This document shows, piece by piece, positions 1-64,000 of a stretch of DNA of 64,000 nt. The stretch covers positions 62,001-126,000 of the forward strand of contig NZ_JACJPL010000026.1 in assembly GCF_014696065.1 (NCBI RefSeq). The letters are read 5' to 3'. This DNA comes from Leptolyngbya sp. FACHB-261. GTDB taxonomy: Bacteria > Cyanobacteriota > Cyanobacteriia > FACHB-261. Within the stretch, counting starts at the first letter, position 1, and every line of letters begins with the position of its first letter. Under the pieces are notes generated by a model. It did not search any database. It was not told where the DNA came from and saw only the letters and a program-made list of their open reading frames with translations. The position numbers were made by a program, and so were the translations under genes.

Positions 1-2
1 CG

Positions 3-1367
3 GCTGGGGAGTTCGTGACTGAGCAGCCGAGTTGGAGCGCTTTTACCGGTCAAACCTATCCTGAAAGTGCAGGTTGGGGCTGGCTTGCGGCTATTCACCC
101 AGAAGACCAACAGGATACCGCCCTGAAATGGTCAGCAGCAGTGCAACAGCGCGAACTCTATGAAGGTGAGCTTCGCCTGCAGCGACAGGATGGTGAATAT
201 CGCCATATGAATGTCAGGGCGGTCCCAGTCTTAGAGCCTGACGGCAGCGTCCGAGAGTGGGTAGGATTTCAAACTGATATCACCCCTGCTAAGCAGGTGG
301 AGGCGGAGCGAGCCCAACTGTTAGCCCGCGAACAGCTTGCCCGAGCCGAAGCTGAAGCCGCTCGACAGCAATTGGCGGCGATCTTTGAGACCTCACCGAT
401 GGGCATTGCTCTACTAGACCAGCAGCAGCGATTTGTAGCGATTAATGAAGCACTGGCGGAGATCAATGGCATCAGTCGTGATCAACACCTGAGTCACTCA
501 GTACCTGAGCTGTTTGCCGCTTCTGACCCTGCGATTGTTGAGCTATTTCAAATCCTTTACGCAACAGGCCAGCCGTTCATTGCGCCTGATATGCCAGCTA
601 ATGTACCTGGGCGAGAAGACCGCCGCCCAGGCTTTTACAACGTTTATTATCTGCCCAGAACAGGGCCCAATCTGGAAGTTGAGAGCGTGCTGGTTTACGT
701 CGTCGATGTCACTGAGCGGAAACAAGCAGAAGAACAAATCAAGGCATCACTTCGCGAAAAAGAAGTGCTGCTCAAAGAAGTGCATCACCGTGTCAAGAAC
801 AACTTGCAGGTCATTTCTAGTCTGCTAAATCTTCAATCTGATCAGATTCAGGACTCACAGGCTCTTGAGGTGTTTAAGGAGAGCCAAAATCGCGTTAGAT
901 CAATGGCACTGATTCACGAGAAGCTATACCAATCCAAACATCTTGCCAGCATTGATTTCTCTGACTACATTAGGAGCCTAACTGATACCCTGCTGCGTTC
1001 CTACGGCAACAGTGCTAATCGCATTGAGCTGAGCATGAGCGCGGGCGAAGTTCTCTTAGGTATTGATACCGCCATTCCCTTAGGTTTAATCATCAGCGAG
1101 CTTGTCTCTAATGCTTTAAAGCACGCCTTTACTGAGCAAGAACCGGGTATGATTCGGGTTGGGCTTCACAATGGCAGCAACAGCGAGCTAATGTTAACGG
1201 TCAGCGATAATGGTATTGGTCTGCCGAAGGATTTTGACTGGCAAAACTCAGAATCTTTAGGCTTGAGGCTAGTCAACGATTTAGCCGAGCAGCTGGACGG
1301 CAGCATTGAGTTCTGGAACGGCAATGGCACCACCTTTAAACTCACCTTCGCTGTGCATGAGCAATGA
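3..1367 (+). CDS. PAS-domain sensor histidine kinase, HisKA_2 type (5' end outside window)
   Basis: The frame is open to the left edge (A-G-E-F precede the first possible GTG start at 15), and the first visible residues lie inside a PAS fold, so the gene is cut by the window. Visible order: end of a PAS/PAC unit (about 1-95, counting from position 15), a second PAS domain (about 115-235), then a HisKA_2 phosphoacceptor helix with the family motif HHRVKNNLQ (His257/258) and a HATPase domain with N and G boxes ([24 protein letters not shown]). HisKA_2 kinases autophosphorylate and pass phosphate to receivers. No membrane segment is visible, so the visible part is cytosolic. A receiver-containing kinase starts 37 nt downstream and is a plausible partner. 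The ligand is unknown. Confidence 0.93.
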
Positions 1368-1404
1368 GAGCTATGAATGGCAGAGAGTGGACACGAGGCG
1401 TGAG

Positions 1405-2958
1405 ATGCAGACAAGAATCATGATTGTTGAGGATGAAATCATTATTGCTAGAGACATCCAAAGAAGTTTGAAAAAATTGGGTTATTCTGCTCCGGTAATC
1501 GCGGGCTCCGGCGAAAAAGCAATTGAGAAAGCGACGGAGACAAATCCCGATTTAATCTTGATGGATATCATCCTCAAAGGCGGTATGAATGGCATAGAGG
1601 CTGCTCAGCAAATTTATAGCGACCTCAACATTCCTATCGTTTACCTGACTGCCAACGCAGATGAGAATACCCTGCAACGGGCCAAGGAAACTGGTCCCTT
1701 CGGCTATATTCTCAAGCCTTTTGAGGAACGAGAATTACATACAACCATTCAAATGGCCCTAGAACGGCACAAATTAGAGAAGCAATTAAAAGAACGAGAG
1801 CAGTGGCTTGAAACTATTCTTAATAGTGTGAGCGATGCGGTCATCGTCACCGACATGGCTGGAAAAATCAAGTTTGTTAATCCGGTCGCCGAAGTGATGA
1901 CCGGCTGGGGAACAGATGCTTTAGATCGAGATTTGGCAGATATCATTCATATTATTCAGGAGCAGACCCGAACTCCTGTTCAGAGCCCAAATCCAGGCGC
2001 TCTCCAGGGGTTAGCAAATTTGTATTTAGTTGCTGATCTCCTGTTGATTTCCAAGGCTGGCACCGAACTCCCCATTGATCTTAGTGCAGCACCCTTAAAA
2101 GACCACCAGGGCAACACTACGGGCACCGTGTTGGTTTTTAGAGATCTTACAGAACGCAGGCAATCTGAGGCTAGCCACTTTGCTGTGGAGCAAGCCAGAC
2201 AGCTGGAAGCTCAAATGGCTGAACTGCGTCGGCTAGATCAACTGAAAGATGAATTTTTGAACACTGTTTCTCACGAACTGCGTACGCCCCTGTCCGTGAT
2301 CAAAATGGCGATTCAAATGTTGGAAATTTCACTGAACCAGCGCGGGACCACCGCTGCTTCAGGACCAGAATCTGATCCCACCGCTCGCTACCTGCAAATT
2401 TTGAGAGAGCAGTGTGATCAGGAGATGCACTTGGTCAACGATCTGCTGGACTTGCAACGGCTCAATGCGGATGCTGAACCGCTAATCCCTGCAACCATTT
2501 ATCTGGAAGACTGGCTGCCTGAGTTTGTGGAAACCTTTCGAGAGCGTGCCAGCAGTGATCAACAAAACTTGCAGGTCCAGATTCCGCCAGATATACCTGC
2601 CATTGTTTCTGATGCCTCTTGTCTACAGAGAGCCTTGCGTGAGTTGCTGCACAATGCTTGCAAGTACACTCCCCCGAATGGCCAAATTAACGTGGAGGTT
2701 AGCGCTGCCGCTCAGCAAGTTCAGATCCGAGTTTGCAATACTGGCCCCGAAATTCCGGCCAGTGAGCTGCCTCGCCTTTTTGACAAGTTCTATCGGGTTC
2801 CAGGTGGCGATCCGCGTGGCAAAGGCGGCACAGGTTTAGGGCTGGCTCTGGTCCAGAAGCTGGTTTTTTTCATTGGTGGCACGATTAACGTCGAAAGCAA
2901 CGCGGGCGAAACCTGCTTCACGATTGAGCTACCCCTAGACAGAACTAGTTCAGACTAA
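1405..2958 (+). CDS. Response regulator-PAS-histidine kinase (receiver at N-terminus)
   Basis: A 517-residue protein. An N-terminal receiver has the acidic pair E9-D10, phosphoacceptor Asp54 (LILMDIILKGG) and the conserved Lys (YILKPFEE). A PAS domain follows at about 140-255, then a short coiled region, a HisKA domain with His290 in the motif VSHELRTPL, and a HATPase domain (N box HNACKYTPPNG, G2 box GGTGLGLALV). I chose ATG 1405 because it begins directly at the receiver; the open frame extends upstream to 1306 inside the previous gene, but that sequence has no domain character. It lies 37 nt after the preceding kinase, so the two are probably co-transcribed. The receiver probably takes phosphate from that HisKA_2 kinase and modulates this one. 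The output partner is unknown. Confidence 0.93.
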   Translation: MQTRIMIVEDEIIIARDIQRSLKKLGYSAPVIAGSGEKAIEKATETNPDLILMDIILKGGMNGIEAAQQIYSDLNIPIVYLTANADENTLQRAKETGPFGYILKPFEERELHTTIQMALERHKLEKQLKEREQWLETILNSVSDAVIVTDMAGKIKFVNPVAEVMTGWGTDALDRDLADIIHIIQEQTRTPVQSPNPGALQGLANLYLVADLLLISKAGTELPIDLSAAPLKDHQGNTTGTVLVFRDLTERRQSEASHFAVEQARQLEAQMAELRRLDQLKDEFLNTVSHELRTPLSVIKMAIQMLEISLNQRGTTAASGPESDPTARYLQILREQCDQEMHLVNDLLDLQRLNADAEPLIPATIYLEDWLPEFVETFRERASSDQQNLQVQIPPDIPAIVSDASCLQRALRELLHNACKYTPPNGQINVEVSAAAQQVQIRVCNTGPEIPASELPRLFDKFYRVPGGDPRGKGGTGLGLALVQKLVFFIGGTINVESNAGETCFTIELPLDRTSSD

Positions 2959-2960
2959 AG

Positions 2961-2993
2961 GTATGACCTGCCTATGACTTGGCTATGACCTGC
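2961..2993 (+). repeat. Short tandem repeat, 11 nt x 3, just after a stop codon
   Basis: Three 11-nt units, GTATGACCTGC, CTATGACTTGG and CTATGACCTGC, lie head to tail starting 3 nt after the TAA of the receiver-kinase gene. Similar short duplications sit after other genes in this window (see findings). Confidence 0.8.
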
Positions 2994-3052
2994 CGACCGC
3001 CCTTTTACCTCTTCGCACCTCACTAAAGTCTTTTTGCAATTCACTGAGACCG

Positions 3053-4240
3053 ATGCCTTTAGCCCCAGATGGCCCAGTTCCAACCCACGGGCCTTCCTAT
3101 GACGCCTTTGGTCAGGCCGAGTCCCACATGCTCCAGGAAATTCGGGAGCAACCCAGCGTCCTGCAAGCCTGCCTGGATACTTTTCTCCCTCTGTCGGTAG
3201 GGACTGAACCGACCTTAAAACTGGGCTTACCGGATCTGAGTTTGGACCTGGAACGGGTGCATATTCTCGCCTGTGGTAGCAGCTACCATGCCGCTCTGCT
3301 GGGGAAGCACCTGCTGGAGCAGTGGGCGGGTCTATCTGTTGAGGTGCAGTTTGCCTCCGAGCACGCCGAGAATCCCCCCCGTCCTACACCTAACACGCTG
3401 ATCCTGGCCATCAGTCAGTCGGGAGAATCTAGTGATACGTTGCGCGCAGTTCAACGAGAGCAGCAACGTCGAGCTGACCAGTTTCGCCTACTCGCAATCA
3501 CCAACCGAGCCGATAGCAGCTTGGCCCGTTTAGCAACCCACACCCTGCTCACTCCCGCTGGACCCGAAGTTGCAATTGCTGCTACTAAGTCCTTTACCGC
3601 TCAGTTGATGGTGCTGTATGTCTTGGCCCTGGAACTTGCCCAGCAGCGTCAACAGTCTTCCGCAACTCAAGTTGAAGCCCGTTTGAGGCAGTTGTCCAAC
3701 CTGCCTGCGCAGGTTCAAACCTTGCTAACTGCCCAAGAGCAAGCGACCAAACTGTTGGCAGAACACTTGGCAACCGCTCAAGCCTGCATCTTTCTCGGAC
3801 GAGGCTTACATTATCCAATTGCCCTGGAAGGGGCGCTTAAGCTACGCGAAACAGCATACCTGCAAGCGACTGGCTATCCTACGGGAGAATTTCGCCATGG
3901 CCCTATTGCATCCGTTAGCGAACAATTGCCGGTTGTGCTCCTCGCCGTTCCTGGCAGCAAAAGCTATCAGCAAACTCTGGATAACGCTCAGGAACTCAAG
4001 GCAAGAGGCGCTTATTTGATTGGTGTCACCTCTGTCGATCATCTTGATATCAAGTCTGAGCCTGTCTTCGATCACGTACTGCCCATTGCTTCAGCAAACG
4101 CAGAATTTGCGCCACTGCTGAGTGTGGTTCCTTTGCAGCTATTGGCTTATTTTGTTGCCCTGCAACGCAATTTGAATGTGGATCGGCCCAGGCACCTGAC
4201 CAAAGCCATAGTTGATGAAGCTGTTGAGCAGGTTATCTAA
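3053..4240 (+). CDS. SIS-domain sugar-phosphate isomerase, GlmS isomerase-like without glutaminase domain
   Basis: 395 residues with two SIS domains. The pattern follows the isomerase half of glucosamine-6-phosphate synthase: HMLQEIREQP near the start, a sugar-phosphate loop (CGSSYHAALLGK), ISQSGESSDTL, an AGPEVAIAATKSFT segment, the GEFRHGPIA motif, and a C-terminal DRPRHLTKAIVDE that resembles the DxPRNLAKSVTVE end of GlmS. The N-terminal Ntn glutamine amidotransferase domain (Cys at position 2) is absent, so it probably cannot use glutamine. It may be a ketose/aldose isomerase or an AgaS/FrlB-like deglycase or deaminase; the substrate cannot be read from sequence. It lies upstream of a GH31 alpha-glucosidase in the same direction (about 160 nt apart), which fits a carbohydrate role. 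Confidence 0.85.
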   Translation: MPLAPDGPVPTHGPSYDAFGQAESHMLQEIREQPSVLQACLDTFLPLSVGTEPTLKLGLPDLSLDLERVHILACGSSYHAALLGKHLLEQWAGLSVEVQFASEHAENPPRPTPNTLILAISQSGESSDTLRAVQREQQRRADQFRLLAITNRADSSLARLATHTLLTPAGPEVAIAATKSFTAQLMVLYVLALELAQQRQQSSATQVEARLRQLSNLPAQVQTLLTAQEQATKLLAEHLATAQACIFLGRGLHYPIALEGALKLRETAYLQATGYPTGEFRHGPIASVSEQLPVVLLAVPGSKSYQQTLDNAQELKARGAYLIGVTSVDHLDIKSEPVFDHVLPIASANAEFAPLLSVVPLQLLAYFVALQRNLNVDRPRHLTKAIVDEAVEQVI

Positions 4241-4401
4241 AAGGCAAGGTAAGTTGCTAGCTGACCCTCTTAATTAGCCCTACTAATTAGCGTTAATCAG
4301 TTATTGGGCTTAGCTCCCGTCTGAATGCCTCCCTCATCGGAGAGAAGCAATCCAGGACTCAGCTCCTTAAGGTGAGGGCTGAAGTTTAAGATGCGGTGGT
4401 A

Positions 4402-6759
4402 ATGGCGAACCAGAGCAGTGACTACGGAGTAGAGTTTCAACCCAGCTCTGGACTTGAGCAGCCCTGGATAGAGTTAGGGGTAGTTCAGACTGTTGAGTCC
4501 GATGCGCGTACCCTCTACCTCGATTGCGGTGGTCCCCGTTTGACGCTCAGTGTTCTGGCCCCCAACCTGATTCGGGTGCGCCTTGCTCCTACTGGCGAGT
4601 TCTTGCCTCGTCGCTCATGGGCAGTGACCCAGCCAGATGACACCTGGCCCCCAGTGCCCTTTGAGCTGCGTCAAACCGAAACTGCAATCGAGATTGAGAC
4701 CGGGCAGATTCGGCTTGTGGTTGAGCGTAATCCCTGCCGCCTGAGTTGTTTTGATCATGCGGGCCGCCCCTTTGCTCAAGATACAAAAGGCATGGCTTGG
4801 CGCTTGGGCGCAGTGGCTGGCTGGAAGCATATTGAAGCGGAAGAGCATTTCTACGGTTTTGGCGAGCGGACTGGCCTACTCGACAAGCGGTCAGAAATCA
4901 AAACCAACTGGACCGTAGATACTTTTTTTGACCAGGGTTCGCCGGTTGATAATATGTATCACGCGATCCCATTTTTTATTGCTCTGCGCCCACATCTGGG
5001 CTATGGTCTTTTCTTTAATACAACTTTTTGGAGCCAATTTGATCTGGGTGCCAATCAGCCTGGTGTTTGGCAAATGCAAACCCAGGGACCTGAGTTGGAT
5101 TACTACATTATTTATGGTCCAGAGCCTGCCCAAATCCTGCTGACCTACACCGAACTCACCGGACGGATGCCACTGCCGCCGCGTTGGGCATTGGGTTATC
5201 ACCAATGTCGCTGGAGCTATCGCTCCGAGTGGGTTGTGCGCGACCTAGCCCGAGAGTTTCGCAGCCGCCGCATTCCCTGCGATGTCATTCACCTTGATAT
5301 TGACTACATGCGCGGCTATCGCGTTTTTACCTGGAGTCCCCAACGCTTCGGTCAACCCGCAGACCTAATTAAGGACTTAGCCCAGGCAGGTTTTAAAACA
5401 GTCACGATTGTCGATCCTGGCGTAAAGCACGAACCAGAAGCGGGTTATACCGTTTTTGATCAGGGCGTAGAGCATAACTGCTTTGTGCGCAAACCTGACG
5501 GGCAACTTTTTCACGGTTATGTCTGGCCCGACAAATCTGTCTTCCCTGATTTTCTCAACCCAGAGGTGCGCGATTGGTGGGGCGATTGGCATAAGGAACT
5601 CACCCAATGCGGCGTCGCTGGGATTTGGAATGATATGAACGAGCCGTCAATTCAAGATCGGCCCTTTGGGGATGGCGGCAAAAAAGTCTGGTTTCCCCTC
5701 AATGCATTGCAAGGCCCCAGTGACGAGCAGGCAACCCACGCCGAAGTCCACAATTTGTATGGGCAAATGATGGCTCGGGCTGCTCGTGAAGGGCTCAATC
5801 GTCTGCGCCCCAGCGAACGCTCATTTGTGCTGACACGAGCCGGATATGCGGGCATTCAGCGCTGGTCGGCAGTGTGGATGGGCGACAACCAGTCACAGTG
5901 GGACCACTTGGAAATGTCATTGCCCATGCTCAGCAATATGGGGCTATCTGGCGTGGCTTTTGTCGGTTGCGATATTGGGGGTTTTGCTGGCAATGCAACC
6001 GCCGAAATGTTTGCTCGCTGGATGCAGGTTGGGCTGTTGTACCCTTTCATGCGTGGCCACTCAGCTATGAGCAGTGCCCAGCACGAGCCCTGGGTCTTTG
6101 GCGAAGCCGTTGAGCGCATCTGTCGCGAGTACATTGAACTGCGCTACCGGCTGCTGCCCTACATTTACACCCTTTGTTGGGAGGCCGCTACCACTGGCGC
6201 GCCGATCTTACGCCCCTTGCTTTACCATTTTCCGAATGATGTTAAGACCTACGCGCTGTATGACCAGGTGTTGCTGGGTCCCTGGTTGATGGCCGCGCCA
6301 GTCTATCGTCCCGGCGTAGAATGTCGCGCCGTTTACCTGCCTAAGGGCACCTGGACTGACTGGTGGAGTGGTGAGCGCTACGAAGGTCCAACCCACATCC
6401 TGGCTCAAGCTCCCCTGGAACGCCTGCCGCTGTATGTGCGAGCGGGGGCGATTTTACCAATGGCACCCGTGATGCAGTACACCGACGAACGCCCACTGGA
6501 TGAGCTGACCCTGCGAATCTGGCCTGGAACCGCTGAGTGGACGTTCTATGAAGACGACGGACACAGCTTTGACTACCAAAACGGTGCCTACGCCACGACC
6601 ACCTATCGTGTCTATACCGATGGCTCCCAAACCACTGTGGAGATTGGGGCACGGGAAGGGCAATGGACACCAGCTCAACGCGAAATTACCGTGGAATTGG
6701 TCGGTGTTGGTGAGCAGCGCTTCACCGATGACGGTACGGCTCGGCGTTTGAGTTTTTAG
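4402..6759 (+). CDS. Glycoside hydrolase family 31 alpha-glucosidase
   Basis: About 785 residues. A GH31 N-terminal beta-sandwich (about 25-225) is followed by the TIM barrel and C-terminal beta domains. The catalytic nucleophile is Asp411 in the family signature WNDMNEPS; the acid/base is expected at Asp495 in WMGDNQSQW. Other family landmarks are HLDIDYM and GCDIGGF. Enzymes of this family release alpha-D-glucose (or alpha-xylose) from non-reducing ends; a cytosolic location is likely because no signal peptide is visible. ATG 4402 is preferred over the in-frame GTG at 4396. A strong hairpin follows the stop codon. In cyanobacteria such enzymes probably act on maltodextrins or glucosylated compatible solutes, but substrate specificity is inference. 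Confidence 0.95.
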   Translation: MANQSSDYGVEFQPSSGLEQPWIELGVVQTVESDARTLYLDCGGPRLTLSVLAPNLIRVRLAPTGEFLPRRSWAVTQPDDTWPPVPFELRQTETAIEIETGQIRLVVERNPCRLSCFDHAGRPFAQDTKGMAWRLGAVAGWKHIEAEEHFYGFGERTGLLDKRSEIKTNWTVDTFFDQGSPVDNMYHAIPFFIALRPHLGYGLFFNTTFWSQFDLGANQPGVWQMQTQGPELDYYIIYGPEPAQILLTYTELTGRMPLPPRWALGYHQCRWSYRSEWVVRDLAREFRSRRIPCDVIHLDIDYMRGYRVFTWSPQRFGQPADLIKDLAQAGFKTVTIVDPGVKHEPEAGYTVFDQGVEHNCFVRKPDGQLFHGYVWPDKSVFPDFLNPEVRDWWGDWHKELTQCGVAGIWNDMNEPSIQDRPFGDGGKKVWFPLNALQGPSDEQATHAEVHNLYGQMMARAAREGLNRLRPSERSFVLTRAGYAGIQRWSAVWMGDNQSQWDHLEMSLPMLSNMGLSGVAFVGCDIGGFAGNATAEMFARWMQVGLLYPFMRGHSAMSSAQHEPWVFGEAVERICREYIELRYRLLPYIYTLCWEAATTGAPILRPLLYHFPNDVKTYALYDQVLLGPWLMAAPVYRPGVECRAVYLPKGTWTDWWSGERYEGPTHILAQAPLERLPLYVRAGAILPMAPVMQYTDERPLDELTLRIWPGTAEWTFYEDDGHSFDYQNGAYATTTYRVYTDGSQTTVEIGAREGQWTPAQREITVELVGVGEQRFTDDGTARRLSF

Positions 6760-6793
6760 GTCTCTCTAAGCAGAAGCTTGGTAAGCAGGGCTG

Positions 6794-6868
6794 GCTGGGC
6801 AGCATCACCTTTGCGCGTGCCTGCAGAATGATGCAAACATGCGCAAAGGTGATGCTGCCCAGCTTTTT
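6794..6868 (+). terminator. Long perfect hairpin followed by T5, likely terminator of the GH31 gene
   Basis: A 23-bp perfect stem (6794-6816 pairs with 6841-6863), extendable inward by three more pairs to leave an 18-nt loop, is followed by TTTTT. It lies 35 nt after the GH31 stop and about 115 nt before rmlB. The stem is unusually long for a simple intrinsic terminator, so it may derive from a small palindromic repeat. Confidence 0.75.
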
Positions 6869-6983
6869 GCAGGCCATTGTTTTGCAGCCCACTGTTAAAA
6901 TTTGGAACGCATAAGCTGGCTGCATTCAGGATGCTGCGCTTAGGATGTCGCTGATTAAGCTAAGTAGGTTTGGAGGGGCTGCA

Positions 6984-8054
6984 ATGCAGACGTTTTTGGT
7001 CACTGGGGGAGCTGGTTTTATCGGTGCCAATTTCATTCTCCAAGCTAGAAGCTTGCAGTGGGCTAATGTAGTCAACCTGGATATTTTGACCTATGCCAGT
7101 AACCTGCAAACCCTGGCAGAGTTGCAAAACGACCCCGGTTATCATTTCGTCAAAGGCGATATTGGCAACTCAGAACTGATAGCTTATTTGTTAGAGCAAC
7201 ATCAGCCTGATGCAGTCATCAATTTCGCTGCTGAAACTCATGTGGATCGCTCGATCCTAGGTCCTGAGAGTTTCATTAGAACCAATGTTGTGGGCACATT
7301 CCAGTTGCTAGAGGCAAGCAGAGCCTATTGGCAGAAATTATCGCCATCCAAACGAGACAAATTTCGCTTCTTGCAAATCTCCACAGATGAAGTCTATGGC
7401 TCTCTCCGCTCTACTGACCCAGCCTTTCGGGAAGATACCCCCTACTCCCCCAATAGCCCCTATGCCGCCTCTAAAGCAGGGGCCGACCATCTAGTGCGGG
7501 CTTACTATCACACCTATGGCTTGCCGACTTTAACCACCAACTGCTCCAATAATTATGGCCCGCGCCAGTTTCCTGAAAAGCTGATTCCTCTGACCATTCT
7601 CAATGCGCTAGATGGCAAAGCTTTGCCCGTTTATGGAGATGGTCTAAATGTTAGAGATTGGCTCTATGTGACCGATCACTGTGAGGCGGTTTATCTTGTT
7701 TTAGAACACGGCAAGATTGGTGAAACCTACAACATTGGTGGGCGAAACGAGCAAACCAATTTGGCCGTAGTTGAGAAGATTTGTGCAAGTCTCGATAGCC
7801 TGGCTCCTCAAGCGGGTTTGCACCGTTCTAATCTGATTGCCTTTGTTAAAGATCGGCCTGGGCATGACCGGCGTTACGCGATCAACTGCGACAAAATTAG
7901 CCACGAACTGGGATGGCAACCCAAAGAAGATTTCGATAGCGGTCTACAGAAAACCGTCGACTGGTATCTCAACAACCCAGTGTGGGTAGAGCAAGTGCGT
8001 TCTGGTGCTTACCAGGATTGGATTAGCCAGAATTATGAGAACCGGAAAGGGTAA
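6984..8054 (+). CDS. rmlB: dTDP-glucose 4,6-dehydratase
   Basis: An extended-SDR enzyme of 356 residues that converts dTDP-D-glucose to dTDP-4-keto-6-deoxy-D-glucose, the second step of dTDP-L-rhamnose synthesis. Visible motifs: the NAD-binding GGAGFIGAN loop at the N-terminus, the STDEVYG catalytic segment (Thr-Asp-Glu), the YAASKAG Tyr-x3-Lys pair, and NNYGPRQFPEKLIP typical of RmlB. ATG 6984 is chosen because it starts right at the Rossmann fold and has an upstream GGAGGGG at 6972-6978; the open frame begins earlier, at 6945, with no domain content. It is the first gene of a four-gene rml cluster in the order B-A-C-D, and the sugar probably feeds surface polysaccharide or O-antigen. Confidence 0.97.
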   Translation: MQTFLVTGGAGFIGANFILQARSLQWANVVNLDILTYASNLQTLAELQNDPGYHFVKGDIGNSELIAYLLEQHQPDAVINFAAETHVDRSILGPESFIRTNVVGTFQLLEASRAYWQKLSPSKRDKFRFLQISTDEVYGSLRSTDPAFREDTPYSPNSPYAASKAGADHLVRAYYHTYGLPTLTTNCSNNYGPRQFPEKLIPLTILNALDGKALPVYGDGLNVRDWLYVTDHCEAVYLVLEHGKIGETYNIGGRNEQTNLAVVEKICASLDSLAPQAGLHRSNLIAFVKDRPGHDRRYAINCDKISHELGWQPKEDFDSGLQKTVDWYLNNPVWVEQVRSGAYQDWISQNYENRKG

Positions 8055-8062
8055 GATTGCCC

Positions 8063-8101
8063 TTAGCTCAGATATTTAGCTCAGATACTTAGCTCAGACA
8101 T
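8063..8101 (+). repeat. Short tandem repeat, 13 nt x 3, between rmlB and rmlA
   Basis: Three consecutive 13-nt units, TTAGCTCAGATAT, TTAGCTCAGATAC and TTAGCTCAGACAT, fill most of the 65-nt spacer after the rmlB stop. Confidence 0.9.
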
Positions 8102-8119
8102 AAGATAAGAGGATTTCGG

Positions 8120-9073
8120 ATGAAGGGAATCATTCTGGCGGGCGGCTCAGGTACAAGGCTCTATCCGTTAACCCATGTGGTTAGCAAGCAGCTGATGCCC
8201 GTTTACGATAAACCGATGATCTACTATCCTCTGTCGGTGCTGATGCTTGCGGGGATTCGGGAGATTTTGATTATCTCTACTCCCTTAGATTTGCCGCAGT
8301 TCCAACGCTTGCTGAAGGATGGCAGCCAGTGGGGATTGCAGTTCAGTTATGTTGAACAGCCGAAGCCAGAAGGCTTGGCGCAAGCTTTTATTCTAGGCAA
8401 AGACTTTATTGGGGATGAACCGGTTTGCTTGATTTTGGGTGACAACATTTTCTATGGGCATGGCTTCAGTGAGGTCTTGAGCCGAGCCACTAAATTGCAG
8501 AAAGGGGGCCTAGTCTTCGGTTATCAAGTTAAGAATCCCCAAGCTTATGGGGTGCTCGAATTTGATGAGCACGGTCAGGTGATTAGTATCCAAGAAAAGC
8601 CGAGCTCGCCCAAATCTAAATACGCGATACCGGGCATTTATTTCTATGATGCCAATGTTGCAGAAATGGCTGCGGGCTTGAAACCCTCCGCTCGCAATGA
8701 GTTAGAAATTACTGACCTGAATTTGGCTTATCTCCGCCAAGGTCAATTGCGAGTTGAACTGCTAGGACGAGGCTATGCCTGGCTTGACACAGGCACTCAT
8801 GAATCTCTCCATCAAGCTGCTAACTTCATTGAAACCTTGGAGCAACGGCAGGGGTTAAAGATCGCTTGCGTCGAGGAAATAGCCTATCGTCAGGGCTACA
8901 TCGACTTAGATCAGCTGTGTCGGCTAGCTGAAGCCGTTGGCAAAAGTAGCTATGGTCACTATCTGCTAGAGATCGTCAATGATGACAGCAATACCAATTC
9001 AGGGCCAGCCTATCAAACTGCATCTCATCGTTCAGGACAATCTTCTGAGAAGTTCCTAGGCTTAGGAGTGTGA
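8120..9073 (+). CDS. rmlA: Glucose-1-phosphate thymidylyltransferase
   Basis: 317 residues. It makes dTDP-glucose from dTTP and glucose-1-phosphate, the first step to dTDP-L-rhamnose. The nucleotidyltransferase signature [11 protein letters not shown] lies at residues 8-18, followed by [18 protein letters not shown] and [10 protein letters not shown], and late in the fold [10 protein letters not shown], all typical of RmlA. The C-terminus runs about 25 residues past the usual end near 290, with a polar tail of no clear function. A Shine-Dalgarno-like AAGAGGA precedes the ATG. Only 4 nt separate it from rmlC, so translation is probably coupled. Confidence 0.97.
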
Positions 9074-9077
9074 ATCA

Positions 9078-9623
9078 ATGGAAATTTTAGAAACCGAAAT
9101 TCCTGATGTGCTCCTGCTGCAACCCAAGGTTTATGGCGATGAACGTGGTTTTTTTTACGAGAGCTACAACGAGCGCGTCCTCCTAGAAAAAGCAGGAATC
9201 GTAGCGAAATTTGTGCAGGACAACCACTCTTGCTCGGCCCAAAACGTGTTGCGCGGTCTCCACTACCAAATTCAACAGCCGCAGGGAAAATTGGTAAGAG
9301 TGGTTGTCGGTTCTGTGTTCGATGTAGTAGTCGATTTGCGAAAAAGCTCCGCAACTTTTGGCCGACATACCTGCGTGCATCTAGTCGCTGAAGAGAAGCA
9401 ACAACTTTGGATCCCGCCCGGTTTTGCTCACGGCTTTCTAGTTCTGTCGGATCGGGCTGAATTTCTGTATAAAACAACCGATTACTACGCGCCAGAACAC
9501 GAGCGCTGCCTCCATTGGGACGACCCTACTCTGGCAATTGCTTGGCCGCTACAAGCGGAGCCCATCTTATCAGCCAAAGATCGCTCAGGGCGATGGCTGC
9601 AAGAGGCTGAGGTATTTGAGTGA
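9078..9623 (+). CDS. rmlC: dTDP-4-dehydrorhamnose 3,5-epimerase
   Basis: A 181-residue cupin, the standard size for RmlC, which epimerises C3 and C5 of dTDP-4-keto-6-deoxyglucose. Diagnostic segments are ERGFFYESYN, QDNHSCSAQNVLRGLHYQ (containing the catalytic His of the family), GKLVRVVVGSVFDVVVDLR, and IPPGFAHGFLVLSD. The start follows rmlA by 4 nt and the stop overlaps the rmlD start (GTGA), so the genes are translationally coupled. Confidence 0.97.
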   Translation: MEILETEIPDVLLLQPKVYGDERGFFYESYNERVLLEKAGIVAKFVQDNHSCSAQNVLRGLHYQIQQPQGKLVRVVVGSVFDVVVDLRKSSATFGRHTCVHLVAEEKQQLWIPPGFAHGFLVLSDRAEFLYKTTDYYAPEHERCLHWDDPTLAIAWPLQAEPILSAKDRSGRWLQEAEVFE

Positions 9624-10534
9624 ACAGAATTTTGTTGGTTGGTGCTGACGGTCAAGTCGGTTGGGAGTTGCAGCGCACTTTGCTCACGCTGGGAGATGTG
9701 ATTGCCGTGGGGCGTAACACCAGCCAGAGTGCCCTACGGGTAGACCTCGCCGCTCCAGATACGATTCAGCAAGTTGTTCGTGAGCTAAAGCCTAGTCTGA
9801 TTGTTAATGCCGCTGCCTACACAGCTGTGGATAAAGCTGAACAGGAGGTTGAATTAGCTGAAAAGGTCAACGCTGTAGCGCCTGGCATTTTGGCAGAGGA
9901 GGCCAAACGCTTGGGGGCAGCAATCGTTCATTATTCGACTGATTATGTCTTTAATGGCAGCAGCGATATTCCTTATACCGAACAAGATCAACCTGACCCG
10001 CTCAACACCTATGGCAGAACTAAGCTGATAGGGGAACAGGCAATCCAAGCCGTAGGTTTGCCCCATTTGATTCTGAGAACTAGTTGGGTTTATGGCCTGC
10101 GGGGCCGTAACTTTTTGCTCACCATGCTCAAGTTGGCCCAGGAACGGGAAGAGTTGCGGATCGTTAGTGACCAGATCGGTGCACCCACCTGGAGCCGAAC
10201 CATTGCTGAGGCGACTGCTCAGGTTCTGGCTAGCTCTATGCGAGATCCAGAGAGGTTTTGGGCTGAGCAGGCAGGCTTGTACCATCTAACTGCCGTGGGG
10301 CGAACCAGTTGGCATGGTTTTGCAGAAGCGATTTTTCAGTTGCAACGGCTTAAAACGCTAAACCTAAAAGCGCTAGTTGCCATTCCTTCAGAGCAGTATC
10401 CAACCCCAGCCAAGCGACCGGCTTATTCTCAATTGGACACAAGCAAGTTATCTGAAACCTTTGGTCTCAAGCTCCCTGAATGGCGGCGGGCTCTAGAGCT
10501 AGCCCTTGATATCTCCAGCAACTCTGTTGAGTAG
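9620..10534 (+). CDS. rmlD: dTDP-4-dehydrorhamnose reductase
   Basis: 304 residues. It reduces dTDP-4-keto-L-rhamnose to dTDP-L-rhamnose, completing the pathway. Visible are the nucleotide-binding GADGQVGWEL at residues 8-17, NAAAYTAVDKAE, YSTDYVFNG, the catalytic YGRTKLIGE (Tyr-x3-Lys), and RTSWVYG. It begins with GTG inside the rmlC stop (GTGA overlap) and ends with two adjacent stops (TAGTAA). With rmlB, rmlA and rmlC it gives the window a full rhamnose donor pathway. Confidence 0.97.
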   Translation: MNRILLVGADGQVGWELQRTLLTLGDVIAVGRNTSQSALRVDLAAPDTIQQVVRELKPSLIVNAAAYTAVDKAEQEVELAEKVNAVAPGILAEEAKRLGAAIVHYSTDYVFNGSSDIPYTEQDQPDPLNTYGRTKLIGEQAIQAVGLPHLILRTSWVYGLRGRNFLLTMLKLAQEREELRIVSDQIGAPTWSRTIAEATAQVLASSMRDPERFWAEQAGLYHLTAVGRTSWHGFAEAIFQLQRLKTLNLKALVAIPSEQYPTPAKRPAYSQLDTSKLSETFGLKLPEWRRALELALDISSNSVE

Positions 10535-10658
10535 TAACCCGCGTCTATTTGTCCATTTAGATAGCAAGTAACACTCATTGACTAGTTCAGTTCACGGCCT
10601 ACAGTAGAGAGCAGGCTGATGCCACTCTCTCACGTCTCTCATTGCTGGAGGTGCCCCC

Positions 10659-11273
10659 TTGATCGTTGTCATCGATAACTACGACAGCTTTACCTACAAC
10701 TTGGTGCAATACCTGGGCGAACTAGGCAGCGAGTTTCCAGTGGCACAGGACTGCCGCGTCTTCCGCAACGACCAGATCAGCCTAGAGGAATTGCGGGCGC
10801 TAAACCCGGAGGGGATTGTCATTTCGCCTGGACCAGGGCGGCCTGAAGATGCCGGAATTTCGCCGGAGGTCATTCGTGATTTGGGACCGCAGATCCCGTT
10901 GTTGGGCGTGTGCTTGGGCCATCAGGGCATTGGCCTGGTTTTTGGGGGGCAGATTGTCTCCGCTCCCGAACTGATGCATGGTAAGACTTCTGCGATTCAG
11001 CACACTGGGAAGGGTGTGTTTGCTGACCTGGAAAGTCCGTTCACTGCCACGCGCTATCACAGCCTAGTGATTGACCGCGAGAGTTGCCCATCCGTCTTGG
11101 AAATAACGGCCTGGACCGAGGATGGCACGATTATGGGTGTTCGACACCAGGAGTATCCCCACATTGAAGGTGTGCAGTTCCACCCGGAAAGCATTCTCAC
11201 GCCCTACGGCAAGGATTTGATGCGCAATTTCCTCAAAAGCCTGAAACCCCAACCGGTGACGGTCGGGGTTTGA
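10659..11273 (+). CDS. trpG: Anthranilate/aminodeoxychorismate synthase glutamine amidotransferase subunit
   Basis: A 204-residue class I glutamine amidotransferase. The N-terminus IVVIDNYDSFTYNLVQYLGELG is diagnostic of TrpG/PabA; the nucleophile Cys is in GVCLGHQGIG and the His-x-Glu of the triad in VQFHPES. It releases ammonia from glutamine for anthranilate (tryptophan) or aminodeoxychorismate (folate) synthesis, with the partner synthase elsewhere; one protein often serves both. The start is TTG at 10659, supported by a GGAGG 10 nt upstream and by the position of the conserved N-terminus. It lies 124 nt after rmlD and is probably a separate unit. A perfect inverted repeat follows it. Confidence 0.95.
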   Translation: MIVVIDNYDSFTYNLVQYLGELGSEFPVAQDCRVFRNDQISLEELRALNPEGIVISPGPGRPEDAGISPEVIRDLGPQIPLLGVCLGHQGIGLVFGGQIVSAPELMHGKTSAIQHTGKGVFADLESPFTATRYHSLVIDRESCPSVLEITAWTEDGTIMGVRHQEYPHIEGVQFHPESILTPYGKDLMRNFLKSLKPQPVTVGV

Positions 11274-11309
11274 ACTGGAAGTGGTTTCTGCTGGAAGGTT
11301 GGTTGTAGG

Positions 11310-11349
11310 GCAAAGGCAAGGCAGAAACTCGCTCCTGCCTTGCCTTTGC
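11310..11349 (+). terminator. Inverted repeat after trpG, possible terminator
   Basis: A 15-bp perfect stem (GCAAAGGCAAGGCAG / CTGCCTTGCCTTTGC) with a 10-nt loop lies 37 nt after the trpG stop. The T-run after it is short (GCTTT), so its strength as a rho-independent terminator is uncertain. Confidence 0.6.
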
Positions 11350-11381
11350 TTTCGGCTTAAACCTCAGACTTAAGTTCAGGA

Positions 11382-11553
11382 CTATGAGTGAGCAAGGCTA
11401 GGGACGTTGCTGAGGCTGGGGGCTTGACCATGCACCATTGTGTAGGCGTATTCGATGCCTATACCGTAAGCACCCCCATGTTCCTTGGCAATTTCAATTA
11501 CGGCGTCATAGGTGTCTCGACGCTAGAAGAATCACGTTGGTGAATCCTGGGCA
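11382..11553 (-). pseudogene. Possible decayed gene fragment on the minus strand
   Basis: On the minus strand about 46 protein-like codons run from 11522 down to a TAG at 11382-11384 and end in GAYGIGIEYAYTMVHGQAP and a short tail. The frame is closed at its 5' side by a stop (11523-11525), while an adjacent frame continues the protein-like text for about 10 codons (PGFTNVILL), as expected for a frameshifted remnant. I cannot name the family. It sits in a 633-nt stretch between trpG and the SDR gene with no other convincing gene. Confidence 0.3.
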
Positions 11554-11658
11554 CTAATTTAAGCAGGCAGTTGCGGTCTGTCTTGTCATCTCTTGCTAAA
11601 AATGGTGCAATCTTACCAGAGTTTGTGTCCAAAGCTTTTCGGGTTGTAATTGTTTTGA

Positions 11659-11672
11659 TTGATTGGAATCAA
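11659..11672. promoter_or_regulatory. Palindrome TTGATT-N2-AATCAA upstream of the SDR gene
   Basis: A perfect 6+6 inverted repeat with spacer GG, about 235 nt upstream of the SDR start. The same half-sites with spacer AG occur upstream of the convergent AraC-type regulator gene at 13818-13831, which suggests a shared binding site. The function is inferred. The rest of 11554-11906 is AT-richer DNA without a gene that I can support. Confidence 0.4.
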
Positions 11673-11906
11673 ATAATCCAAGATAAATGATTCCAGGAGA
11701 ATTAAATTTGCTTGAAAGAGTTGCTTTAGAAAACAACAAGAATCTCCTATAGATAGCAAGAAGTTTCTATACCTTCGAGTAGGGGAGCTTGTACTGTTGT
11801 CTGACGAGATCGCCGTACCTGACGAGTCTGAGAGCCACATCATGTTTACAGGCGTCTCAATGACTAAGATTTCCACTGGTTACTCGTAGGGATGGAGAAT
11901 TAGCAG

Positions 11907-12653
11907 ATGGCAGAGCACTCAAAAAAAGTTGCGATTGTTACAGGCGCTTCCCGGGGTATTGGTGCGGCAGTTGCTAAGAAGCTAGCTTCGGATGGTTTTG
12001 CAGTTGTCGTTAATTACGCAGGCAACCAGCAAAAGGCAGATGAGGTCGTCAATGAGATCAAAGCGGCTGGTGGAGAGGCCATTGCTGCTCAGGCTGATGT
12101 TTCTAGCTCCAAGGATGTCAGCTATTTGTTTGATACAGCTGAAAAAGAATTTGGTGGTATTGATGCCCTGGTGAATAACGCAGGTACTCAAACTCTCACC
12201 CCGATCAATATTGCCGACATGGATGATGAGTCGTATGACCGGGTCTTCAACACCAACACTCGGGGTACTTTTCTGCTTCTACGGCAAGCGGCAAAGCGAT
12301 TGCGCGAGGGCGGACAGATTGTCAATTTCTCAACCAGCGCTGTAGGTTTGGCCATGCCGGGATACGCCGTCTATGCAGCCTCAAAGGCAGCAGTTGAAAC
12401 TTTCACTAACATCATGGCGAAGGAACTGCGGGGCCGAAATATCACCGTTAACGCCATTGCGCCTGGACCGACGGCCACTGACCTGTTCTATCAAGGCAAG
12501 TCCGAAGAGCTGGTTCAGAAATTTGCCCAGCAAGCTCCGTTAGAACGACTAGGACAACCAGAAGACATTGCTAATGCGGTTGCCTTCTTAGTCAGTCCTG
12601 CGGGCAGTTGGGTCAATGGTCAAACAATTCGGGTGAATGGCGGCATCATTTGA
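11907..12653 (+). CDS. SDR family oxidoreductase (FabG/glucose-dehydrogenase-like)
   Basis: 248 residues, a classical short-chain dehydrogenase. Cofactor loop TGASRGIG (about residues 12-19), NNAG motif, catalytic Ser in NFSTSAVG, and YAASKAA with catalytic Tyr-x3-Lys; the C-terminus ends WVNGQTIRVNGGII. Residues after beta-2 (VVNYAGNQQKAD) suggest NADP preference by family habit. The substrate is not determinable; close relatives are annotated as 3-oxoacyl-ACP reductase-like or glucose 1-dehydrogenase-like. The gene has GGAGAAT about 10 nt before its ATG. It converges on an AraC-type regulator gene (75-nt gap), and the two share a palindrome in their upstream regions. Confidence 0.92.
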   Translation: MAEHSKKVAIVTGASRGIGAAVAKKLASDGFAVVVNYAGNQQKADEVVNEIKAAGGEAIAAQADVSSSKDVSYLFDTAEKEFGGIDALVNNAGTQTLTPINIADMDDESYDRVFNTNTRGTFLLLRQAAKRLREGGQIVNFSTSAVGLAMPGYAVYAASKAAVETFTNIMAKELRGRNITVNAIAPGPTATDLFYQGKSEELVQKFAQQAPLERLGQPEDIANAVAFLVSPAGSWVNGQTIRVNGGII

Positions 12654-12728
12654 GGCTGGTTTTAGGGCTGGAGCAGTTGGCAAACCGCTTGAAATTAGGA
12701 GGAACCAGACGTCTTTTGCAACAGAAAT

Positions 12729-13664
12729 TCAGCTGTCGCGAAAGGCTTTAGGGGTAATTCCTGTGTATTGACGGAATTGCTTGGTGAAGTGGCTTTGGTC
12801 GGAGAAACCAATTTGCGAGGCAATGTCTGCAATGGGCATGCTCTTTTGCTTCAATAACTGCTTGGCTCGCTCCACGCGTTGCTGAATCAGATATTGATAG
12901 GGCGTAATTCCCATCGAACGTTTGAACAGACGGCAGAAGTAGTAGTGGCTCATGTTGAGTTCCAGTGCAATTGCCTGCAAGGAGACGTCCTCGGCCAAAT
13001 GCTCGTTGATATACTCAACTGCCTGTCGCAGTTTGTGTTTGGTCAAACCGCCGGCGTAGTTGCGAATGGTGTGTTTGCGGGTTGAGTAATGGCGCAGGAG
13101 ATGGGTGGCTAGAAAGGTTGCTGCGGATTCTGCATAGAGGCGGCTGCCGGTGCCATCGTTAGCTTCAAGCTCTGCTTTCAAGGCCAAGCCCAGTTGATGC
13201 ACCAGGGGATCTGGTTTTGAAAAATGGGGAATTAGTTCAACGGAGTCTGGATGAACTGATTCGTAGGCAACTTGAGTTTGTAGCGCAGGCTCCAAGCCAA
13301 TCATCAGAAATTGAGCTTCTGCGTTAGAGGAGGTCTGATGGCGGGTATAGGCGGGAAGAAAGAAGGTATCGCCATCAACCAACCACTCCCTCTCAAAACG
13401 TCTATCTAGTTTCCTTGCAGTCGGATTTTCGGAAGGTTTCCCGATATAAGTGCCAATCAAGTGCTGGTCAAAGTAATGCTCGGGAGTGTCATGAAAAGCG
13501 AGGTGATAGTATTCAAAGTAAATTCCTTGCCACCCTGCTTGACGGCTTGAGAGTAGAGGCGCACAAGAAAGAACTTGAAGCATTGCGTCTTCCTGATTTA
13601 AGCTGAGACTAATCGCTTCTTCTCCAGCATTGTGTTCATCTCTCTCAATCAGAAGCTGATTCAT
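12729..13664 (-). CDS. AraC family transcriptional regulator
   Basis: 311 residues. The C-terminal ~100 residues form the AraC/XylS double helix-turn-helix: KLRQAVEYINEHLAEDVSLQAIALELNMSHYYFCRLFKRSMGI, then the second HTH with the family signature (ADIASQIGFSDQSHFTKQFRQYTGITPKAFR). The N-terminal ~200 residues look like a cupin-type effector domain (DGDTFFLPAYTRHQTSS). The ligand is unknown. Such proteins usually activate neighbouring genes; the convergent SDR gene is the obvious candidate. A hairpin lies in its leader, and a TTGATT-N2-AATCAA palindrome about 155 nt upstream is also found before the SDR gene. Confidence 0.93.
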   Translation of the reverse strand: MNQLLIERDEHNAGEEAISLSLNQEDAMLQVLSCAPLLSSRQAGWQGIYFEYYHLAFHDTPEHYFDQHLIGTYIGKPSENPTARKLDRRFEREWLVDGDTFFLPAYTRHQTSSNAEAQFLMIGLEPALQTQVAYESVHPDSVELIPHFSKPDPLVHQLGLALKAELEANDGTGSRLYAESAATFLATHLLRHYSTRKHTIRNYAGGLTKHKLRQAVEYINEHLAEDVSLQAIALELNMSHYYFCRLFKRSMGITPYQYLIQQRVERAKQLLKQKSMPIADIASQIGFSDQSHFTKQFRQYTGITPKAFRDS

Positions 13665-13697
13665 GAGCCATGCCTGCGAGTCTGGACCGAGTTGTAG

Positions 13698-13725
13698 AAC
13701 TAAATAGCTGTAAGGCTATTTAGTT
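13698..13725 (-). promoter_or_regulatory. Perfect inverted repeat in the AraC-regulator leader
   Basis: AACTAAATAGC and its exact complement are separated by a 6-nt loop, 34 nt upstream of the regulator start. It could be an operator for autoregulation or an RNA hairpin in the leader. There is no T-run on the minus strand to support a terminator. Confidence 0.5.
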
Positions 13726-13817
13726 GAGGGGATCAAGCGCGGTGTTGCCTACATTAAAGCTGTTGTTCTAATGAGCCTGGTATCGCTTTAGAATAAATCA
13801 ATAGTGCAAATAATTTA

Positions 13818-13831
13818 TTGATTAGAATCAA
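13818..13831. promoter_or_regulatory. Palindrome TTGATT-N2-AATCAA upstream of the AraC-type gene
   Basis: The same 6+6 inverted repeat as at 11659-11672, here with spacer AG and in AT-rich DNA about 155 nt upstream of the regulator start. A binding site shared by the two promoters is an inference from this coincidence. Confidence 0.4.
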
Positions 13832-14064
13832 TTATAAAAATAGAGTGTCCATAGTATAAATTGATGCTGCAATAACATAACAATTGCAGTTGGAATTGCG
13901 GCTGATATGTCGTAATACTATTTTCTTCTCGCAGGCTAGCTGAACCCGGACGCTGCAAGTTCTTGCGCATCCACAGCGTTCTGGGTGTGGATGCGCTACC
14001 GATAGGTTGGGATGGCTGAGGTTTCGGTAGATTTGCTGGCTGGTCTGGTTTTGAAGCAGGTGAA

Positions 14065-14355
14065 ACCACCTAACAGACACAAATGGAGGGGGTCAGAACC
14101 ACTATGCATTACCTAATAGACACCTAGGCATTACCTAACGGACATAAACGATAGGGTTCCAAACCTAAACGGAGGGGGTCGGAACACCTAGGCATTACGT
14201 AGCAGACACCTAGACATTACCTAGCAGACACAAACGATGGGGTTCCAGACCTAAACGGAGTGGGTTAGAACCACTATGCATTTGGTTTGAACCCTCAACG
14301 ATGTGGGTTGGAACCACTATGCATTTGGTTTCAGACGTAAACGGAGTGGGTTGGG
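14065..14355 (+). repeat. Degenerate compound repeat array upstream of the NACHT gene
   Basis: About 290 nt made of repeated phrases: GCATTACCTARCRGACA, AAACGATRGGGTTCCA, CCTAAACGGAGKGGGT and GAACCACTATGCATT. The fullest unit is about 64 nt and occurs in two clear copies (starting near 14122 and 14217), with shortened ~22-nt units (ACCTAATAGACACCTAGGCA and similar) between and truncated copies at each end. Spacing is irregular, so it is not a CRISPR array. It runs directly into a palindromic repeat and then the NACHT gene. I see no gene in 13665-14507. Confidence 0.8.
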
Positions 14356-14400
14356 ACCTAACCCCCCGACCCCCTTCCCTCGCAGGAAAGGGGGAGGCTT
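14356..14400 (+). repeat. G/C-rich palindromic dispersed repeat, copy 1
   Basis: The sequence reads ACCTAACCCCCCGAC, then CCCCTTCCCT, CGCAGG, then AAAGGGGGAGGCTT; the two arms form a hairpin. The same element recurs at 16606 and 16768, and a related palindrome in opposite orientation occurs at 17194. Repeats of this look are widespread in cyanobacterial genomes and are often mistranslated as PPSLAGKGE or PPSLRGKGAGG. Confidence 0.85.
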
Positions 14401-14507
14401 GGTGGTAACTAGTTGGTGGATGGTGGAGGGGTTGGGGGAAGAGACGCTTCAGGGTTTGATGTCTAGAATGGCGCTGTCGGCTTACCGATTCTGATTCCTG
14501 GAGTTCC

Positions 14508-16652
14508 ATGACGGGCGAACTAATCTGGATTCCTATGGCTGTGTCAGCTGTTAGTGGTGTGGCTGGTCCCATCCTTCAAGCTCTCCAGGCAGCGAAGGAG
14601 AAAGGTTCAGCTAACAAACAAGCAGCCAACGAGGCTTTCCAACGCGCCCGTGATGCATCCAAACACTACGTTCAGAACTACGTGAACCGCCACGGCACGC
14701 TGAAAGTGTTGGGGATGAATGAGTCAATGATGCTGGAGTCGGTCTACACAGGAGTCCAGTTCTTGAAGGAATGGAATCTTGGGCGTTCTGAGTCGTTAAG
14801 ACGGCTGGAGGAGCGGCATCGTCAAAAGGGAAGACGGGGCTTTCAGCTTGACGACACCGGCAAACAGCAAGGAGTTTCAGTAGCCAACCAGACGCAGTAT
14901 CTCATGGTGCTGGGCGGTCCTGGAGCTGGTAAGTCTACGTTCTTAAAGAAGATGGGGCTCGAAGCTCTGAAGGGTAGCCAGAAGGAGTTTAAGCATAGTT
15001 GTATTCCGGTTTTTATTGAGCTAAAAAATCTAAGGTTTAGTAATCTGACTGTTCAGCAAGCTATCACCAAGGAGCTAGAGATCTTTGGTTATCCAGATAC
15101 TTTTGCCACAGTAGCTCTTGAGCAGGGAAAGCTCTTGCTCTTACTAGACGGCTTGGATGAAGTCCCAAGCAACCAGATTGAGAGCGTTGCTACTCAAATT
15201 CAGAATCTAGTCGATCAATACAGCAAAAATCGCTTCATTGCCTCCTGCCGAATTGCAGCCTATCAAAACCAATCCTGTTTCCACCGTTTTGTGGGTGTGG
15301 AAATGGCAGATTTTGATGATGAGCAGATTAAAGCCTTTATTGACAATTGGTTTAGTAGCAGACCTAATTTAGCTCAGGATTGTTGGGAGAAGCTGAACAG
15401 CGGGGAACACGAGGCCGCCAAGGAACTAACTCAGACACCATTGTTGTTAACGCTGGTGTGCTTGCTCTATCAGCGCACCAACCGATTCCCAGACCTGCGC
15501 GCCACGCTTTACGAAAGGGCATTATGGGTTCTGCTAGATGAATGGGCGGGTAACAAAGGCATTCCTCAAGAGGACCTTTATAAAGGGCTGGATACCCGAC
15601 GCAAGCAAATGCTGCTAGCTGAAGTTGCTCATGATGCTTTTCAGAATGATTATCTATTCTTGCCTCGACAGACTATTGCGGAGCAGATTGAGGAGTTTTT
15701 AGGAGAGATTATTCCCAACGAGAAACCAATTAATGGAGAGGCAGTGCTCAAATCCATTGAAGTTCAGCATGGCATTTTGGTGGAACGAGCAGAAGGCGTC
15801 TATTCGTTCTCACACTTGACACTGCAAGAGTTTTTGACTGCTCGCTACGTTGTAAGAGATAGCCAAAAAATTGAGCAACTGGTTGCCGATCACCTCACAG
15901 ATGAGCGTTGGCGAGAAGTGTTTCTACTGCTACCAGGACTGATGGAGCAGGGACCTGATGAGTTGCTGTTGCAGATGGAACAGGCAGCTCAAAAACTTAT
16001 CAACACTCCTAAGCTTAGAGCTCTGCTGCATTGGGCAACTCAGGTAACAGACAGTTTGGAACGTGGATCTAAGCCTGCGGCTAAACGCGTTTCTGCTATC
16101 TTCTTCTCCCTCTCCCTTGCCCGCGCCCTTTCCTTCTCCCTTAACCACAACATTGCCCTCAACCACGACATTGTCCTCGCCCACGCCCTCTCACTCTCCC
16201 TCGACCTCGACCTCGACTGTGCCCTCGCTCTCAATCACGCCCTCTCCTTTGACCACGCTCTCTCACTCTCCCTCGACCGCGCCCTCGCTCTCGACCGCAC
16301 AAAGATTTTTAAGAGCGTAGACTTTACAGTCTTAGCTACGCAACTGGAAACATTGAAAGATGAGATTCCTAGTAATGATCAGCCGCTTGAGATCCGTCGA
16401 GCTTTTGCTGAACGTCCTAGAAAAACTTGGTTTGATACCCTCAGTCTTGACCCTGAGTGGATTAGTCTTTCCGAAGCAGAAATAGAGGCGTTGAACAATT
16501 GTTTCTATATCAACCATCTCCTGATCAAGTGCCAGCAAGAAGCCTTGCGACCACCAAAAAACTGGGCAGCAATTGAAGATCGGATGCTGAAATTGGAGGA
16601 GGAAGACCTAACCCCCCGGCCCCCTTCCCTCGCAGGGAAGGGGGAGGCTTAG
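14508..16652 (+). CDS. NACHT-domain NTPase with low-complexity repeat tail
   Basis: 714 residues. The N-terminal ~120 residues are helical with no domain I recognise. The NTPase core has Walker A GGPGAGKST (136-144) and a Walker B hhhhDGLDE centred on Asp214, as in the NACHT class of STAND ATPases, then RFIASCRIAAY and the winged-helix-like region ending in YSFSHLTLQEFLTARYV. Residues about 529-600 are a biased Leu/Ala/Ser/Asp/His tract with repeated ALSLSLD, ALALNHA and ALALDR phrases. A short charged tail ends LTPRPPSLAGKGEA, which is not ancestral protein: it is encoded by the palindromic repeat that also supplies the TAG. NACHT proteins in bacteria include antiphage NLR-like sensors; that role here is inference. 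A DUF559 protein gene follows. Confidence 0.92.
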   Translation: MTGELIWIPMAVSAVSGVAGPILQALQAAKEKGSANKQAANEAFQRARDASKHYVQNYVNRHGTLKVLGMNESMMLESVYTGVQFLKEWNLGRSESLRRLEERHRQKGRRGFQLDDTGKQQGVSVANQTQYLMVLGGPGAGKSTFLKKMGLEALKGSQKEFKHSCIPVFIELKNLRFSNLTVQQAITKELEIFGYPDTFATVALEQGKLLLLLDGLDEVPSNQIESVATQIQNLVDQYSKNRFIASCRIAAYQNQSCFHRFVGVEMADFDDEQIKAFIDNWFSSRPNLAQDCWEKLNSGEHEAAKELTQTPLLLTLVCLLYQRTNRFPDLRATLYERALWVLLDEWAGNKGIPQEDLYKGLDTRRKQMLLAEVAHDAFQNDYLFLPRQTIAEQIEEFLGEIIPNEKPINGEAVLKSIEVQHGILVERAEGVYSFSHLTLQEFLTARYVVRDSQKIEQLVADHLTDERWREVFLLLPGLMEQGPDELLLQMEQAAQKLINTPKLRALLHWATQVTDSLERGSKPAAKRVSAIFFSLSLARALSFSLNHNIALNHDIVLAHALSLSLDLDLDCALALNHALSFDHALSLSLDRALALDRTKIFKSVDFTVLATQLETLKDEIPSNDQPLEIRRAFAERPRKTWFDTLSLDPEWISLSEAEIEALNNCFYINHLLIKCQQEALRPPKNWAAIEDRMLKLEEEDLTPRPPSLAGKGEA
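16606..16650 (+). repeat. G/C-rich palindromic dispersed repeat, copy 2 (inside the NACHT gene 3' end)
   Basis: Nearly identical to copy 1 at 14356. Its right end forms the TAG stop of the NACHT gene, so insertion seems to have replaced or extended the original C-terminus by about 15 residues. Confidence 0.88.
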
Positions 16653-16767
16653 CGATGGCTGGCTTATGGATGGTGAGATGATTCAGGGAAGGGGATGAGT
16701 TGCTGTTTGGAGTTAGGGCTTTCTGGTGAACACTTTGTAAGTTGAATTCAGCAGGCGGTTGTGGAGG

Positions 16768-16811
16768 ACCCAACCCCCTGGCCCCCTTCCCTTGCAGGGA
16801 AGGGGGAGGCT
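16768..16811 (+). repeat. G/C-rich palindromic dispersed repeat, copy 3 (5' of the DUF559 gene)
   Basis: Same element, ACCCAACCCCCTGG then CCCCCTTCCCTTGCAGGG and AAGGGGGAGGCT. Its AGGGGGAGG end lies about 12 nt before GTG 16821 and may serve as the ribosome-binding site of the DUF559 gene. Between copies 2 and 3 (16651-16767) I see no gene. Confidence 0.85.
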
Positions 16812-16820
16812 AGCGGCATC

Positions 16821-17177
16821 GTGGTAGGGCAGAAAGTGAGTTCTGTAAAGGTGGAGCGGTCTAAGGAACTGCGGCGTCAGATGACCGAGGAAGAGAAGCT
16901 TTTATGGCAACGACTTCGAGGCAATCGATTGAACGGCTTACGCTTTCGTCGCCAACAGATTATTGATGGATTCATTGCAGACTTCTACTGCCACGCAGCT
17001 AAAGAAGTAGACGGTGCAATTCATCAACAACAGGCCGAATACGACGCAGCCCGAGATCAAATTCTCACAGCACACAACCTAAAGCTGCTAAGAATCCCCA
17101 ACAAAGCTGTAAGACAAAACCTACCCGAAGTCCTCCAACAAATCACCAACGCCTGCACCCCCCAACCCCAACCCTAA
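16821..17177 (+). CDS. DUF559 domain protein (PD-(D/E)XK endonuclease-like), possibly defective
   Basis: 118 residues from GTG 16821; the frame is open back to GTG 16761, but that part only translates the palindromic repeat. The body matches DUF559: ERSKELRRQMTEEEKLLWQRLRG, RFRRQQIIDGFIADFYC, VDGAIHQQQAEYDAARDQIL, and LKLLRIPNKAV. The family is related to very-short-patch-repair and restriction-type nucleases. Members normally carry a hydrophobic strand of about four residues (LVIE-like) between the FYC segment and VDG. Here FYCHAAK joins directly to EVDG, so an in-frame deletion may have removed part of the core strand near the active site. It follows the NACHT gene with palindromic repeats on both sides. 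Confidence 0.85.
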   Translation: MVGQKVSSVKVERSKELRRQMTEEEKLLWQRLRGNRLNGLRFRRQQIIDGFIADFYCHAAKEVDGAIHQQQAEYDAARDQILTAHNLKLLRIPNKAVRQNLPEVLQQITNACTPQPQP

Positions 17178-17193
17178 CCCCCCAAACAACTCC

Positions 17194-17233
17194 ACCTCCC
17201 CTCTCCTCGCAGGAGAGGGGCCGGGGGTGAGGT
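17194..17233 (-). repeat. Palindromic repeat, inverted related copy
   Basis: CCTCCCCTCTCCTCGCAGGA followed by GAGGGGCCGGGGGTGAGGT: the reverse complement has the same layout as the elements at 14356, 16606 and 16768 (C-rich lead, hairpin, G-rich tail). It lies after the DUF559 stop. Confidence 0.75.
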
Positions 17234-17309
17234 CCTCCCCTACCCCCCTTGACAGCTACTCTGGTATTCCTTTAGTCTCTGAGCCTAAGTAGCCGCCAAC
17301 TTCCCGGCG

Positions 17310-17419
17310 TCACCTGGAGCCATACCAAGCTCCAGATGACTAACCTCTCGGTTGTTAAGACCAACCGGAGGCTGGGAGGCAGTGTAACACCTGACCCCCT
17401 CGTCGCCCCTGACGAGGGG
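17310..17419 (+). other. Cluster of three strong hairpins upstream of the small HTH gene (possible structured RNA)
   Basis: Three consecutive stems: 17310-17320 with 17329-17339 (10 of 11 pairs, 8-nt loop); 17344-17354 with 17362-17371 (CCTC + CGGTTG with one bulged T, 7-nt loop); 17396-17404 with 17411-17419 (CCCCTCGTC, 9 perfect pairs, 6-nt loop). They end about 50 nt before the ATG of the next gene. It may be a structured leader, an RNA gene or the remains of a mobile repeat. It matches no riboswitch that I recognise. Confidence 0.45.
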
Positions 17420-17472
17420 CGGGTCCTGCGGCTATTTGCCTCAACTTGCCAACCTATTGAGCTTGCCAAGCC

Positions 17473-17793
17473 ATGAATGCCGTTGAATTGTCGCCCTCGC
17501 AAATTCGTCTGCGCCTGTGGGACCACATCGCCCGTGAGCTGAACCTATCGCCTCAGGCCAAACTGCTGATGCTGATGCTCGCCAACTACACCGAACCCCG
17601 CAGCCTCAAAGCCAGCGTCCCCATCTCGCTCCTAGTGCTCAAATGCAGCATGCCCGAGCCAGTGGTCAATCACCTGCTCGTGCCCCTCGAAGCCAGCCAA
17701 CTGATCGAGCGTCAGCGCGTCCTCACCGATGCCGGACGCTCCGTGATCCTCTGCAACTTAAGCCGCCAACTGATCCAACAGAGCTTGGTCTAG
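17473..17793 (+). CDS. Small winged-helix/HTH-like protein, function unknown
   Basis: 106 residues. LSPQAKLLMLMLANYTEPRS followed by SVPISLLVLKCSMPEPVVNHLLVPLEASQLIERQR looks like the winged helix-turn-helix of the HTH_36/replication-initiator type (helix 1 for packing, recognition helix around MPEPVVNHLLVPLEASQLI). No effector domain is present. It could be a transcriptional regulator or a plasmid/phage-derived replication fragment. The hairpin-rich 17310-17419 stretch precedes it, and the DUF2079 gene converges from the right with a 42-nt gap. The HTH assignment is by pattern only. Confidence 0.6.
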   Translation: MNAVELSPSQIRLRLWDHIARELNLSPQAKLLMLMLANYTEPRSLKASVPISLLVLKCSMPEPVVNHLLVPLEASQLIERQRVLTDAGRSVILCNLSRQLIQQSLV

Positions 17794-17835
17794 CCCCCGA
17801 TCTTGTCTAGTCTGGGCCAAGATCACGTCCCAAAA

Positions 17836-19518
17836 TCACGCCTCAAGCCGCTGGTGCAGTTGCCTGAGCCGTTGGGCTTCCGGTCGCCACTGTGCCAGCG
17901 CTTCAGGATTAGACGGCACACCCCGTTGCAGCAGCACCCCGCCATCAGCAAAGCTCACCAGCCCATAGCCACTGCCGAGCATCTGGTCAATCTGGTCCAG
18001 GAATAGCGGCAGGCAACCCCGCTCATAGCTGAAGGCTGGTGCATAGCGCTCGATCTGGAACATGTCCAGAACCGCATAGTCCACCAACTGCGTCTGTCCG
18101 GCATCGTCCTTGTACTGAATCCCACCTGGCAGACGCACCACCGCCCGACGGCTAGAAACCTGCGGCACTAGATAAGTCGTTGAGCTGACGCTGGCATCCG
18201 GCGGAATCTGGGCCAGCAACGGGCGCATCTGCACCACATGGGACCACTGACGCGGCAGCGAAACATAAACCCAGGGCGAAAACGAATCCGGCAGCAGGAA
18301 GTAAAACACCCGATGGGGAACCGACGCGAAAATACTGCCCAGCAAAAACGAAAAGCCAATGCAAAAAGCCCAGAAGCGCCGAAAGCGTCGCTGCGTAAAG
18401 CGCTCAGGATGCTGTTGCCACCAGAGAATCGCCCCATAAAACAGCGGCGGCACCACCGACATCGCATAGCGCACATTCAGCGACAGCACCGTTTGCCCCT
18501 TCGCCACAAACAGCTTGAACAGCGGCGGCCCAGCCATTAACCAGGCAGCCCCAGACAGCGAGGGCACAAACGCCAACGGCAACCACTGGCCCAGCAGATA
18601 GGTCAGGGTTTTATCAACCGGCGTCACCAACTCCTGAAGCACCAGCCAGGGACGGGTCACAAAGGCCAGCAGCACATCCAGCGAACTGCCACCCTTGCCG
18701 ACATACTGCCCAAAGCGCTCCTGCATAAAGCGGTCAGAAATATCCGGTGAAAACAGCGGCATAATCACACTGCTCACACCCAACACATAGGCCACACTCA
18801 GACCGCAAGCCGTCAGCCCCACCGAGGGCGCTTTACGACTGACCAGCAAATACAGCCCCAAGCCAAACAGCCCCACCCCCGCATCTTCGCGAATGCCCAA
18901 ACCCAGAGCGAACAACAGCCAAAACCAGCGCCACTTCCGATGCTCCGCACACAGAACCAGCAAAAAGAAACACAGGGGCGTCTGCGAGATGTCGTGGAAG
19001 TTAGAAAAAGCAGGCCCAATCACCGCAATCGCTGCAAAGTAGCTGGCCGTAATCCACAACGGCAGCCAGGGCTGCGTCAAATAGTGCTGAGCCAACCGAT
19101 ACAGCGCCAATCCTCCCGCCGTAATCAGCAGCGTTTGCAGAAAAATCAGCACCACCGGCCCCGAAAGCAGGCTCGAAAACAGCCCGTAGACGGGCAACCA
19201 CAGCAGCAACGTCGGCGTGAAATGCTGGCCCAGGCGACGATAGGCCACATCCGGTGCTTGACCCAACTGCTCAACCAGCGCCGACTCCGTTGAAGACAGC
19301 GAACTCTGAAACCAGCGTCCGTGCAGGCTATTCCAGAACACCTGGTTGAAAATGCCCTGGTCAAACGACGTGTAAAACGTGAAATGGCGGTTCAGCTCGA
19401 AAAGCAGAATATAGATGCAGAAGGCTGCACTAATCCCCCATAGCCACCGCTGTGGACCGTCGAGCTTAAACCGACCCAGCATCTCCCCAAGCACCTGTGT
19501 TTGGACAGTCCCAACCAT
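17836..19518 (-). CDS. DUF2079 family multi-pass membrane protein (GT-C-like)
   Basis: 560 residues. A cytosolic N-terminus is followed by about ten hydrophobic segments, starting WLWGISAAFCIYILLF near residue 25. The DUF2079 signature is FYTSFDQGIFNQVFWNSLHGRWFQSS just after the first segment, with an acidic residue (Asp) in the first loop as in GT-C glycosyltransferases and mannosyltransferase-like proteins. A C-terminal extramembrane part follows (SSTTYLVPQVSSRRAVVRLPGG). Members are thought to transfer sugars from lipid carriers, but no substrate is established, so the role is inferred. It is encoded alone on the minus strand; a palindromic repeat cluster lies upstream. Confidence 0.9.
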   Translation of the reverse strand: MVGTVQTQVLGEMLGRFKLDGPQRWLWGISAAFCIYILLFELNRHFTFYTSFDQGIFNQVFWNSLHGRWFQSSLSSTESALVEQLGQAPDVAYRRLGQHFTPTLLLWLPVYGLFSSLLSGPVVLIFLQTLLITAGGLALYRLAQHYLTQPWLPLWITASYFAAIAVIGPAFSNFHDISQTPLCFFLLVLCAEHRKWRWFWLLFALGLGIREDAGVGLFGLGLYLLVSRKAPSVGLTACGLSVAYVLGVSSVIMPLFSPDISDRFMQERFGQYVGKGGSSLDVLLAFVTRPWLVLQELVTPVDKTLTYLLGQWLPLAFVPSLSGAAWLMAGPPLFKLFVAKGQTVLSLNVRYAMSVVPPLFYGAILWWQQHPERFTQRRFRRFWAFCIGFSFLLGSIFASVPHRVFYFLLPDSFSPWVYVSLPRQWSHVVQMRPLLAQIPPDASVSSTTYLVPQVSSRRAVVRLPGGIQYKDDAGQTQLVDYAVLDMFQIERYAPAFSYERGCLPLFLDQIDQMLGSGYGLVSFADGGVLLQRGVPSNPEALAQWRPEAQRLRQLHQRLEA

Positions 19519-19552
19519 ACCAGGCTGGTAGGGGAGATGCTAAAGCTATTGG

Positions 19553-19579
19553 TAAGGGCTTGGCAATGCCAAGCCCTTA
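19553..19579. repeat. Tight palindrome TAAGGGCTTGGC-AAT-GCCAAGCCCTTA
   Basis: Twelve perfect pairs around a 3-nt centre, with outer GGT/ACC pairing across a small bulge. It lies about 35 nt upstream of the DUF2079 start. Palindromes of this look are dispersed in many cyanobacterial genomes; the window has this single copy. Confidence 0.7.
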
Positions 19580-19621
19580 TACCAACTCACTTTTTAATCG
19601 CTACACATTTGACCCCTCCCA

Positions 19622-19662
19622 ACCTCCCCTTGGCAAGGGGAGGTGCCGTAGGCGGTGGGGTT
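19622..19662 (+). repeat. Palindromic dispersed repeat, second family
   Basis: ACCTCCCCTT-GGC-AAGGGGAGGT is a perfect 10-bp hairpin, followed by GCCGTAGGCGGTGGGGTT. This is a different sequence from the elements at 14356-17233 but of similar design. Between the two divergent repeats and the Asp-rich gene I see no coding sequence. Confidence 0.75.
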
Positions 19663-19711
19663 CTAATTTGTCGCTTGCATTTAGAGAATTGGTATTACAC
19701 GGATCGCCCCA

Positions 19712-21430
19712 TCAGTCGCGCCGGTTATTACCCCGCTGCCTAGAACCGCCCTCGTCATTGCTGCCACCGTGGGGGCGAGAGTTACCCGGATCGCAGCCCT
19801 CAGCGCCGTTGCCTATGCCCTGGTTGCAGCTCCGACGACGGCGTCCACCTTCGCGGTCATCATCGTCATCGTCATCGTCGTCATCGTCACGACCGCGACC
19901 CACTTCGATATCATCGTCATCGTCGTCATCGTCATCATCGCGCTCCACTTCGACCCGGTTGCGGTCGCCGGTAATCACACCGACTTCGCGGTTATTGAAG
20001 ATCAGCGTGCTGGCCTGGTAGGTCGTATTGTTCGTGACCGACACGATGTTGACCATCTGGCCCGGTCGCGCCAAGATTGCCGGTGCTAAATCCCCCGTGA
20101 AGCAGTTAAAGGCTCTGTCCACCAGCGTGAAATTGCCTCGAACGAAAGACACCGGATACAAGAACGTCGTTGGCACAGACGGATAGCCATTGAAGGTGAA
20201 CAGGCTAGTCGTGATGTTAGTCAGACGGCTTAAGAACGTGACCCGGTCATCACGGTAATTCTGGTCGGCACTGCCGCTGACCAGGGTAAAGAAGTCATAG
20301 AACTCCGAGCCACTAGAGCGGTCAATTACCCCATTCAGGTCGGTATCCAACCCAACAATCGTGCGCACCAAACGGTTCTGGAGCGGCCGATCCGAGAGCA
20401 TGAGCGTCACCGCAGCATTATCGGAGAGTGTTTCAAACTCACTGAGGCCGAGGAAGCGTCCAGCCGTATCAAACAAGCGCACAACGACCCGGTCGCCCGG
20501 ATTGATGCCTTGCACGAAACGAGCCCGCTCATTGGGGTTGAAGCGGAAGTCACCGATATAGCGTTCGCTGAGGTAGCCATTGGAGCGCAAAGACTTCAGC
20601 GAAACCCGAGCAATCGCCTGCGAGAGAGTCGGCTGCTTTTGCAGAACGGCCAGGCTAAAGTGACCGCGGTGGACGGGCAGAACATTGTTGCGACCCGAAG
20701 CAGCGCTTACCGTATTGCCCTGAACATAGGTGCCCTGGCCGTAAGTACCCTGAACATAGGTGCCGCTCTGTCCATAAGTATTTTGGACAGCAACTCCCTG
20801 GCTCGTCTGCTGAGTGAGGACGCGACGGCTGCTGCTCTCGGAATAAACGCCCGACTGCCCCACAGATTGGTTAACGGCAACCGTGCTCTGCTGTGTGCCA
20901 ATCGCCAGCGTGTTTAGGCTACCAAGCTGCTCCAGTTCCAGGCGTTGATCGCGGGCGCCACCAGGGAGGTCATAGCGTACCTGAACCACAGAGCGCAGTT
21001 CAGCCGTAGTGAGATCCGGCATATCAGAGCGTTGGAGGTCGCGCAGCGAAACCACTTCCACTGGCAACCTGTAGCTACCAGCATTAGCCGGAAGCAACCG
21101 GGCTCCGGGTGAGACGTAAACCTGTTGCCAACGCCCTCCCTTAGAACGAGCGTAGAGCTGATAAACCGCATTGGCGTAGGAAGTGACAGGCTTATTACGC
21201 ACCATCAGAGCCATTTGCAGGTCTGTGGTTTGTCCGCTGGTACTGACCAAACGCGTGAGTTCTGTGCCCAGATCCCAACCTTGAGCGAGCTGCTTATTAG
21301 GCCCAGTTTCCATTAAGGGCGATGCCGCCTGCACCAAACTGCCCCCCATGCCAAGCAACAGTGAAGACAGCATCAAAGCTGTGGTCGCCCGTTGGGTCAA
21401 GCTGATCACCGAAGCATCACGAGTTTTCAT
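19712..21430 (-). CDS. Secreted protein with Asp-rich tail and CNQGIGNGAEGCDPGNS motif
   Basis: 572 residues from ATG 21430, which has GGGAGA just upstream and directly precedes a signal peptide (ATTALMLSSLLLGMGGSLVQAAS). The central part (about 60-480) is a mixed beta-type region with no family that I recognise. The C-terminus has two runs of 10-11 Asp separated by IEVGRGR, then basic residues and CNQGIGNGAEGCDPGNS...GGSNDEGG, a motif I have seen at the end of several exported bacterial proteins. Poly-Asp could bind calcium or act as a flexible acidic spacer; this is inference. The gene runs with the Ser/Thr kinase, lipoprotein and DUF4112 genes on the minus strand. Confidence 0.8.
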   Translation of the reverse strand: MKTRDASVISLTQRATTALMLSSLLLGMGGSLVQAASPLMETGPNKQLAQGWDLGTELTRLVSTSGQTTDLQMALMVRNKPVTSYANAVYQLYARSKGGRWQQVYVSPGARLLPANAGSYRLPVEVVSLRDLQRSDMPDLTTAELRSVVQVRYDLPGGARDQRLELEQLGSLNTLAIGTQQSTVAVNQSVGQSGVYSESSSRRVLTQQTSQGVAVQNTYGQSGTYVQGTYGQGTYVQGNTVSAASGRNNVLPVHRGHFSLAVLQKQPTLSQAIARVSLKSLRSNGYLSERYIGDFRFNPNERARFVQGINPGDRVVVRLFDTAGRFLGLSEFETLSDNAAVTLMLSDRPLQNRLVRTIVGLDTDLNGVIDRSSGSEFYDFFTLVSGSADQNYRDDRVTFLSRLTNITTSLFTFNGYPSVPTTFLYPVSFVRGNFTLVDRAFNCFTGDLAPAILARPGQMVNIVSVTNNTTYQASTLIFNNREVGVITGDRNRVEVERDDDDDDDDDDIEVGRGRDDDDDDDDDDDREGGRRRRSCNQGIGNGAEGCDPGNSRPHGGSNDEGGSRQRGNNRRD

Positions 21431-21701
21431 AAATCTCCCAATTAGCAAGAACGAGATTGAATCGAGTCCAGGCACTGGTTGTCGTCAAAGTGCTCAGTTG
21501 TGCTACAGCCTCATTCAAACTACAGGCCGTTCCTACGTCGTCGGGATGCCCAACGCAGTAAATTTTGCTACCTCTTTGCCTAAAAGATCTTGCGTGTTTA
21601 CGCACTGAAGCAGCCGACTCACATAGAGTCGGCTGCCATGATTTCAACTTGAGCTTGCACTTTAAGCTTTCAGCCTGCGCCTAGTAGCGACACCGACCGT
21701 T

Positions 21702-23573
21702 TCAGCCTTTGTCTTTTTTCTTGCCAGGTTTATTCGGTTTATCGGGCCTGTTAGAGCGCTCCTCACGTCCGCGTTGACTCCGTGCTTGCTCACGGGCTTG
21801 GCGTGCCTGCTGGCGGGCTTGCGCACGGGCTGCATTGCGAGCTTGGTTACGGGCTGAGTTGCTCCGTGGCGCACTTTGAGCCGGAGCGCTCTGAACTGGG
21901 GGGCGAACCCGAGTCGCAGCAGGGCGAGGGGCCGCTGGACGAGGAGCCACTGGAGCGGGAGCGGCTGGACGCGGGGCTGCGGGTTGGCTCTGGCTAGTTG
22001 GCTGAGGCTGAGGACGGGGAGCCACAGGAACTGACGGGCGCGGCGCTGCAGAGCTGGGGGCAGGGTTGGCAGGGACTACAGGGACAGGCGCAGCAGGAAT
22101 AGGCACAGGAACCCGAGGCACCGTAGGCACAGGTGCTGCAGGAGCCAGCGGTTGCGAGCTGGATGGGGAACTGGGTGAGCTAGAAGCTGGGCTTGAGGAG
22201 GGGCTTGAGGAGGGGCCAGATGCAGCACCGCTTGGTGAGACCTGAGGTGAGGCACCCGGTGACGAAGCAGGCGCTGCTGGGCTGATTGCCCCGGAAGGTG
22301 TTGGGGTGCTTGCGGGTGGGCTGCTGCCTGGGTGCTTCAGCCAGAGGCTCGTGAGGCCTCCTAATCCTAATAACCCCGCTAAGGCCACAACAGCCCAACG
22401 TCCCAATCGCGTCTCTGATCGTTGAGGCGTTGACGCTGGGGTAGCGATTGCTGCCGGTTGCCCCGGTGCAATTGGCAATGTGGGGCCGGTTGCGGTGGGC
22501 GTGCCTGTCGGTGTACTTGCTGTCGGACTGCCTGTAGGTGTGCCTGTGGTTGCGGGCGCGTTTCGGGCAAAAGACGCCGTTGGGCCTGGTGTCGGCTGGG
22601 GAAGCTGATAGGGCAGGGTCGCCGCCTGTGCATCAACATCACTGAGCTCAGGGGGCGCGGCTGGCACCGGATTGCCCAGGGATTTGAGGGTAGCCAGCAC
22701 TTCAGCAGCGCTCTGCGGACGATCCTGAGGGTTTTTGGCGAGACAGGCCATGACCAGGTCTTCTAGCACCGGCGGCAGTTGTCGGCTCAGGCCCACCGCT
22801 TCAAAGGTGCGCGGCTCTTGGGACTGGTGAGCATGGTACCAACCGGCAAAGGAGTGAGTGCTGCTCTGCAACGGCAACACACCGGTCAGCATCTCGTAGA
22901 GAATGATGCCGAGGCTGTAGAGGTCTGAGCGTGCATCTAGGGGTAGCCCCTGCATCTGCTCCGGTGAGGAGTAAGCCAGAGTGCCCACATAAGAGGTCGT
23001 TTGTAGACTGAGCGTGCCTTGCTCACTCACAAACTTGGCAATGCCAAAGTCCAAGATCTTGACCAGCTCGTCCAGAGTTGTGTCTGGGATGACGACTATG
23101 TTTGAGGGTTTGAGGTCGCGGTGAATGACTGGATAGTGGCTGCCATTGACCTTAATTCCCTCGTGGGCAACTTGTAGACCCGCACAGATCTGCCGGGCCA
23201 GCGCTAGAAATCGAGTTAGGGGCAGGCGACGGCGGGCAATCAGTTCGCGTAAGTTCGGCCCCTCCAAGCACTCCATTACATAAAAAGGCACCTGGTTTTC
23301 ACCCATGCCATAGTCGCTGACCCGCACAATGTGCAAGCTTCTGTGGCTTAGCAGAGCGCAGATGTGTGCTTCTCGCTCAAATCTGGTCTGAAGCGTGTCA
23401 GTGCCGTCACTCTGAATTTGGGTCAACAGCTTGACCGCGACAGGAGTATTGCCCAGTTGCTGGTCTTCGGCCCGATAGACGCGCCCCATACCGCCCTGCC
23501 CAAGCAGGCTCACCAGGCGGTAGCGACCAGCAAATACCTGTCCTTGCAGCGGGTCAGTTACTGAGGTGGGCAT
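21702..23573 (-). CDS. Membrane-anchored serine/threonine protein kinase
   Basis: 623 residues. A Hanks-type kinase domain occupies about 16-290: glycine loop LGQGGMGRVYRAED, Lys in VAVKLL, catalytic loop HRDLKPSNIVV, DFG in ILDFGIAKF, and YSSPEQM with SDLYSLGIILYEMLTG. A proline-rich linker follows, then one transmembrane helix (WAVVALAGLLGLGGLTSLWL, near residue 400), then an extracytoplasmic tail of about 200 residues rich in Pro, Ala and Ser that ends in a highly basic Arg/Gln/Lys stretch (ARQQARQAREQARSQRGR). The kinase is expected to be cytosolic and to read signals at the envelope through its tail. No sensor domain (PASTA) is present. The substrate is unknown. Confidence 0.95.
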   Translation of the reverse strand: MPTSVTDPLQGQVFAGRYRLVSLLGQGGMGRVYRAEDQQLGNTPVAVKLLTQIQSDGTDTLQTRFEREAHICALLSHRSLHIVRVSDYGMGENQVPFYVMECLEGPNLRELIARRRLPLTRFLALARQICAGLQVAHEGIKVNGSHYPVIHRDLKPSNIVVIPDTTLDELVKILDFGIAKFVSEQGTLSLQTTSYVGTLAYSSPEQMQGLPLDARSDLYSLGIILYEMLTGVLPLQSSTHSFAGWYHAHQSQEPRTFEAVGLSRQLPPVLEDLVMACLAKNPQDRPQSAAEVLATLKSLGNPVPAAPPELSDVDAQAATLPYQLPQPTPGPTASFARNAPATTGTPTGSPTASTPTGTPTATGPTLPIAPGQPAAIATPASTPQRSETRLGRWAVVALAGLLGLGGLTSLWLKHPGSSPPASTPTPSGAISPAAPASSPGASPQVSPSGAASGPSSSPSSSPASSSPSSPSSSQPLAPAAPVPTVPRVPVPIPAAPVPVVPANPAPSSAAPRPSVPVAPRPQPQPTSQSQPAAPRPAAPAPVAPRPAAPRPAATRVRPPVQSAPAQSAPRSNSARNQARNAARAQARQQARQAREQARSQRGREERSNRPDKPNKPGKKKDKG

Positions 23574-23720
23574 GATGATGATCGAAAAATGACGAGCAGA
23601 GAACCACGACTACAGCCTTCCTACACTCCTTATATGCGATCCGGTAGATAGCACTATTCAGTCAGAGGTTCAGGCAGGGATTGAGGCGGAGAGGCTGGGT
23701 AGAGGCAACTTAACCCCTGT

Positions 23721-24137
23721 TTAACCAGGGCTTTTCTGAGCGATGGCCAGGCGTTTCTGAGCATAGACCAGGTTGCGCTGATACTCCCCGATTTTGGTTT
23801 GCGCCAGTTGCCAACGCTCATGAGTCTTTGGTACCGCTTTCATGAGGGCAATGGCTTCCTGCCACTGGGTGACTACTAAATCCCAGTCTGTTTTGCTTTG
23901 AGCGGTTTGTACCAGGTTGGCAGCGCTGACAGCGGTATCAACAGCCTGGCGGAAAAAATCGGACTGCGGTGCGGTTGGAGCTTGGACATTCGTTGCGGGG
24001 GTGGGGCTTGTGGCAGTGGGTTCTCCACCCACACAACCTGTCGCCAAAATCAAAAAGGCTACGGTGGCCCAGCAGGTCGGTCGTCTGATCAAGGCTTGCC
24101 TCAAAACTCCCCAAAGAACTTGCCCGAAAACTTGCAT
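23721..24137 (-). CDS. Putative lipoprotein, function unknown
   Basis: 138 residues from ATG 24137; the frame also reads back to 24191 without clear content. The N-terminus QVLWGVLRQALIRRPTCWATVAFLILATGC is a signal peptide with lipobox LATGC, giving a lipidated Cys. After a Thr/Pro/Ala linker comes a helical segment (FFRQAVDTAVSAANLVQTAQ...WDLVVTQWQEAIALMKAVPKTHERWQLAQTKIGEYQRNLVYAQKRL) resembling one or two TPR-like helical pairs. No enzyme motif is present. The Ser/Thr kinase gene lies about 150 nt downstream on the same strand. Confidence 0.7.
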   Translation of the reverse strand: MQVFGQVLWGVLRQALIRRPTCWATVAFLILATGCVGGEPTATSPTPATNVQAPTAPQSDFFRQAVDTAVSAANLVQTAQSKTDWDLVVTQWQEAIALMKAVPKTHERWQLAQTKIGEYQRNLVYAQKRLAIAQKSPG

Positions 24138-24275
24138 GCTCAAATCTGAACTTGCAGTACCCTTAGCCTCAATTTTGACAGCTATTGGCAACTGCTGAAG
24201 GTTTAACCTGTACAGAACCTAATAGTGTGAACATACAAGGCGACCGGTCTTCTCTACAAGCACACCCCAAACGTC

Positions 24276-24659
24276 TCAACGAGTGGCGGCAGCGACTTCG
24301 GTTAGTTCTGGTTCTGCCGCTTGCAGATGCCGTTCCAACAAAGCCAGATTGCGAATATTAGACTTATAAGTGGCGTCAAATAAGTCCCCAACCAGTGGCA
24401 CTGAGCCAACCACTGCTTCTAAGCCCACGTTAAAGATCATTTTGGCCATGGTTTCACGAGGCAAACCGAAGCGAGCGGCCAGAAAAATAATATAAGCCGA
24501 AAACCCAGTACTGATCAGATCACCAGCACCGGGAATCAAGCCCATAATCGGATCCCAGCCAATCCGAAAGCGAGTACCGGGAATGCCTATTGCCGTATCC
24601 ATTAAACGGCTAAGTCTACGAATACGGTTAAGGGTAGCGAGACGTTCAGCAATATTCAT
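24276..24659 (-). CDS. DUF4112 domain protein
   Basis: 127 residues. The DUF4112 signature is visible: RLSRLMDTAIGIPGTRFRIGWDPIMGLIPGAGDLISTG in the first half, then a hydrophobic segment (AYIIFLAARFGLP) and NVGLEAVVGSVPLVGDLFDATYKSNIRNLALLERHL. The family is small and membrane-associated, with no established function. The gene stands alone, divergent from treY with 165 nt between them, so they may share a promoter region. Confidence 0.92.
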   Translation of the reverse strand: MNIAERLATLNRIRRLSRLMDTAIGIPGTRFRIGWDPIMGLIPGAGDLISTGFSAYIIFLAARFGLPRETMAKMIFNVGLEAVVGSVPLVGDLFDATYKSNIRNLALLERHLQAAEPELTEVAAATR

Positions 24660-24824
24660 AGCTACAACAGTAGCTGTGTGTTCCCAGGCACTTCTGTACC
24701 GTGGGAGAGAACCTCTCCCCGTCTTAATGCAGAATCAAGTTGAATCTTTGAAAATCTCTCCTGCGTCAGTCGCCAAGAACGGTAAGATCTGGCAAGCTGG
24801 TTCAGTTTTCCTTAGCCTGTCGCT

Positions 24825-27506
24825 ATGAGTGCTACGCCGATCACTGCAACCTATCGCCTTCAACTTACCGATAAGTTCACACTAGACCAGGCTCGCGAGC
24901 TTATTCCTTATTTTCAGAAGCTGGGCATCAGTCATTTCTACACCTCACCGATCCAGCAGTCCCGCAGTGATCACGGCTACGACATCACCGAACACAGCCA
25001 CGTCAAAACTGAGATCGGCGGTGATGAAGCATTTCGCAGCTTTGCCCAGGCTGCAAAGGCGGCTGGGCTCGGCATTATCCTCGATATCGTGCCCAATCAC
25101 ATGGGCATTATCGGCAATCAAAATCACGTCTACAACAAGGTGCTAGCCTTTGGCCCTCGATCGCAATGGGCGCAGTTTTTTGATATTGACTGGCTGGGCT
25201 ACACGTCTTTACCACCCGAGAATCGAGTGCTCATTCCTATCTTGGGCGAGCATTTAGGGCAAGTGGTTGCTAAAGGCGAGATTCAACTGGTATTCGCGCC
25301 TGAAGAGAAGGGAGTTTTTTATCCCTTATATGTAGATTATTACGATAATTGGTATCCTCTCAAGCCAGAAAGTTATGCCACAGTTTTAGAAGCAGCTTCT
25401 AATCTTAGGCCATCTGGAGCTTATTCTGATCTGATTTCGCGATTTCAGGCTTTGGCCAAGTGCGATCAAGAGAATTATGAAGTCCAGTCTATTCAACTGA
25501 TCGCTGATTTGCAAAGTAAACTGGCTCAAAATCCTGATTGGGCTGAAGCGATTAGCCAGGCTGTTGCAACCATCAATCAGCAACCAGAGCAACTACTGAA
25601 GCTCTTAGATCAACAATATTATCGCTTAGCCAGTTGGCGCATCGCTGCTTATGACATTAACTATCGACGTTTTTTTGATATTGATGCCCTGATTGGTTTG
25701 CAGGTAGAATTGCCAATTGTCTTCGACGCAGCCCATCAACTGATTGAACGCTTTCATCAGGAGGGTCTCATTGATGGTGTCCGCATCGACCACATTGATG
25801 GCCTCAAAGATCCAACTGCCTATCTGACCCAGCTACGGCAACGCTTTGGTCCAGACTTTTACATTACTGTTGAGAAAATCCTAGAGCACGATGAGGTATT
25901 GCCCGAGTTTTGGCCGATTCAAGGGACTTCGGGCTATGACTACCTGAGCACTCTCAACCAGGTGCTGGTGGATGAAGAGCAAGGGGAAGCCTTTCGAGCC
26001 GGTTATCAAGCTTGGTTGAACGAACCAGTTCTCGATTTTGCGGAGCTGGTTTACACCTCCAAGCACAAAATCATGCATTTCAGCTTGCCCGGTGACATTG
26101 CCCGTTTGTCAGCCCAGGCTTATCGCATCAGTCGCAGTGAACATTACGACTTCTCAGAAGCGGTGCTGCGCGACTGCCTGCGCGAAATTATTGCCTGTTT
26201 TCCGGTTTACCGCACCTATATTGATGCTGGCAATGCTGAACAGATCTCAGAGATTGATCGAGCACGCTTACAAGGAGCCGTGGCTGAGGCAAAACAGCGC
26301 CGGGTCGATATCCCAGCATCAACTTGGGACTATGTCGAGAACTTGCTCTTGCAGCCTACGACACCAGAACGTTTGACCCTAATCCAACGCTTTCAGCAAG
26401 TCACTGGGCCAGTGATGGCCAAGGGCAAAGAAGATACAGCTTTCTACAATTACAATCTGTTGATTAGCCTGAACGAAGTGGGTTGTGAACCGGCTCATTT
26501 CGGTTGGCCAGTTGCAGATTTTCATGCTGCCAATCAGCAGCGTCAGAGCCACTTCCCCTATTCGATGTTGAGCAGTTCAACTCACGATACTAAGCGCAGT
26601 GAAGATGCGCGTGCACGTTTGCATGTGCTCTCAGAAATTCCCGAGACCTGGTATTACCATCTGGGGCAGTGGCATCAACTCAATCAGAAGCATCCGTTAG
26701 CCATTCATCCTAACGACGAGCTGCTGATCTATCAAACCTTACTAGCGATTTGGCCAATACAAGGTCGCTCAGGCTTAGATGAAACTTTGATTCAGCGGGT
26801 CAATACACCTGGCCAAGGGATCAGCAAGGCGCTACGCGAAGCCAAAGCCCGCACTAGTTGGACGAACCCCAATGCTGAATACGAAGCGCAAGTTCAGCAA
26901 TTTACTCAAGCCATTCTGCATGATGAAGAGTTCATCAATGCTTTTGACCTGTTTGCCACCCAAATTGCTGGCTATGGTGCCTTAAACAGCTTGGCTCAAG
27001 TGGTGTTGAAGATTTTCTCACCGGGAGTTCCCGACTTTTATCAAGGCAGCGAAACCTTGCTGTTCCAGATTGTGGATCCGGACAATCGAGTGCCTGTGAA
27101 ATATGGGCCATTGCAAACCATGCTGGCAGAGGTTGAGAGCCTCAATTCAGTTGCTCTGCCCGCTCATGATCCACGACTGAAACTGCTGGTCACTCAGCGC
27201 GCCCTTACTTACCGCCGCCAGTACCCAGAGCTGCTGACCATTGGCGCTTATCAGCCGCTTGAAATAGCAACCAAACATCTGGTTGCCTTTGCCCGCAGCC
27301 ATGAACGTCAGCTTGCCTTGGTCCTGGCGCCTCGCTTTTTGTCGCAACAGACCGATCAGCACTGGGAGCAAACTCAACTCAAGCTGCCGCCCCAGCTAGA
27401 GGGAACCTATCACCACCTGTTCACTGGCGAGCAGATAGACTTTCGTGGCGATTTAGCAGCTCTGTTTAGCCGCTTTCCCGTTGCTGTCTTAGTGCGAGAA
27501 GCTTGA
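24825..27506 (+). CDS. treY: Malto-oligosyltrehalose synthase
   Basis: 893 residues, a GH13 (amylase-type) enzyme that converts the reducing end of maltodextrins to a trehalose unit. N-terminal TYRLQLTDKFTLDQARELIPYFQKLGISHFYTSP, SDHGYDITEHSHVKTEIGG, LDIVPNHMGI, DGVRIDHIDGLKDPTAYL (nucleophile Asp region), YITVEKILEHDEVLP (acid/base Glu) and STHDTKRSED are all standard for TreY. The usual partner TreZ is not in this window. The start is ATG 24825. The GH31 enzyme and the isomerase upstream in the window suggest an interest in maltodextrin or trehalose metabolism, a desiccation or osmotic-stress trait. Confidence 0.97.
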   Translation: MSATPITATYRLQLTDKFTLDQARELIPYFQKLGISHFYTSPIQQSRSDHGYDITEHSHVKTEIGGDEAFRSFAQAAKAAGLGIILDIVPNHMGIIGNQNHVYNKVLAFGPRSQWAQFFDIDWLGYTSLPPENRVLIPILGEHLGQVVAKGEIQLVFAPEEKGVFYPLYVDYYDNWYPLKPESYATVLEAASNLRPSGAYSDLISRFQALAKCDQENYEVQSIQLIADLQSKLAQNPDWAEAISQAVATINQQPEQLLKLLDQQYYRLASWRIAAYDINYRRFFDIDALIGLQVELPIVFDAAHQLIERFHQEGLIDGVRIDHIDGLKDPTAYLTQLRQRFGPDFYITVEKILEHDEVLPEFWPIQGTSGYDYLSTLNQVLVDEEQGEAFRAGYQAWLNEPVLDFAELVYTSKHKIMHFSLPGDIARLSAQAYRISRSEHYDFSEAVLRDCLREIIACFPVYRTYIDAGNAEQISEIDRARLQGAVAEAKQRRVDIPASTWDYVENLLLQPTTPERLTLIQRFQQVTGPVMAKGKEDTAFYNYNLLISLNEVGCEPAHFGWPVADFHAANQQRQSHFPYSMLSSSTHDTKRSEDARARLHVLSEIPETWYYHLGQWHQLNQKHPLAIHPNDELLIYQTLLAIWPIQGRSGLDETLIQRVNTPGQGISKALREAKARTSWTNPNAEYEAQVQQFTQAILHDEEFINAFDLFATQIAGYGALNSLAQVVLKIFSPGVPDFYQGSETLLFQIVDPDNRVPVKYGPLQTMLAEVESLNSVALPAHDPRLKLLVTQRALTYRRQYPELLTIGAYQPLEIATKHLVAFARSHERQLALVLAPRFLSQQTDQHWEQTQLKLPPQLEGTYHHLFTGEQIDFRGDLAALFSRFPVAVLVREA

Positions 27507-27557
27507 GCAATTAGTCCCTCTGGTGCCTGCCCCAGAGCTGAATGAGACCATCTGAAC

Positions 27558-29444
27558 TTAGGGCAGAGGCGAGCCTGCAGGCTCTGTAGGCTCGGCGGGG
27601 AGATTGATAAACAGGCCGATACCGTTGTGGACCCGAGCTGCGGTCTGAGGCGACCGGTTAATCATCTCGCCTCCTAGCCATAGAGCACTAGAACTACCGC
27701 CATCTAAGTTGAGCGCATCGACTGCGCCTAGCTTCTGCATCAGTTGGGCAGTTTCGCCTAGCGTTGGACGATCCCCCGACGGTCCATTACTGAAGGTCGC
27801 CAGGACAATCTGGCCATTGTCTAGCCGCCCGATGGCGCTGCGGTCGGCCCGCTGACTCTGGAACCCAGGCTGAAAACTCTCTGCTGCGGCATTGAGCACA
27901 ATCTGCCCGTTTTTGACCAGCAGGGGACCGGCCCCAACCACGTGGGGAAACACTTCAAAGCTGCCAGGGGTAGTCTTGGCCACACCCTCAACGGCAACAC
28001 CCGGTTGCAGGGCATTGACCGCTCGTTGAAAGCCGCGGGCGACCAGCAAATAGCCATTGGCTGGAATCGAGACCTCGACTTGCCCAGCGGCCCCTCCTGC
28101 GACCTGGCTAACCACTCGGTCATTCTCAACCGTGATCAGAACTTCGTTGTCAATGATTGGACGATACACCGCTCCCCAAGCCGTGGTGTAGCGGGCTAGC
28201 CCTGCCTGCACATAGCCGCTGTTAAGGTTAGTTAGCGCGAATGAGCCATTGTCGCTTTGGACCGTTTCCTGAAGACTCAAACGGTCCATCTCAATGTCGC
28301 CCTGGTCGTTCCAGGCAATGGCAGCTCGGTTCAGAATCGGTCCTGAAACCCAGCGTCCTTCTCGACGGATTGCACCCAGAGGCAAGCGATTATTGCGATT
28401 AAAGAAGCCACCGTTGATCACGGCTGCGGCTTGCCAGCGTCGGGCCATCTCCCCTACCGAGGTGGTTCCTGGTTGAGACTGAGGATTGGTCCAAATCGGT
28501 TTCAGTGAAACTCCGGGCTGCTTAAGGTCTACAGCCAGCCAGGACGCCGCAAAGCTGCGATTGCCAAGGTTCAGCGTTTGCTGGCGGCGGTGCACACCTG
28601 GGGCCCAACGCAAATCCCGAGTTGGAAGATCGGCTGGGCGCAGATCAATCACCAGGCGCGGCGGCGAGCCCAGAGTGGTAACCCCCGGAGTGAGATCGGC
28701 TTGTGCCAGCTGAAAGTTGAGATTGATTCGGTTGCCCTGACGGAGCACCTGTAGATCGGGCAATGCTTGCTTGGTTCCGCTTGCCTTCTGCTGCCTAGAA
28801 ATTGACCTGGAAGTTGATAGGAGCTCATCAGACGCTGTTGCATCTAAGGAGAGGCTGTAGACACCAGCCGCCCGGATGCCCCGCCAGGGTGTTGGGTGAT
28901 CTAGTTCCACTACCCAACGTTCACCCCAAGGCTGTCTAGCCCGTCGCAGCGATAAAACTTGTGCCGGTAGAGTATTCAGCTGCAGGGTGTTGCCTCGGAT
29001 TTGCGCTTGCCAACCCAAGGTTCCTAGCGCATCCAAATCCAAAAAGCGGTTTTGCACAGGACGGTCAAACAGAACTCGGGTCAGCAGAGGGGGTGTAAAC
29101 CAGGTGAATGGTTGCTGAGCTGCATTTTGCGTATCTGCTAAGTTGAGGCCCGCTTCCTGGCTCAGCCAAAAATCACTAATGCCAATTGCCGTGCCCCACT
29201 GTCCCCAAGCTCCCGTTGAGGGATTGCCGTTCAGTTCCAACTGGCTGCCTGTCTGAGCTGGACCAACGGAGAGTTGTGCGATCCCCGGTGCTGATACCCC
29301 CATTAGCGTCATAGCAGTGAGCAAGGGTGCACATAACAGCGTCGATAGCAGCGCTGCTGAAACCGGCTTTAATTCCCCACGGCCTGCCCTAGTACACAGC
29401 CGCCACAGGCGCGTTTGTGCGCCGAACTTAATACTTGACTTCAC
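27558..29444 (-). CDS. Secreted AMIN-like plus phosphodiester glycosidase (NAGPA) domain protein
   Basis: 628 residues from GTG 29444, the best start by context (AGGAGAATTGCAGGTC upstream); the frame continues to TTG 29495. An N-terminal hydrophobic segment (AALLSTLLCAPLLTAMTLMGVSAPGIAQ) suggests export. The middle (about 100-300) is beta-rich with PPRLVIDL-type strands typical of AMIN cell-envelope domains. The last ~320 residues match the phosphodiester glycosidase fold: AAVINGGFFNRNNRLPLGAIRREGRWVSGP, RSAIGRLDNGQIVLATFSNG, and GAVDALNLDGGSSSALWLGGEMINRS. NAGPA-like enzymes remove GlcNAc from phosphodiesters; a role in envelope or exopolysaccharide processing is inferred. It converges with treY (51-nt gap) and diverges from the glutamate synthase gene. 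Confidence 0.9.
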   Translation of the reverse strand: MKSSIKFGAQTRLWRLCTRAGRGELKPVSAALLSTLLCAPLLTAMTLMGVSAPGIAQLSVGPAQTGSQLELNGNPSTGAWGQWGTAIGISDFWLSQEAGLNLADTQNAAQQPFTWFTPPLLTRVLFDRPVQNRFLDLDALGTLGWQAQIRGNTLQLNTLPAQVLSLRRARQPWGERWVVELDHPTPWRGIRAAGVYSLSLDATASDELLSTSRSISRQQKASGTKQALPDLQVLRQGNRINLNFQLAQADLTPGVTTLGSPPRLVIDLRPADLPTRDLRWAPGVHRRQQTLNLGNRSFAASWLAVDLKQPGVSLKPIWTNPQSQPGTTSVGEMARRWQAAAVINGGFFNRNNRLPLGAIRREGRWVSGPILNRAAIAWNDQGDIEMDRLSLQETVQSDNGSFALTNLNSGYVQAGLARYTTAWGAVYRPIIDNEVLITVENDRVVSQVAGGAAGQVEVSIPANGYLLVARGFQRAVNALQPGVAVEGVAKTTPGSFEVFPHVVGAGPLLVKNGQIVLNAAAESFQPGFQSQRADRSAIGRLDNGQIVLATFSNGPSGDRPTLGETAQLMQKLGAVDALNLDGGSSSALWLGGEMINRSPQTAARVHNGIGLFINLPAEPTEPAGSPLP

Positions 29445-29839
29445 GACCTGCAATTCTCCTGAAACCCTTGCGGTCTTTGGGATAGGTTGCCCCAATTGGG
29501 CGGGTTAAATACACCGGAGTCTAACGCGTATCAGGAGTTAGTGACTTGAGATTTTGCTAATGCCTGCATAATTTAAGAAAAAGATCAAGAATGGTTTAAT
29601 TCAGACAAAGCTAAGTGCGCACTCCAGCCTATAAGTCCCCATGAGCCTTTGTGCTCAGGTCGGTAAGGCTATCCCATATAATGTCTCTGCTACATTGTTG
29701 AGCCGGATTCACGCGTCGGAATTTGCTGGCTGCCTGCTATTGTTGAATTCTTACATCGGGCGTCGGGTCAGCAATTTCAGTGTCTCCTAACTCTTCGGGA
29801 GCCTGTGGCTTTATTAGTTGACCTCCGCGCAGCGGTTCC
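29445..29839. other. Intergenic region, divergent promoters, no gene seen
   Basis: About 400 nt between the minus-strand glycosidase gene and the glutamate synthase gene. I see no coding sequence or tRNA. Part of it is AT-rich (29540-29620), which fits promoters. The NtcA-type site lies just downstream. Confidence 0.6.
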
Positions 29840-29853
29840 GTAATGTTCAGTAC
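29840..29853 (+). promoter_or_regulatory. NtcA-type binding site GTA-N8-TAC upstream of glutamate synthase
   Basis: GTAATGTTCAGTAC fits the NtcA consensus GTA-N8-TAC exactly. NtcA is the CRP-family nitrogen regulator of cyanobacteria. The site is about 120 nt upstream of the glutamate synthase start, a sensible promoter position, although the downstream -10 element is weak (CAATCA-like at 29876). A perfect match of six fixed bases can occur by chance; the context raises its value. Confidence 0.55.
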
Positions 29854-29970
29854 ACAGAGTTCTGGTCTGATTGCCCAATCAGGCCCATGTTGCATCTCTA
29901 GTCTGCCTCTGAATTAACCAGATTGAACGAGCTGTCATTCATGTCTAGACCCCGCAAGGAACGCATCGAG

Positions 29971-34608
<4,638 letters not shown>

Positions 34609-34655
34609 CGTTTGCATTTGCAGCGCTAGGGTTGTTACTTAAAAAAAGCCTCAAA

Positions 34656-34693
34656 AGAAGCCCGAAGAGTTAAATCAAACTCTTCGGGCTTCT
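34656..34693. terminator. Strong hairpin between convergent genes, likely bidirectional terminator
   Basis: A 16-bp perfect stem AGAAGCCCGAAGAGTT / AACTCTTCGGGCTTCT around a 6-nt loop, with an A7 tract just before and a TTGT run just after. The A tract gives a U-run for minus-strand transcripts, so it can terminate the ParM-like gene as well as glsF. Confidence 0.85.
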
Positions 34694-34724
34694 TGTAGGG
34701 CTTTCTATTTATTGAGAAGTGCGC

Positions 34725-35903
34725 TTAAAGAGTAGCGGAGGCTCCGGCAGCTCGGAAGGTCGGAGCGAGAGGGAAGCGGTTCATGAACTCTAAACCACCC
34801 ATGGCAACCGACATACGGCCATTCGGTAGGAAATGGGGTTCCCAAGACTCTTTGATTTCTCCTTTGATCAGCTCAGCACTGCCTCCAGAGAAGACCATGT
34901 GCTGCAAAGGTAAACCCACGAGTCGATTGGAAATTTCCTCTAAGATTTGCCACCTGAAACCTGTGATTTCGGGTTGAAAGTATTTTCGGATATCGATCGT
35001 GGTCGAGCCGTTAGCCGTAAATACTTCCAGGCTGGAAACACCGTTGGTTGCGTAAGCAACAAAGGCTCTAAAGATCTCATCGTTGGTAATGCGGGGATTG
35101 ACTTTATCCCGCAGTTGGCTCGCCACCGATTCAACGATGGTGATCGTGCCCATATCGATCGGCAGCTTGTCTTCGAACGGTAAATAGAGCGGCTTACCGT
35201 AGGAACTCACCGTAAAGCCAGCAATCTGCACATCACGGTTGCCTGCCTCTACCACGCCTACCGTTGAGTTAGCGGGAAATAGCTTCTCAACATAGGCTGC
35301 TCGGACCCAGGCGAACCAAGTTTCTGGCTTAATTGCCAGGGTTGCTTCACCACCAAATAGGCGGCGAGCAATGCTGGTGGTAATCATGCGGGTGCCCCGC
35401 TCATTGGTGACCTCAAAGGTACGAGGCGTGCCGTCTTCCTCTTCAAATAGACGGCGCAAATCTTCCCAATGGGGCAGACCACTACGATTACCTGCTGTGT
35501 TGATCAGATGTTGGGGCAGGCCGAAGCCCAGCTCTACATGCAGATCTTTATCCCAGCGGCCCTGCACACTCAGAGTGGAAAGGACAGACAGCGTCAGCAG
35601 TAACGTGTTCGTACCTGTTTTTCCGGAGTTGGCAATCCGCCCAAATTCCTTCACTTCCGCGCCGACACCCGCAACCAACTTGGGGTAGCCATCCACCTGA
35701 AATGTAAATAGTGTCTCGCCACTCAGGGTCGAAGTTCTATACCGGCCTAGAACCGATGGAATTAAGCCAGAGGAGGCAGGGGCTTGCCCAGGCAGATGGA
35801 AGGTAGCGCCATCAGCAGCGAATTTGAGGGCGCTGGTGCCCGGATCGATAAAAACGGCGATGAGCCGATCTGACGTTTTGTCTCTCTCGACGGTTGCTGT
35901 CAT
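34725..35903 (-). CDS. ParM/StbA-like actin-family ATPase
   Basis: 392 residues. Actin-fold elements: phosphate-1 loop IDPGTSALKFA near the N-terminus, phosphate-2-like segment VGVVEAGNRDVQIAGF, and adenosine motif MVFSGGSAELIKGEI near the C-terminus. The gene is the ParM/StbA type used for filament-based plasmid partition, but no adaptor (parR) or partition-site repeats are adjacent. In cyanobacteria such homologues also occur on chromosomes and their role is not settled. The start ATG 35903 has AGAGATC upstream. It is the last gene on the minus strand before the glsF terminator, and is separated by 660 nt from the AIM24 cluster. Confidence 0.85.
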   Translation of the reverse strand: MTATVERDKTSDRLIAVFIDPGTSALKFAADGATFHLPGQAPASSGLIPSVLGRYRTSTLSGETLFTFQVDGYPKLVAGVGAEVKEFGRIANSGKTGTNTLLLTLSVLSTLSVQGRWDKDLHVELGFGLPQHLINTAGNRSGLPHWEDLRRLFEEEDGTPRTFEVTNERGTRMITTSIARRLFGGEATLAIKPETWFAWVRAAYVEKLFPANSTVGVVEAGNRDVQIAGFTVSSYGKPLYLPFEDKLPIDMGTITIVESVASQLRDKVNPRITNDEIFRAFVAYATNGVSSLEVFTANGSTTIDIRKYFQPEITGFRWQILEEISNRLVGLPLQHMVFSGGSAELIKGEIKESWEPHFLPNGRMSVAMGGLEFMNRFPLAPTFRAAGASATL

Positions 35904-36429
35904 AGATCTCTGTTGAACCTGTGGGATGCGACTGCGGCGAAGGGTAGGTGCAACTCTCTAGTCTCTGAAGGGCAGCCAGTAGTCTCTACAGAAGCTCTAG
36001 CGTTGTCCCGGACAACGCCACGTTAGCCCCGAGACTATTACAAAACTTCACTGAGCTTATGGCGGAGGTCGTGATGCGTGGAGCGTTAAGCTTCTTCCTG
36101 TTTTAAACTCAATGAAGAAGCACTAGTTTTATCGAGTATTAACTAAATTGTGATCCAAATTTGAGTTGCACAAACTTCTGTTAACCTGATCGTTTTCTAG
36201 AGGCAGAGTTGCTACTCTTAAATCAGGCACAAGGACATAGAGCGGTTTTAGGGTTGTGTCGCCTCCCCTAAGCCATTGCAGCACTACTTACAGCATCAGT
36301 TCACTGCAGTAGCCATAAAAAGAACAGCTCAAATTTTGAGTCGTACCTGGCAAATTTGCTGATTGTTAGCATCCGTGGTCTTGCCAGATTCGGCCTCATA
36401 AAAGAGAGCTAAACCATTCAGTTAAATAA
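35904..36429. other. Intergenic region without a supported gene
   Basis: About 520 nt upstream of the ParM-like gene and downstream of the AIM24 cluster. It contains AT-rich tracts and a small palindrome (CTCAAATTTTGAG near 36331) but no convincing reading frame. A promoter for the ParM-like gene is expected near its right side. Confidence 0.5.
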
Positions 36430-36548
36430 GGAGGGATGTACTAAGCTTACTCGTCAGTGCTGTAAGTATCGGTAAACCTTAGTTGGAACGCTGGTTTGAA
36501 TAAGTTTGCGTGGACCTGGTAGCCTTCTACTAGGTCCACTGAGTTTTT
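36430..36548 (+). ncRNA. Candidate small RNA or tiny gene ending in an intrinsic terminator
   Basis: A clear plus-strand terminator lies at 36510-36548: 13 pairs (GTGGACCTGGTAG / CTACTAGGTCCAC, one wobble), 4-nt loop and T5 at 36544-36548. No annotated gene lies upstream on this strand for at least 700 nt. AAGGAGG at 36429-36435 is a Shine-Dalgarno-like sequence but is followed by ATG TAC TAA only. This suggests an unrecognised transcript; the coordinates of its 5' end are not known. Confidence 0.35.
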
Positions 36549-36567
36549 GTAGCGACTTAACAACTAA

Positions 36568-37275
36568 CTAATCGTTGCTCTTTACAGGCCGGTAGGGATG
36601 GAGCCAGCGCAGGAAAGAAACCAGTTGGCGAGTTTGGACCCATACTCGGCCCTGACCTCGGAAGCGGCACACCAGACCCTCACCCCCAAACAGGCTGGTC
36701 TTCAGGCCACCTACAAACTCAACGCTGTAATCTAAGCTATCTTCAAAGGCCACAATGTAACCTGTATCGACGACATAGTTGCCGGTAACAGGGATTTCTA
36801 GAACGGCGCCATAGGTACTAAACCAGAGATCACCCTGACCAGTCGCTCGTAGCAGAAACAGGGATTCGCCATTGAAAAAGCCTTTGAAACCCTGCCATTT
36901 ACTGTCTAGATTGACACCCATGCCAGCCGCAACAAAGGCTGAAGATTGTAGAAAAATTGAGTTGCCATTTAGATAGTAATGTTGCACATCTCCGGGCGTA
37001 GCGGGTGCAACATACAATTCCCCAGGCTGCTGCTCGGCTGAGAACTCGTTAATGAATAACGACTCGCCCCCTAACATGCGTTTAACGCCTTTCAATAAGC
37101 CACCCTTGACCTTGGTTTTCATGGTCAAATGGCGATCCATAGAGGCCATGGCTGAAGCCTCAACTTGCACCGTCTGTCCAGCCTGAAGTTGCAGTTTTAG
37201 GAAGGCGTAATCGGGCTGATGGCTGAGTTCATAGGGTGTATCAAATTGTTCGGTGCGACGGTCTTGAACATTCAT
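36568..37275 (-). CDS. AIM24 family protein, third gene of the cluster
   Basis: 235 residues from ATG 37275; the frame opens further upstream in the preceding gene's tail. The AIM24/TIGR00266 fold is visible: SAMASMDRHLTMKTKVKGGLLKGVKRMLGGESLFINEF, VAPATPGDVQHYYLNG, WQGFKGFFNGESLFLLRATGQGDLWFSTYG, and a final GGEGLVCRFRGQGRVWVQTR. The middle motif FFNGES departs from the FFSGES of its neighbour. AIM24 has a mitochondrial namesake in yeast; bacterial members have no settled function. It is the last of three consecutive paralogues on the minus strand (22-nt gap to the second). Confidence 0.9.
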   Translation of the reverse strand: MNVQDRRTEQFDTPYELSHQPDYAFLKLQLQAGQTVQVEASAMASMDRHLTMKTKVKGGLLKGVKRMLGGESLFINEFSAEQQPGELYVAPATPGDVQHYYLNGNSIFLQSSAFVAAGMGVNLDSKWQGFKGFFNGESLFLLRATGQGDLWFSTYGAVLEIPVTGNYVVDTGYIVAFEDSLDYSVEFVGGLKTSLFGGEGLVCRFRGQGRVWVQTRQLVSFLRWLHPYRPVKSND

Positions 37276-37297
37276 CGATCGAATCTCCAGGAGCAGC

Positions 37298-37975
37298 TTA
37301 GCGAGGGGGAAGTTTAGGACCAACCGTGCGTCCAAAGGCAGGTGGGTTGTGAGTTTGGCAAAAGACTTTGCCTTTGCCTTTGAAACGACAAACTAAGCCT
37401 TCGCCACCCAAGAAAGAACCAATCCAACCTCGACCGGCTTTGGTGACTTTGAAATCCAGGCTTTGCTCAAACGCGACAATGTGACCGGTATCGACAGTGT
37501 ATTCACCATCGACATCGATCTCGTATACAGCCCCAAAGGCATTCAGCAGCACCGGCCCCCGTCCTGAGACATCGATCCAAAAGACTGATTCACCGGAGAA
37601 GAAGGACTTAAATCCTTTCCATCCCAGGTCAAGATGGACGCCAAGCGCGGAGGCCAAATAGGAACTTCCCTGTACAACTAGATTGAGGCCGTCTCGCATC
37701 TGGTAGACGATCACATCCCCCACCAGAGTTGGTGCTAGGTAAACTTCGCCTCCCTGCTGGCTGGGGCGAAAGGTATTGAGAAATAACGACTCGCCCGACA
37801 GCATGCGCCGCAGACCTGCCATCAGTCCCTTGCCCCGTTGTTTAATGGCGGTGCTGACGTTCATGTCACCGCTCATGCAAATCATGGCTCCGCTTTCCGC
37901 AGTCAGCTCCTCACCAGGCTCTAGTGCGACATGAGCAGCAGCAGCACCAGGTGAGTGCAAAATTTCAATCTTCAT
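37298..37975 (-). CDS. AIM24 family protein, second gene of the cluster
   Basis: 225 residues. Family motifs: SGAMICMSGDMNVSTAIKQRGKGLMAGLRRMLSGESLFLNTF, VYLAPTLVGDVIVYQM, WKGFKSFFSGESVFWIDVSGRGPVLLNAFG, EYTVDTGHIVAFEQSLDFKV and GGEGLVCRFKGKGKVFCQTHNP. The ATG shares one base with the stop of the upstream paralogue (TGATG), so translation is coupled. Confidence 0.92.
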   Translation of the reverse strand: MKIEILHSPGAAAAHVALEPGEELTAESGAMICMSGDMNVSTAIKQRGKGLMAGLRRMLSGESLFLNTFRPSQQGGEVYLAPTLVGDVIVYQMRDGLNLVVQGSSYLASALGVHLDLGWKGFKSFFSGESVFWIDVSGRGPVLLNAFGAVYEIDVDGEYTVDTGHIVAFEQSLDFKVTKAGRGWIGSFLGGEGLVCRFKGKGKVFCQTHNPPAFGRTVGPKLPPR

Positions 37976-38637
37976 CAGCGCACCTTGGGGTAAAGGAATT
38001 TCACGAGGCTGTCCATGCTGCGAGACTGAAGCACAATTTTGCCGTTACCCATGATGCGGTTGACTAGTCCCTCACCGGAAAAGAAGGACCCAAATAAGCT
38101 GCTGGATAGGCCCACCTGCAAGTTCAACTGCGGCTCGTAAGCTACTAGGTGGTTAGTATCTACAACATACTCACCAACCACTGTTTTTTCGGTTAGCCCA
38201 CCGTAGGAGCCGAAAAAGACCCGGCCATTGCCCGAGACAACTTGCTTGAAGAGTCCTTCCCCAGAAATCCAACTGGCAAAGCCTGCCCAACGGATACTCA
38301 AGTTGACACCAGGTTCGTGGGCGATGTAAGCACCGGGTTGCAGACAGAGTTGATTGCCCTGGAGGTTGATGAACATGATGTCCCCAGGGGTGCTTTGCGT
38401 AAGCACCACCTGTTGGGGCGCAGAACTCAAGTTGGCAAAGGTGTTGAGGAACAGGGACTCGCCGCCCAATAGGCGTCTGAGTAAGGCACTGAGAACACCA
38501 CCTGAAAATTGGGTTGTCATCTCAATGCCGGTGGACATACTGACCATAGCGCTGGCCTCGGCGGTGATTTTCTCGCCCGGACCCAGCGTTACGAAGATAG
38601 TGGCAAAGGCAGGTTTATAACGAATTTCAGTTTTCAC
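37975..38637 (-). CDS. AIM24 family protein, first gene of the cluster
   Basis: 220 residues with a GTG start at 38637. Motifs: ASAMVSMSTGIEMTTQFSGGVLSALLRRLLGGESLFLNTF, VVLTQSTPGDIMFINLQGN, WAGFASWISGEGLFKQVVSGNGRVFFGSYG, EYVVDTNHLVAYEPQL, and FSGEGLVNRIMGNGKIVLQSRS. The three paralogues are clearly diverged from each other, so they are an old triplication and may form a hetero-oligomer. It lies 153 nt downstream of the MBL-ferredoxin gene on the same strand. Confidence 0.92.
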   Translation of the reverse strand: MKTEIRYKPAFATIFVTLGPGEKITAEASAMVSMSTGIEMTTQFSGGVLSALLRRLLGGESLFLNTFANLSSAPQQVVLTQSTPGDIMFINLQGNQLCLQPGAYIAHEPGVNLSIRWAGFASWISGEGLFKQVVSGNGRVFFGSYGGLTEKTVVGEYVVDTNHLVAYEPQLNLQVGLSSSLFGSFFSGEGLVNRIMGNGKIVLQSRSMDSLVKFLYPKVR

Positions 38638-38732
38638 AAAGACCTCATATGAATGTATCGGCTTTGTCGCTTGGCTTTAGCGTTCCCGCACGACCTTTCG
38701 AGGTCTATTTCTGTCACAAAAATCAAACTTGG

Positions 38733-38765
38733 CTTGACTTAAGCTTGACCTTGGCTTGACTTTGG
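38733..38765 (-). repeat. Short tandem repeat, 11 nt x 3, after the MBL-ferredoxin gene
   Basis: Plus-strand units CTTGACTTAAG, CTTGACCTTGG and CTTGACTTTGG lie head to tail, 25 nt after the minus-strand stop of the MBL-ferredoxin gene. Confidence 0.8.
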
Positions 38766-38790
38766 TGCGCTGAAGCTGTGAAAGCTTGTC

Positions 38791-39663
38791 TCAGTTCTTC
38801 TCCATCCAGGCCACACACTGTTGCATCTGTTGATGCATGGTTTCGGAGCCCGCGTGATGGCGCCGACCGTGACCCGGCAACACCCATTCGAACGAGTAGT
38901 CTGCCAGCCTACGCATTGACTGAAGGCACTCGGACCATGAATACCAGCAAACACTACGAAAGGCGATTAACTGCTGAAGCTGGTCAGACCAGGCTAAATG
39001 ATCACCAGTAAACAAAAACTTGTTCTGGTACAGCAAAGCAGTATGGCCTTTCGTATGACCCGGAACCGGAATAATTAGCAGATCGGGTGCGAGTTCTGTT
39101 GGCTCGAAACCGGATAGCTGAATCTCAACCTGACGGGTGCCGCTATTGATTTCATCAACGTGCAAAATACGCTCACAACCGAAGTGGTCGTGAAATTTTT
39201 GATGATCAGCGACATCGTCTCGATGAGTTAGGTATAAGTAGCGGATACCCCCCATCTCTTCTAAGCGCTTGACCAACGGAGCCGTGAACCGAGGTGAATC
39301 TACTAAGATGTTACCTTCGGCACGCTGGATCAGATAGCTAGCGGCACCATAGGAATCTTCTGAGTGATAGCCGCAATGGTAAACATTCTCAGAAATCAGT
39401 GCTGGGAAGCTGCGTTGAGCTGCTTGAATATCCTTTGGTTTTTCGACGGTACCAATTGAAGCCGTTGGACAAGCCAACAGAGCTTGCATGGCTAATAATC
39501 GCTGGTGTTCATCACTGGGTTGATGGTGAACAGCAGACTGCTCTCCGACTCGATAAAACACCTCCGGAGCCATCCAGCGACAAGTATCACAATCGATACA
39601 AGTGCGATCGACATAGAAATCACCGTCAACATTTTGTGAGAGACGTTGATTGAGCCGAGCCAT
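38791..39663 (-). CDS. Metallo-beta-lactamase-fold hydrolase with N-terminal 4Fe-4S ferredoxin domain
   Basis: 290 residues. The N-terminus (about 17-70) is a ferredoxin-like unit: CIDCDTCRWMAPEVF with three close Cys and a fourth in CPTASIG. The rest is an MBL fold; the usual HxHxDH appears as HRDDVADH, the pattern of a ferredoxin-fused subgroup that I recall from cyanobacteria and plant plastids. Further metal-site motifs are IPVPGHTKGHTALL, LFTGDHL and VLPGHGRRHH. It is probably a redox-linked cytosolic hydrolase or oxidoreductase, substrate unknown. AAGGATG just before ATG 39663 serves as the ribosome-binding site. Neighbours are SOD and an FMN reductase on the same strand, which fits a redox role. 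Confidence 0.9.
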   Translation of the reverse strand: MARLNQRLSQNVDGDFYVDRTCIDCDTCRWMAPEVFYRVGEQSAVHHQPSDEHQRLLAMQALLACPTASIGTVEKPKDIQAAQRSFPALISENVYHCGYHSEDSYGAASYLIQRAEGNILVDSPRFTAPLVKRLEEMGGIRYLYLTHRDDVADHQKFHDHFGCERILHVDEINSGTRQVEIQLSGFEPTELAPDLLIIPVPGHTKGHTALLYQNKFLFTGDHLAWSDQLQQLIAFRSVCWYSWSECLQSMRRLADYSFEWVLPGHGRRHHAGSETMHQQMQQCVAWMEKN

Positions 39664-39871
39664 ATTTCATCCTTCTTTTGTAGATTTGTGAATGGAGATG
39701 CTTAAATCTTCTTAAATCACCTACAGACTTGCTCCAGATTCTAATTGTAGAATCAGGCTGAGGCTGCCTCAACTAGCTCAAGGTAGGGGGCACAAATCGT
39801 ATTCAATTGACCCCCTACACTAATTAGCCTTGCTGCACTAACTAGGCGCTCATTGGATAATGCCTAGAGAT

Positions 39872-40486
39872 TTAGGCAGTTGCTTGTGCAAAGCGACGGT
39901 TCACTTCATCCCAGTTGAGCACATTCCACCAGGCATTCAGATACTCAGGGCGTCGGTTCTGATATTTGAGATAGTAAGCGTGCTCCCAAACATCGTTGCC
40001 TAGAATTGGATATTGCCCTGTGGTGATCGGGTTATCTTGGTTAGCAGTGCTGGTAATCTCTAGCTTGCCATCTTGATTGCGAACTAGCCACACCCAACCG
40101 CTACCGAAGCGCTTGACACCTGCGTCATTGAACTGCTGCTTAAAGGTATCGAAATTACCAAAGGTGTCATTAATTGCTGTGGCAATAGGACCGGTGGGTT
40201 CACTACTAGCATTGGGTCCCATAATCTGCCAGAACATTGTGTGGTTGACATGCCCACCGCCATTGTTACGCACTGCTGGGCGAATGCTCTCAGGCACGCT
40301 ATCCAGATCGCGGATCAGTTCTTCAGGGCTTTTGTTTTGCAGATCTGAATACTGCGATAGAGCATTATTCAGATTATTGACATAAGCCGCATGGTGCTTA
40401 TCGTGGTGCAGCTGCATGGTTTTAGCGTCAATGTATGGCTCTAGCGCAGCATAATCGTACGGCAACGGTGCCAATTCGTAAGCCAT
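39872..40486 (-). CDS. sodA: Superoxide dismutase, Mn type
   Basis: 204 residues, full length. Metal ligands His27 (LHHDKHH), His82 (HVNHTMFW), Asp165 and His169 ([16 protein letters not shown]). The active-site Gln is at position 150 (TANQDNP), and [10 protein letters not shown] rather than AxWNHxFYW, features that favour Mn over Fe. There is no signal peptide or membrane anchor, unlike some cyanobacterial MnSODs, so it is predicted to be cytosolic. AGGAGAG precedes the ATG. A GTAGGGGG/CCCCCTAC inverted repeat lies downstream at 39783-39818. Confidence 0.96.
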
Positions 40487-40624
40487 TGGACTCTCCTGTT
40501 ATTGGGTCTATGGTTAGGTAAGTATGCGGACGTGAAATACGAAGCTATGAAAACTATGAAACGGAGCAAACTGACAAAAAATAATCAGCGGCAGACTCTA
40601 AAGCCTGCCTAATGTTAGAGGAAC

Positions 40625-41269
40625 TTAGTTTGCCTCTACCTGCAAAGCCTGAGGGACCGCAAGTCCATTTAACTTACGAGTATTCTCGACTAGACTACGA
40701 GCAAAATCGTCAAACCGTTGACGGAGTTTTTCGTCTTTAATTTGTCCGTTTTGATCGAAAGCTTGCCAGGCTCGCCCTACTGCGATTTGTTCGGGGATGA
40801 CCCAACCGTGAACCCAGCGCACAATCAAGCGTAAATCATTGAGGGCATTGCTATTTTGTTCGCCACCCAAAACGCTAATTGCCCCAACGACCTTACCATC
40901 AAGCTGCTCAAAGCTCATCAGGTCTAGAGCGTTTTTGAGAACTCCACTAAGACTGCCGTGGTATTCCGGTGTTGCGAGAATCAGACCATTCGCCTGCTTC
41001 ACTGTCCGACGCAGTTTTTCGACATCAGGGTACTCGGAATAATTATCTAGCCCGTCACAGAAGGGCAGAGTCAGTGTGCGCAGATCCAAGACTTCGACGC
41101 TCGCACCCAAGCTAGCAACTCGCTGAGCCGCAAAATTCAGCGCTTGATAGGTGTGAGAATCTGGTCTGAGGCTACCGCTGATACCGACAATCTTGACTTG
41201 TTCTGGGTTGCTTTCTTCTAGCGGCAAGTGGGAGTTGACTTGAGCCGCGATACCGATATTTGTTGGCAT
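40625..41269 (-). CDS. NADPH-dependent FMN reductase
   Basis: 214 residues. Flavodoxin-like fold with VGISGSLRPDSHTYQAL (FMN phosphate loop) near residue 28, and ILATPEYHGSLSGVLKNALDLMS, the flavin-binding and tetramer segment typical of the NADPH-dependent FMN reductase/quinone reductase (ChrR/ArsH-like) family. It reduces flavin or quinones with NAD(P)H; a role in oxidative stress fits its position upstream of sodA. ATG 41269 is preferred (AGGAA 7 nt upstream) over the in-frame TTG at 41275. Confidence 0.92.
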   Translation of the reverse strand: MPTNIGIAAQVNSHLPLEESNPEQVKIVGISGSLRPDSHTYQALNFAAQRVASLGASVEVLDLRTLTLPFCDGLDNYSEYPDVEKLRRTVKQANGLILATPEYHGSLSGVLKNALDLMSFEQLDGKVVGAISVLGGEQNSNALNDLRLIVRWVHGWVIPEQIAVGRAWQAFDQNGQIKDEKLRQRFDDFARSLVENTRKLNGLAVPQALQVEAN

Positions 41270-41560
41270 GCTCAATTCCTTTGATTTACGAAAGCGCGAT
41301 CTGATCTGGCGTTCAGAAAACTCTTCGCCTCAAGCAGTGGTATTAGTTCGCCTGCAAGACTGAAGTGACTTTGAGGTTGGGCTTCTCCTAAATCATAGTC
41401 AGTATGAGTTCGATTTTCAAGAGGGGCTTGGTTGGCTCAGGCGAATTGAGCGCAGCAGGGACGCCAAAATTGCGCCCAGAGGTACCTGCTCATAGAAAAT
41501 CCTCCACTGCCTCTCGGGTTGGAGATGATGGTGGGGGGACTGAATTTGCTCAGGCCAGCC

Positions 41561-41800
41561 TTATCGCTGACTGAGCGTCCGGGTCAAAGACTCGGCAGGG
41601 GTGATGTCAAGCACAAGCTTTTCAGAGCCGTGCATAACTGTGAGTGCTGGTCTCACGCCGACTTGGGTATCTGGCAATAAACGGCGCAAGTCGTCAATGC
41701 TGGCTAGGAGTTGATCATCAGAAGCAAGGGCAGCCTGGGCGGATTCTAGTCCCCCAGTTGCAAAATCATGGTCGTAGACCAGGGGTAACACTTGCGACAT
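41561..41800 (-). CDS. Small hypothetical protein (79 aa)
   Basis: 79 residues with no family I recognise. A good ribosome-binding site (CAGGAGAA) precedes the ATG by about 11 nt. It has an acidic middle (ASDDQLLASIDDLRRLLPDTQVG) and a beta-like VRPALTVMHGSEKLVLDITP. It sits alone between the FMN reductase gene and a divergent 116-aa gene, with about 290 nt on each side. The flanking regions 41276-41560 and 41801-42093 show no gene or clear site. Confidence 0.6.
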   Translation of the reverse strand: MSQVLPLVYDHDFATGGLESAQAALASDDQLLASIDDLRRLLPDTQVGVRPALTVMHGSEKLVLDITPAESLTRTLSQR

Positions 41801-42093
41801 GGCTGCGACTTCTCCTGTTTAGAGGATTGGACCAGAGTTTTCAGCCTACTTGCGAAGCTCGAAGACTCTGGCTTTTAATTGATTAAACACAACGCAAAAG
41901 CAGCCTGATGGCTGTCTCGGCTCTCTCCCGAAATGTCTACTAAGCTCGAACCTAACCTGTTCCCAGCCTAGGAGTAGCGTATCTAACAGAAAAAGATGAC
42001 GTCGAAGGTCTCCCCCCGGGTACTTTTCAGCCTCTAGCCAACTCCTTATAATCGGATAACTCTATTTATAAGAAAGCGACTTGGGAGGCTAGC

Positions 42094-42444
42094 GTGGCCT
42101 ATACATTCGAAATCCTGGGTGTGTCTCCAATTTTACAATTTTTTTACCAGCAACAGACGATTTTGCAGCAGCCCCAGCGCTCTGGTCCGGAGTATCTAGG
42201 AGCCTATCGTTGTACGCTAGATGCCTTCATTGAATCGGTTGAAACCTCGTTGCCGGTGAGGGGCTGGGAACTGGATAAAGTTGTCGATACCGTTGTAAAT
42301 TTCTGGATTGAAAACTCGGATAACATTCAGTATTGGAAGCGCCAACTAACAGATGCTGGCAGTGAAAATCTGCTAGTTGCTAGAGTTGCCAACTTCAAGG
42401 TTCTGCGCGCTGAATTTGAGTTTTTGATCCAGCACGACACTTGA
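42094..42444 (+). CDS. Hypothetical protein (116 aa), cyanobacterial type
   Basis: 116 residues, GTG start with GGGAGGC 6 nt upstream. No catalytic motif. The composition (FEILGVSPILQFFYQQQTILQ, DKVVDTVVNFWIENSDNIQYWKRQL) suggests a compact alpha/beta protein. A terminator hairpin follows at 42558. I do not recognise the family. Confidence 0.75.
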   Translation: MAYTFEILGVSPILQFFYQQQTILQQPQRSGPEYLGAYRCTLDAFIESVETSLPVRGWELDKVVDTVVNFWIENSDNIQYWKRQLTDAGSENLLVARVANFKVLRAEFEFLIQHDT

Positions 42445-42557
42445 AAAGTTTTCTCGTCGTCAGCCTTGTATCTTGTTAAGCTCTCAGAAGGCTCTTGACG
42501 CTGATTGATTGCGTCAACAAGAGTGGATTCTACTTGTTTGTTACCGATTGACCCCCG

Positions 42558-42601
42558 TGTTCTTCTGGTAGCTCAGCCGGTTATTGCCAGAAGAACATTT
42601 T
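42558..42601 (+). terminator. Hairpin with T4, likely terminator
   Basis: TGTTCTTCTGG (42558-42568) pairs perfectly with CCAGAAGAACA (42587-42597), followed by TTTT. A second smaller hairpin, TTGACGC/GCGTCAA, lies at 42495-42517. The remaining 42602-42844 has no supported gene. Confidence 0.7.
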
Positions 42602-42844
42602 GTTGAAGGGGATGCGGTTGTGCTGTCTGTCAGCAGCAGGCGGCATAAGCAAAACGACTCGGATGGACAGAACTATCCTGCGAAGACTAGAGTAAAGGCA
42701 AAAACTCTGCAAGGGATTCGGTTAACAGCCGAGGGCGATCATGGAGGATATAGTGCGTCGTATGCCGCTCAATCAACGCCGCCTGACAGCTGACTCTATC
42801 AGTCCTGTCTAGACCTGTCTAAGTCCCTGAGCGCTCCCTCTTGC

Positions 42845-45688
42845 ATGATGGTGATCAAATCGCTGCTCAGCCAGTTTTCTCAAAGCTCTAGGAGAGTTCC
42901 CCTTCGAGCCGTCCTGGTTGTACCCTTTGTGCTCCAGATTTTTGCAGCCGTGGGCTTAACCGGTTGGCTCTCGTTCCGGAACGGTCAGCAGGCCGTGAAT
43001 GAAGTGACTGCCCAACTGCGAGACGAGGTGACCGCTCGTATCCAGCAACAACTGGACCGCTACCTGGAGGTCCCTCTATTGGTGAACCAGATCAACGCCG
43101 ATGCGATTCGCCTTGGGCAGCTCAACATCCAGGATGAGCGTAGTCTGGAACGCCATTTTTGGCAGCAGATGCAGTTGTTTAGCTCTGTCGGCTACATCGG
43201 TTTAGGCACCAACCAAGGCGAATACGTTGGTGTACAGCGGCTCGATAGCGGTGAGCTGTGGATTGATGTAGCTGGCCAGGCGACAGGGGGCAGTATCCAG
43301 ACCTATAGTAGTGGCCCTCAGGGTAGACGCGCTCGCCTATTAAGAACTAAGCCTAACTATGACCCTCGTGCTCGAAGCTGGTACCGAGCGGGTTTAACCG
43401 GTGCAGGGAAACCCGCCTGGACTGAGGTTTACCCTTACTTCGGCACAAAAACACTGGCTATCAGTGCCAATCAGGTTTTCTACAACGAGCAGGGCAACGT
43501 ACTGGGTGTAGTCAGTGCTGACCTGATCCTGTCTCAAATCAGTGACTTCCTGCACGGTCTTAGAATCGGGCGCACGGGCCAGACCTTTATTGTGGAGCGC
43601 TCTGGCTTTCTCGTCGGTACCTCAACCCTAGAGCGCCCCTTTCGCGTTACCAGAACAGCTGAGTCCCAGGAGCGACTCAAGGCGATAGAAAGCCGCGATC
43701 CGCTCACCCGCCTGACTGCCCGCTATCTAGAAACCCACTTTGGCAGTTTGACTCAAATTGGCAGTAGGCAGCAGCTAGATTTCACGATTAATGGTCAGCG
43801 CCAATTTCTACAGGTGTTACCACTGCACAACTCTCAGGGGCTGGACTGGTTGATTGTGGTGGTGGTACCTGAAGCTGACTTTATGGAGCGTATTGATGCC
43901 AACACCCGTTCCACGGTTTTGCTGTGCTTAGGTGCCTTGGTCTTCGCAACGCTGCTGGGCATTCTTACTTCGCGGTGGATAGTCGAGCCAATTCTGCGGT
44001 TGAGCGCTGCGGCTAAAGCGCTTTCTCAAGGGCAGTGGGAGCAAAACGTGCCCGTTGAACGGGAAGATGAACTGGGAATTCTGGCAACGGCTTTTAATCA
44101 GATGGCAGGGCAACTGCGCGCGTCCTTTGCAACTTTAGCCCAGCGCAATGAGGAGCTAGAGCTACGCGTAGAAGCTCGTACAGCTGCGATTCGCCAAGCT
44201 AACGAGCAGTTGTTGGTAGAGATTGCTGAGCGTCGGCAAGCGGAGGAAGCGCTCCGGCAATCGGAGGGAGATCTGCAAAAAGCCAAAGAGGCAGCGGAGG
44301 CAGCTAACCGGGCCAAGAGTGAATTTTTGGCCAACATGAGCCATGAGTTGAGAACCCCCCTCAATGGCATCTTAGGTTATGCGCAGATTCTTAAGCGAGG
44401 CAAGAGCCTGACGGAGCAGCAGCAGAATGGCGTGGAGATTATTCAGCAGAGCGGCGAGCACTTACTCACGCTAATTAATGACATTCTCGATCTCTCTAAG
44501 ATTGAAGCTCGAAAGATGGAGCTTTATCTGAGCGAGTTTCATTTTCCTGAGTTTCTCAAAAGCATTGCCGATCTATTCAGAGTTAGAGCTGATCAGAAAG
44601 GAATTTCATTTATTTATGAACCGCTTTCTTGGCTACCCTCGGGTGTATACGGCGACGAAAAAAGATTGCGTCAGATTTTGATCAATTTGTTGGGCAATGC
44701 CGTCAAGTTCACGGAACAGGGTGGCGTTGTTTTCAAAGTAGGCTATCACAATCAAAAGATTCGCTTTCAAGTAGAAGATACAGGAATTGGTATTCCCTCG
44801 GAGAAACTAGAAGAGATTTTTCTGCCGTTCAAGCAGGTAGGGGATCATAACCGCTGGGTTGAGGGCACCGGTTTAGGACTACCGATTAGCAGCAGACTTG
44901 CCAAAATGATGGGCGGGGAGCTGCAGGTCAAAAGCACTGTTGGTAAAGGCAGCACATTCTGGTTTGAATTGGAATTACCAGAAGTGTCTCAATGGCCTGA
45001 GATGAATTTGAACGACAAGCAGGCAATTGTTGGTTTCAAAGGTGAGAAACGCAAAATTCTAGCAGCCGATGATAAACCAGAAAATCGCTCAGTTTTAGTT
45101 AATTTGCTCTCCCCTCTGGGCTTTGAAGTGATAGAGGCTATCAATGGCCAGGATTGCCTGAGTAAGGCGGTGGAATTTCAGCCAGATGTCATTTTGATGG
45201 ATCTGGTAATGCCAGTTATGGATGGTTTTGAGGCCACACGCCAGTTGCGGAAATTAACCGGACTAAAAGATGTGATCATTATTGCCACATCTGCAAGCGC
45301 CTTTGATTATGACCAGCAGGGCAGTTTAGAAGCGGGCTGCAATGATTTTGTTTCCAAGCCCGTTCGGGTTGAGGAGTTATTGAGTGGCCTGCAACGGCAC
45401 TTGGGTCTGGAATGGGTGTATCAAGAGGGCCGCTCGGTCTCTGTGGCCCCTATTGGGGAGAACGTTCCAGTCTTAACTTTGCTGCGGCCATCGGCTCAAG
45501 AGATGACTGTATTGCTAAATCTAGCGGTAATTGGAGATATCAGAGGCTTGTTAGAACAGGCGGACAAGCTAGAACAACACAATCAGCAGTTCGCACCATT
45601 TGCAACAGAGTTACGTCAGCTAGCCAAAGGTTTTCAAGTCAAAAAAATTCAAGATTTTATCAAGAAGCAAATGGCAGGCAATCCATGA
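42845..45688 (+). CDS. Hybrid sensor histidine kinase (Cache-HAMP-HisKA-HATPase-REC)
   Basis: 947 residues. TM1 ([20 protein letters not shown], about 20-45), an extracytoplasmic Cache-type sensor region (to about 340), TM2 ([20 protein letters not shown]), HAMP, a coiled coil, HisKA with His500 in [12 protein letters not shown], HATPase ([28 protein letters not shown]), then a receiver with Asp786 ([19 protein letters not shown]). A ~130-residue C-terminal extension with no recognised domain follows the receiver. The Cache domain probably binds a small ligand. The stop overlaps the next gene's start (ATGA), so the two are expected to work as a relay. ATG 42848 is a close alternative start. 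Confidence 0.95.
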
Positions 45689-46848
45689 GTGTTGGCAACA
45701 GGCAACAAAGTATTGTTCTGATTGTTGATGATAACCCAACTAATTTGGGGGTTCTTTTTGATTCGCTCTATGACTCTGGTTTCAAGGTGTTGGTGGCTCA
45801 GGATGGGATGAGCGCTATCGAGCAATTGCAATATATTAAACCCGATTTGATCTTGCTGGACGTGATGATGCCCGGCATTGATGGTTTTGAAACCTGCCGT
45901 CGCTTAAAAGCAGATGAGGCAACCAGAGATATTCCTGTGATTTTTATGACAGCATTGGTTGAAACTGTTGACAAGGTCCGAGGGTTGCGTATTGGCGCGG
46001 TTGATTATGTAACAAAACCCATTGAACATGAAGAGGTTTTAGCTCGCATTACAACCCATTTGACCCTTCAAAATCTAAGTCATCAGCTGCAAGAAAATAA
46101 CGAGCATTTACAGCAAGAGATTAATGAGCGCAAGCGAGCAGAAGAGGCGTTACGTGTCTTTTTTCATGCGGTCTCTCATGATCTACGCAATCCCGTTGCA
46201 GGCATGCTAATCGTGTTACGTAATCTGCTCGCAAAGCAGACTGAGGAGCAGCAGAGTGGGGAGCAGAGTAGCCCTGCAACAGCTGCCGTTCCAGTTTCAA
46301 CTTTGGAACGAATGATTCATAGTAGTGAGCGCCAACTTGAACTCATAAATTCGCTGCTCGAAACTCATATTAACGAGACTCAGGGCATGGTTCTTCAGCC
46401 TGAGACTATCCAGTTACAGCCATTAGCGCAGGCTGTGATCTTGGATCTGGAACCTCTATTAGTACAGAATCAGGTGGTTCTGACCAATCTAATTCCTTTA
46501 GATCTGCCAAGGTTTAGTGCGGACCCTGCCCAGCTCTGGCGAGTCCTAGAAAACTTGATCACGAATGCCCTGAAGCACAATTCTCCAGGAATAATGGTGC
46601 GCCTCAACGCTGAGGTTCAGGATAAGTTCATTCGCTGTACAGTTGAGGACAACGGTGTAGGTCTGAACTTAGAGGAGGGCCGTAACCTGTTCGATCTTTA
46701 TGAGCGAGGGACTCAAAGTCAGCACTCATCTGGTCTCGGTTTAGGTCTGTATCTCTGCCGCCAAATCATCGAAGGGCACGGTGGTCAGATTGGAGTAGTT
46801 AGTGGAGTTGGAACTGGAGCGACCTTCTGGTTTACCTTGCCTTGCTAG
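45685..46848 (+). CDS. Receiver-histidine kinase
   Basis: 387 residues. Receiver with D-D at 13-14 (IVDDNPTN), Asp59 ([21 protein letters not shown]) and Lys (VTKPIEH), then a coiled coil, HisKA with His165 in [12 protein letters not shown], and HATPase ([25 protein letters not shown]). The ATG at 45685 overlaps the TGA of the hybrid kinase (ATGA). The frame opens far upstream (45412) inside that gene but has no domain content there. Such receiver-kinases often act as a second step in a phosphorelay. Confidence 0.95.
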
Positions 46849-47252
46849 CGGTAGCAGCTCTTTGTAGAGATTCTTGTATGGATATATCTGAGAGCTTTTC
46901 GAACTGAAGCAATGACAGACGGAATTAGCTTCCTCAGAGCAGGCAACCGATAATGGAGTAGAGTCAAACTAGATTAATCCAATGGAACCTTTCCAAAATT
47001 GGAAAACTAATTTCCAGAGACAGCCCTGTATATTTTTAACTTTGCCGCTAGCATAACTACTAGCTTACTTCACTCAATCTTTGCCAACATAATCCTGATG
47101 AGGTCTAATTCATCATGAGATTGAAAAACTTGAACACAGCGTTAATATCAGCTTTACGATCGATGTTTTACGCTTGACTTCGCTCAACTTCCAACTTAAT
47201 CTCAAGAGATCGTAAAGGCGGTTTCGAGCCACCGAGCAATCGATTAACAGGT
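46849..47252. other. Intergenic region with a palindromic site, no gene seen
   Basis: 404 nt upstream of the NarL-like regulator gene. It contains TTTCCAA-AA-TTGGAAA at 46990-47005, a perfect 7+7 inverted repeat with a third half-site-like TTTCC about 8 nt later. It may be an operator or promoter element for the downstream regulator-kinase pair. No reading frame there is convincing. Confidence 0.45.
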
Positions 47253-47930
47253 ATGTATATGAGCCAGGCAGGATCAGACACAACTCAGCAGACGTTCCTG
47301 GTTGTGGACGACCATGAGGCAATTTTGGAGGGAACGGTTCCTGCCCTTAAAAGCAAATATCCTCAAGCTGAAGTTCTTACGGCTCAAGATGCGCAGAGTG
47401 CTCTGGGCCAGGTTGCTCGTCGGCAACCAACCTTGGTTGTGGTGGATTTGAGCTTGCCCGAAAAACCACAGGCGGTAGCTAATCCGGAGGTCGGTATTCA
47501 ACTGCTCAAAACCTTGATGCAGGGCCACCCTGCTCCTAACTTAATGGTGTTAAGCACAAATATCAAGCCACTGGTACGCCTCAAACCATTGATTAACGCC
47601 TATGAAGGTGGTTTCGCCGCGATGGATAAATCTTTACCCATTCGCGAGATGCTAAGGCTGATCGACTTTGCCCTCAGAGGCTCAATTTATCTGCCTCCTG
47701 AAGTGCGTGCCCGACCGGAGTTTGACCGTAAGTGGCTAGAAGTCCTGACACTCAAGTTCCAAGAAGGATTGACTGACAAAGCGATTGCAGAACGGATGGA
47801 AGTTAGCGATCGGACTGTGCGCAACTATTGGATTAGGTTACAAGATGCTTTGGGCGTTTATGACGAACCGGGCAAAGACTTGCGCATTCAAATTGAAATA
47901 GAGGCTAGAAAGGTAGGATTACTGAGTTGA
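47253..47930 (+). CDS. NarL/LuxR-type response regulator
   Basis: 225 residues. Receiver with D-D in VVDDHEAI and Asp65 (LVVVDLSLPEKP); a C-terminal LuxR-type HTH (VLTLKFQEGLTDKAIAERMEVSDRTVRNYWIRLQDALGV). The linker and the late Lys (MDKSLP) fit the NarL class, which binds DNA when phosphorylated. Two start codons (47253 and 47259) are in frame. The stop overlaps the next gene's ATG (TGATG), so regulator and CHASE2 kinase form a pair. Confidence 0.93.
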   Translation: MYMSQAGSDTTQQTFLVVDDHEAILEGTVPALKSKYPQAEVLTAQDAQSALGQVARRQPTLVVVDLSLPEKPQAVANPEVGIQLLKTLMQGHPAPNLMVLSTNIKPLVRLKPLINAYEGGFAAMDKSLPIREMLRLIDFALRGSIYLPPEVRARPEFDRKWLEVLTLKFQEGLTDKAIAERMEVSDRTVRNYWIRLQDALGVYDEPGKDLRIQIEIEARKVGLLS

Positions 47931-49882
47931 TGCGTGGTTTCCGGCAGAGATTAAGTGAATCTGGAGCCTGTAGAAAGATCAAGCAACAAGTCAAAGTATG
48001 GCGAGCAGGAGCCTTGCCGGGTTTGGCGGTAGCTGGGTTAGTGGTTGTTGCCCGTCTAACAGGCTCGCTTCAAACCTTAGAGTGGATGGCCCTCGATAGA
48101 CTGCTGCAGTTGCGGCCAATAGAGGCTAGGGATCCACGAGTTGTCATTGTTGGAATTGATGAGCAAGATATCAATGCTGCTGGGAAGTTTCCTATTCCTA
48201 ACCGGGATTTAGCCCAAGCTTTACGAATCATAGAAAGTTATCAACCTAGAGCTATTGGGCTTGACATTTTTAAAGATCTGGTCGCAGAGCCAGATCGAGC
48301 CGAGTTAACAGCCGTTTTCAAAAACGCGCCCAATCTAGTGGTTATCGAAACTGTTTTGAACAGAGATACCAATGTGAAACCTCCACCGGAGGTTCCTCCG
48401 GAGCGGGTGGGTTTTGCAGATAGCTTATTAGATCCGGACAATAAATTACGTCGTAGCCTACTGGCCGGAAAAATACGAGGCTCAGAGACAATCGAATACT
48501 CGCTGCCTTTGCGTTTAGCAGCCCTCTATTTGCGCTCAGAGGGTATTCAGTTTCAACCGAATACCCAAGTGAGTCAACCCCTTCGTTTCGGCACTACTGA
48601 GCTACCTCGTTTTTTGGCTAATTCTGGCGGATATGTTGATGCTAGGGCGGGCGGGAATCAAATTCTTTTGAATTTCCGTGCTCACCCAGAGCCGTTTCCA
48701 ACCGTTTCCTTGCAAGATATTCTGGGGAGCAAGGTTTCTGCTGAACTGATGCGGGACCGCATCGTGCTTGTGGGCATGACTGCGTCGAGTGTCAAAGATA
48801 ACTTTGCGACTTCTGCCCTGCCGAATCCACCTGCATTGGGAGCGCGAATCGGGGGACCGAGTGCCGATCAGTATCAGTTACTTTACGGTGTGGTCATGCA
48901 TGCCCACGCCACGAGCCAAATTATTAGCGCGGTTCTGGACGGACGACCCATGATCAGAGTTTGGACAGATGGCTGGGAGTACCTTTGGATTGTGCTCTGG
49001 GGCTTGTCTGGGATCACCCTAGGTCTCGTGTTGCAATCCCCCTGGAAAACTATTCTGAGCATTGGTCTTGGCAGTGCTGGTCTAATTGGCATTTGCTATG
49101 TGCTCCTGATCTGGGGTTGGTGGGTTCCAGTGGTGCCAACTTTACTAGCTTTTTGTGCCGCAGGTCTCACTAGTTCATTTTTTGATCGCGACTTGAGGAT
49201 CCTATTAGAGCAACGAAGCTTAACCCTAAAACGCACCTATGATGCCGTGCACAATGGTCCTCTACAAACCTTAGCGGCGATGCTACGCAGTATTGACGAG
49301 GCAGAAACTTCACCAGAGCAGTTGCGTTCACAATTACAGTGTCTCAATCGTGAATTGCGCTCGGTTTATGAGTCAATGAACCAAGAAATTTCAAGTGGTG
49401 AAACTCCGTATTCTGAGATTCCATTGCAAGAGCTGCTCTATCAAGTCTATGAAGAAACTTTGCTGCGGGACTTTAAAGGTTTCACAACGATTAGAACTTT
49501 TATCCCACCCGATTTTTCGTCCTTAGAAGCTCTCTCACTAACAGCCGATCAAAAACGCAGTCTCTGCACCTTCCTACAGGAGGCTCTATGCAACGTTGGC
49601 AAACATGCTGTCGGGGCAACTCGCTTGGATGTGGTCTGTAGTCAGGATGAAAATTGGTGCAGCCTGCGCGTGATTGACAATGGTACCAGCAGCCTTTTAA
49701 CTCAGAGCCCTGATGGTGGGCGGGGAACGGAGCAGGCAAAAGAACTGGCACGGCAACTACGAGGGAAATTTCAGCGACGGCCCCACTCTCCTCAAGGAAC
49801 GGTTTGTGAGTTGAGTTGGCCCCTCACAAGAGGCTGGCGCTTCCGCTGGTTGGCTGCACTCACTAAACACCTATCAGCCTAA
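47930..49882 (+). CDS. CHASE2 sensor histidine kinase
   Basis: 650 residues. An N-terminal TM is followed by an extracytoplasmic CHASE2 domain (about 35-320; VVIVGIDEQDIN..., FPIPNRDLAQALRII..., GLDIFKDL, RIVLVGMTASSVKDNFATS), then three TM segments (IVLWGLSGITLGLVL, SIGLGSAGLIGICYVLLIWGW, VPTLLAFCAAGLTSSFF), a HisKA_3-like region with His441 (TYDAVHNGPLQTLAA) and a HATPase domain (QEALCNVGKHAVGA, VIDNG, GGRGTEQAKELARQLRG). The pairing of HisKA_3-type kinases with NarL regulators matches the gene directly upstream (TGATG overlap). CHASE2 ligands are unknown. It is followed by DUF928, CHAT and exoprotein genes. Confidence 0.94.
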   Translation: MRGFRQRLSESGACRKIKQQVKVWRAGALPGLAVAGLVVVARLTGSLQTLEWMALDRLLQLRPIEARDPRVVIVGIDEQDINAAGKFPIPNRDLAQALRIIESYQPRAIGLDIFKDLVAEPDRAELTAVFKNAPNLVVIETVLNRDTNVKPPPEVPPERVGFADSLLDPDNKLRRSLLAGKIRGSETIEYSLPLRLAALYLRSEGIQFQPNTQVSQPLRFGTTELPRFLANSGGYVDARAGGNQILLNFRAHPEPFPTVSLQDILGSKVSAELMRDRIVLVGMTASSVKDNFATSALPNPPALGARIGGPSADQYQLLYGVVMHAHATSQIISAVLDGRPMIRVWTDGWEYLWIVLWGLSGITLGLVLQSPWKTILSIGLGSAGLIGICYVLLIWGWWVPVVPTLLAFCAAGLTSSFFDRDLRILLEQRSLTLKRTYDAVHNGPLQTLAAMLRSIDEAETSPEQLRSQLQCLNRELRSVYESMNQEISSGETPYSEIPLQELLYQVYEETLLRDFKGFTTIRTFIPPDFSSLEALSLTADQKRSLCTFLQEALCNVGKHAVGATRLDVVCSQDENWCSLRVIDNGTSSLLTQSPDGGRGTEQAKELARQLRGKFQRRPHSPQGTVCELSWPLTRGWRFRWLAALTKHLSA

Positions 49883-50058
49883 ATATCCTGAACAGTCATA
49901 AAACTGTTTGAACAATTTAATTGCAAAAATCGGAAGCCAGGGAGTGCCAAACTGGAATGAAAACTTGCCATGACCTCGATATGATCAGGATGAAACAAGG
50001 CTGATGATTGCCCCTTCAGGCGGGGATAAGCTTCTAACCATTTCTTCTCCAGGCGACG

Positions 50059-50838
50059 ATGATGCGACCTCCAAGATTTCTGAAAACTCAATCGGTTACT
50101 AAGACATTGAAGACATTAGCAACCGGTAAGGCACTAGTGGCTGGCTTGGTGCTGACGACGTCTCTGTTGCTACCTACACTGGCTATTGCTGGTGATGATA
50201 GTGATTATCTGCCTGACACCAGTCGTTCTGGTGGCTCTAGAGGCTGTAGTACCAGAACTTCCCCCTCCGCTGAGAGCAGCGCTGCTCTCATCCTGCTCAC
50301 TCCTCAGCAAACCTTGGGACAAACAATTTCTACGCGCCCAACTTTTGCTTGGTTTGTGCGCGATGCTGGCTCCTGGCCAATGGAATTCAGGCTCTATGAG
50401 CATGACTTGAGCAATGACCAATTCAAGTTGGTTAAGGAAATCAAAGATGAGAGCTTCAAAAGCGCTCCCGGTATTACAGTGCTGTCTCTCTCTCAGTCGG
50501 TACCCGAGCTGACTCCCGGCAAGCGTTACCGTTGGCAGGTGGAATTAGTCTGTAACGCCAGTCGGCCTTCTGGTAATCCTTTTGCCGAGGCTGAGCTTGA
50601 GGTTATCTCGCCCCGTTCTGAACTTAGAACCAGCCTAGCGGGGGCTCGTGACCGCTTGAACCGTGCAACCCTCTACGACCAAGCCAACCTGTGGTATGAC
50701 GCTTTGGGATTGGCCCTCACCGCGAACTCAGATACTCAGCTCAGGGCGTTCAGAGCCTCATTGCTGGATAAGGTGGCACTTGGCGCAGCGGAAAGATCAG
50801 AACTACAAGGCAGCACCGTTCATCAGGTGCAACGCTGA
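50059..50838 (+). CDS. DUF928 domain secreted protein
   Basis: 259 residues. A signal peptide (TLATGKALVAGLVLTTSLLLPTLAIA) precedes a low-complexity linker and a DUF928 domain: TLGQTISTRPTFAWFVRDAGSWPMEFRLYEHDL, a beta-sandwich (VPELTPGKRYRWQVELVCN, the typical W/Y-rich strand), and an alpha-helical end (ANLWYDALGLALTA). The function is not established; the family occurs near CHAT and haemagglutinin genes in cyanobacteria. The next gene is the CHAT protein on the opposite strand, with only 53 nt between the stops. Confidence 0.9.
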   Translation: MMRPPRFLKTQSVTKTLKTLATGKALVAGLVLTTSLLLPTLAIAGDDSDYLPDTSRSGGSRGCSTRTSPSAESSAALILLTPQQTLGQTISTRPTFAWFVRDAGSWPMEFRLYEHDLSNDQFKLVKEIKDESFKSAPGITVLSLSQSVPELTPGKRYRWQVELVCNASRPSGNPFAEAELEVISPRSELRTSLAGARDRLNRATLYDQANLWYDALGLALTANSDTQLRAFRASLLDKVALGAAERSELQGSTVHQVQR

Positions 50839-50866
50839 CCTTAGGCAGGAACGAGGGGCCATAGTT

Positions 50867-50902
50867 ACAGCCAACACTTACAGCCAACCAGCTACAGCCA
50901 GC
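50867..50902 (+). repeat. Short tandem repeat, ACAGCCA x 3, across the CHAT stop
   Basis: ACAGCCA occurs at 50867, 50880 and 50894 (periods 13 and 14). On the minus strand the unit is TGGCTGTA, the codons Trp-Leu-stop at the end of the CHAT gene, repeated twice beyond the stop. It therefore looks like a duplicated gene end. Confidence 0.75.
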
Positions 50903-53669
50903 TGCCCACCAGAATAAAAGGGGCCCAATAACCCGGATGACGGTAGCGCCCTCGGGCATGGGTGGCCAACCAATCCCGTTGGGCCACCTGTAGAGCTTTG
51001 GCTCTGCTTAGTCCCTGCTGTAGTCCTTGGTAGAACTTGACAATTAATTGCTCCGTGGCTCGGTCGTCAACTTGCCACAGTGAGGCAACTGCACTGCGTG
51101 CGCCTGCTTGTAAAGAAATCCCTGCAATGCCAAGAGCATCCCGGTCACTCCCAGCAGCGGTTTCGCAAGCAGTTAGGGCCAACAACTCTAAGGGGCGATC
51201 AGGACGACGGGTGTTACTAATAATCTGGTAAAGCTCATTCATCGTCAGTTTTTGATTATTGCGTTCTGGTGGCGAACTCAGCTTGCCGGTTACCAGAAAC
51301 GTCTCACGAGCATCGATGCCAAATTTGCCGTGGGTTGCCAGATGAATCACCGGGTAAGCGCTACGCTGGAGCTCTTGTTGAAGGCGATCAGGCGTGAACT
51401 GATCATCCAAGAGCCCCTTGCTGCCAGGGAGCGCTGTTGCAATGCCATCAATCTCTGATTTGACCTGATTTAGAGGTTCGAAGAAGGTTTGGCCATCAAT
51501 AACTGAGGGTTTTGTTAGGCCAAAGGCTAAAACTCGAAGATCCTGAGGCTGCAACTGTGTCGGCTCAACCAAAGTCAAGCTAGGTGTATTGGCGATGGCA
51601 TACTGCTCAACCAAAAACTGCTGACCGTCGTGAAGTGTAGACATTGGAATGCTACGCAGAATGCCATCCTGGATAAACACTAGGGTGTCGATCTGAGCTT
51701 TCGCTAAATCAGTGCTAAAAGGCCGGATCAGCCAGTCATACAATTGCCTCGCTGGAGCACGATAGGCATTTTCTAGATCAGACCGTTTTTCTAGCTTCAA
51801 ACGAAAGTCATTGACTGTTGCTGTCAGTTCTTGATTGCTCACTTGCAGCCAATGGATGCGTGAGTTCCCCTTCGCTTGTGAATCTTCTTGTGAACTGGGC
51901 AAAGTCAAGATCAAGGCAACGCGATCGCGAAACAAAATAGAATTAAAGACAGCAGTTTTAGCAGCAACTAAGCTGACTGGTTTGGCAATAGTTTCTAAAG
52001 AGCATTCATCACCAAAATAGTTTTCCAGTTCTGCCAGCCTTAGGCCGTCAATCGTTTCAAGCGCTGATTCCAAGTCTTTTTGCAGCTCTGCGAGAGCAGA
52101 TGGTTGTACAGCTTGCTCCAGTCTTAGTTGCGCTAGTTCACGGTAGACCGGGTCGACGGTATCGCGAAAATCAAACTGAAAATCGCGGCTGGCCACAGCC
52201 AAGGTACCGCGAAGTTTGCGTAAGGTCTGTACGGATTGCTCATAGGCTCGCAGCGACTCAGGCTTCCGCCCTTGCGCTTTAAAGATACGCCCTGCCTGCC
52301 ATTGCCATAGGTACAGCGTTTCGTCGGTAACAGCGGCGAGTTCGGCTTGCTGAGTGAGAGATAAAGCCTGTTCTAGCTTGCCCTGGCATTCAGCCACGTG
52401 ACCCAATCGCCCCAGCGCGTACGATTCAGCTTGGCGGTCTCCAATCTGCTGAGCAATCGTGGTTGCTCGATTGAGCAAGGCGACGGCGCTAGCTGGCATG
52501 GGCTGGCTCAGACATTGAGCCGTAGGGTCTAACTCAGAGTCAGCAGGAGGCAACGCAACCAAGTGAGTTAAATTTGCCAATTTCATAGCCATGTAGGCTT
52601 TGTCGCGAGACTCTGGCAGACGCTCCAGGGCCTTAAGCGCTTGCTCAAGGACAGCATTAGCCTGATTAGTATCAACCTGAGTTGTATTGACCTGACGGGT
52701 ACTTGCCTGAGTTACTGCATCAGCATGAGCGGCGCGGTGGTAGGGCAAAACTAAGTTGAGCAGGGCCCGAATTTCGCCAGGTAAATCAGCCTGAGATCGG
52801 GCGAGGTTGAGGCTTGCTTCAAAATATTCAAGCGCTTTGTTGTTGGCATCGGCGGCGTTGCGTTTGAATTTCTGGGCGACTTCAGAATCATCGGATTGAG
52901 TTGCAAACTGAGTCCGACGAGCATCACGACGAGCAATGCTGGCGTAGAGGTTACCCAAACTATTGAGCGCGGCAATTCTGTAGTTCAGTCGCTCGATTTG
53001 GGTTGCCAATTTCAAGCTAGCTTCTAGTTCCTGCATAGCCTGTTCATAGGCTCCCTGAAAGCGATGGGCATTGCCTAGACTGCCAAGTGCCGCAATCTCA
53101 CCTTCAACATCCTGTTGGTTACGAGCCAAGGCCAACGCGCTATCCCGACTGCATTCTCCCCCTTCAGTTGTCCCGCATAAAAGTGCTACGGCTCGTCGGT
53201 GTTGACCGAGGCTGCTATAGACCTGCGCTTGTTCAGTCAGGAGTCGGCCTAAAGGTTGTTGGTTGCCCTGTCGACGGTAAATTGTGATGGCTCGTTCTAG
53301 GTAGGCGATAGTTTGATCGGCCTGTCCCATTTGCTGATGAGCTTTGGCCAAATATTTCAAAAGGTTAGTCTCGTTTTCTAAAACGGTGGAGTGAGCAGGC
53401 CGTTGCTCTGCCTGGGCTTTTAAAGCTGCTTGCCAAATATCAATCGCTCCTTGAAAGTCCCCTGCCTGATAGCGCGACAAGCCCTGTTGTAAAGGTTGGC
53501 TTGCACTGCCAGTAGGACTAGTGGGCTGCGCAGTTACTCGACCATCGAGACTAGCTGAATGGAACGAGGATATTGGCAGTGGGCCAAGCCAGACACACAG
53601 ACCAACGCTGAACAGAAACAAAACTTCTAAAAATCGCCGGATTCTGACTCGGCGTCGTTGACTTGGCAC
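50892..53669 (-). CDS. TPR-CHAT domain protein, exported
   Basis: 925 residues from GTG 53669 (CGGAG upstream); the frame extends to 53762. The N-terminus RRFLEVLFLFSVGLCVWLGPLPISS is a signal peptide or anchor, so most of the protein is extracytoplasmic. TPR repeats run from about residue 55 (QGLSRYQAGDFQGAIDIWQAALKAQ) to about 510. A CHAT domain forms the last ~350 residues with the caspase-like dyad His780 (HLATHGKFG) and Cys835 (LTACETAAG), followed by GARSAVASLWQVDDRATEQLIVKFYQGL. CHAT proteins (e.g. HetF in cyanobacteria) are caspase-family proteases, sometimes coupled to signals. The unusual exported location makes it distinct from the CRISPR-associated TPR-CHAT proteins. It is divergent from the haemagglutinin-type exoprotein, with a shared 125-nt region. 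Confidence 0.93.
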   Translation of the reverse strand: MPSQRRRVRIRRFLEVLFLFSVGLCVWLGPLPISSFHSASLDGRVTAQPTSPTGSASQPLQQGLSRYQAGDFQGAIDIWQAALKAQAEQRPAHSTVLENETNLLKYLAKAHQQMGQADQTIAYLERAITIYRRQGNQQPLGRLLTEQAQVYSSLGQHRRAVALLCGTTEGGECSRDSALALARNQQDVEGEIAALGSLGNAHRFQGAYEQAMQELEASLKLATQIERLNYRIAALNSLGNLYASIARRDARRTQFATQSDDSEVAQKFKRNAADANNKALEYFEASLNLARSQADLPGEIRALLNLVLPYHRAAHADAVTQASTRQVNTTQVDTNQANAVLEQALKALERLPESRDKAYMAMKLANLTHLVALPPADSELDPTAQCLSQPMPASAVALLNRATTIAQQIGDRQAESYALGRLGHVAECQGKLEQALSLTQQAELAAVTDETLYLWQWQAGRIFKAQGRKPESLRAYEQSVQTLRKLRGTLAVASRDFQFDFRDTVDPVYRELAQLRLEQAVQPSALAELQKDLESALETIDGLRLAELENYFGDECSLETIAKPVSLVAAKTAVFNSILFRDRVALILTLPSSQEDSQAKGNSRIHWLQVSNQELTATVNDFRLKLEKRSDLENAYRAPARQLYDWLIRPFSTDLAKAQIDTLVFIQDGILRSIPMSTLHDGQQFLVEQYAIANTPSLTLVEPTQLQPQDLRVLAFGLTKPSVIDGQTFFEPLNQVKSEIDGIATALPGSKGLLDDQFTPDRLQQELQRSAYPVIHLATHGKFGIDARETFLVTGKLSSPPERNNQKLTMNELYQIISNTRRPDRPLELLALTACETAAGSDRDALGIAGISLQAGARSAVASLWQVDDRATEQLIVKFYQGLQQGLSRAKALQVAQRDWLATHARGRYRHPGYWAPFILVGSWL
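51921..51928. other. HIP1 octamer GCGATCGC
   Basis: The octamer GCGATCGC lies inside the CHAT gene. HIP1 is greatly over-represented in many cyanobacteria. I noticed only this one copy in 64 kb, so this lineage seems not to be HIP1-rich here. Confidence 0.7.
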
Positions 53670-53794
53670 GGGGAAACTCCGATGGGCTATTTTATACGTC
53701 GGGGCTTGGCTACATCCTAATCCCTGATCAGTGGTGCGCCATAGGTATAGAGCAATTAACAAGCTTCAGAGAGCTTACAGAGATTAAATTAACG

Positions 53795-56248
53795 ATGCTT
53801 AAAACTTGGCTGCGACAGGGGGGGAGATGGGGGCTCGTCAGTTCCCTAGTGCTGGTTTGCAGTTTGGGAGAACGGACTGAGGCACAAATCGTTCCGGATC
53901 GCACATTGGGATCCGAACATTCAGTGGTGCGTTCCTCGCCTGATCTTCCAGTGGATGCCATTGAGGGAGGGGCCATTCGAGGAACCAACCTATTTCACAG
54001 TTTTCAACGATTTAATGTGTCAGAAGGTCGGGCCGTTTACTTTATTAGCCCAGAACCAGCTATCCAAAATATTCTGGCACGCGTCACAGGCCGTAGCCGT
54101 TCCGAAATTCTTGGCACCTTAGGAACATTAGGCGGCTCTAACCCCAATCTATTTTTGATTAATCCGAATGGTGTAGTTTTTGGGCCGCAGGCTAGCCTGG
54201 ATATCGCTGGTTCTCTGGTCGCAACTAGCGCCAATGCTGTGAAGTTGGGATCAGGCAGCTTCAGCGCCTCTGCTCCTGCAACTAGTCAATTACTGACAAT
54301 TAATCCTTCCGCTCTCATCTTTAATGCACCGGGTAAACCTGCAAGCATTGTCAATCACTCTAGAGCCGCTACTACAGCTTTGGGAGGAGCCTTAAACGGA
54401 CCATTAGATCGCCCAATTCGAGGACTTCAAGTACTAGATGGTCGCAGCCTGTTGCTAGTTGGTGGTGACCTGAAACTAGAGCAGAGTTTGTTGACTGCTC
54501 CTGGTGGACGCATCGAACTAGGTAGCGTTGGCGGGCCTGGAACTGTTGAATTGTTAGGCAGCAGGGCCAGTGTGTTGGCCACCCAAGTTCCCGATAGTCT
54601 TACGCGGGCCAATGTATCCATCAGTGCTTCAGTTCTGGATGTCACTGGTGCTGGTGGTAGTGTTGCCATTAATAGCCACAATTTAGATATTTTCAATGGC
54701 AGTGGGATCTGTGCTGGCCTAGGCTCAAACAATGTTTGCCGTTCAACAACCTCTAATTCTGGTTCATCACTCGATGAGGCAGGCAACATTGGACTGAATG
54801 CCACTGGCAATATCAGGATTCGACAATTCAGCCGAATTGAGAATGATGTTAACCCGAATGCAACGGGCAATAACAGCAATATTTTCGACGCCATTGAGAA
54901 CGATAAACTGTTTGGTTCTGTTGTGATTAATGGCAGAACAGTGTCAATTACCGATGGGGCTCAAGTCAGTACCAGTACCTCTGGTCGCGGCAACGCTGGG
55001 CTAGTGTTCATTGCGGGCAGTGACAAAGTTCGGCTAGACCAGGCAACGCTTTTCAGCACTGTCGATGAAGGTGCAGTCGGGGATGCAGGTGGCATCTTAA
55101 TCACTGGAGGTTCAATCTCTCTCGATCACGGAACTGAACTTCAGGCTCAAACCAGTGGCCGAGGTCTTGCTGGGCTGGTGGCTCTCCGATCTCAGGGACC
55201 TGTTTCCCTCGCCAATAGGAGCATTATTGGCAGTACCGTGGAAACAACAGCCCAAGGCAGGAGCGACAGTGGTGGCATTATTATCGCTGCTGAATCGTTG
55301 ACCCTAACTAACAATTCGCAATTGCAGACTCAGACGGACGGGCAGGGTAAGGCCGGCCCCATTGTCGCACTGACAACCGGTCCCGTTTCGCTCTCCGATA
55401 GCGGCATGTTCAGCACCGTTGAAAGTGAAGGGCGAGGCAAGGGCGGCAACATTGTGATCACCGCAGGAGCTTTGAATTTAACAGATGGCTCACTCCTTAG
55501 AGCTGATACGACCGGGCAGGGTAATGCAGGCAACATCCTTGTGCAATCCCAAGGGCCAGTGCTGGCCGATAACAGCAGCTTCTCGACCTTTGCTCTGAGC
55601 TTTAAGGGTGGCGATATTAATATCGATGCTAGTGATATCCGATTACTGGAGGGCAGTGATATTGTCACTAGTGTTCTGACTGGTGATCAAAACGGGGGGC
55701 GAATTACGCTAACCGCAGACACCATTGTTGCCCTGGGGGATAGTGATATTTTGGCATTTGCCCAAGGTGGTAGAGGGGGGGATATCACCTTGAATACTCC
55801 TGCATTTTTTAGCTCCCCTTTCTACCGCCCAAGTCCACCTCTGCTAGATCTCGAAGCATTGCTTAACCTGGATGGTAACGACCAAGTGGATATCAACGCC
55901 AGCGGCAGTCTTAGCACTGGGATTATTACACTGCCCGATATTAGCTTTTTGCAAAACAGCTTTACTGAGTTGCCAGCCAACCTACTTGATACTGATAGGT
56001 TGCTTGCTAATAGCTGTATTGTCCGCCGCCAACAACAAGAGGGCAGCTTTATCGTGACTGGGTCAGGCGGTTTACCTGTACTGCCAGATGATTTCTCAGA
56101 ATCATCATTTGAAACCTATAACTTACCCTCGCAGCATGACCAGCCTGCTCATTCTCGCCCCTGGCGATCTGGAGACCCAGTAGTCGAGCCGCAAGGGGCT
56201 TATCGACTGGCCAATGGTGTTACTGTGTTGAGTCGAGATTGTCCCTAG
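53795..56248 (+). CDS. Filamentous haemagglutinin-type two-partner-secretion exoprotein (TpsA)
   Basis: 817 residues from ATG 53795; the frame opens upstream but the signal peptide (RWGLVSSLVLVCSLGERTEAQ) starts here. The TPS domain is clear: IRGTNLFHSFQRFNVSEGRAVYF, then SNPNLFLINPNGVVFGPQASLDIAGSLVATSA (the NPNGxxFG motif). A right-handed beta-helix follows with repeats such as GGNIVITAGALNLTDGSLLRADTTGQGNAGNI, and the C-terminus ANSCIVRRQQQEGSFIVTGSGGLPVLPDD is the usual end of cyanobacterial members. These proteins are exported through a TpsB (ShlB/FhaC) pore, which is not in the window. It diverges from the CHAT gene. A tandem duplication begins at its stop. Confidence 0.94.
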   Translation: MLKTWLRQGGRWGLVSSLVLVCSLGERTEAQIVPDRTLGSEHSVVRSSPDLPVDAIEGGAIRGTNLFHSFQRFNVSEGRAVYFISPEPAIQNILARVTGRSRSEILGTLGTLGGSNPNLFLINPNGVVFGPQASLDIAGSLVATSANAVKLGSGSFSASAPATSQLLTINPSALIFNAPGKPASIVNHSRAATTALGGALNGPLDRPIRGLQVLDGRSLLLVGGDLKLEQSLLTAPGGRIELGSVGGPGTVELLGSRASVLATQVPDSLTRANVSISASVLDVTGAGGSVAINSHNLDIFNGSGICAGLGSNNVCRSTTSNSGSSLDEAGNIGLNATGNIRIRQFSRIENDVNPNATGNNSNIFDAIENDKLFGSVVINGRTVSITDGAQVSTSTSGRGNAGLVFIAGSDKVRLDQATLFSTVDEGAVGDAGGILITGGSISLDHGTELQAQTSGRGLAGLVALRSQGPVSLANRSIIGSTVETTAQGRSDSGGIIIAAESLTLTNNSQLQTQTDGQGKAGPIVALTTGPVSLSDSGMFSTVESEGRGKGGNIVITAGALNLTDGSLLRADTTGQGNAGNILVQSQGPVLADNSSFSTFALSFKGGDINIDASDIRLLEGSDIVTSVLTGDQNGGRITLTADTIVALGDSDILAFAQGGRGGDITLNTPAFFSSPFYRPSPPLLDLEALLNLDGNDQVDINASGSLSTGIITLPDISFLQNSFTELPANLLDTDRLLANSCIVRRQQQEGSFIVTGSGGLPVLPDDFSESSFETYNLPSQHDQPAHSRPWRSGDPVVEPQGAYRLANGVTVLSRDCP

Positions 56249-56275
56249 AACTAATTGCATTAGAACTAACTGCGT
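56246..56275 (+). repeat. Tandem duplication, 15 nt x 2, beginning at the exoprotein stop codon
   Basis: TAGAACTAATTGCAT (starting with the TAG stop) is followed directly by TAGAACTAACTGCGT. Confidence 0.85.
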
Positions 56276-56623
56276 TTCAAATTATGTTTTGGGGAACATA
56301 AACCTGATGTAGTGAACTTTGGCTAGTGAATTCTGGACTTAAGCCAGTTCTGCCATTTTCTAGGCGCTCCAACACTCGGAAATCGAGTTACGAATTAGGC
56401 GACTGCTCCTGTTCGTCTTCTTGCAGTTTGAGCCGCAGGCTCGTAAAGCAGAGAAAAATAATGCCGATAATAATTGATTCCATTGCTGACTGCTCTCCGT
56501 TGGCTTTGTTCTTCGCTTCGTCTCCACTTTAGGAGAGGAGGCTACGAGAGCGCATTCACTTTTGATTCAACTCAGTTGCCAATTTTGGAAGGTAGGGAGT
56601 AACCGCTCTGGTATCTCAGGGAG
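56276..56623. other. Intergenic region without a supported gene
   Basis: A 68-codon frame at 56326-56532 is Ser/Cys/Arg-rich with no protein-like pattern and no Shine-Dalgarno, so I leave it out. Nothing else is visible except the hairpin just downstream. Confidence 0.5.
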
Positions 56624-56678
56624 AAGTCTTGCCCTCGGAGGGCCCCCAATATTCTGAGGCTCTCCGAGGGCAAGGCTT
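56624..56678. terminator. Long inverted repeat, possible terminator
   Basis: A 17-nt arm (AAGTCTTGCCCTCGGAG) at 56624-56640 pairs with CTCCGAGGGCAAGGCTT at 56662-56678 with one G-U pair, loop 21 nt. No clear T-run follows in either direction, so it may be a repeat-derived palindrome rather than a terminator. Confidence 0.5.
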
Positions 56679-56738
56679 CACACATATCTGAGTCAATGCT
56701 CAAATTTTGCTTAACAAAACTTGACAACCGGGGGCAAA

Positions 56739-57161
56739 ATGAGCACATTGGGAGGCATGGAGCTTCAACGTGCCATTTCAATCCTGTTGCCGGACGAACG
56801 TGAACTGAGCGAGCGCTTGCTCGTACTGCTGTCCTGCGAAGACGCTAGCCAGGATGATAAAGGTGAGCAATCAGCTCCGATAGGTTGTCTAGACCCTCTA
56901 ACGGTTCAACCGCTACGGGCCTTGCAACGATGTCGGATCCGAGTCGTAGACCAGGAGCAGGCCTTACCGGGTGTTCGCTGGCAGGGAAAGCTCTATAGTT
57001 TTCTCAAGCATTTCAACGACACGGCAAGAGCCCGATCTGCCGCCCAGCGCCTCATTGCCCGAGGCGAACAGATTCTATTGACCTCTAGTCCCAAAGGCTT
57101 GACACTCTGGGCACAGGAAGAAGATGGAGAACTAGAGTCCGAGCGAGGAGGCCTCATCTAG
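56739..57161 (+). CDS. Hypothetical protein (140 aa)
   Basis: 140 residues from ATG 56739 (GGGGG 6 nt upstream); the frame runs back to TTG 56721. The N-terminal helix (LQRAISILLPDERELSERLLVLLSCED) and a middle beta/alpha part (RCRIRVVDQEQALPGVRWQGKLYSFLKHFNDTARARSAAQRLIARGEQILLTSSPKGLTLWAQEEDGELE) suggest a small soluble protein, but I do not recognise a family. It converges on the RND operon and has a tandem repeat at its stop. Confidence 0.65.
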   Translation: MSTLGGMELQRAISILLPDERELSERLLVLLSCEDASQDDKGEQSAPIGCLDPLTVQPLRALQRCRIRVVDQEQALPGVRWQGKLYSFLKHFNDTARARSAAQRLIARGEQILLTSSPKGLTLWAQEEDGELESERGGLI

Positions 57162-57198
57162 CTTTTGAGTTCTAGCTTTTGAGCTCTAGCTCTTGAGC
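57157..57198 (+). repeat. Short tandem repeat, 14 nt x 3, overlapping a stop codon
   Basis: TCTAGCTTTTGAGT, TCTAGCTTTTGAGC and TCTAGCTCTTGAGC; the first unit contains the TAG stop of the 140-aa gene. Confidence 0.9.
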
Positions 57199-57249
57199 AA
57201 AGCCTCGGCATGACGTAATTGTGCTACTGCCTTCTCCGCGCTGGAGAGT

Positions 57250-57783
57250 CTACAGATAAGGTTCTAAGCATTTAAATTCTAGTTTTCTAGGAGATTCATT
57301 GTTGTCCATGATCATTTGAAAAATATTTTTGTAGTAGGCTTCGAGTGCTCTGAAAACGAATTGGCAGAAATCAGCAACGCTCGTTTTATCACTGATATTG
57401 ACTGAGAACTGCTTGGGGTAATTCTCAAACCCCACGATTGAGACATCCGCCATTACTTTTTTCATTACAAATGGCAGCACAACTGTTTGACGGGGGTAGT
57501 AGCAGCGGGTGAATGCAGCTGTCCTCAAACGATAGGCACTTTCCGGGCACATGGTAATCGCCATATCGAAATGCCAAACCCCGTTCTCTAGATACATCGC
57601 TTCTCTGAGGGTCCTCTCCTCGCCATCACGATCGCGATACTGTAACCGCTTAGCAGGAATATCAAGATAAACCTCTAGGCCCTTGATCAAGGTCTCAATA
57701 AACTGGACACAGGACTCTAAGTAATCTGCCATCTCAGAGTGGGACTGATTGTAAATCTGACACAGGTCTTGGAACTTGCTCAT
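57250..57783 (-). CDS. Hypothetical protein (177 aa) coupled to the RND operon
   Basis: 177 residues. No motif I recognise. Visible are a helical N-terminus (DLCQIYNQSHSEMADYLESCVQFIETLIKGLEVYLD), a middle with aromatic strands (YLENGVWHFDMAITMCPESAYRLRTAAFTRCYYPRQTVVLPFVMKKVMADVSIVGF), and a helical C-terminus (VADFCQFVFRALEAYYKNIFQMIMDNN). The ATG overlaps the TGA of the pump gene (ATGA), so it is probably translated with it and may serve the pump. There are no membrane segments or signal peptide, so it is cytosolic. Confidence 0.75.
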   Translation of the reverse strand: MSKFQDLCQIYNQSHSEMADYLESCVQFIETLIKGLEVYLDIPAKRLQYRDRDGEERTLREAMYLENGVWHFDMAITMCPESAYRLRTAAFTRCYYPRQTVVLPFVMKKVMADVSIVGFENYPKQFSVNISDKTSVADFCQFVFRALEAYYKNIFQMIMDNNESPRKLEFKCLEPYL

Positions 57784-60700
57784 CGGGGGTTCTCCTGCTC
57801 AACAGGTTGCGGTTCGACTTCAGGGGCCGTGGGTTCGGGCGTTTTTCCATTGGTCCAGCGTCGAGTGAATTGGTCCCGTAAGTTGCCAATGATGATGTAG
57901 AGAATCGGCACCACAAACAAACTCAAGAATGTGGACACAACCATGCCGCCCATAACTGCTGTGCCTAGAGAGATGCGGCTTGCGGATCCAGCTCCTTCGG
58001 CTATAACCAGCGGCACAATCCCGAAAATGAATGACAGGGCGGTCATTAGAATTGGGCGGAGACGCGATTCTGAAGCTTCGATCGCGGCCTTAACCAAGGA
58101 AAGCCCCTGCTCTCGCAATTGATTGGCAAATTCCACGATCAAGATGGCGTTTTTGCTGGCTAAGCCAATCAGCATCACCAGGCCGACTTGACAGTACACA
58201 TCATTCGGAAGGCCTCGGGCCGACTGGGCTAGCATTGCTCCTAGAACCGCCAGCGGAACAGACAGCATGATAGTGATTGGGTCGATGAAATTCTCATACT
58301 GACCCGCTAGTACCAGGAAGACAAAGAGTAATCCCAGGCCAAAAATGAATGGGGCTTGCCCACCGGATGAAAGCTCTTCCAAAGATAGCCCTGACCATTC
58401 GAACCCCATGCTGTCTGGCAACACCTCAGCGGCAATTCGCTCCATCGCTTGAATGGCCTGTCCAGAACTGAAACCAGGTGCAGGCGATCCGTTGATTTCG
58501 ATCGAGCGATACAGATTGTAGTGATTGATGACTTGAGGGCCAGTAGCAGGGGTAACGCTTACTAGTTTGCTCAGAGGAATCATTGCACCTTGTGTTGAGC
58601 GCACATACAGCTTGTCAATGTCGTCAGCATTAGCTCGAAATTGCCGGTCAGCTTGGACATAAACACGATAGGTGCGGGTGAAAGCATTGAAGTCGTTGAC
58701 ATACTGCGATCCCAAGAAGATCTGCAAGGTCGTGAAGATCTCATTAATGGGAACTTGCAAGGCTCTAGCCTGGTCACGCTTTACTTCCACTAACAACTGC
58801 GGTGCGCTTGCGGTGTAGGTGCTAAAGACGTTTTGTAACTCGGGTGCTTCACTGGCCCGACTGACCAACTCATTTTTGGCCTGCACCATAGCCGGTATGC
58901 CATTGTTGCCTTGGTCTTGAAGCTGAAAAGTGAAACCCCCGACCGTACCCAGGCCCTGAATGGTAGGGAAATTAACCGAAATAATACGGGCTTCAGAGAT
59001 GGCCGATAAGGGCTCTCGTATCCTTTCCAAAACAGCGAGGGCGGAATGTTCGTGTCCCTCGCGTTCACTCCAGGGCTTGAGCGGCACGTAGGAGAAGGCA
59101 CTGTTAGCCGTATTGCCACTGGCTCCAAAGCCACCCAAAGTAAAAGTTCCGGCAACTTCAGGCAGGTCCAGCACGACATCTTCCAACTGGTCAATCACTT
59201 GACTGGTGTAGTTGATCGAACTTCCCTCTGGTCCCTGCACAATATTGATGAGCAAGCCTTGGTCTTCTTCCGGCAGGAATCCTGTAGGAACACTGGTGTA
59301 AATCCAGGCGGTTAGGCCCAGAGAGGCTACAAACAATGCCAGCACTACATATTTGAAACCATTGAGAAATTCCAGCGATTGCCGATAGCTTCGGCGCATC
59401 CAATCGAGAAAACGATTAATTGCCGCAAATACTTTGCCCACTAGACCGCTGCTTTCAGGCTGTTTTCGCAGCAGGAGGGCTGCAAGGGCAGGCGCAAGCG
59501 TCAGAGCTAGAAAGGTGGATAGCGCAATCGAAAAGGCGATGGTCAGGGCGAATTGTTTGTAGAGTTGGCCTGTCGTACCAGGGAAGAACGCAACGGGAAT
59601 AAACACCGCCATCAACACCAGGGAAGTTGCAATGACCGCCCCAAACAGCTCCCGCATTGCCTCAGACGCTGCTCGACGCGCCGTTAATCCCTCTTCTTGA
59701 ATCAGGCGAGCGACGTCTTCGACCACAATGATCGCATCGTCCACCACTAGGCCTGTGGCCAGCGTGATCCCAAACAAGGTCAGACTGTTCAGCGAGAACC
59801 CGAACACTTTCACAAACGCGAAAGTGCCGACTAGCGAGACTGGAATGGTGATGATGGGAATTAATGTGGCACGCCAGTCCTGCAGAAACACAAAGATAAC
59901 CAAGACGACTAGAAAGATAGCCTCATAGAGGGTCTTGAGCACTTCATGCTGAGACTCTTCGACAAACAGCGTCGGGTCGTAGGGAATCTCGTAGGTTAAG
60001 CCTGGGGGAAAAGACTGCGCCAATTCCTCCATTTTTGCTTTGATCGCGGTCGCGGTTTCTAATGCATTGCTACCTGGCAGTTGCACAACCCGAAAGCCGA
60101 CGGCACTTTGCCCACTGTAGCGAGCAAAGGTGTTGTAGTTCTCAGCGCCTAGTTCAGCCCGTCCCACATCTTGCAGCTTGACTAACGTGCCGTCTGGTTC
60201 CGCTTTAAGAATCAGTTCGTTAAACTCGTTCACCTCTCGCAGCCGACCCACCGCTTGCAGGTCAATCTGATACATCTGCCCATCTACGGTGGGCGCTTGG
60301 CCAATTCGTCCAATGCCCAGCTGTAAGTTTTGTTCATTGAGGGCATTGGCGACATCTAGCGCAGTCAGTTCTCGACTGGCGAGCTTATTGGGATCAAGCC
60401 ATAAACGCATGGCATAGCGACGCTCCCCATTGACCTGAATGTCGCCAACCCCCTTAATGCGCTTGAGGGTATCGAGAACGTATAGGTCAGCGTAGTTACT
60501 GATGAACTCGTTGTCGTAACGGCCATCCTCACTAAAGATGCCCATCCCCACCACGGTGGCACTGGACTGCTTGCGCACAGTGACCCCCACTCGCCGCACA
60601 TCTTCGGGAAGTTGGGGCTCAGCAATCGAGGCGCGGTTTTGCACATCGACTGCGGCAATGTCCTGGTCGTAGCCCTGATCGAAAGTGATGGTGATTGTGC

Positions 60701-60965
60701 TGGTGCCGTCGTTACTGCTGTTGGAAGACATGTACTTCAAGCCTTCCACACCGTTAATTTGACGCTCTAGCACCGTTGTGACGGTTTCTTCCACCACCTG
60801 GGCACTAGCACCGGTGTAGGTGGCTGATACCACCACTTGAACGGGGCTGATATCGGGGTACTGCTCGACCGGCAGCGTCGGAATGGCAATTGCCCCCACC
60901 AAAGTGATGATGATGGCAAAGACCGCCGCAAGCACAGGCCGTTTGATGAATGTCTCGGAAAACAT
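57780..60965 (-). CDS. RND multidrug efflux permease (AcrB/MexB-type)
   Basis: 1061 residues. The first TM starts at residue 9 (FIKRPVLAAVFAIIITLVGAIAI), followed by LPVEQYPDISPVQVVVSATYTGASAQVVEETVTTVLERQINGVEGLKYMSSNSSNDGTSTITITF, all hallmarks of the hydrophobe/amphiphile exporter family. The TM4 proton-relay Asp-Asp pair is visible in TGLVVDDAIIVVED, and a Lys in TM10 in GLASKNAILIVEFANQL. About 12 TM segments and two large periplasmic loops are expected. The pump works with the adaptor encoded upstream (26-nt gap) and an outer-membrane channel that is not in this window. No TetR-type repressor is adjacent. Confidence 0.97.
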   Translation of the reverse strand: MFSETFIKRPVLAAVFAIIITLVGAIAIPTLPVEQYPDISPVQVVVSATYTGASAQVVEETVTTVLERQINGVEGLKYMSSNSSNDGTSTITITFDQGYDQDIAAVDVQNRASIAEPQLPEDVRRVGVTVRKQSSATVVGMGIFSEDGRYDNEFISNYADLYVLDTLKRIKGVGDIQVNGERRYAMRLWLDPNKLASRELTALDVANALNEQNLQLGIGRIGQAPTVDGQMYQIDLQAVGRLREVNEFNELILKAEPDGTLVKLQDVGRAELGAENYNTFARYSGQSAVGFRVVQLPGSNALETATAIKAKMEELAQSFPPGLTYEIPYDPTLFVEESQHEVLKTLYEAIFLVVLVIFVFLQDWRATLIPIITIPVSLVGTFAFVKVFGFSLNSLTLFGITLATGLVVDDAIIVVEDVARLIQEEGLTARRAASEAMRELFGAVIATSLVLMAVFIPVAFFPGTTGQLYKQFALTIAFSIALSTFLALTLAPALAALLLRKQPESSGLVGKVFAAINRFLDWMRRSYRQSLEFLNGFKYVVLALFVASLGLTAWIYTSVPTGFLPEEDQGLLINIVQGPEGSSINYTSQVIDQLEDVVLDLPEVAGTFTLGGFGASGNTANSAFSYVPLKPWSEREGHEHSALAVLERIREPLSAISEARIISVNFPTIQGLGTVGGFTFQLQDQGNNGIPAMVQAKNELVSRASEAPELQNVFSTYTASAPQLLVEVKRDQARALQVPINEIFTTLQIFLGSQYVNDFNAFTRTYRVYVQADRQFRANADDIDKLYVRSTQGAMIPLSKLVSVTPATGPQVINHYNLYRSIEINGSPAPGFSSGQAIQAMERIAAEVLPDSMGFEWSGLSLEELSSGGQAPFIFGLGLLFVFLVLAGQYENFIDPITIMLSVPLAVLGAMLAQSARGLPNDVYCQVGLVMLIGLASKNAILIVEFANQLREQGLSLVKAAIEASESRLRPILMTALSFIFGIVPLVIAEGAGSASRISLGTAVMGGMVVSTFLSLFVVPILYIIIGNLRDQFTRRWTNGKTPEPTAPEVEPQPVEQENPR

Positions 60966-60991
60966 AACTTCAAAAAAACTGAAAGAACAGG

Positions 60992-62275
60992 CTACGGCTC
61001 GGCAACAATTGCCGCTCCATTCGATAGCTGCAATAGGCCCGTAACCGCGATGCGTTCACCCGCTTCTAAACCGTCGAGAACTTGATAGTTATTGCCCTGA
61101 GCCTGACCTAATTTCACCTGTTGCTGGCGGGCTACTAATCCAGCGCCTTCCTTGGCTTTTTCTGCAAGGTAGACAAAATTTTCGCCAGCAACACGAGTCA
61201 CAGCAGTTGTGGGAATCAAAACGCCTGGGCGCTGGTTCCAGATCACTCTAGCTCTAACTTGCTCGTCTGCTCGTAGTTGCCCGTTAGGGTTGTTGTACAA
61301 AGCTTTAACCAGCACGGATTGGGTGGTGTTACTGGCATTCGGTGCGATGAAGGAGATGCGGCTAGTTCCAACCGGTTGCCCTTGATCGTTAAGCAACTGA
61401 ATCGGCATCCCTAACCTCAAGCGAGCAGCCCGTTCAGATGGGATGGAAAGATTGACCTCTAACGGATTGTTTTGAGTAACGGTGATCAACCGGGTAGAGG
61501 TATTAACGAAGTCGCCAACTTTAGGTGGAATATCGCCGACAGTGCCGGTGAAGGGTGCAGTAATACGGTAATACTGAAGTTCGACTCGGGCCTGTTGAGT
61601 ATTGGCTTGAGCCTGTTGTAGTAGCCGTTGGGATCGGTCGATCACCGCTTGCTGAGCTCTAATTTGAGCATCTGTTGCTTTTAAACTTGCTTCTGCAATT
61701 GCCAAGCTGTTGGCGTATTGATCCTTGAGCTCGCGACTGACAGCTCCTTCGGTTTCGAGTGCTGTGTAGCGCTTATGTTGCTGCTGCATAAATCCCAGCT
61801 CAGCCTGCCGTTGCAAACGTTCTGCTTGGTGAGAGAGGAGAGTTGCTTTAGCATTCTCCACCTCGGAGCGGGCTGAGGCAATTGCTGCGGCAGAGCTGCT
61901 AACCGCAGCCTGTTGTCTGGCTGGGTCAATTTCCATTAGCGGAGTTCCCGCCTTGACCGCCGCTCCTGGATTAACCAAGATGCGCGATACGAGACCTTCT
62001 ACACGAGGTTGCAGGGCAACCGACTGGCGAGATTCTAGGGTGGCAATGTATTCGGAAGTCTCTGCAACTTCACTCGTTTGAATGGTTGCAAGTTTGACCG
62101 CAACCCCCGGCGCTTCTTGAGCAACCGTTGAGTCGCTATGGCGGCAACTGCTGATCAATACCAGTGGCAAGAGCGACAAAATCAAAGGATATAGTTTGAT
62201 CGCTTTTGACCATCCTTGACGCGATGTGACCTTGTGCTTCTGATCGAACACCCACAATGTCTCAAAAAAATTCAT
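60992..62275 (-). CDS. RND periplasmic adaptor (membrane fusion) lipoprotein
   Basis: 427 residues from ATG 62275; TTG 62290 is an alternative. A signal peptide ends in lipobox LISSC (LYPLILSLLPLVLISSC), so it is lipidated. Then comes the barrel-sandwich lipoyl half (ESRQSVALQPRVEGLVSRILVNPGAAVKAGTPLMEIDP), a long coiled coil, the second lipoyl half (YYRITAPFTGTVGDIPPKVGDFVNTSTRLITVTQNN), and beta-barrel/MP domains (VNLSIPSERAARLRLGMPIQLL; GLLQLSNGAAIV). It is the adaptor of the adjacent RND pump. Confidence 0.95.
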   Translation of the reverse strand: MNFFETLWVFDQKHKVTSRQGWSKAIKLYPLILSLLPLVLISSCRHSDSTVAQEAPGVAVKLATIQTSEVAETSEYIATLESRQSVALQPRVEGLVSRILVNPGAAVKAGTPLMEIDPARQQAAVSSSAAAIASARSEVENAKATLLSHQAERLQRQAELGFMQQQHKRYTALETEGAVSRELKDQYANSLAIAEASLKATDAQIRAQQAVIDRSQRLLQQAQANTQQARVELQYYRITAPFTGTVGDIPPKVGDFVNTSTRLITVTQNNPLEVNLSIPSERAARLRLGMPIQLLNDQGQPVGTSRISFIAPNASNTTQSVLVKALYNNPNGQLRADEQVRARVIWNQRPGVLIPTTAVTRVAGENFVYLAEKAKEGAGLVARQQQVKLGQAQGNNYQVLDGLEAGERIAVTGLLQLSNGAAIVAEP

Positions 62276-62360
62276 ATGTGATAACTCCAACGCTACAAAA
62301 GTTGGAAGCGAACTGATGAAGCTAACCTAGGGGTTGGGTTAGATAGGTTGGGATGAGGCT

Positions 62361-63263
62361 TTAGTTTGAAAGATTCTCGGCGGTTGACAACTGATTCAAT
62401 ATCTCGAATTCGTTAACCGTAAGCTGGATCGAGGTAGCAGCAATGTTTTCTTCCAGGTGGGCGATTGTTGTTGTGCCTGGAATGAGAACTGTATTCGGTG
62501 CACGATGTAAAAGCCAGGCTAGGGCAACTTGACTCGGTTTTACATCGTGGCGTCGAGCGATATCTGCGAGAATTCCCTCAGAGGTGGCCAGTGGCGCACC
62601 GCGTTTAAGGGGGTGCGCTCCAAGAGAGCCGTAAGGAATGAAGGCAATATTCTGTTCTTGGCAATACTCCAAAACAGCTACGCTACTACGTTCTACAATA
62701 CTGAGCCGATTTTGTACAGCCTCGATTGCTACAATTTTACGGGCTTCCTTAAGTTGCTCCAGAGCAATATTTGACAGCCCAATATGACGAACTTTGCCTT
62801 CTTGTTGCAGGCTTGATAACATCGACACAGAATCTAAGAATGGTACATTGGGATCAGGTCGATGTAATTGATACAAATCAATTTGCTCAACTTTTAGGCG
62901 TTGTAAACTTGCCTCACAGCTACGCCGTAGGCTCTCAGGTGTGCCATCAGCTCGAATATCATTAGGAGCAGGTTTATAAATTCCACCCTTAGTCGCAATC
63001 ACAATTCCTTGCGAATAGGGATAAAGTGCAGACGCGATTAGTTCTTCGTTAAAGCCAGGGCCGTAGGCTTCCGCGGTGTCAATAAAATTAACTCCGAGTT
63101 CAACTGCACGGTGCAGAAGCTTTTGACCTGCTTCCCAGTCAGCATAAGGACCGAAATTTCCAGGTTGTCCAGTCAAGCGCATAGCACCATAGCCTATACG
63201 ATTGACTAGCAAGTCGCCACCTATCATAAATGTTTTGGCAAAGCCCATTGCATTTATGGTCAT
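62361..63263 (-). CDS. Aldo/keto reductase
   Basis: 300 residues from ATG 63263 (AAGGA upstream); the frame runs back to 63305. Catalytic tetrad as in the family: Asp-Tyr in FIDTAEAYGPGFNEE, Lys in IVIATKGGIYKP, His in YQLHRPDPNVPFLD. The C-terminal NADP-binding SQVALAWLLHRAPNTVLIPGTTTIAHLEEN is present. It uses NADPH to reduce an aldehyde or ketone of unknown identity. It lies upstream of the RND adaptor gene on the same strand with 85 nt between, so co-transcription is possible but not demonstrated. Confidence 0.93.
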   Translation of the reverse strand: MTINAMGFAKTFMIGGDLLVNRIGYGAMRLTGQPGNFGPYADWEAGQKLLHRAVELGVNFIDTAEAYGPGFNEELIASALYPYSQGIVIATKGGIYKPAPNDIRADGTPESLRRSCEASLQRLKVEQIDLYQLHRPDPNVPFLDSVSMLSSLQQEGKVRHIGLSNIALEQLKEARKIVAIEAVQNRLSIVERSSVAVLEYCQEQNIAFIPYGSLGAHPLKRGAPLATSEGILADIARRHDVKPSQVALAWLLHRAPNTVLIPGTTTIAHLEENIAATSIQLTVNEFEILNQLSTAENLSN

Positions 63264-63624
63264 AATAAAGTCCTTGCAAAATTTGCAGATCGCCCTCAGA
63301 GGCATATTTAGGGCTAAATTACTTGTTCTCTCCAGCCTTGGGATGGCAAACCTCAGAGCTGGAGGCTAAAGCGTCTCAAAAGCTGCATTCCAATCTTATA
63401 GCTAGCCTGAAAATATTCAGGTAACAACAAGCTTAAAAGCTTAGACAGGGCTGTCTATAAAGTTCTTGCTTTTTTAGTTAATTCTTGCGATCTATTTTCA
63501 GTCACCAACCAACCTTGCTCTCAGACAATCTAGGAGAAGGCACAGGCAGCCTTAAGGATCGGCTGGAGACTGACGCAGCCTTTCTGGGCTTGGGCAATCA
63601 ATTCATCAATCAATCAAACCAATC
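63264..63624. other. Intergenic region without a supported gene
   Basis: About 360 nt between the aldo/keto reductase gene and the partial gene at the right edge. AT-rich 63410-63490 could be a promoter. The short CAATCA repeats at 63595-63621 are simple-sequence-like. No gene or tRNA is visible. Confidence 0.5.
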
Positions 63625-64000
63625 TCAAGGCCGTTCCAGCGATTCTCTACACTTTGTTCTTGCTGCTTCGTAAGCTTCTAGGTAATCCATACCACCCAAC
63701 ATCACGTCGCCGTAATACTCATAGGGAGCAGCCCCGTAGATTGGCAGTGGATTGTCTTCTGGATAATCTTCCTTGGCTTCCTCTACTGCCGCTTTTAGTT
63801 GCTTGATGCTCAGACGTTGGGCGGTAAAGTAGCAAAGCTTTTGTGAATCACGGTTAAGGTGGGGCAGTGTTGGATCGACCGTTTGCTCATCAAGCTCGAT
63901 CCAAGCATGTTCAATCGGTTCTTCTGACTTCCCTACGATCACTAAGAAACCCTGAACATACATTGCTCCCTTCGTTGCCAATGCGGCTCGATAAGCATTT
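63625..64000 (-). CDS. Hypothetical protein (5' end outside window)
   Basis: The frame is open through the right edge (upstream residues NAYRAAL precede TTG 63981), so the start lies beyond the window. The visible ~125 residues (MYVQGFLVIVGKSEEPIEHAWIELDEQTVDPTLPHL...AAPYEYYGDVMLGGMDYLEAYEAARTKCRESL) are soluble, with an acidic middle. I do not recognise the family; no catalytic motif is visible. Confidence 0.7.
   Translation of the reverse strand, partial: NAYRAALATKGAMYVQGFLVIVGKSEEPIEHAWIELDEQTVDPTLPHLNRDSQKLCYFTAQRLSIKQLKAAVEEAKEDYPEDNPLPIYGAAPYEYYGDVMLGGMDYLEAYEAARTKCRESLERP

Follow-up and report, generated by a model that had tools for sequence, protein, structure and literature searches.

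The genes of the locus

The window, i.e., the whole stretch of DNA that was analysed, was 64,000 nucleotides in length (G000:C26:62001-126000) and was taken from the 6.95 Mb genome of Leptolyngbya sp. FACHB-261. The gene set under study was located at 47253-56248 of the window and contained five genes and one divergent intergenic region (Table 1). Immediately upstream of the five genes lay a Cache-type hybrid histidine kinase and, after it and overlapping with it, a receiver-kinase ORF (42845-46848).

Table 1. Features of the gene set, with positions counted from the first nucleotide of the window
Feature	Position	Strand	Support
NarL/LuxR-type response regulator	47253..47930	+	Pfam Response_reg 5.7e-9, weak GerE 2e-4
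CHASE2 sensor histidine kinase	47930..49882	+	Pfam CHASE2 2e-64, HATPase_c 4e-4
DUF928 protein, predicted to be exported	50059..50838	+	Pfam DUF928 2e-34
TPR-CHAT putative cysteine peptidase, predicted to be exported	50892..53669	-	Pfam CHAT 1e-64 and TPR; open frame to 53762
Divergent intergenic region between CHAT and tpsA	53670..53791		k-mer comparison, no common element
TpsA exoprotein	53792..56248	+	Pfam TPS (PF05860) 6e-44; TIGR01901 1.8e-22

The response regulator contained the receiver residues DD, D, and K, visible in its sequence, and a C-terminal HTH. Its placement in the NarL class was based on the weak GerE match and on its best NCBIfam matches, which were to NarL/EvgA-type regulators and were all below the cut-off. 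The kinase contained a periplasmic CHASE2 domain, transmembrane segments, the acceptor motif HNGPLQ, and a C-terminal HATPase_c domain; its best NCBIfam matches were NarQ/LiaS-type kinases, again all below the cut-off, and the HATPase_c and GerE scores were both under the Pfam cut-offs. The acceptor histidine was His441, counted from the ATG at 47930, and it was conserved in the paralogues together with the N- and G-box motifs. The two genes met the criteria of a NarL-type two-component pair, i.e., an adjacent kinase with a histidine acceptor and an ATPase domain, and a receiver-HTH regulator.

In the AlphaFold2 model of the DUF928 protein (pLDDT 81, pTM 0.73), the N-terminus, which includes a signal-like segment, had low confidence, and the rest consisted of a beta-sandwich of the Ig/Fn3 type and a C-terminal part made of helices. 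The best Foldseek match was the sensor domain of the anti-sigma factor RsgI4 (E 4e-4); adhesin repeats and further Ig-like folds ranked next, and a sequence search of the PDB gave nothing significant. A hydrophobic N-terminus was found in 94 of 99 DUF928 reading frames vs. 117 of 440 control ORFs, and the export of the protein to the periplasm is inferred.

The long reading frames of the CHAT and TpsA genes overlapped at 53663-53762, where the CHAT frame extended upstream to a TTG. The true starts are likely to be the GTG at 53669 for CHAT and the ATG at 53792 for TpsA, which leaves a divergent gap of about 120 bp. The CHAT protein met the membership of the CHAT peptidases (clan CD), in which a CHAT domain carries a His/Cys dyad, and its proteolytic activity is inferred from the sequence. 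Its export was based only on N-terminal hydropathy and on fusions, so that its periplasmic location is likewise an inference. The TpsA protein contained an N-terminal TPS secretion domain (the only domain found by Pfam), a repeat passenger, and a C-terminal tail, and it met the membership of the TpsA family by PF05860 and TIGR01901; secretion through a TpsB pore is inferred.

A preliminary description, made before any database search, had made several claims about the locus, and these were confirmed. Its five family assignments were each borne out by Pfam. The one-base overlap between the regulator and the kinase is correct when the kinase is read from the ATG at 47930, which begins at the last base of the regulator stop codon; with the TTG at 47927 the overlap becomes four bases. 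The CHAT dyad His780/Cys835 was shown by alignment to be intact, within the motifs HLATHG and LTACET, and this numbering is valid from the GTG at 53669, whereas counting from the TTG further upstream gives His811/Cys866. The absence of a TpsB pore was also confirmed: no ShlB/TpsB was found in the window, the three ShlB/TpsB genes of the genome were all located elsewhere, and the criterion of a cognate TpsB linked in the same locus was not met.

Grouping of the families

In the genome of Leptolyngbya sp. FACHB-261, all eight DUF928 genes adjoined a CHASE2 gene. Seven of the eight TPR-CHAT genes either adjoined a TpsA gene, were fused to one, or had a TpsB neighbour, and the eighth runs off the contig end. 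A lack of co-occurrence above background had been named beforehand as a refuting result, and the counts did not give it. The comparison of 80 DUF928 loci of other cyanobacteria, all taken from the better-scoring matches, used 40 loci shifted by 150 kb on the same contigs as controls. CHASE2 was found at 48 of the DUF928 loci vs. none of the displaced controls (Fisher 3e-12), CHAT at 40 vs. 2, TPS at 27 vs. 0, and ShlB at 18 vs. 1.

A second, independent test used 2000 circular shifts of the main contigs of 12 near-closed cyanobacterial genomes, at a distance of 10 kb; for CHAT it took the 141 best matches, alongside the matches to DUF928, CHASE2, and TPS. A CHASE2 gene was present within 10 kb of 45 of 61 DUF928 genes (expected 1.6, maximum 9 in the shifts), a CHAT gene near 33 of 61 (expected 2.8), and a TPS gene near 24 of 61 (expected 1.7), and 56 of 100 TPS genes were found with a CHAT gene (expected 4.3, maximum 17). 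The observed counts were never reached by any shift. The DUF928 and CHASE2 genes were on the same strand with a gap of at most 350 bp, in either order, in 45 of 61 cases; 14 DUF928 genes were partnered with CHASE2 only, and 11 of 61 had no partner within 10 kb. Since the circular-shift null takes no account of accessory islands, adjacency and fusion carry weight here. Single-ORF fusions of TPS and CHAT numbered 19 and occurred in seven of the 12 near-closed genomes, and the fusion of locus L057 was verified by Pfam. Giant TPS-CHAT ORFs of 3380-3411 aa, several of them in tandem, were observed in genome G129 (C6:1164563-1197911 and C6:2349491-2359510). One ORF of 1440 aa, at L110:3-4325, combined a TPS domain and a ShlB/TpsB domain. 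Co-inheritance was checked with the distances of DUF928 and CHASE2, which correlated with r = 0.55 (maximum 0.48 in 5000 within-genome partner swaps); the partner trees matched pair by pair. The displaced controls and the circular shifts thus exclude chance, and the grouping of the five genes is real.

A kinase scan of 84,980 named genomes gave 28 loci of the window kinase type, many of them on short contigs. Among these loci the regulator was present in 26, DUF928 in 19, CHAT in 13, and TPS in 12. The full order RR-HK-DUF928><CHAT-TPS> was found again in Nostoc linckia (L190), Microcoleus FACHB-1515 (L197), and a Xenococcaceae bin (L211), and in the latter two a TpsB comes after the five genes. 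The window CHAT had its 13 closest relatives exclusively in regulator-kinase (RR-HK) loci, although only 15 of the 87 CHAT proteins in the pool came from such loci. In the paralogous locus L055 of the same genome, tpsB occupied the place of tpsA, and its product is possibly the trans partner of the window TpsA. PpiC-type isomerases were encoded near TpsA or TpsB genes of this genome (L055:13850-18933, L064:2070-10987, and L069:12454-13206), and calpain-family (Peptidase_C2) and PPC-domain proteins were also found near such genes at L055 and L064.

Outside the cyanobacteria, Desulfobacula (L257) and a Bacteroidales bin (L255) contained TPS-TpsB-CHAT-CHASE2cyclase-DUF928 on one strand with small gaps, a Nitrospirae bin (L259) contained TpsB-TPS-CHAT-CHASE2cyclase-DUF928 on one strand, and a Deltaproteobacteria bin (L235) contained CHASE2cyclase-DUF928-CHAT. 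Pfam was run on all five proteins of L257 and on selected proteins of the other three loci. The set is therefore found repeatedly among cyanobacteria and also in three or more other bacterial groups, with the reservation that the non-cyanobacterial loci are metagenome bins whose taxon labels may be wrong.

The TpsA tail and the CHAT protein

Most stand-alone cyanobacterial TpsA proteins contained a conserved C-terminal motif, F-x-[VI]-T-G-[R/S/A/N]-G-G-[LVI]-P. In the window TpsA the tail contained FIVTGSGGLP flanked by two cysteines (Cys785 and Cys860, numbered from the TTG at 53663) and ended in LSRDCP. Both flanking cysteines were present in all 52 motif tails, one just before the motif and one after it, near the C-terminus, and the passengers were poor in cysteine, with 22 in total over the 52 motif-bearing proteins. 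The criterion of an anchored TpsA of the HMW1/HxuA type, a C-terminal tail with a cysteine pair, was met; the disulfide itself is inferred. The TPS-CHAT fusions in the collected loci were devoid of the tail motif and carried CHAT at the C-terminus instead, and the TpsA tails of the three non-cyanobacterial operons also lacked the motif.

The CHAT proteins co-varied much more closely with the TpsA tail than with the TPS domain. The correlation of distances between CHAT and the tail was 0.62 over all cyanobacterial pairs and 0.79 without the regulator-kinase loci (overall range 0.57-0.79), compared with 0.24 and 0.50, respectively, for the TPS domain and 0.31 and 0.38 for the 120 residues before the tail. 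A tail subtype ending in LSRxC was found in eight of 14 TpsA proteins of regulator-kinase loci vs. four of 60 others (p=7e-5); these four were lone TpsA proteins of the window's own genome and are possibly clients in trans. The His/Cys dyad was retained in nearly all exported CHAT proteins and in the fusions checked by alignment. A fixed arginine cleavage site, TGR|GG, was considered and rejected as a general rule. Most TpsA proteins neighbouring a CHAT gene have arginine at this position, whereas the window TpsA has serine and its type has serine, asparagine, or alanine, so that one fixed cleavage residue is unsupported.

Outputs of the CHASE2 proteins

Among 58 CHASE2 proteins, nearly all from DUF928 loci, the output domain was CHAT in 17, cyclase in 14, HATPase in 12, GGDEF in four, TIR in two, and AAA_35 in two, with single cases of SpoIIE and protein kinase. 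The constant parts were CHASE2, DUF928, the exported TPR-CHAT, and TPS; the output was interchangeable, and the window represents the version with a histidine kinase and a NarL-type regulator. No promoter motif common to the regulatory regions of the window, L055, L190, and L197 was found by k-mer comparison. A hint from regular expressions that the cytosolic CHAT of the CHASE2 fusions is inactive was rejected, as the alignment placed the His/Cys pair in other motifs in 17 of 17 proteins.

The CHAT-CHASE2 form was often accompanied by DUF1822 and a sigma-like protein. The family of the latter, located upstream of DUF1822 and CHAT-CHASE2 (L054:6433-7071, L057:5952-6734, and relatives), had an ECF-sigma-like predicted fold. 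It had no Pfam match, its L054 member had no NCBIfam match, and a profile searched against PDB sequences gave nothing significant. Its top fold matches were nearly all sigma factors, none of them significant, and a sigma identity resting on such weak matches is only possible. A TIR-CHASE2 protein, the TIR of which matched a Thoeris ThsB model, was observed beside DUF928 and CHAT at L051:14771-16486, where TIR signalling is possibly linked to the envelope sensor.

Discussion

Parts of the set have been described previously. Known TpsA proteins are anchored in the TpsB pore by a disulfide-loop tail, and in CdrA, which is a TpsA, the periplasmic tail is cut by LapG (PMC5422565). One of the nearest known systems is LapD-LapG-CdrA of Pseudomonas aeruginosa (PMC5422565), where a tail-held TpsA adhesin, an exported cysteine protease, and a signal-controlled release are combined; cleavage in the present case is inferred. 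However, a caspase-like CHAT here takes the place of the transglutaminase-like LapG, and CHASE2 and DUF928, with many types of output, take that of the sensor LapD. The locus is not a member of the Lap/Cdr system, as neither a LapG nor a LapD family was found by Pfam among the five genes. In the two-partner secretion systems FHA/SphB1 and HMW/HMW1C (PMC5422565, PMC3983070), a TpsA with a TPS domain is likewise accompanied by a third, modifying protein, but SphB1 is a subtilisin autotransporter encoded elsewhere, and the FHA and HMW systems contain neither a CHAT peptidase nor a linked CHASE2 sensor.

Kaur et al. (2021, PMC8195603) reported caspase-CHASE2 proteins with ECF sigma and DUF1822 and with variable C-terminal domains. 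The sister loci L054 and L057, and others, resemble these EACC2-caspase systems in their CHAT-CHASE2 fusion, DUF1822, and sigma-like protein (the sigma call is weak), whereas the window locus has the kinase and regulator instead and its five genes did not meet the criteria. The text of that paper contained no two-partner secretion, and DUF928 and exported TPR-CHAT were not found in its relevant sections. Craspase/Csx29, which combines TPR with a CHAT cysteine peptidase, is cytoplasmic and CRISPR-linked; in contrast, the window protein has an N-terminus of the export type and is encoded together with TPS genes. A Nostoc CHASE2-WD40-DUF928 cluster, with CHASE2 beside DUF928, was reported as a single lineage-specific case (PMC5587647), in a text from which CHAT is absent. 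A WD40 protein of 1225 aa directly upstream of DUF928, TpsB, and a CHASE2-cyclase at L050:7302-10979 resembles this cluster. In the 5.4 million open-access papers searched, which leave out most subscription papers and preprints, no paper was found with CHASE2, CHAT, and DUF928 together or with 'CHAT domain' and 'two-partner secretion', and DUF928 occurred in a single paper.

We propose that the five genes form one recurring envelope system, a Lap/Cdr-like switch overseen by CHASE2-DUF928. In the absence of data on cleavage, localisation, or transcription, the case for this reading is about as strong as the case against it. Further points that count against it are the serine in the tail motif of the window TpsA, the four lone TpsA proteins with its tail subtype, the missing motif in the three non-cyanobacterial operons, the lack of a common regulator site in the promoters, the 11 DUF928 genes without partners, and the narrow basis for the export of TPR-CHAT. 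In this view, TpsA would pass through a TpsB pore, supplied in trans at this locus, and would be retained there by its C-terminal Cys-loop tail. The exported TPR-CHAT would be a dedicated third partner that acts on this tail and so matures or releases the exoprotein. The DUF928 beta-sandwich, if exported, and the periplasmic CHASE2 domain, whose contact with each other is inferred, may sense the condition of either the envelope or TpsA. The signal would then be relayed by CHASE2 to the output of the locus. In the window this output would be the histidine kinase and the NarL-type regulator, with target genes that are likewise inferred; other loci would use a cyclase, a GGDEF or TIR domain, or a cytosolic CHAT accompanied by ECF-sigma-like and DUF1822 proteins. 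A bolder reading takes the set as an undescribed multi-phylum envelope system, in which the CHAT third partner would control a Cys-hooked tail and a DUF928-CHASE2 module with at least seven interchangeable outputs would report on the exoprotein; we lean slightly against it at present.

The preliminary description had also ventured on function, and its interpretation was supported with two corrections. Its statement that these families recur together in cyanobacteria was borne out by the neighbourhood counts and fusions, and its statement that no described pathway uses them as one unit held for the whole set, parts of which were described earlier (PMC5587647, PMC8195603). Its suggestion that the kinase and regulator control the group needed correction, as the pair is one of many interchangeable CHASE2 outputs and not the core of the system. 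Its suggestion that the protease processes the exoprotein has only indirect support, from the co-variation of CHAT with the TpsA tail, and remains unproven.

Three other explanations were considered. It is possible that DUF928-CHASE2 and TPS-CHAT are two units that meet since both live in accessory regions, and that no single pathway exists. Each pair was also found without the other (the 14 DUF928 genes with CHASE2 only, and TPS-CHAT pairs alone in the window's own genome), and accessory islands lie outside the circular-shift null. Against this stand the one-strand, five-part operons in other phyla, the exact five-gene synteny in three further cyanobacteria, and the origin of the closest relatives of the window CHAT in regulator-kinase loci. 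Less probably, CHAT is a cargo that TpsA, serving as a delivery stalk, brings to the surface, where it would act like a polymorphic toxin on other cells or on the matrix. The fusions do have CHAT at the C-terminus, the position of toxin domains, and in polymorphic toxins a caspase-like domain can serve either as the toxin or in processing (PMC3482391). However, the stand-alone CHAT has its own hydrophobic N-terminus and is encoded apart from TpsA, it co-varies with the tail, and no immunity gene and no convincing PADLOC defence family were seen among the window genes. The polymorphic toxin/CDI criteria (a C-terminal toxin domain with an immunity gene) were not met at the window, and the downstream ORF (56721-57161) had no Pfam match. 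Finally, CHAT might assist the secretion of TpsA as a chaperone or adaptor, its TPR part binding periplasmic TpsA and its peptidase activity being secondary. This fits the large TPR region and the adjacency or fusion to TpsA, but is very unlikely given that almost every exported copy, and the fusions checked by alignment, have retained the dyad. A defence-system reading was rejected, as the PADLOC matches of the window genes were weak or generic.

If the envelope-system reading is true, it would provide a functional context for DUF928, for the exported CHAT proteins, and for the CHASE2 domain, the ligand of which is unknown, and many cyanobacterial TpsA proteins would gain a predicted third partner. 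One sensor module would be coupled to many signalling outputs, and genes annotated as 'unknown' and 'caspase-like' would become a testable system for the control of surface proteins.
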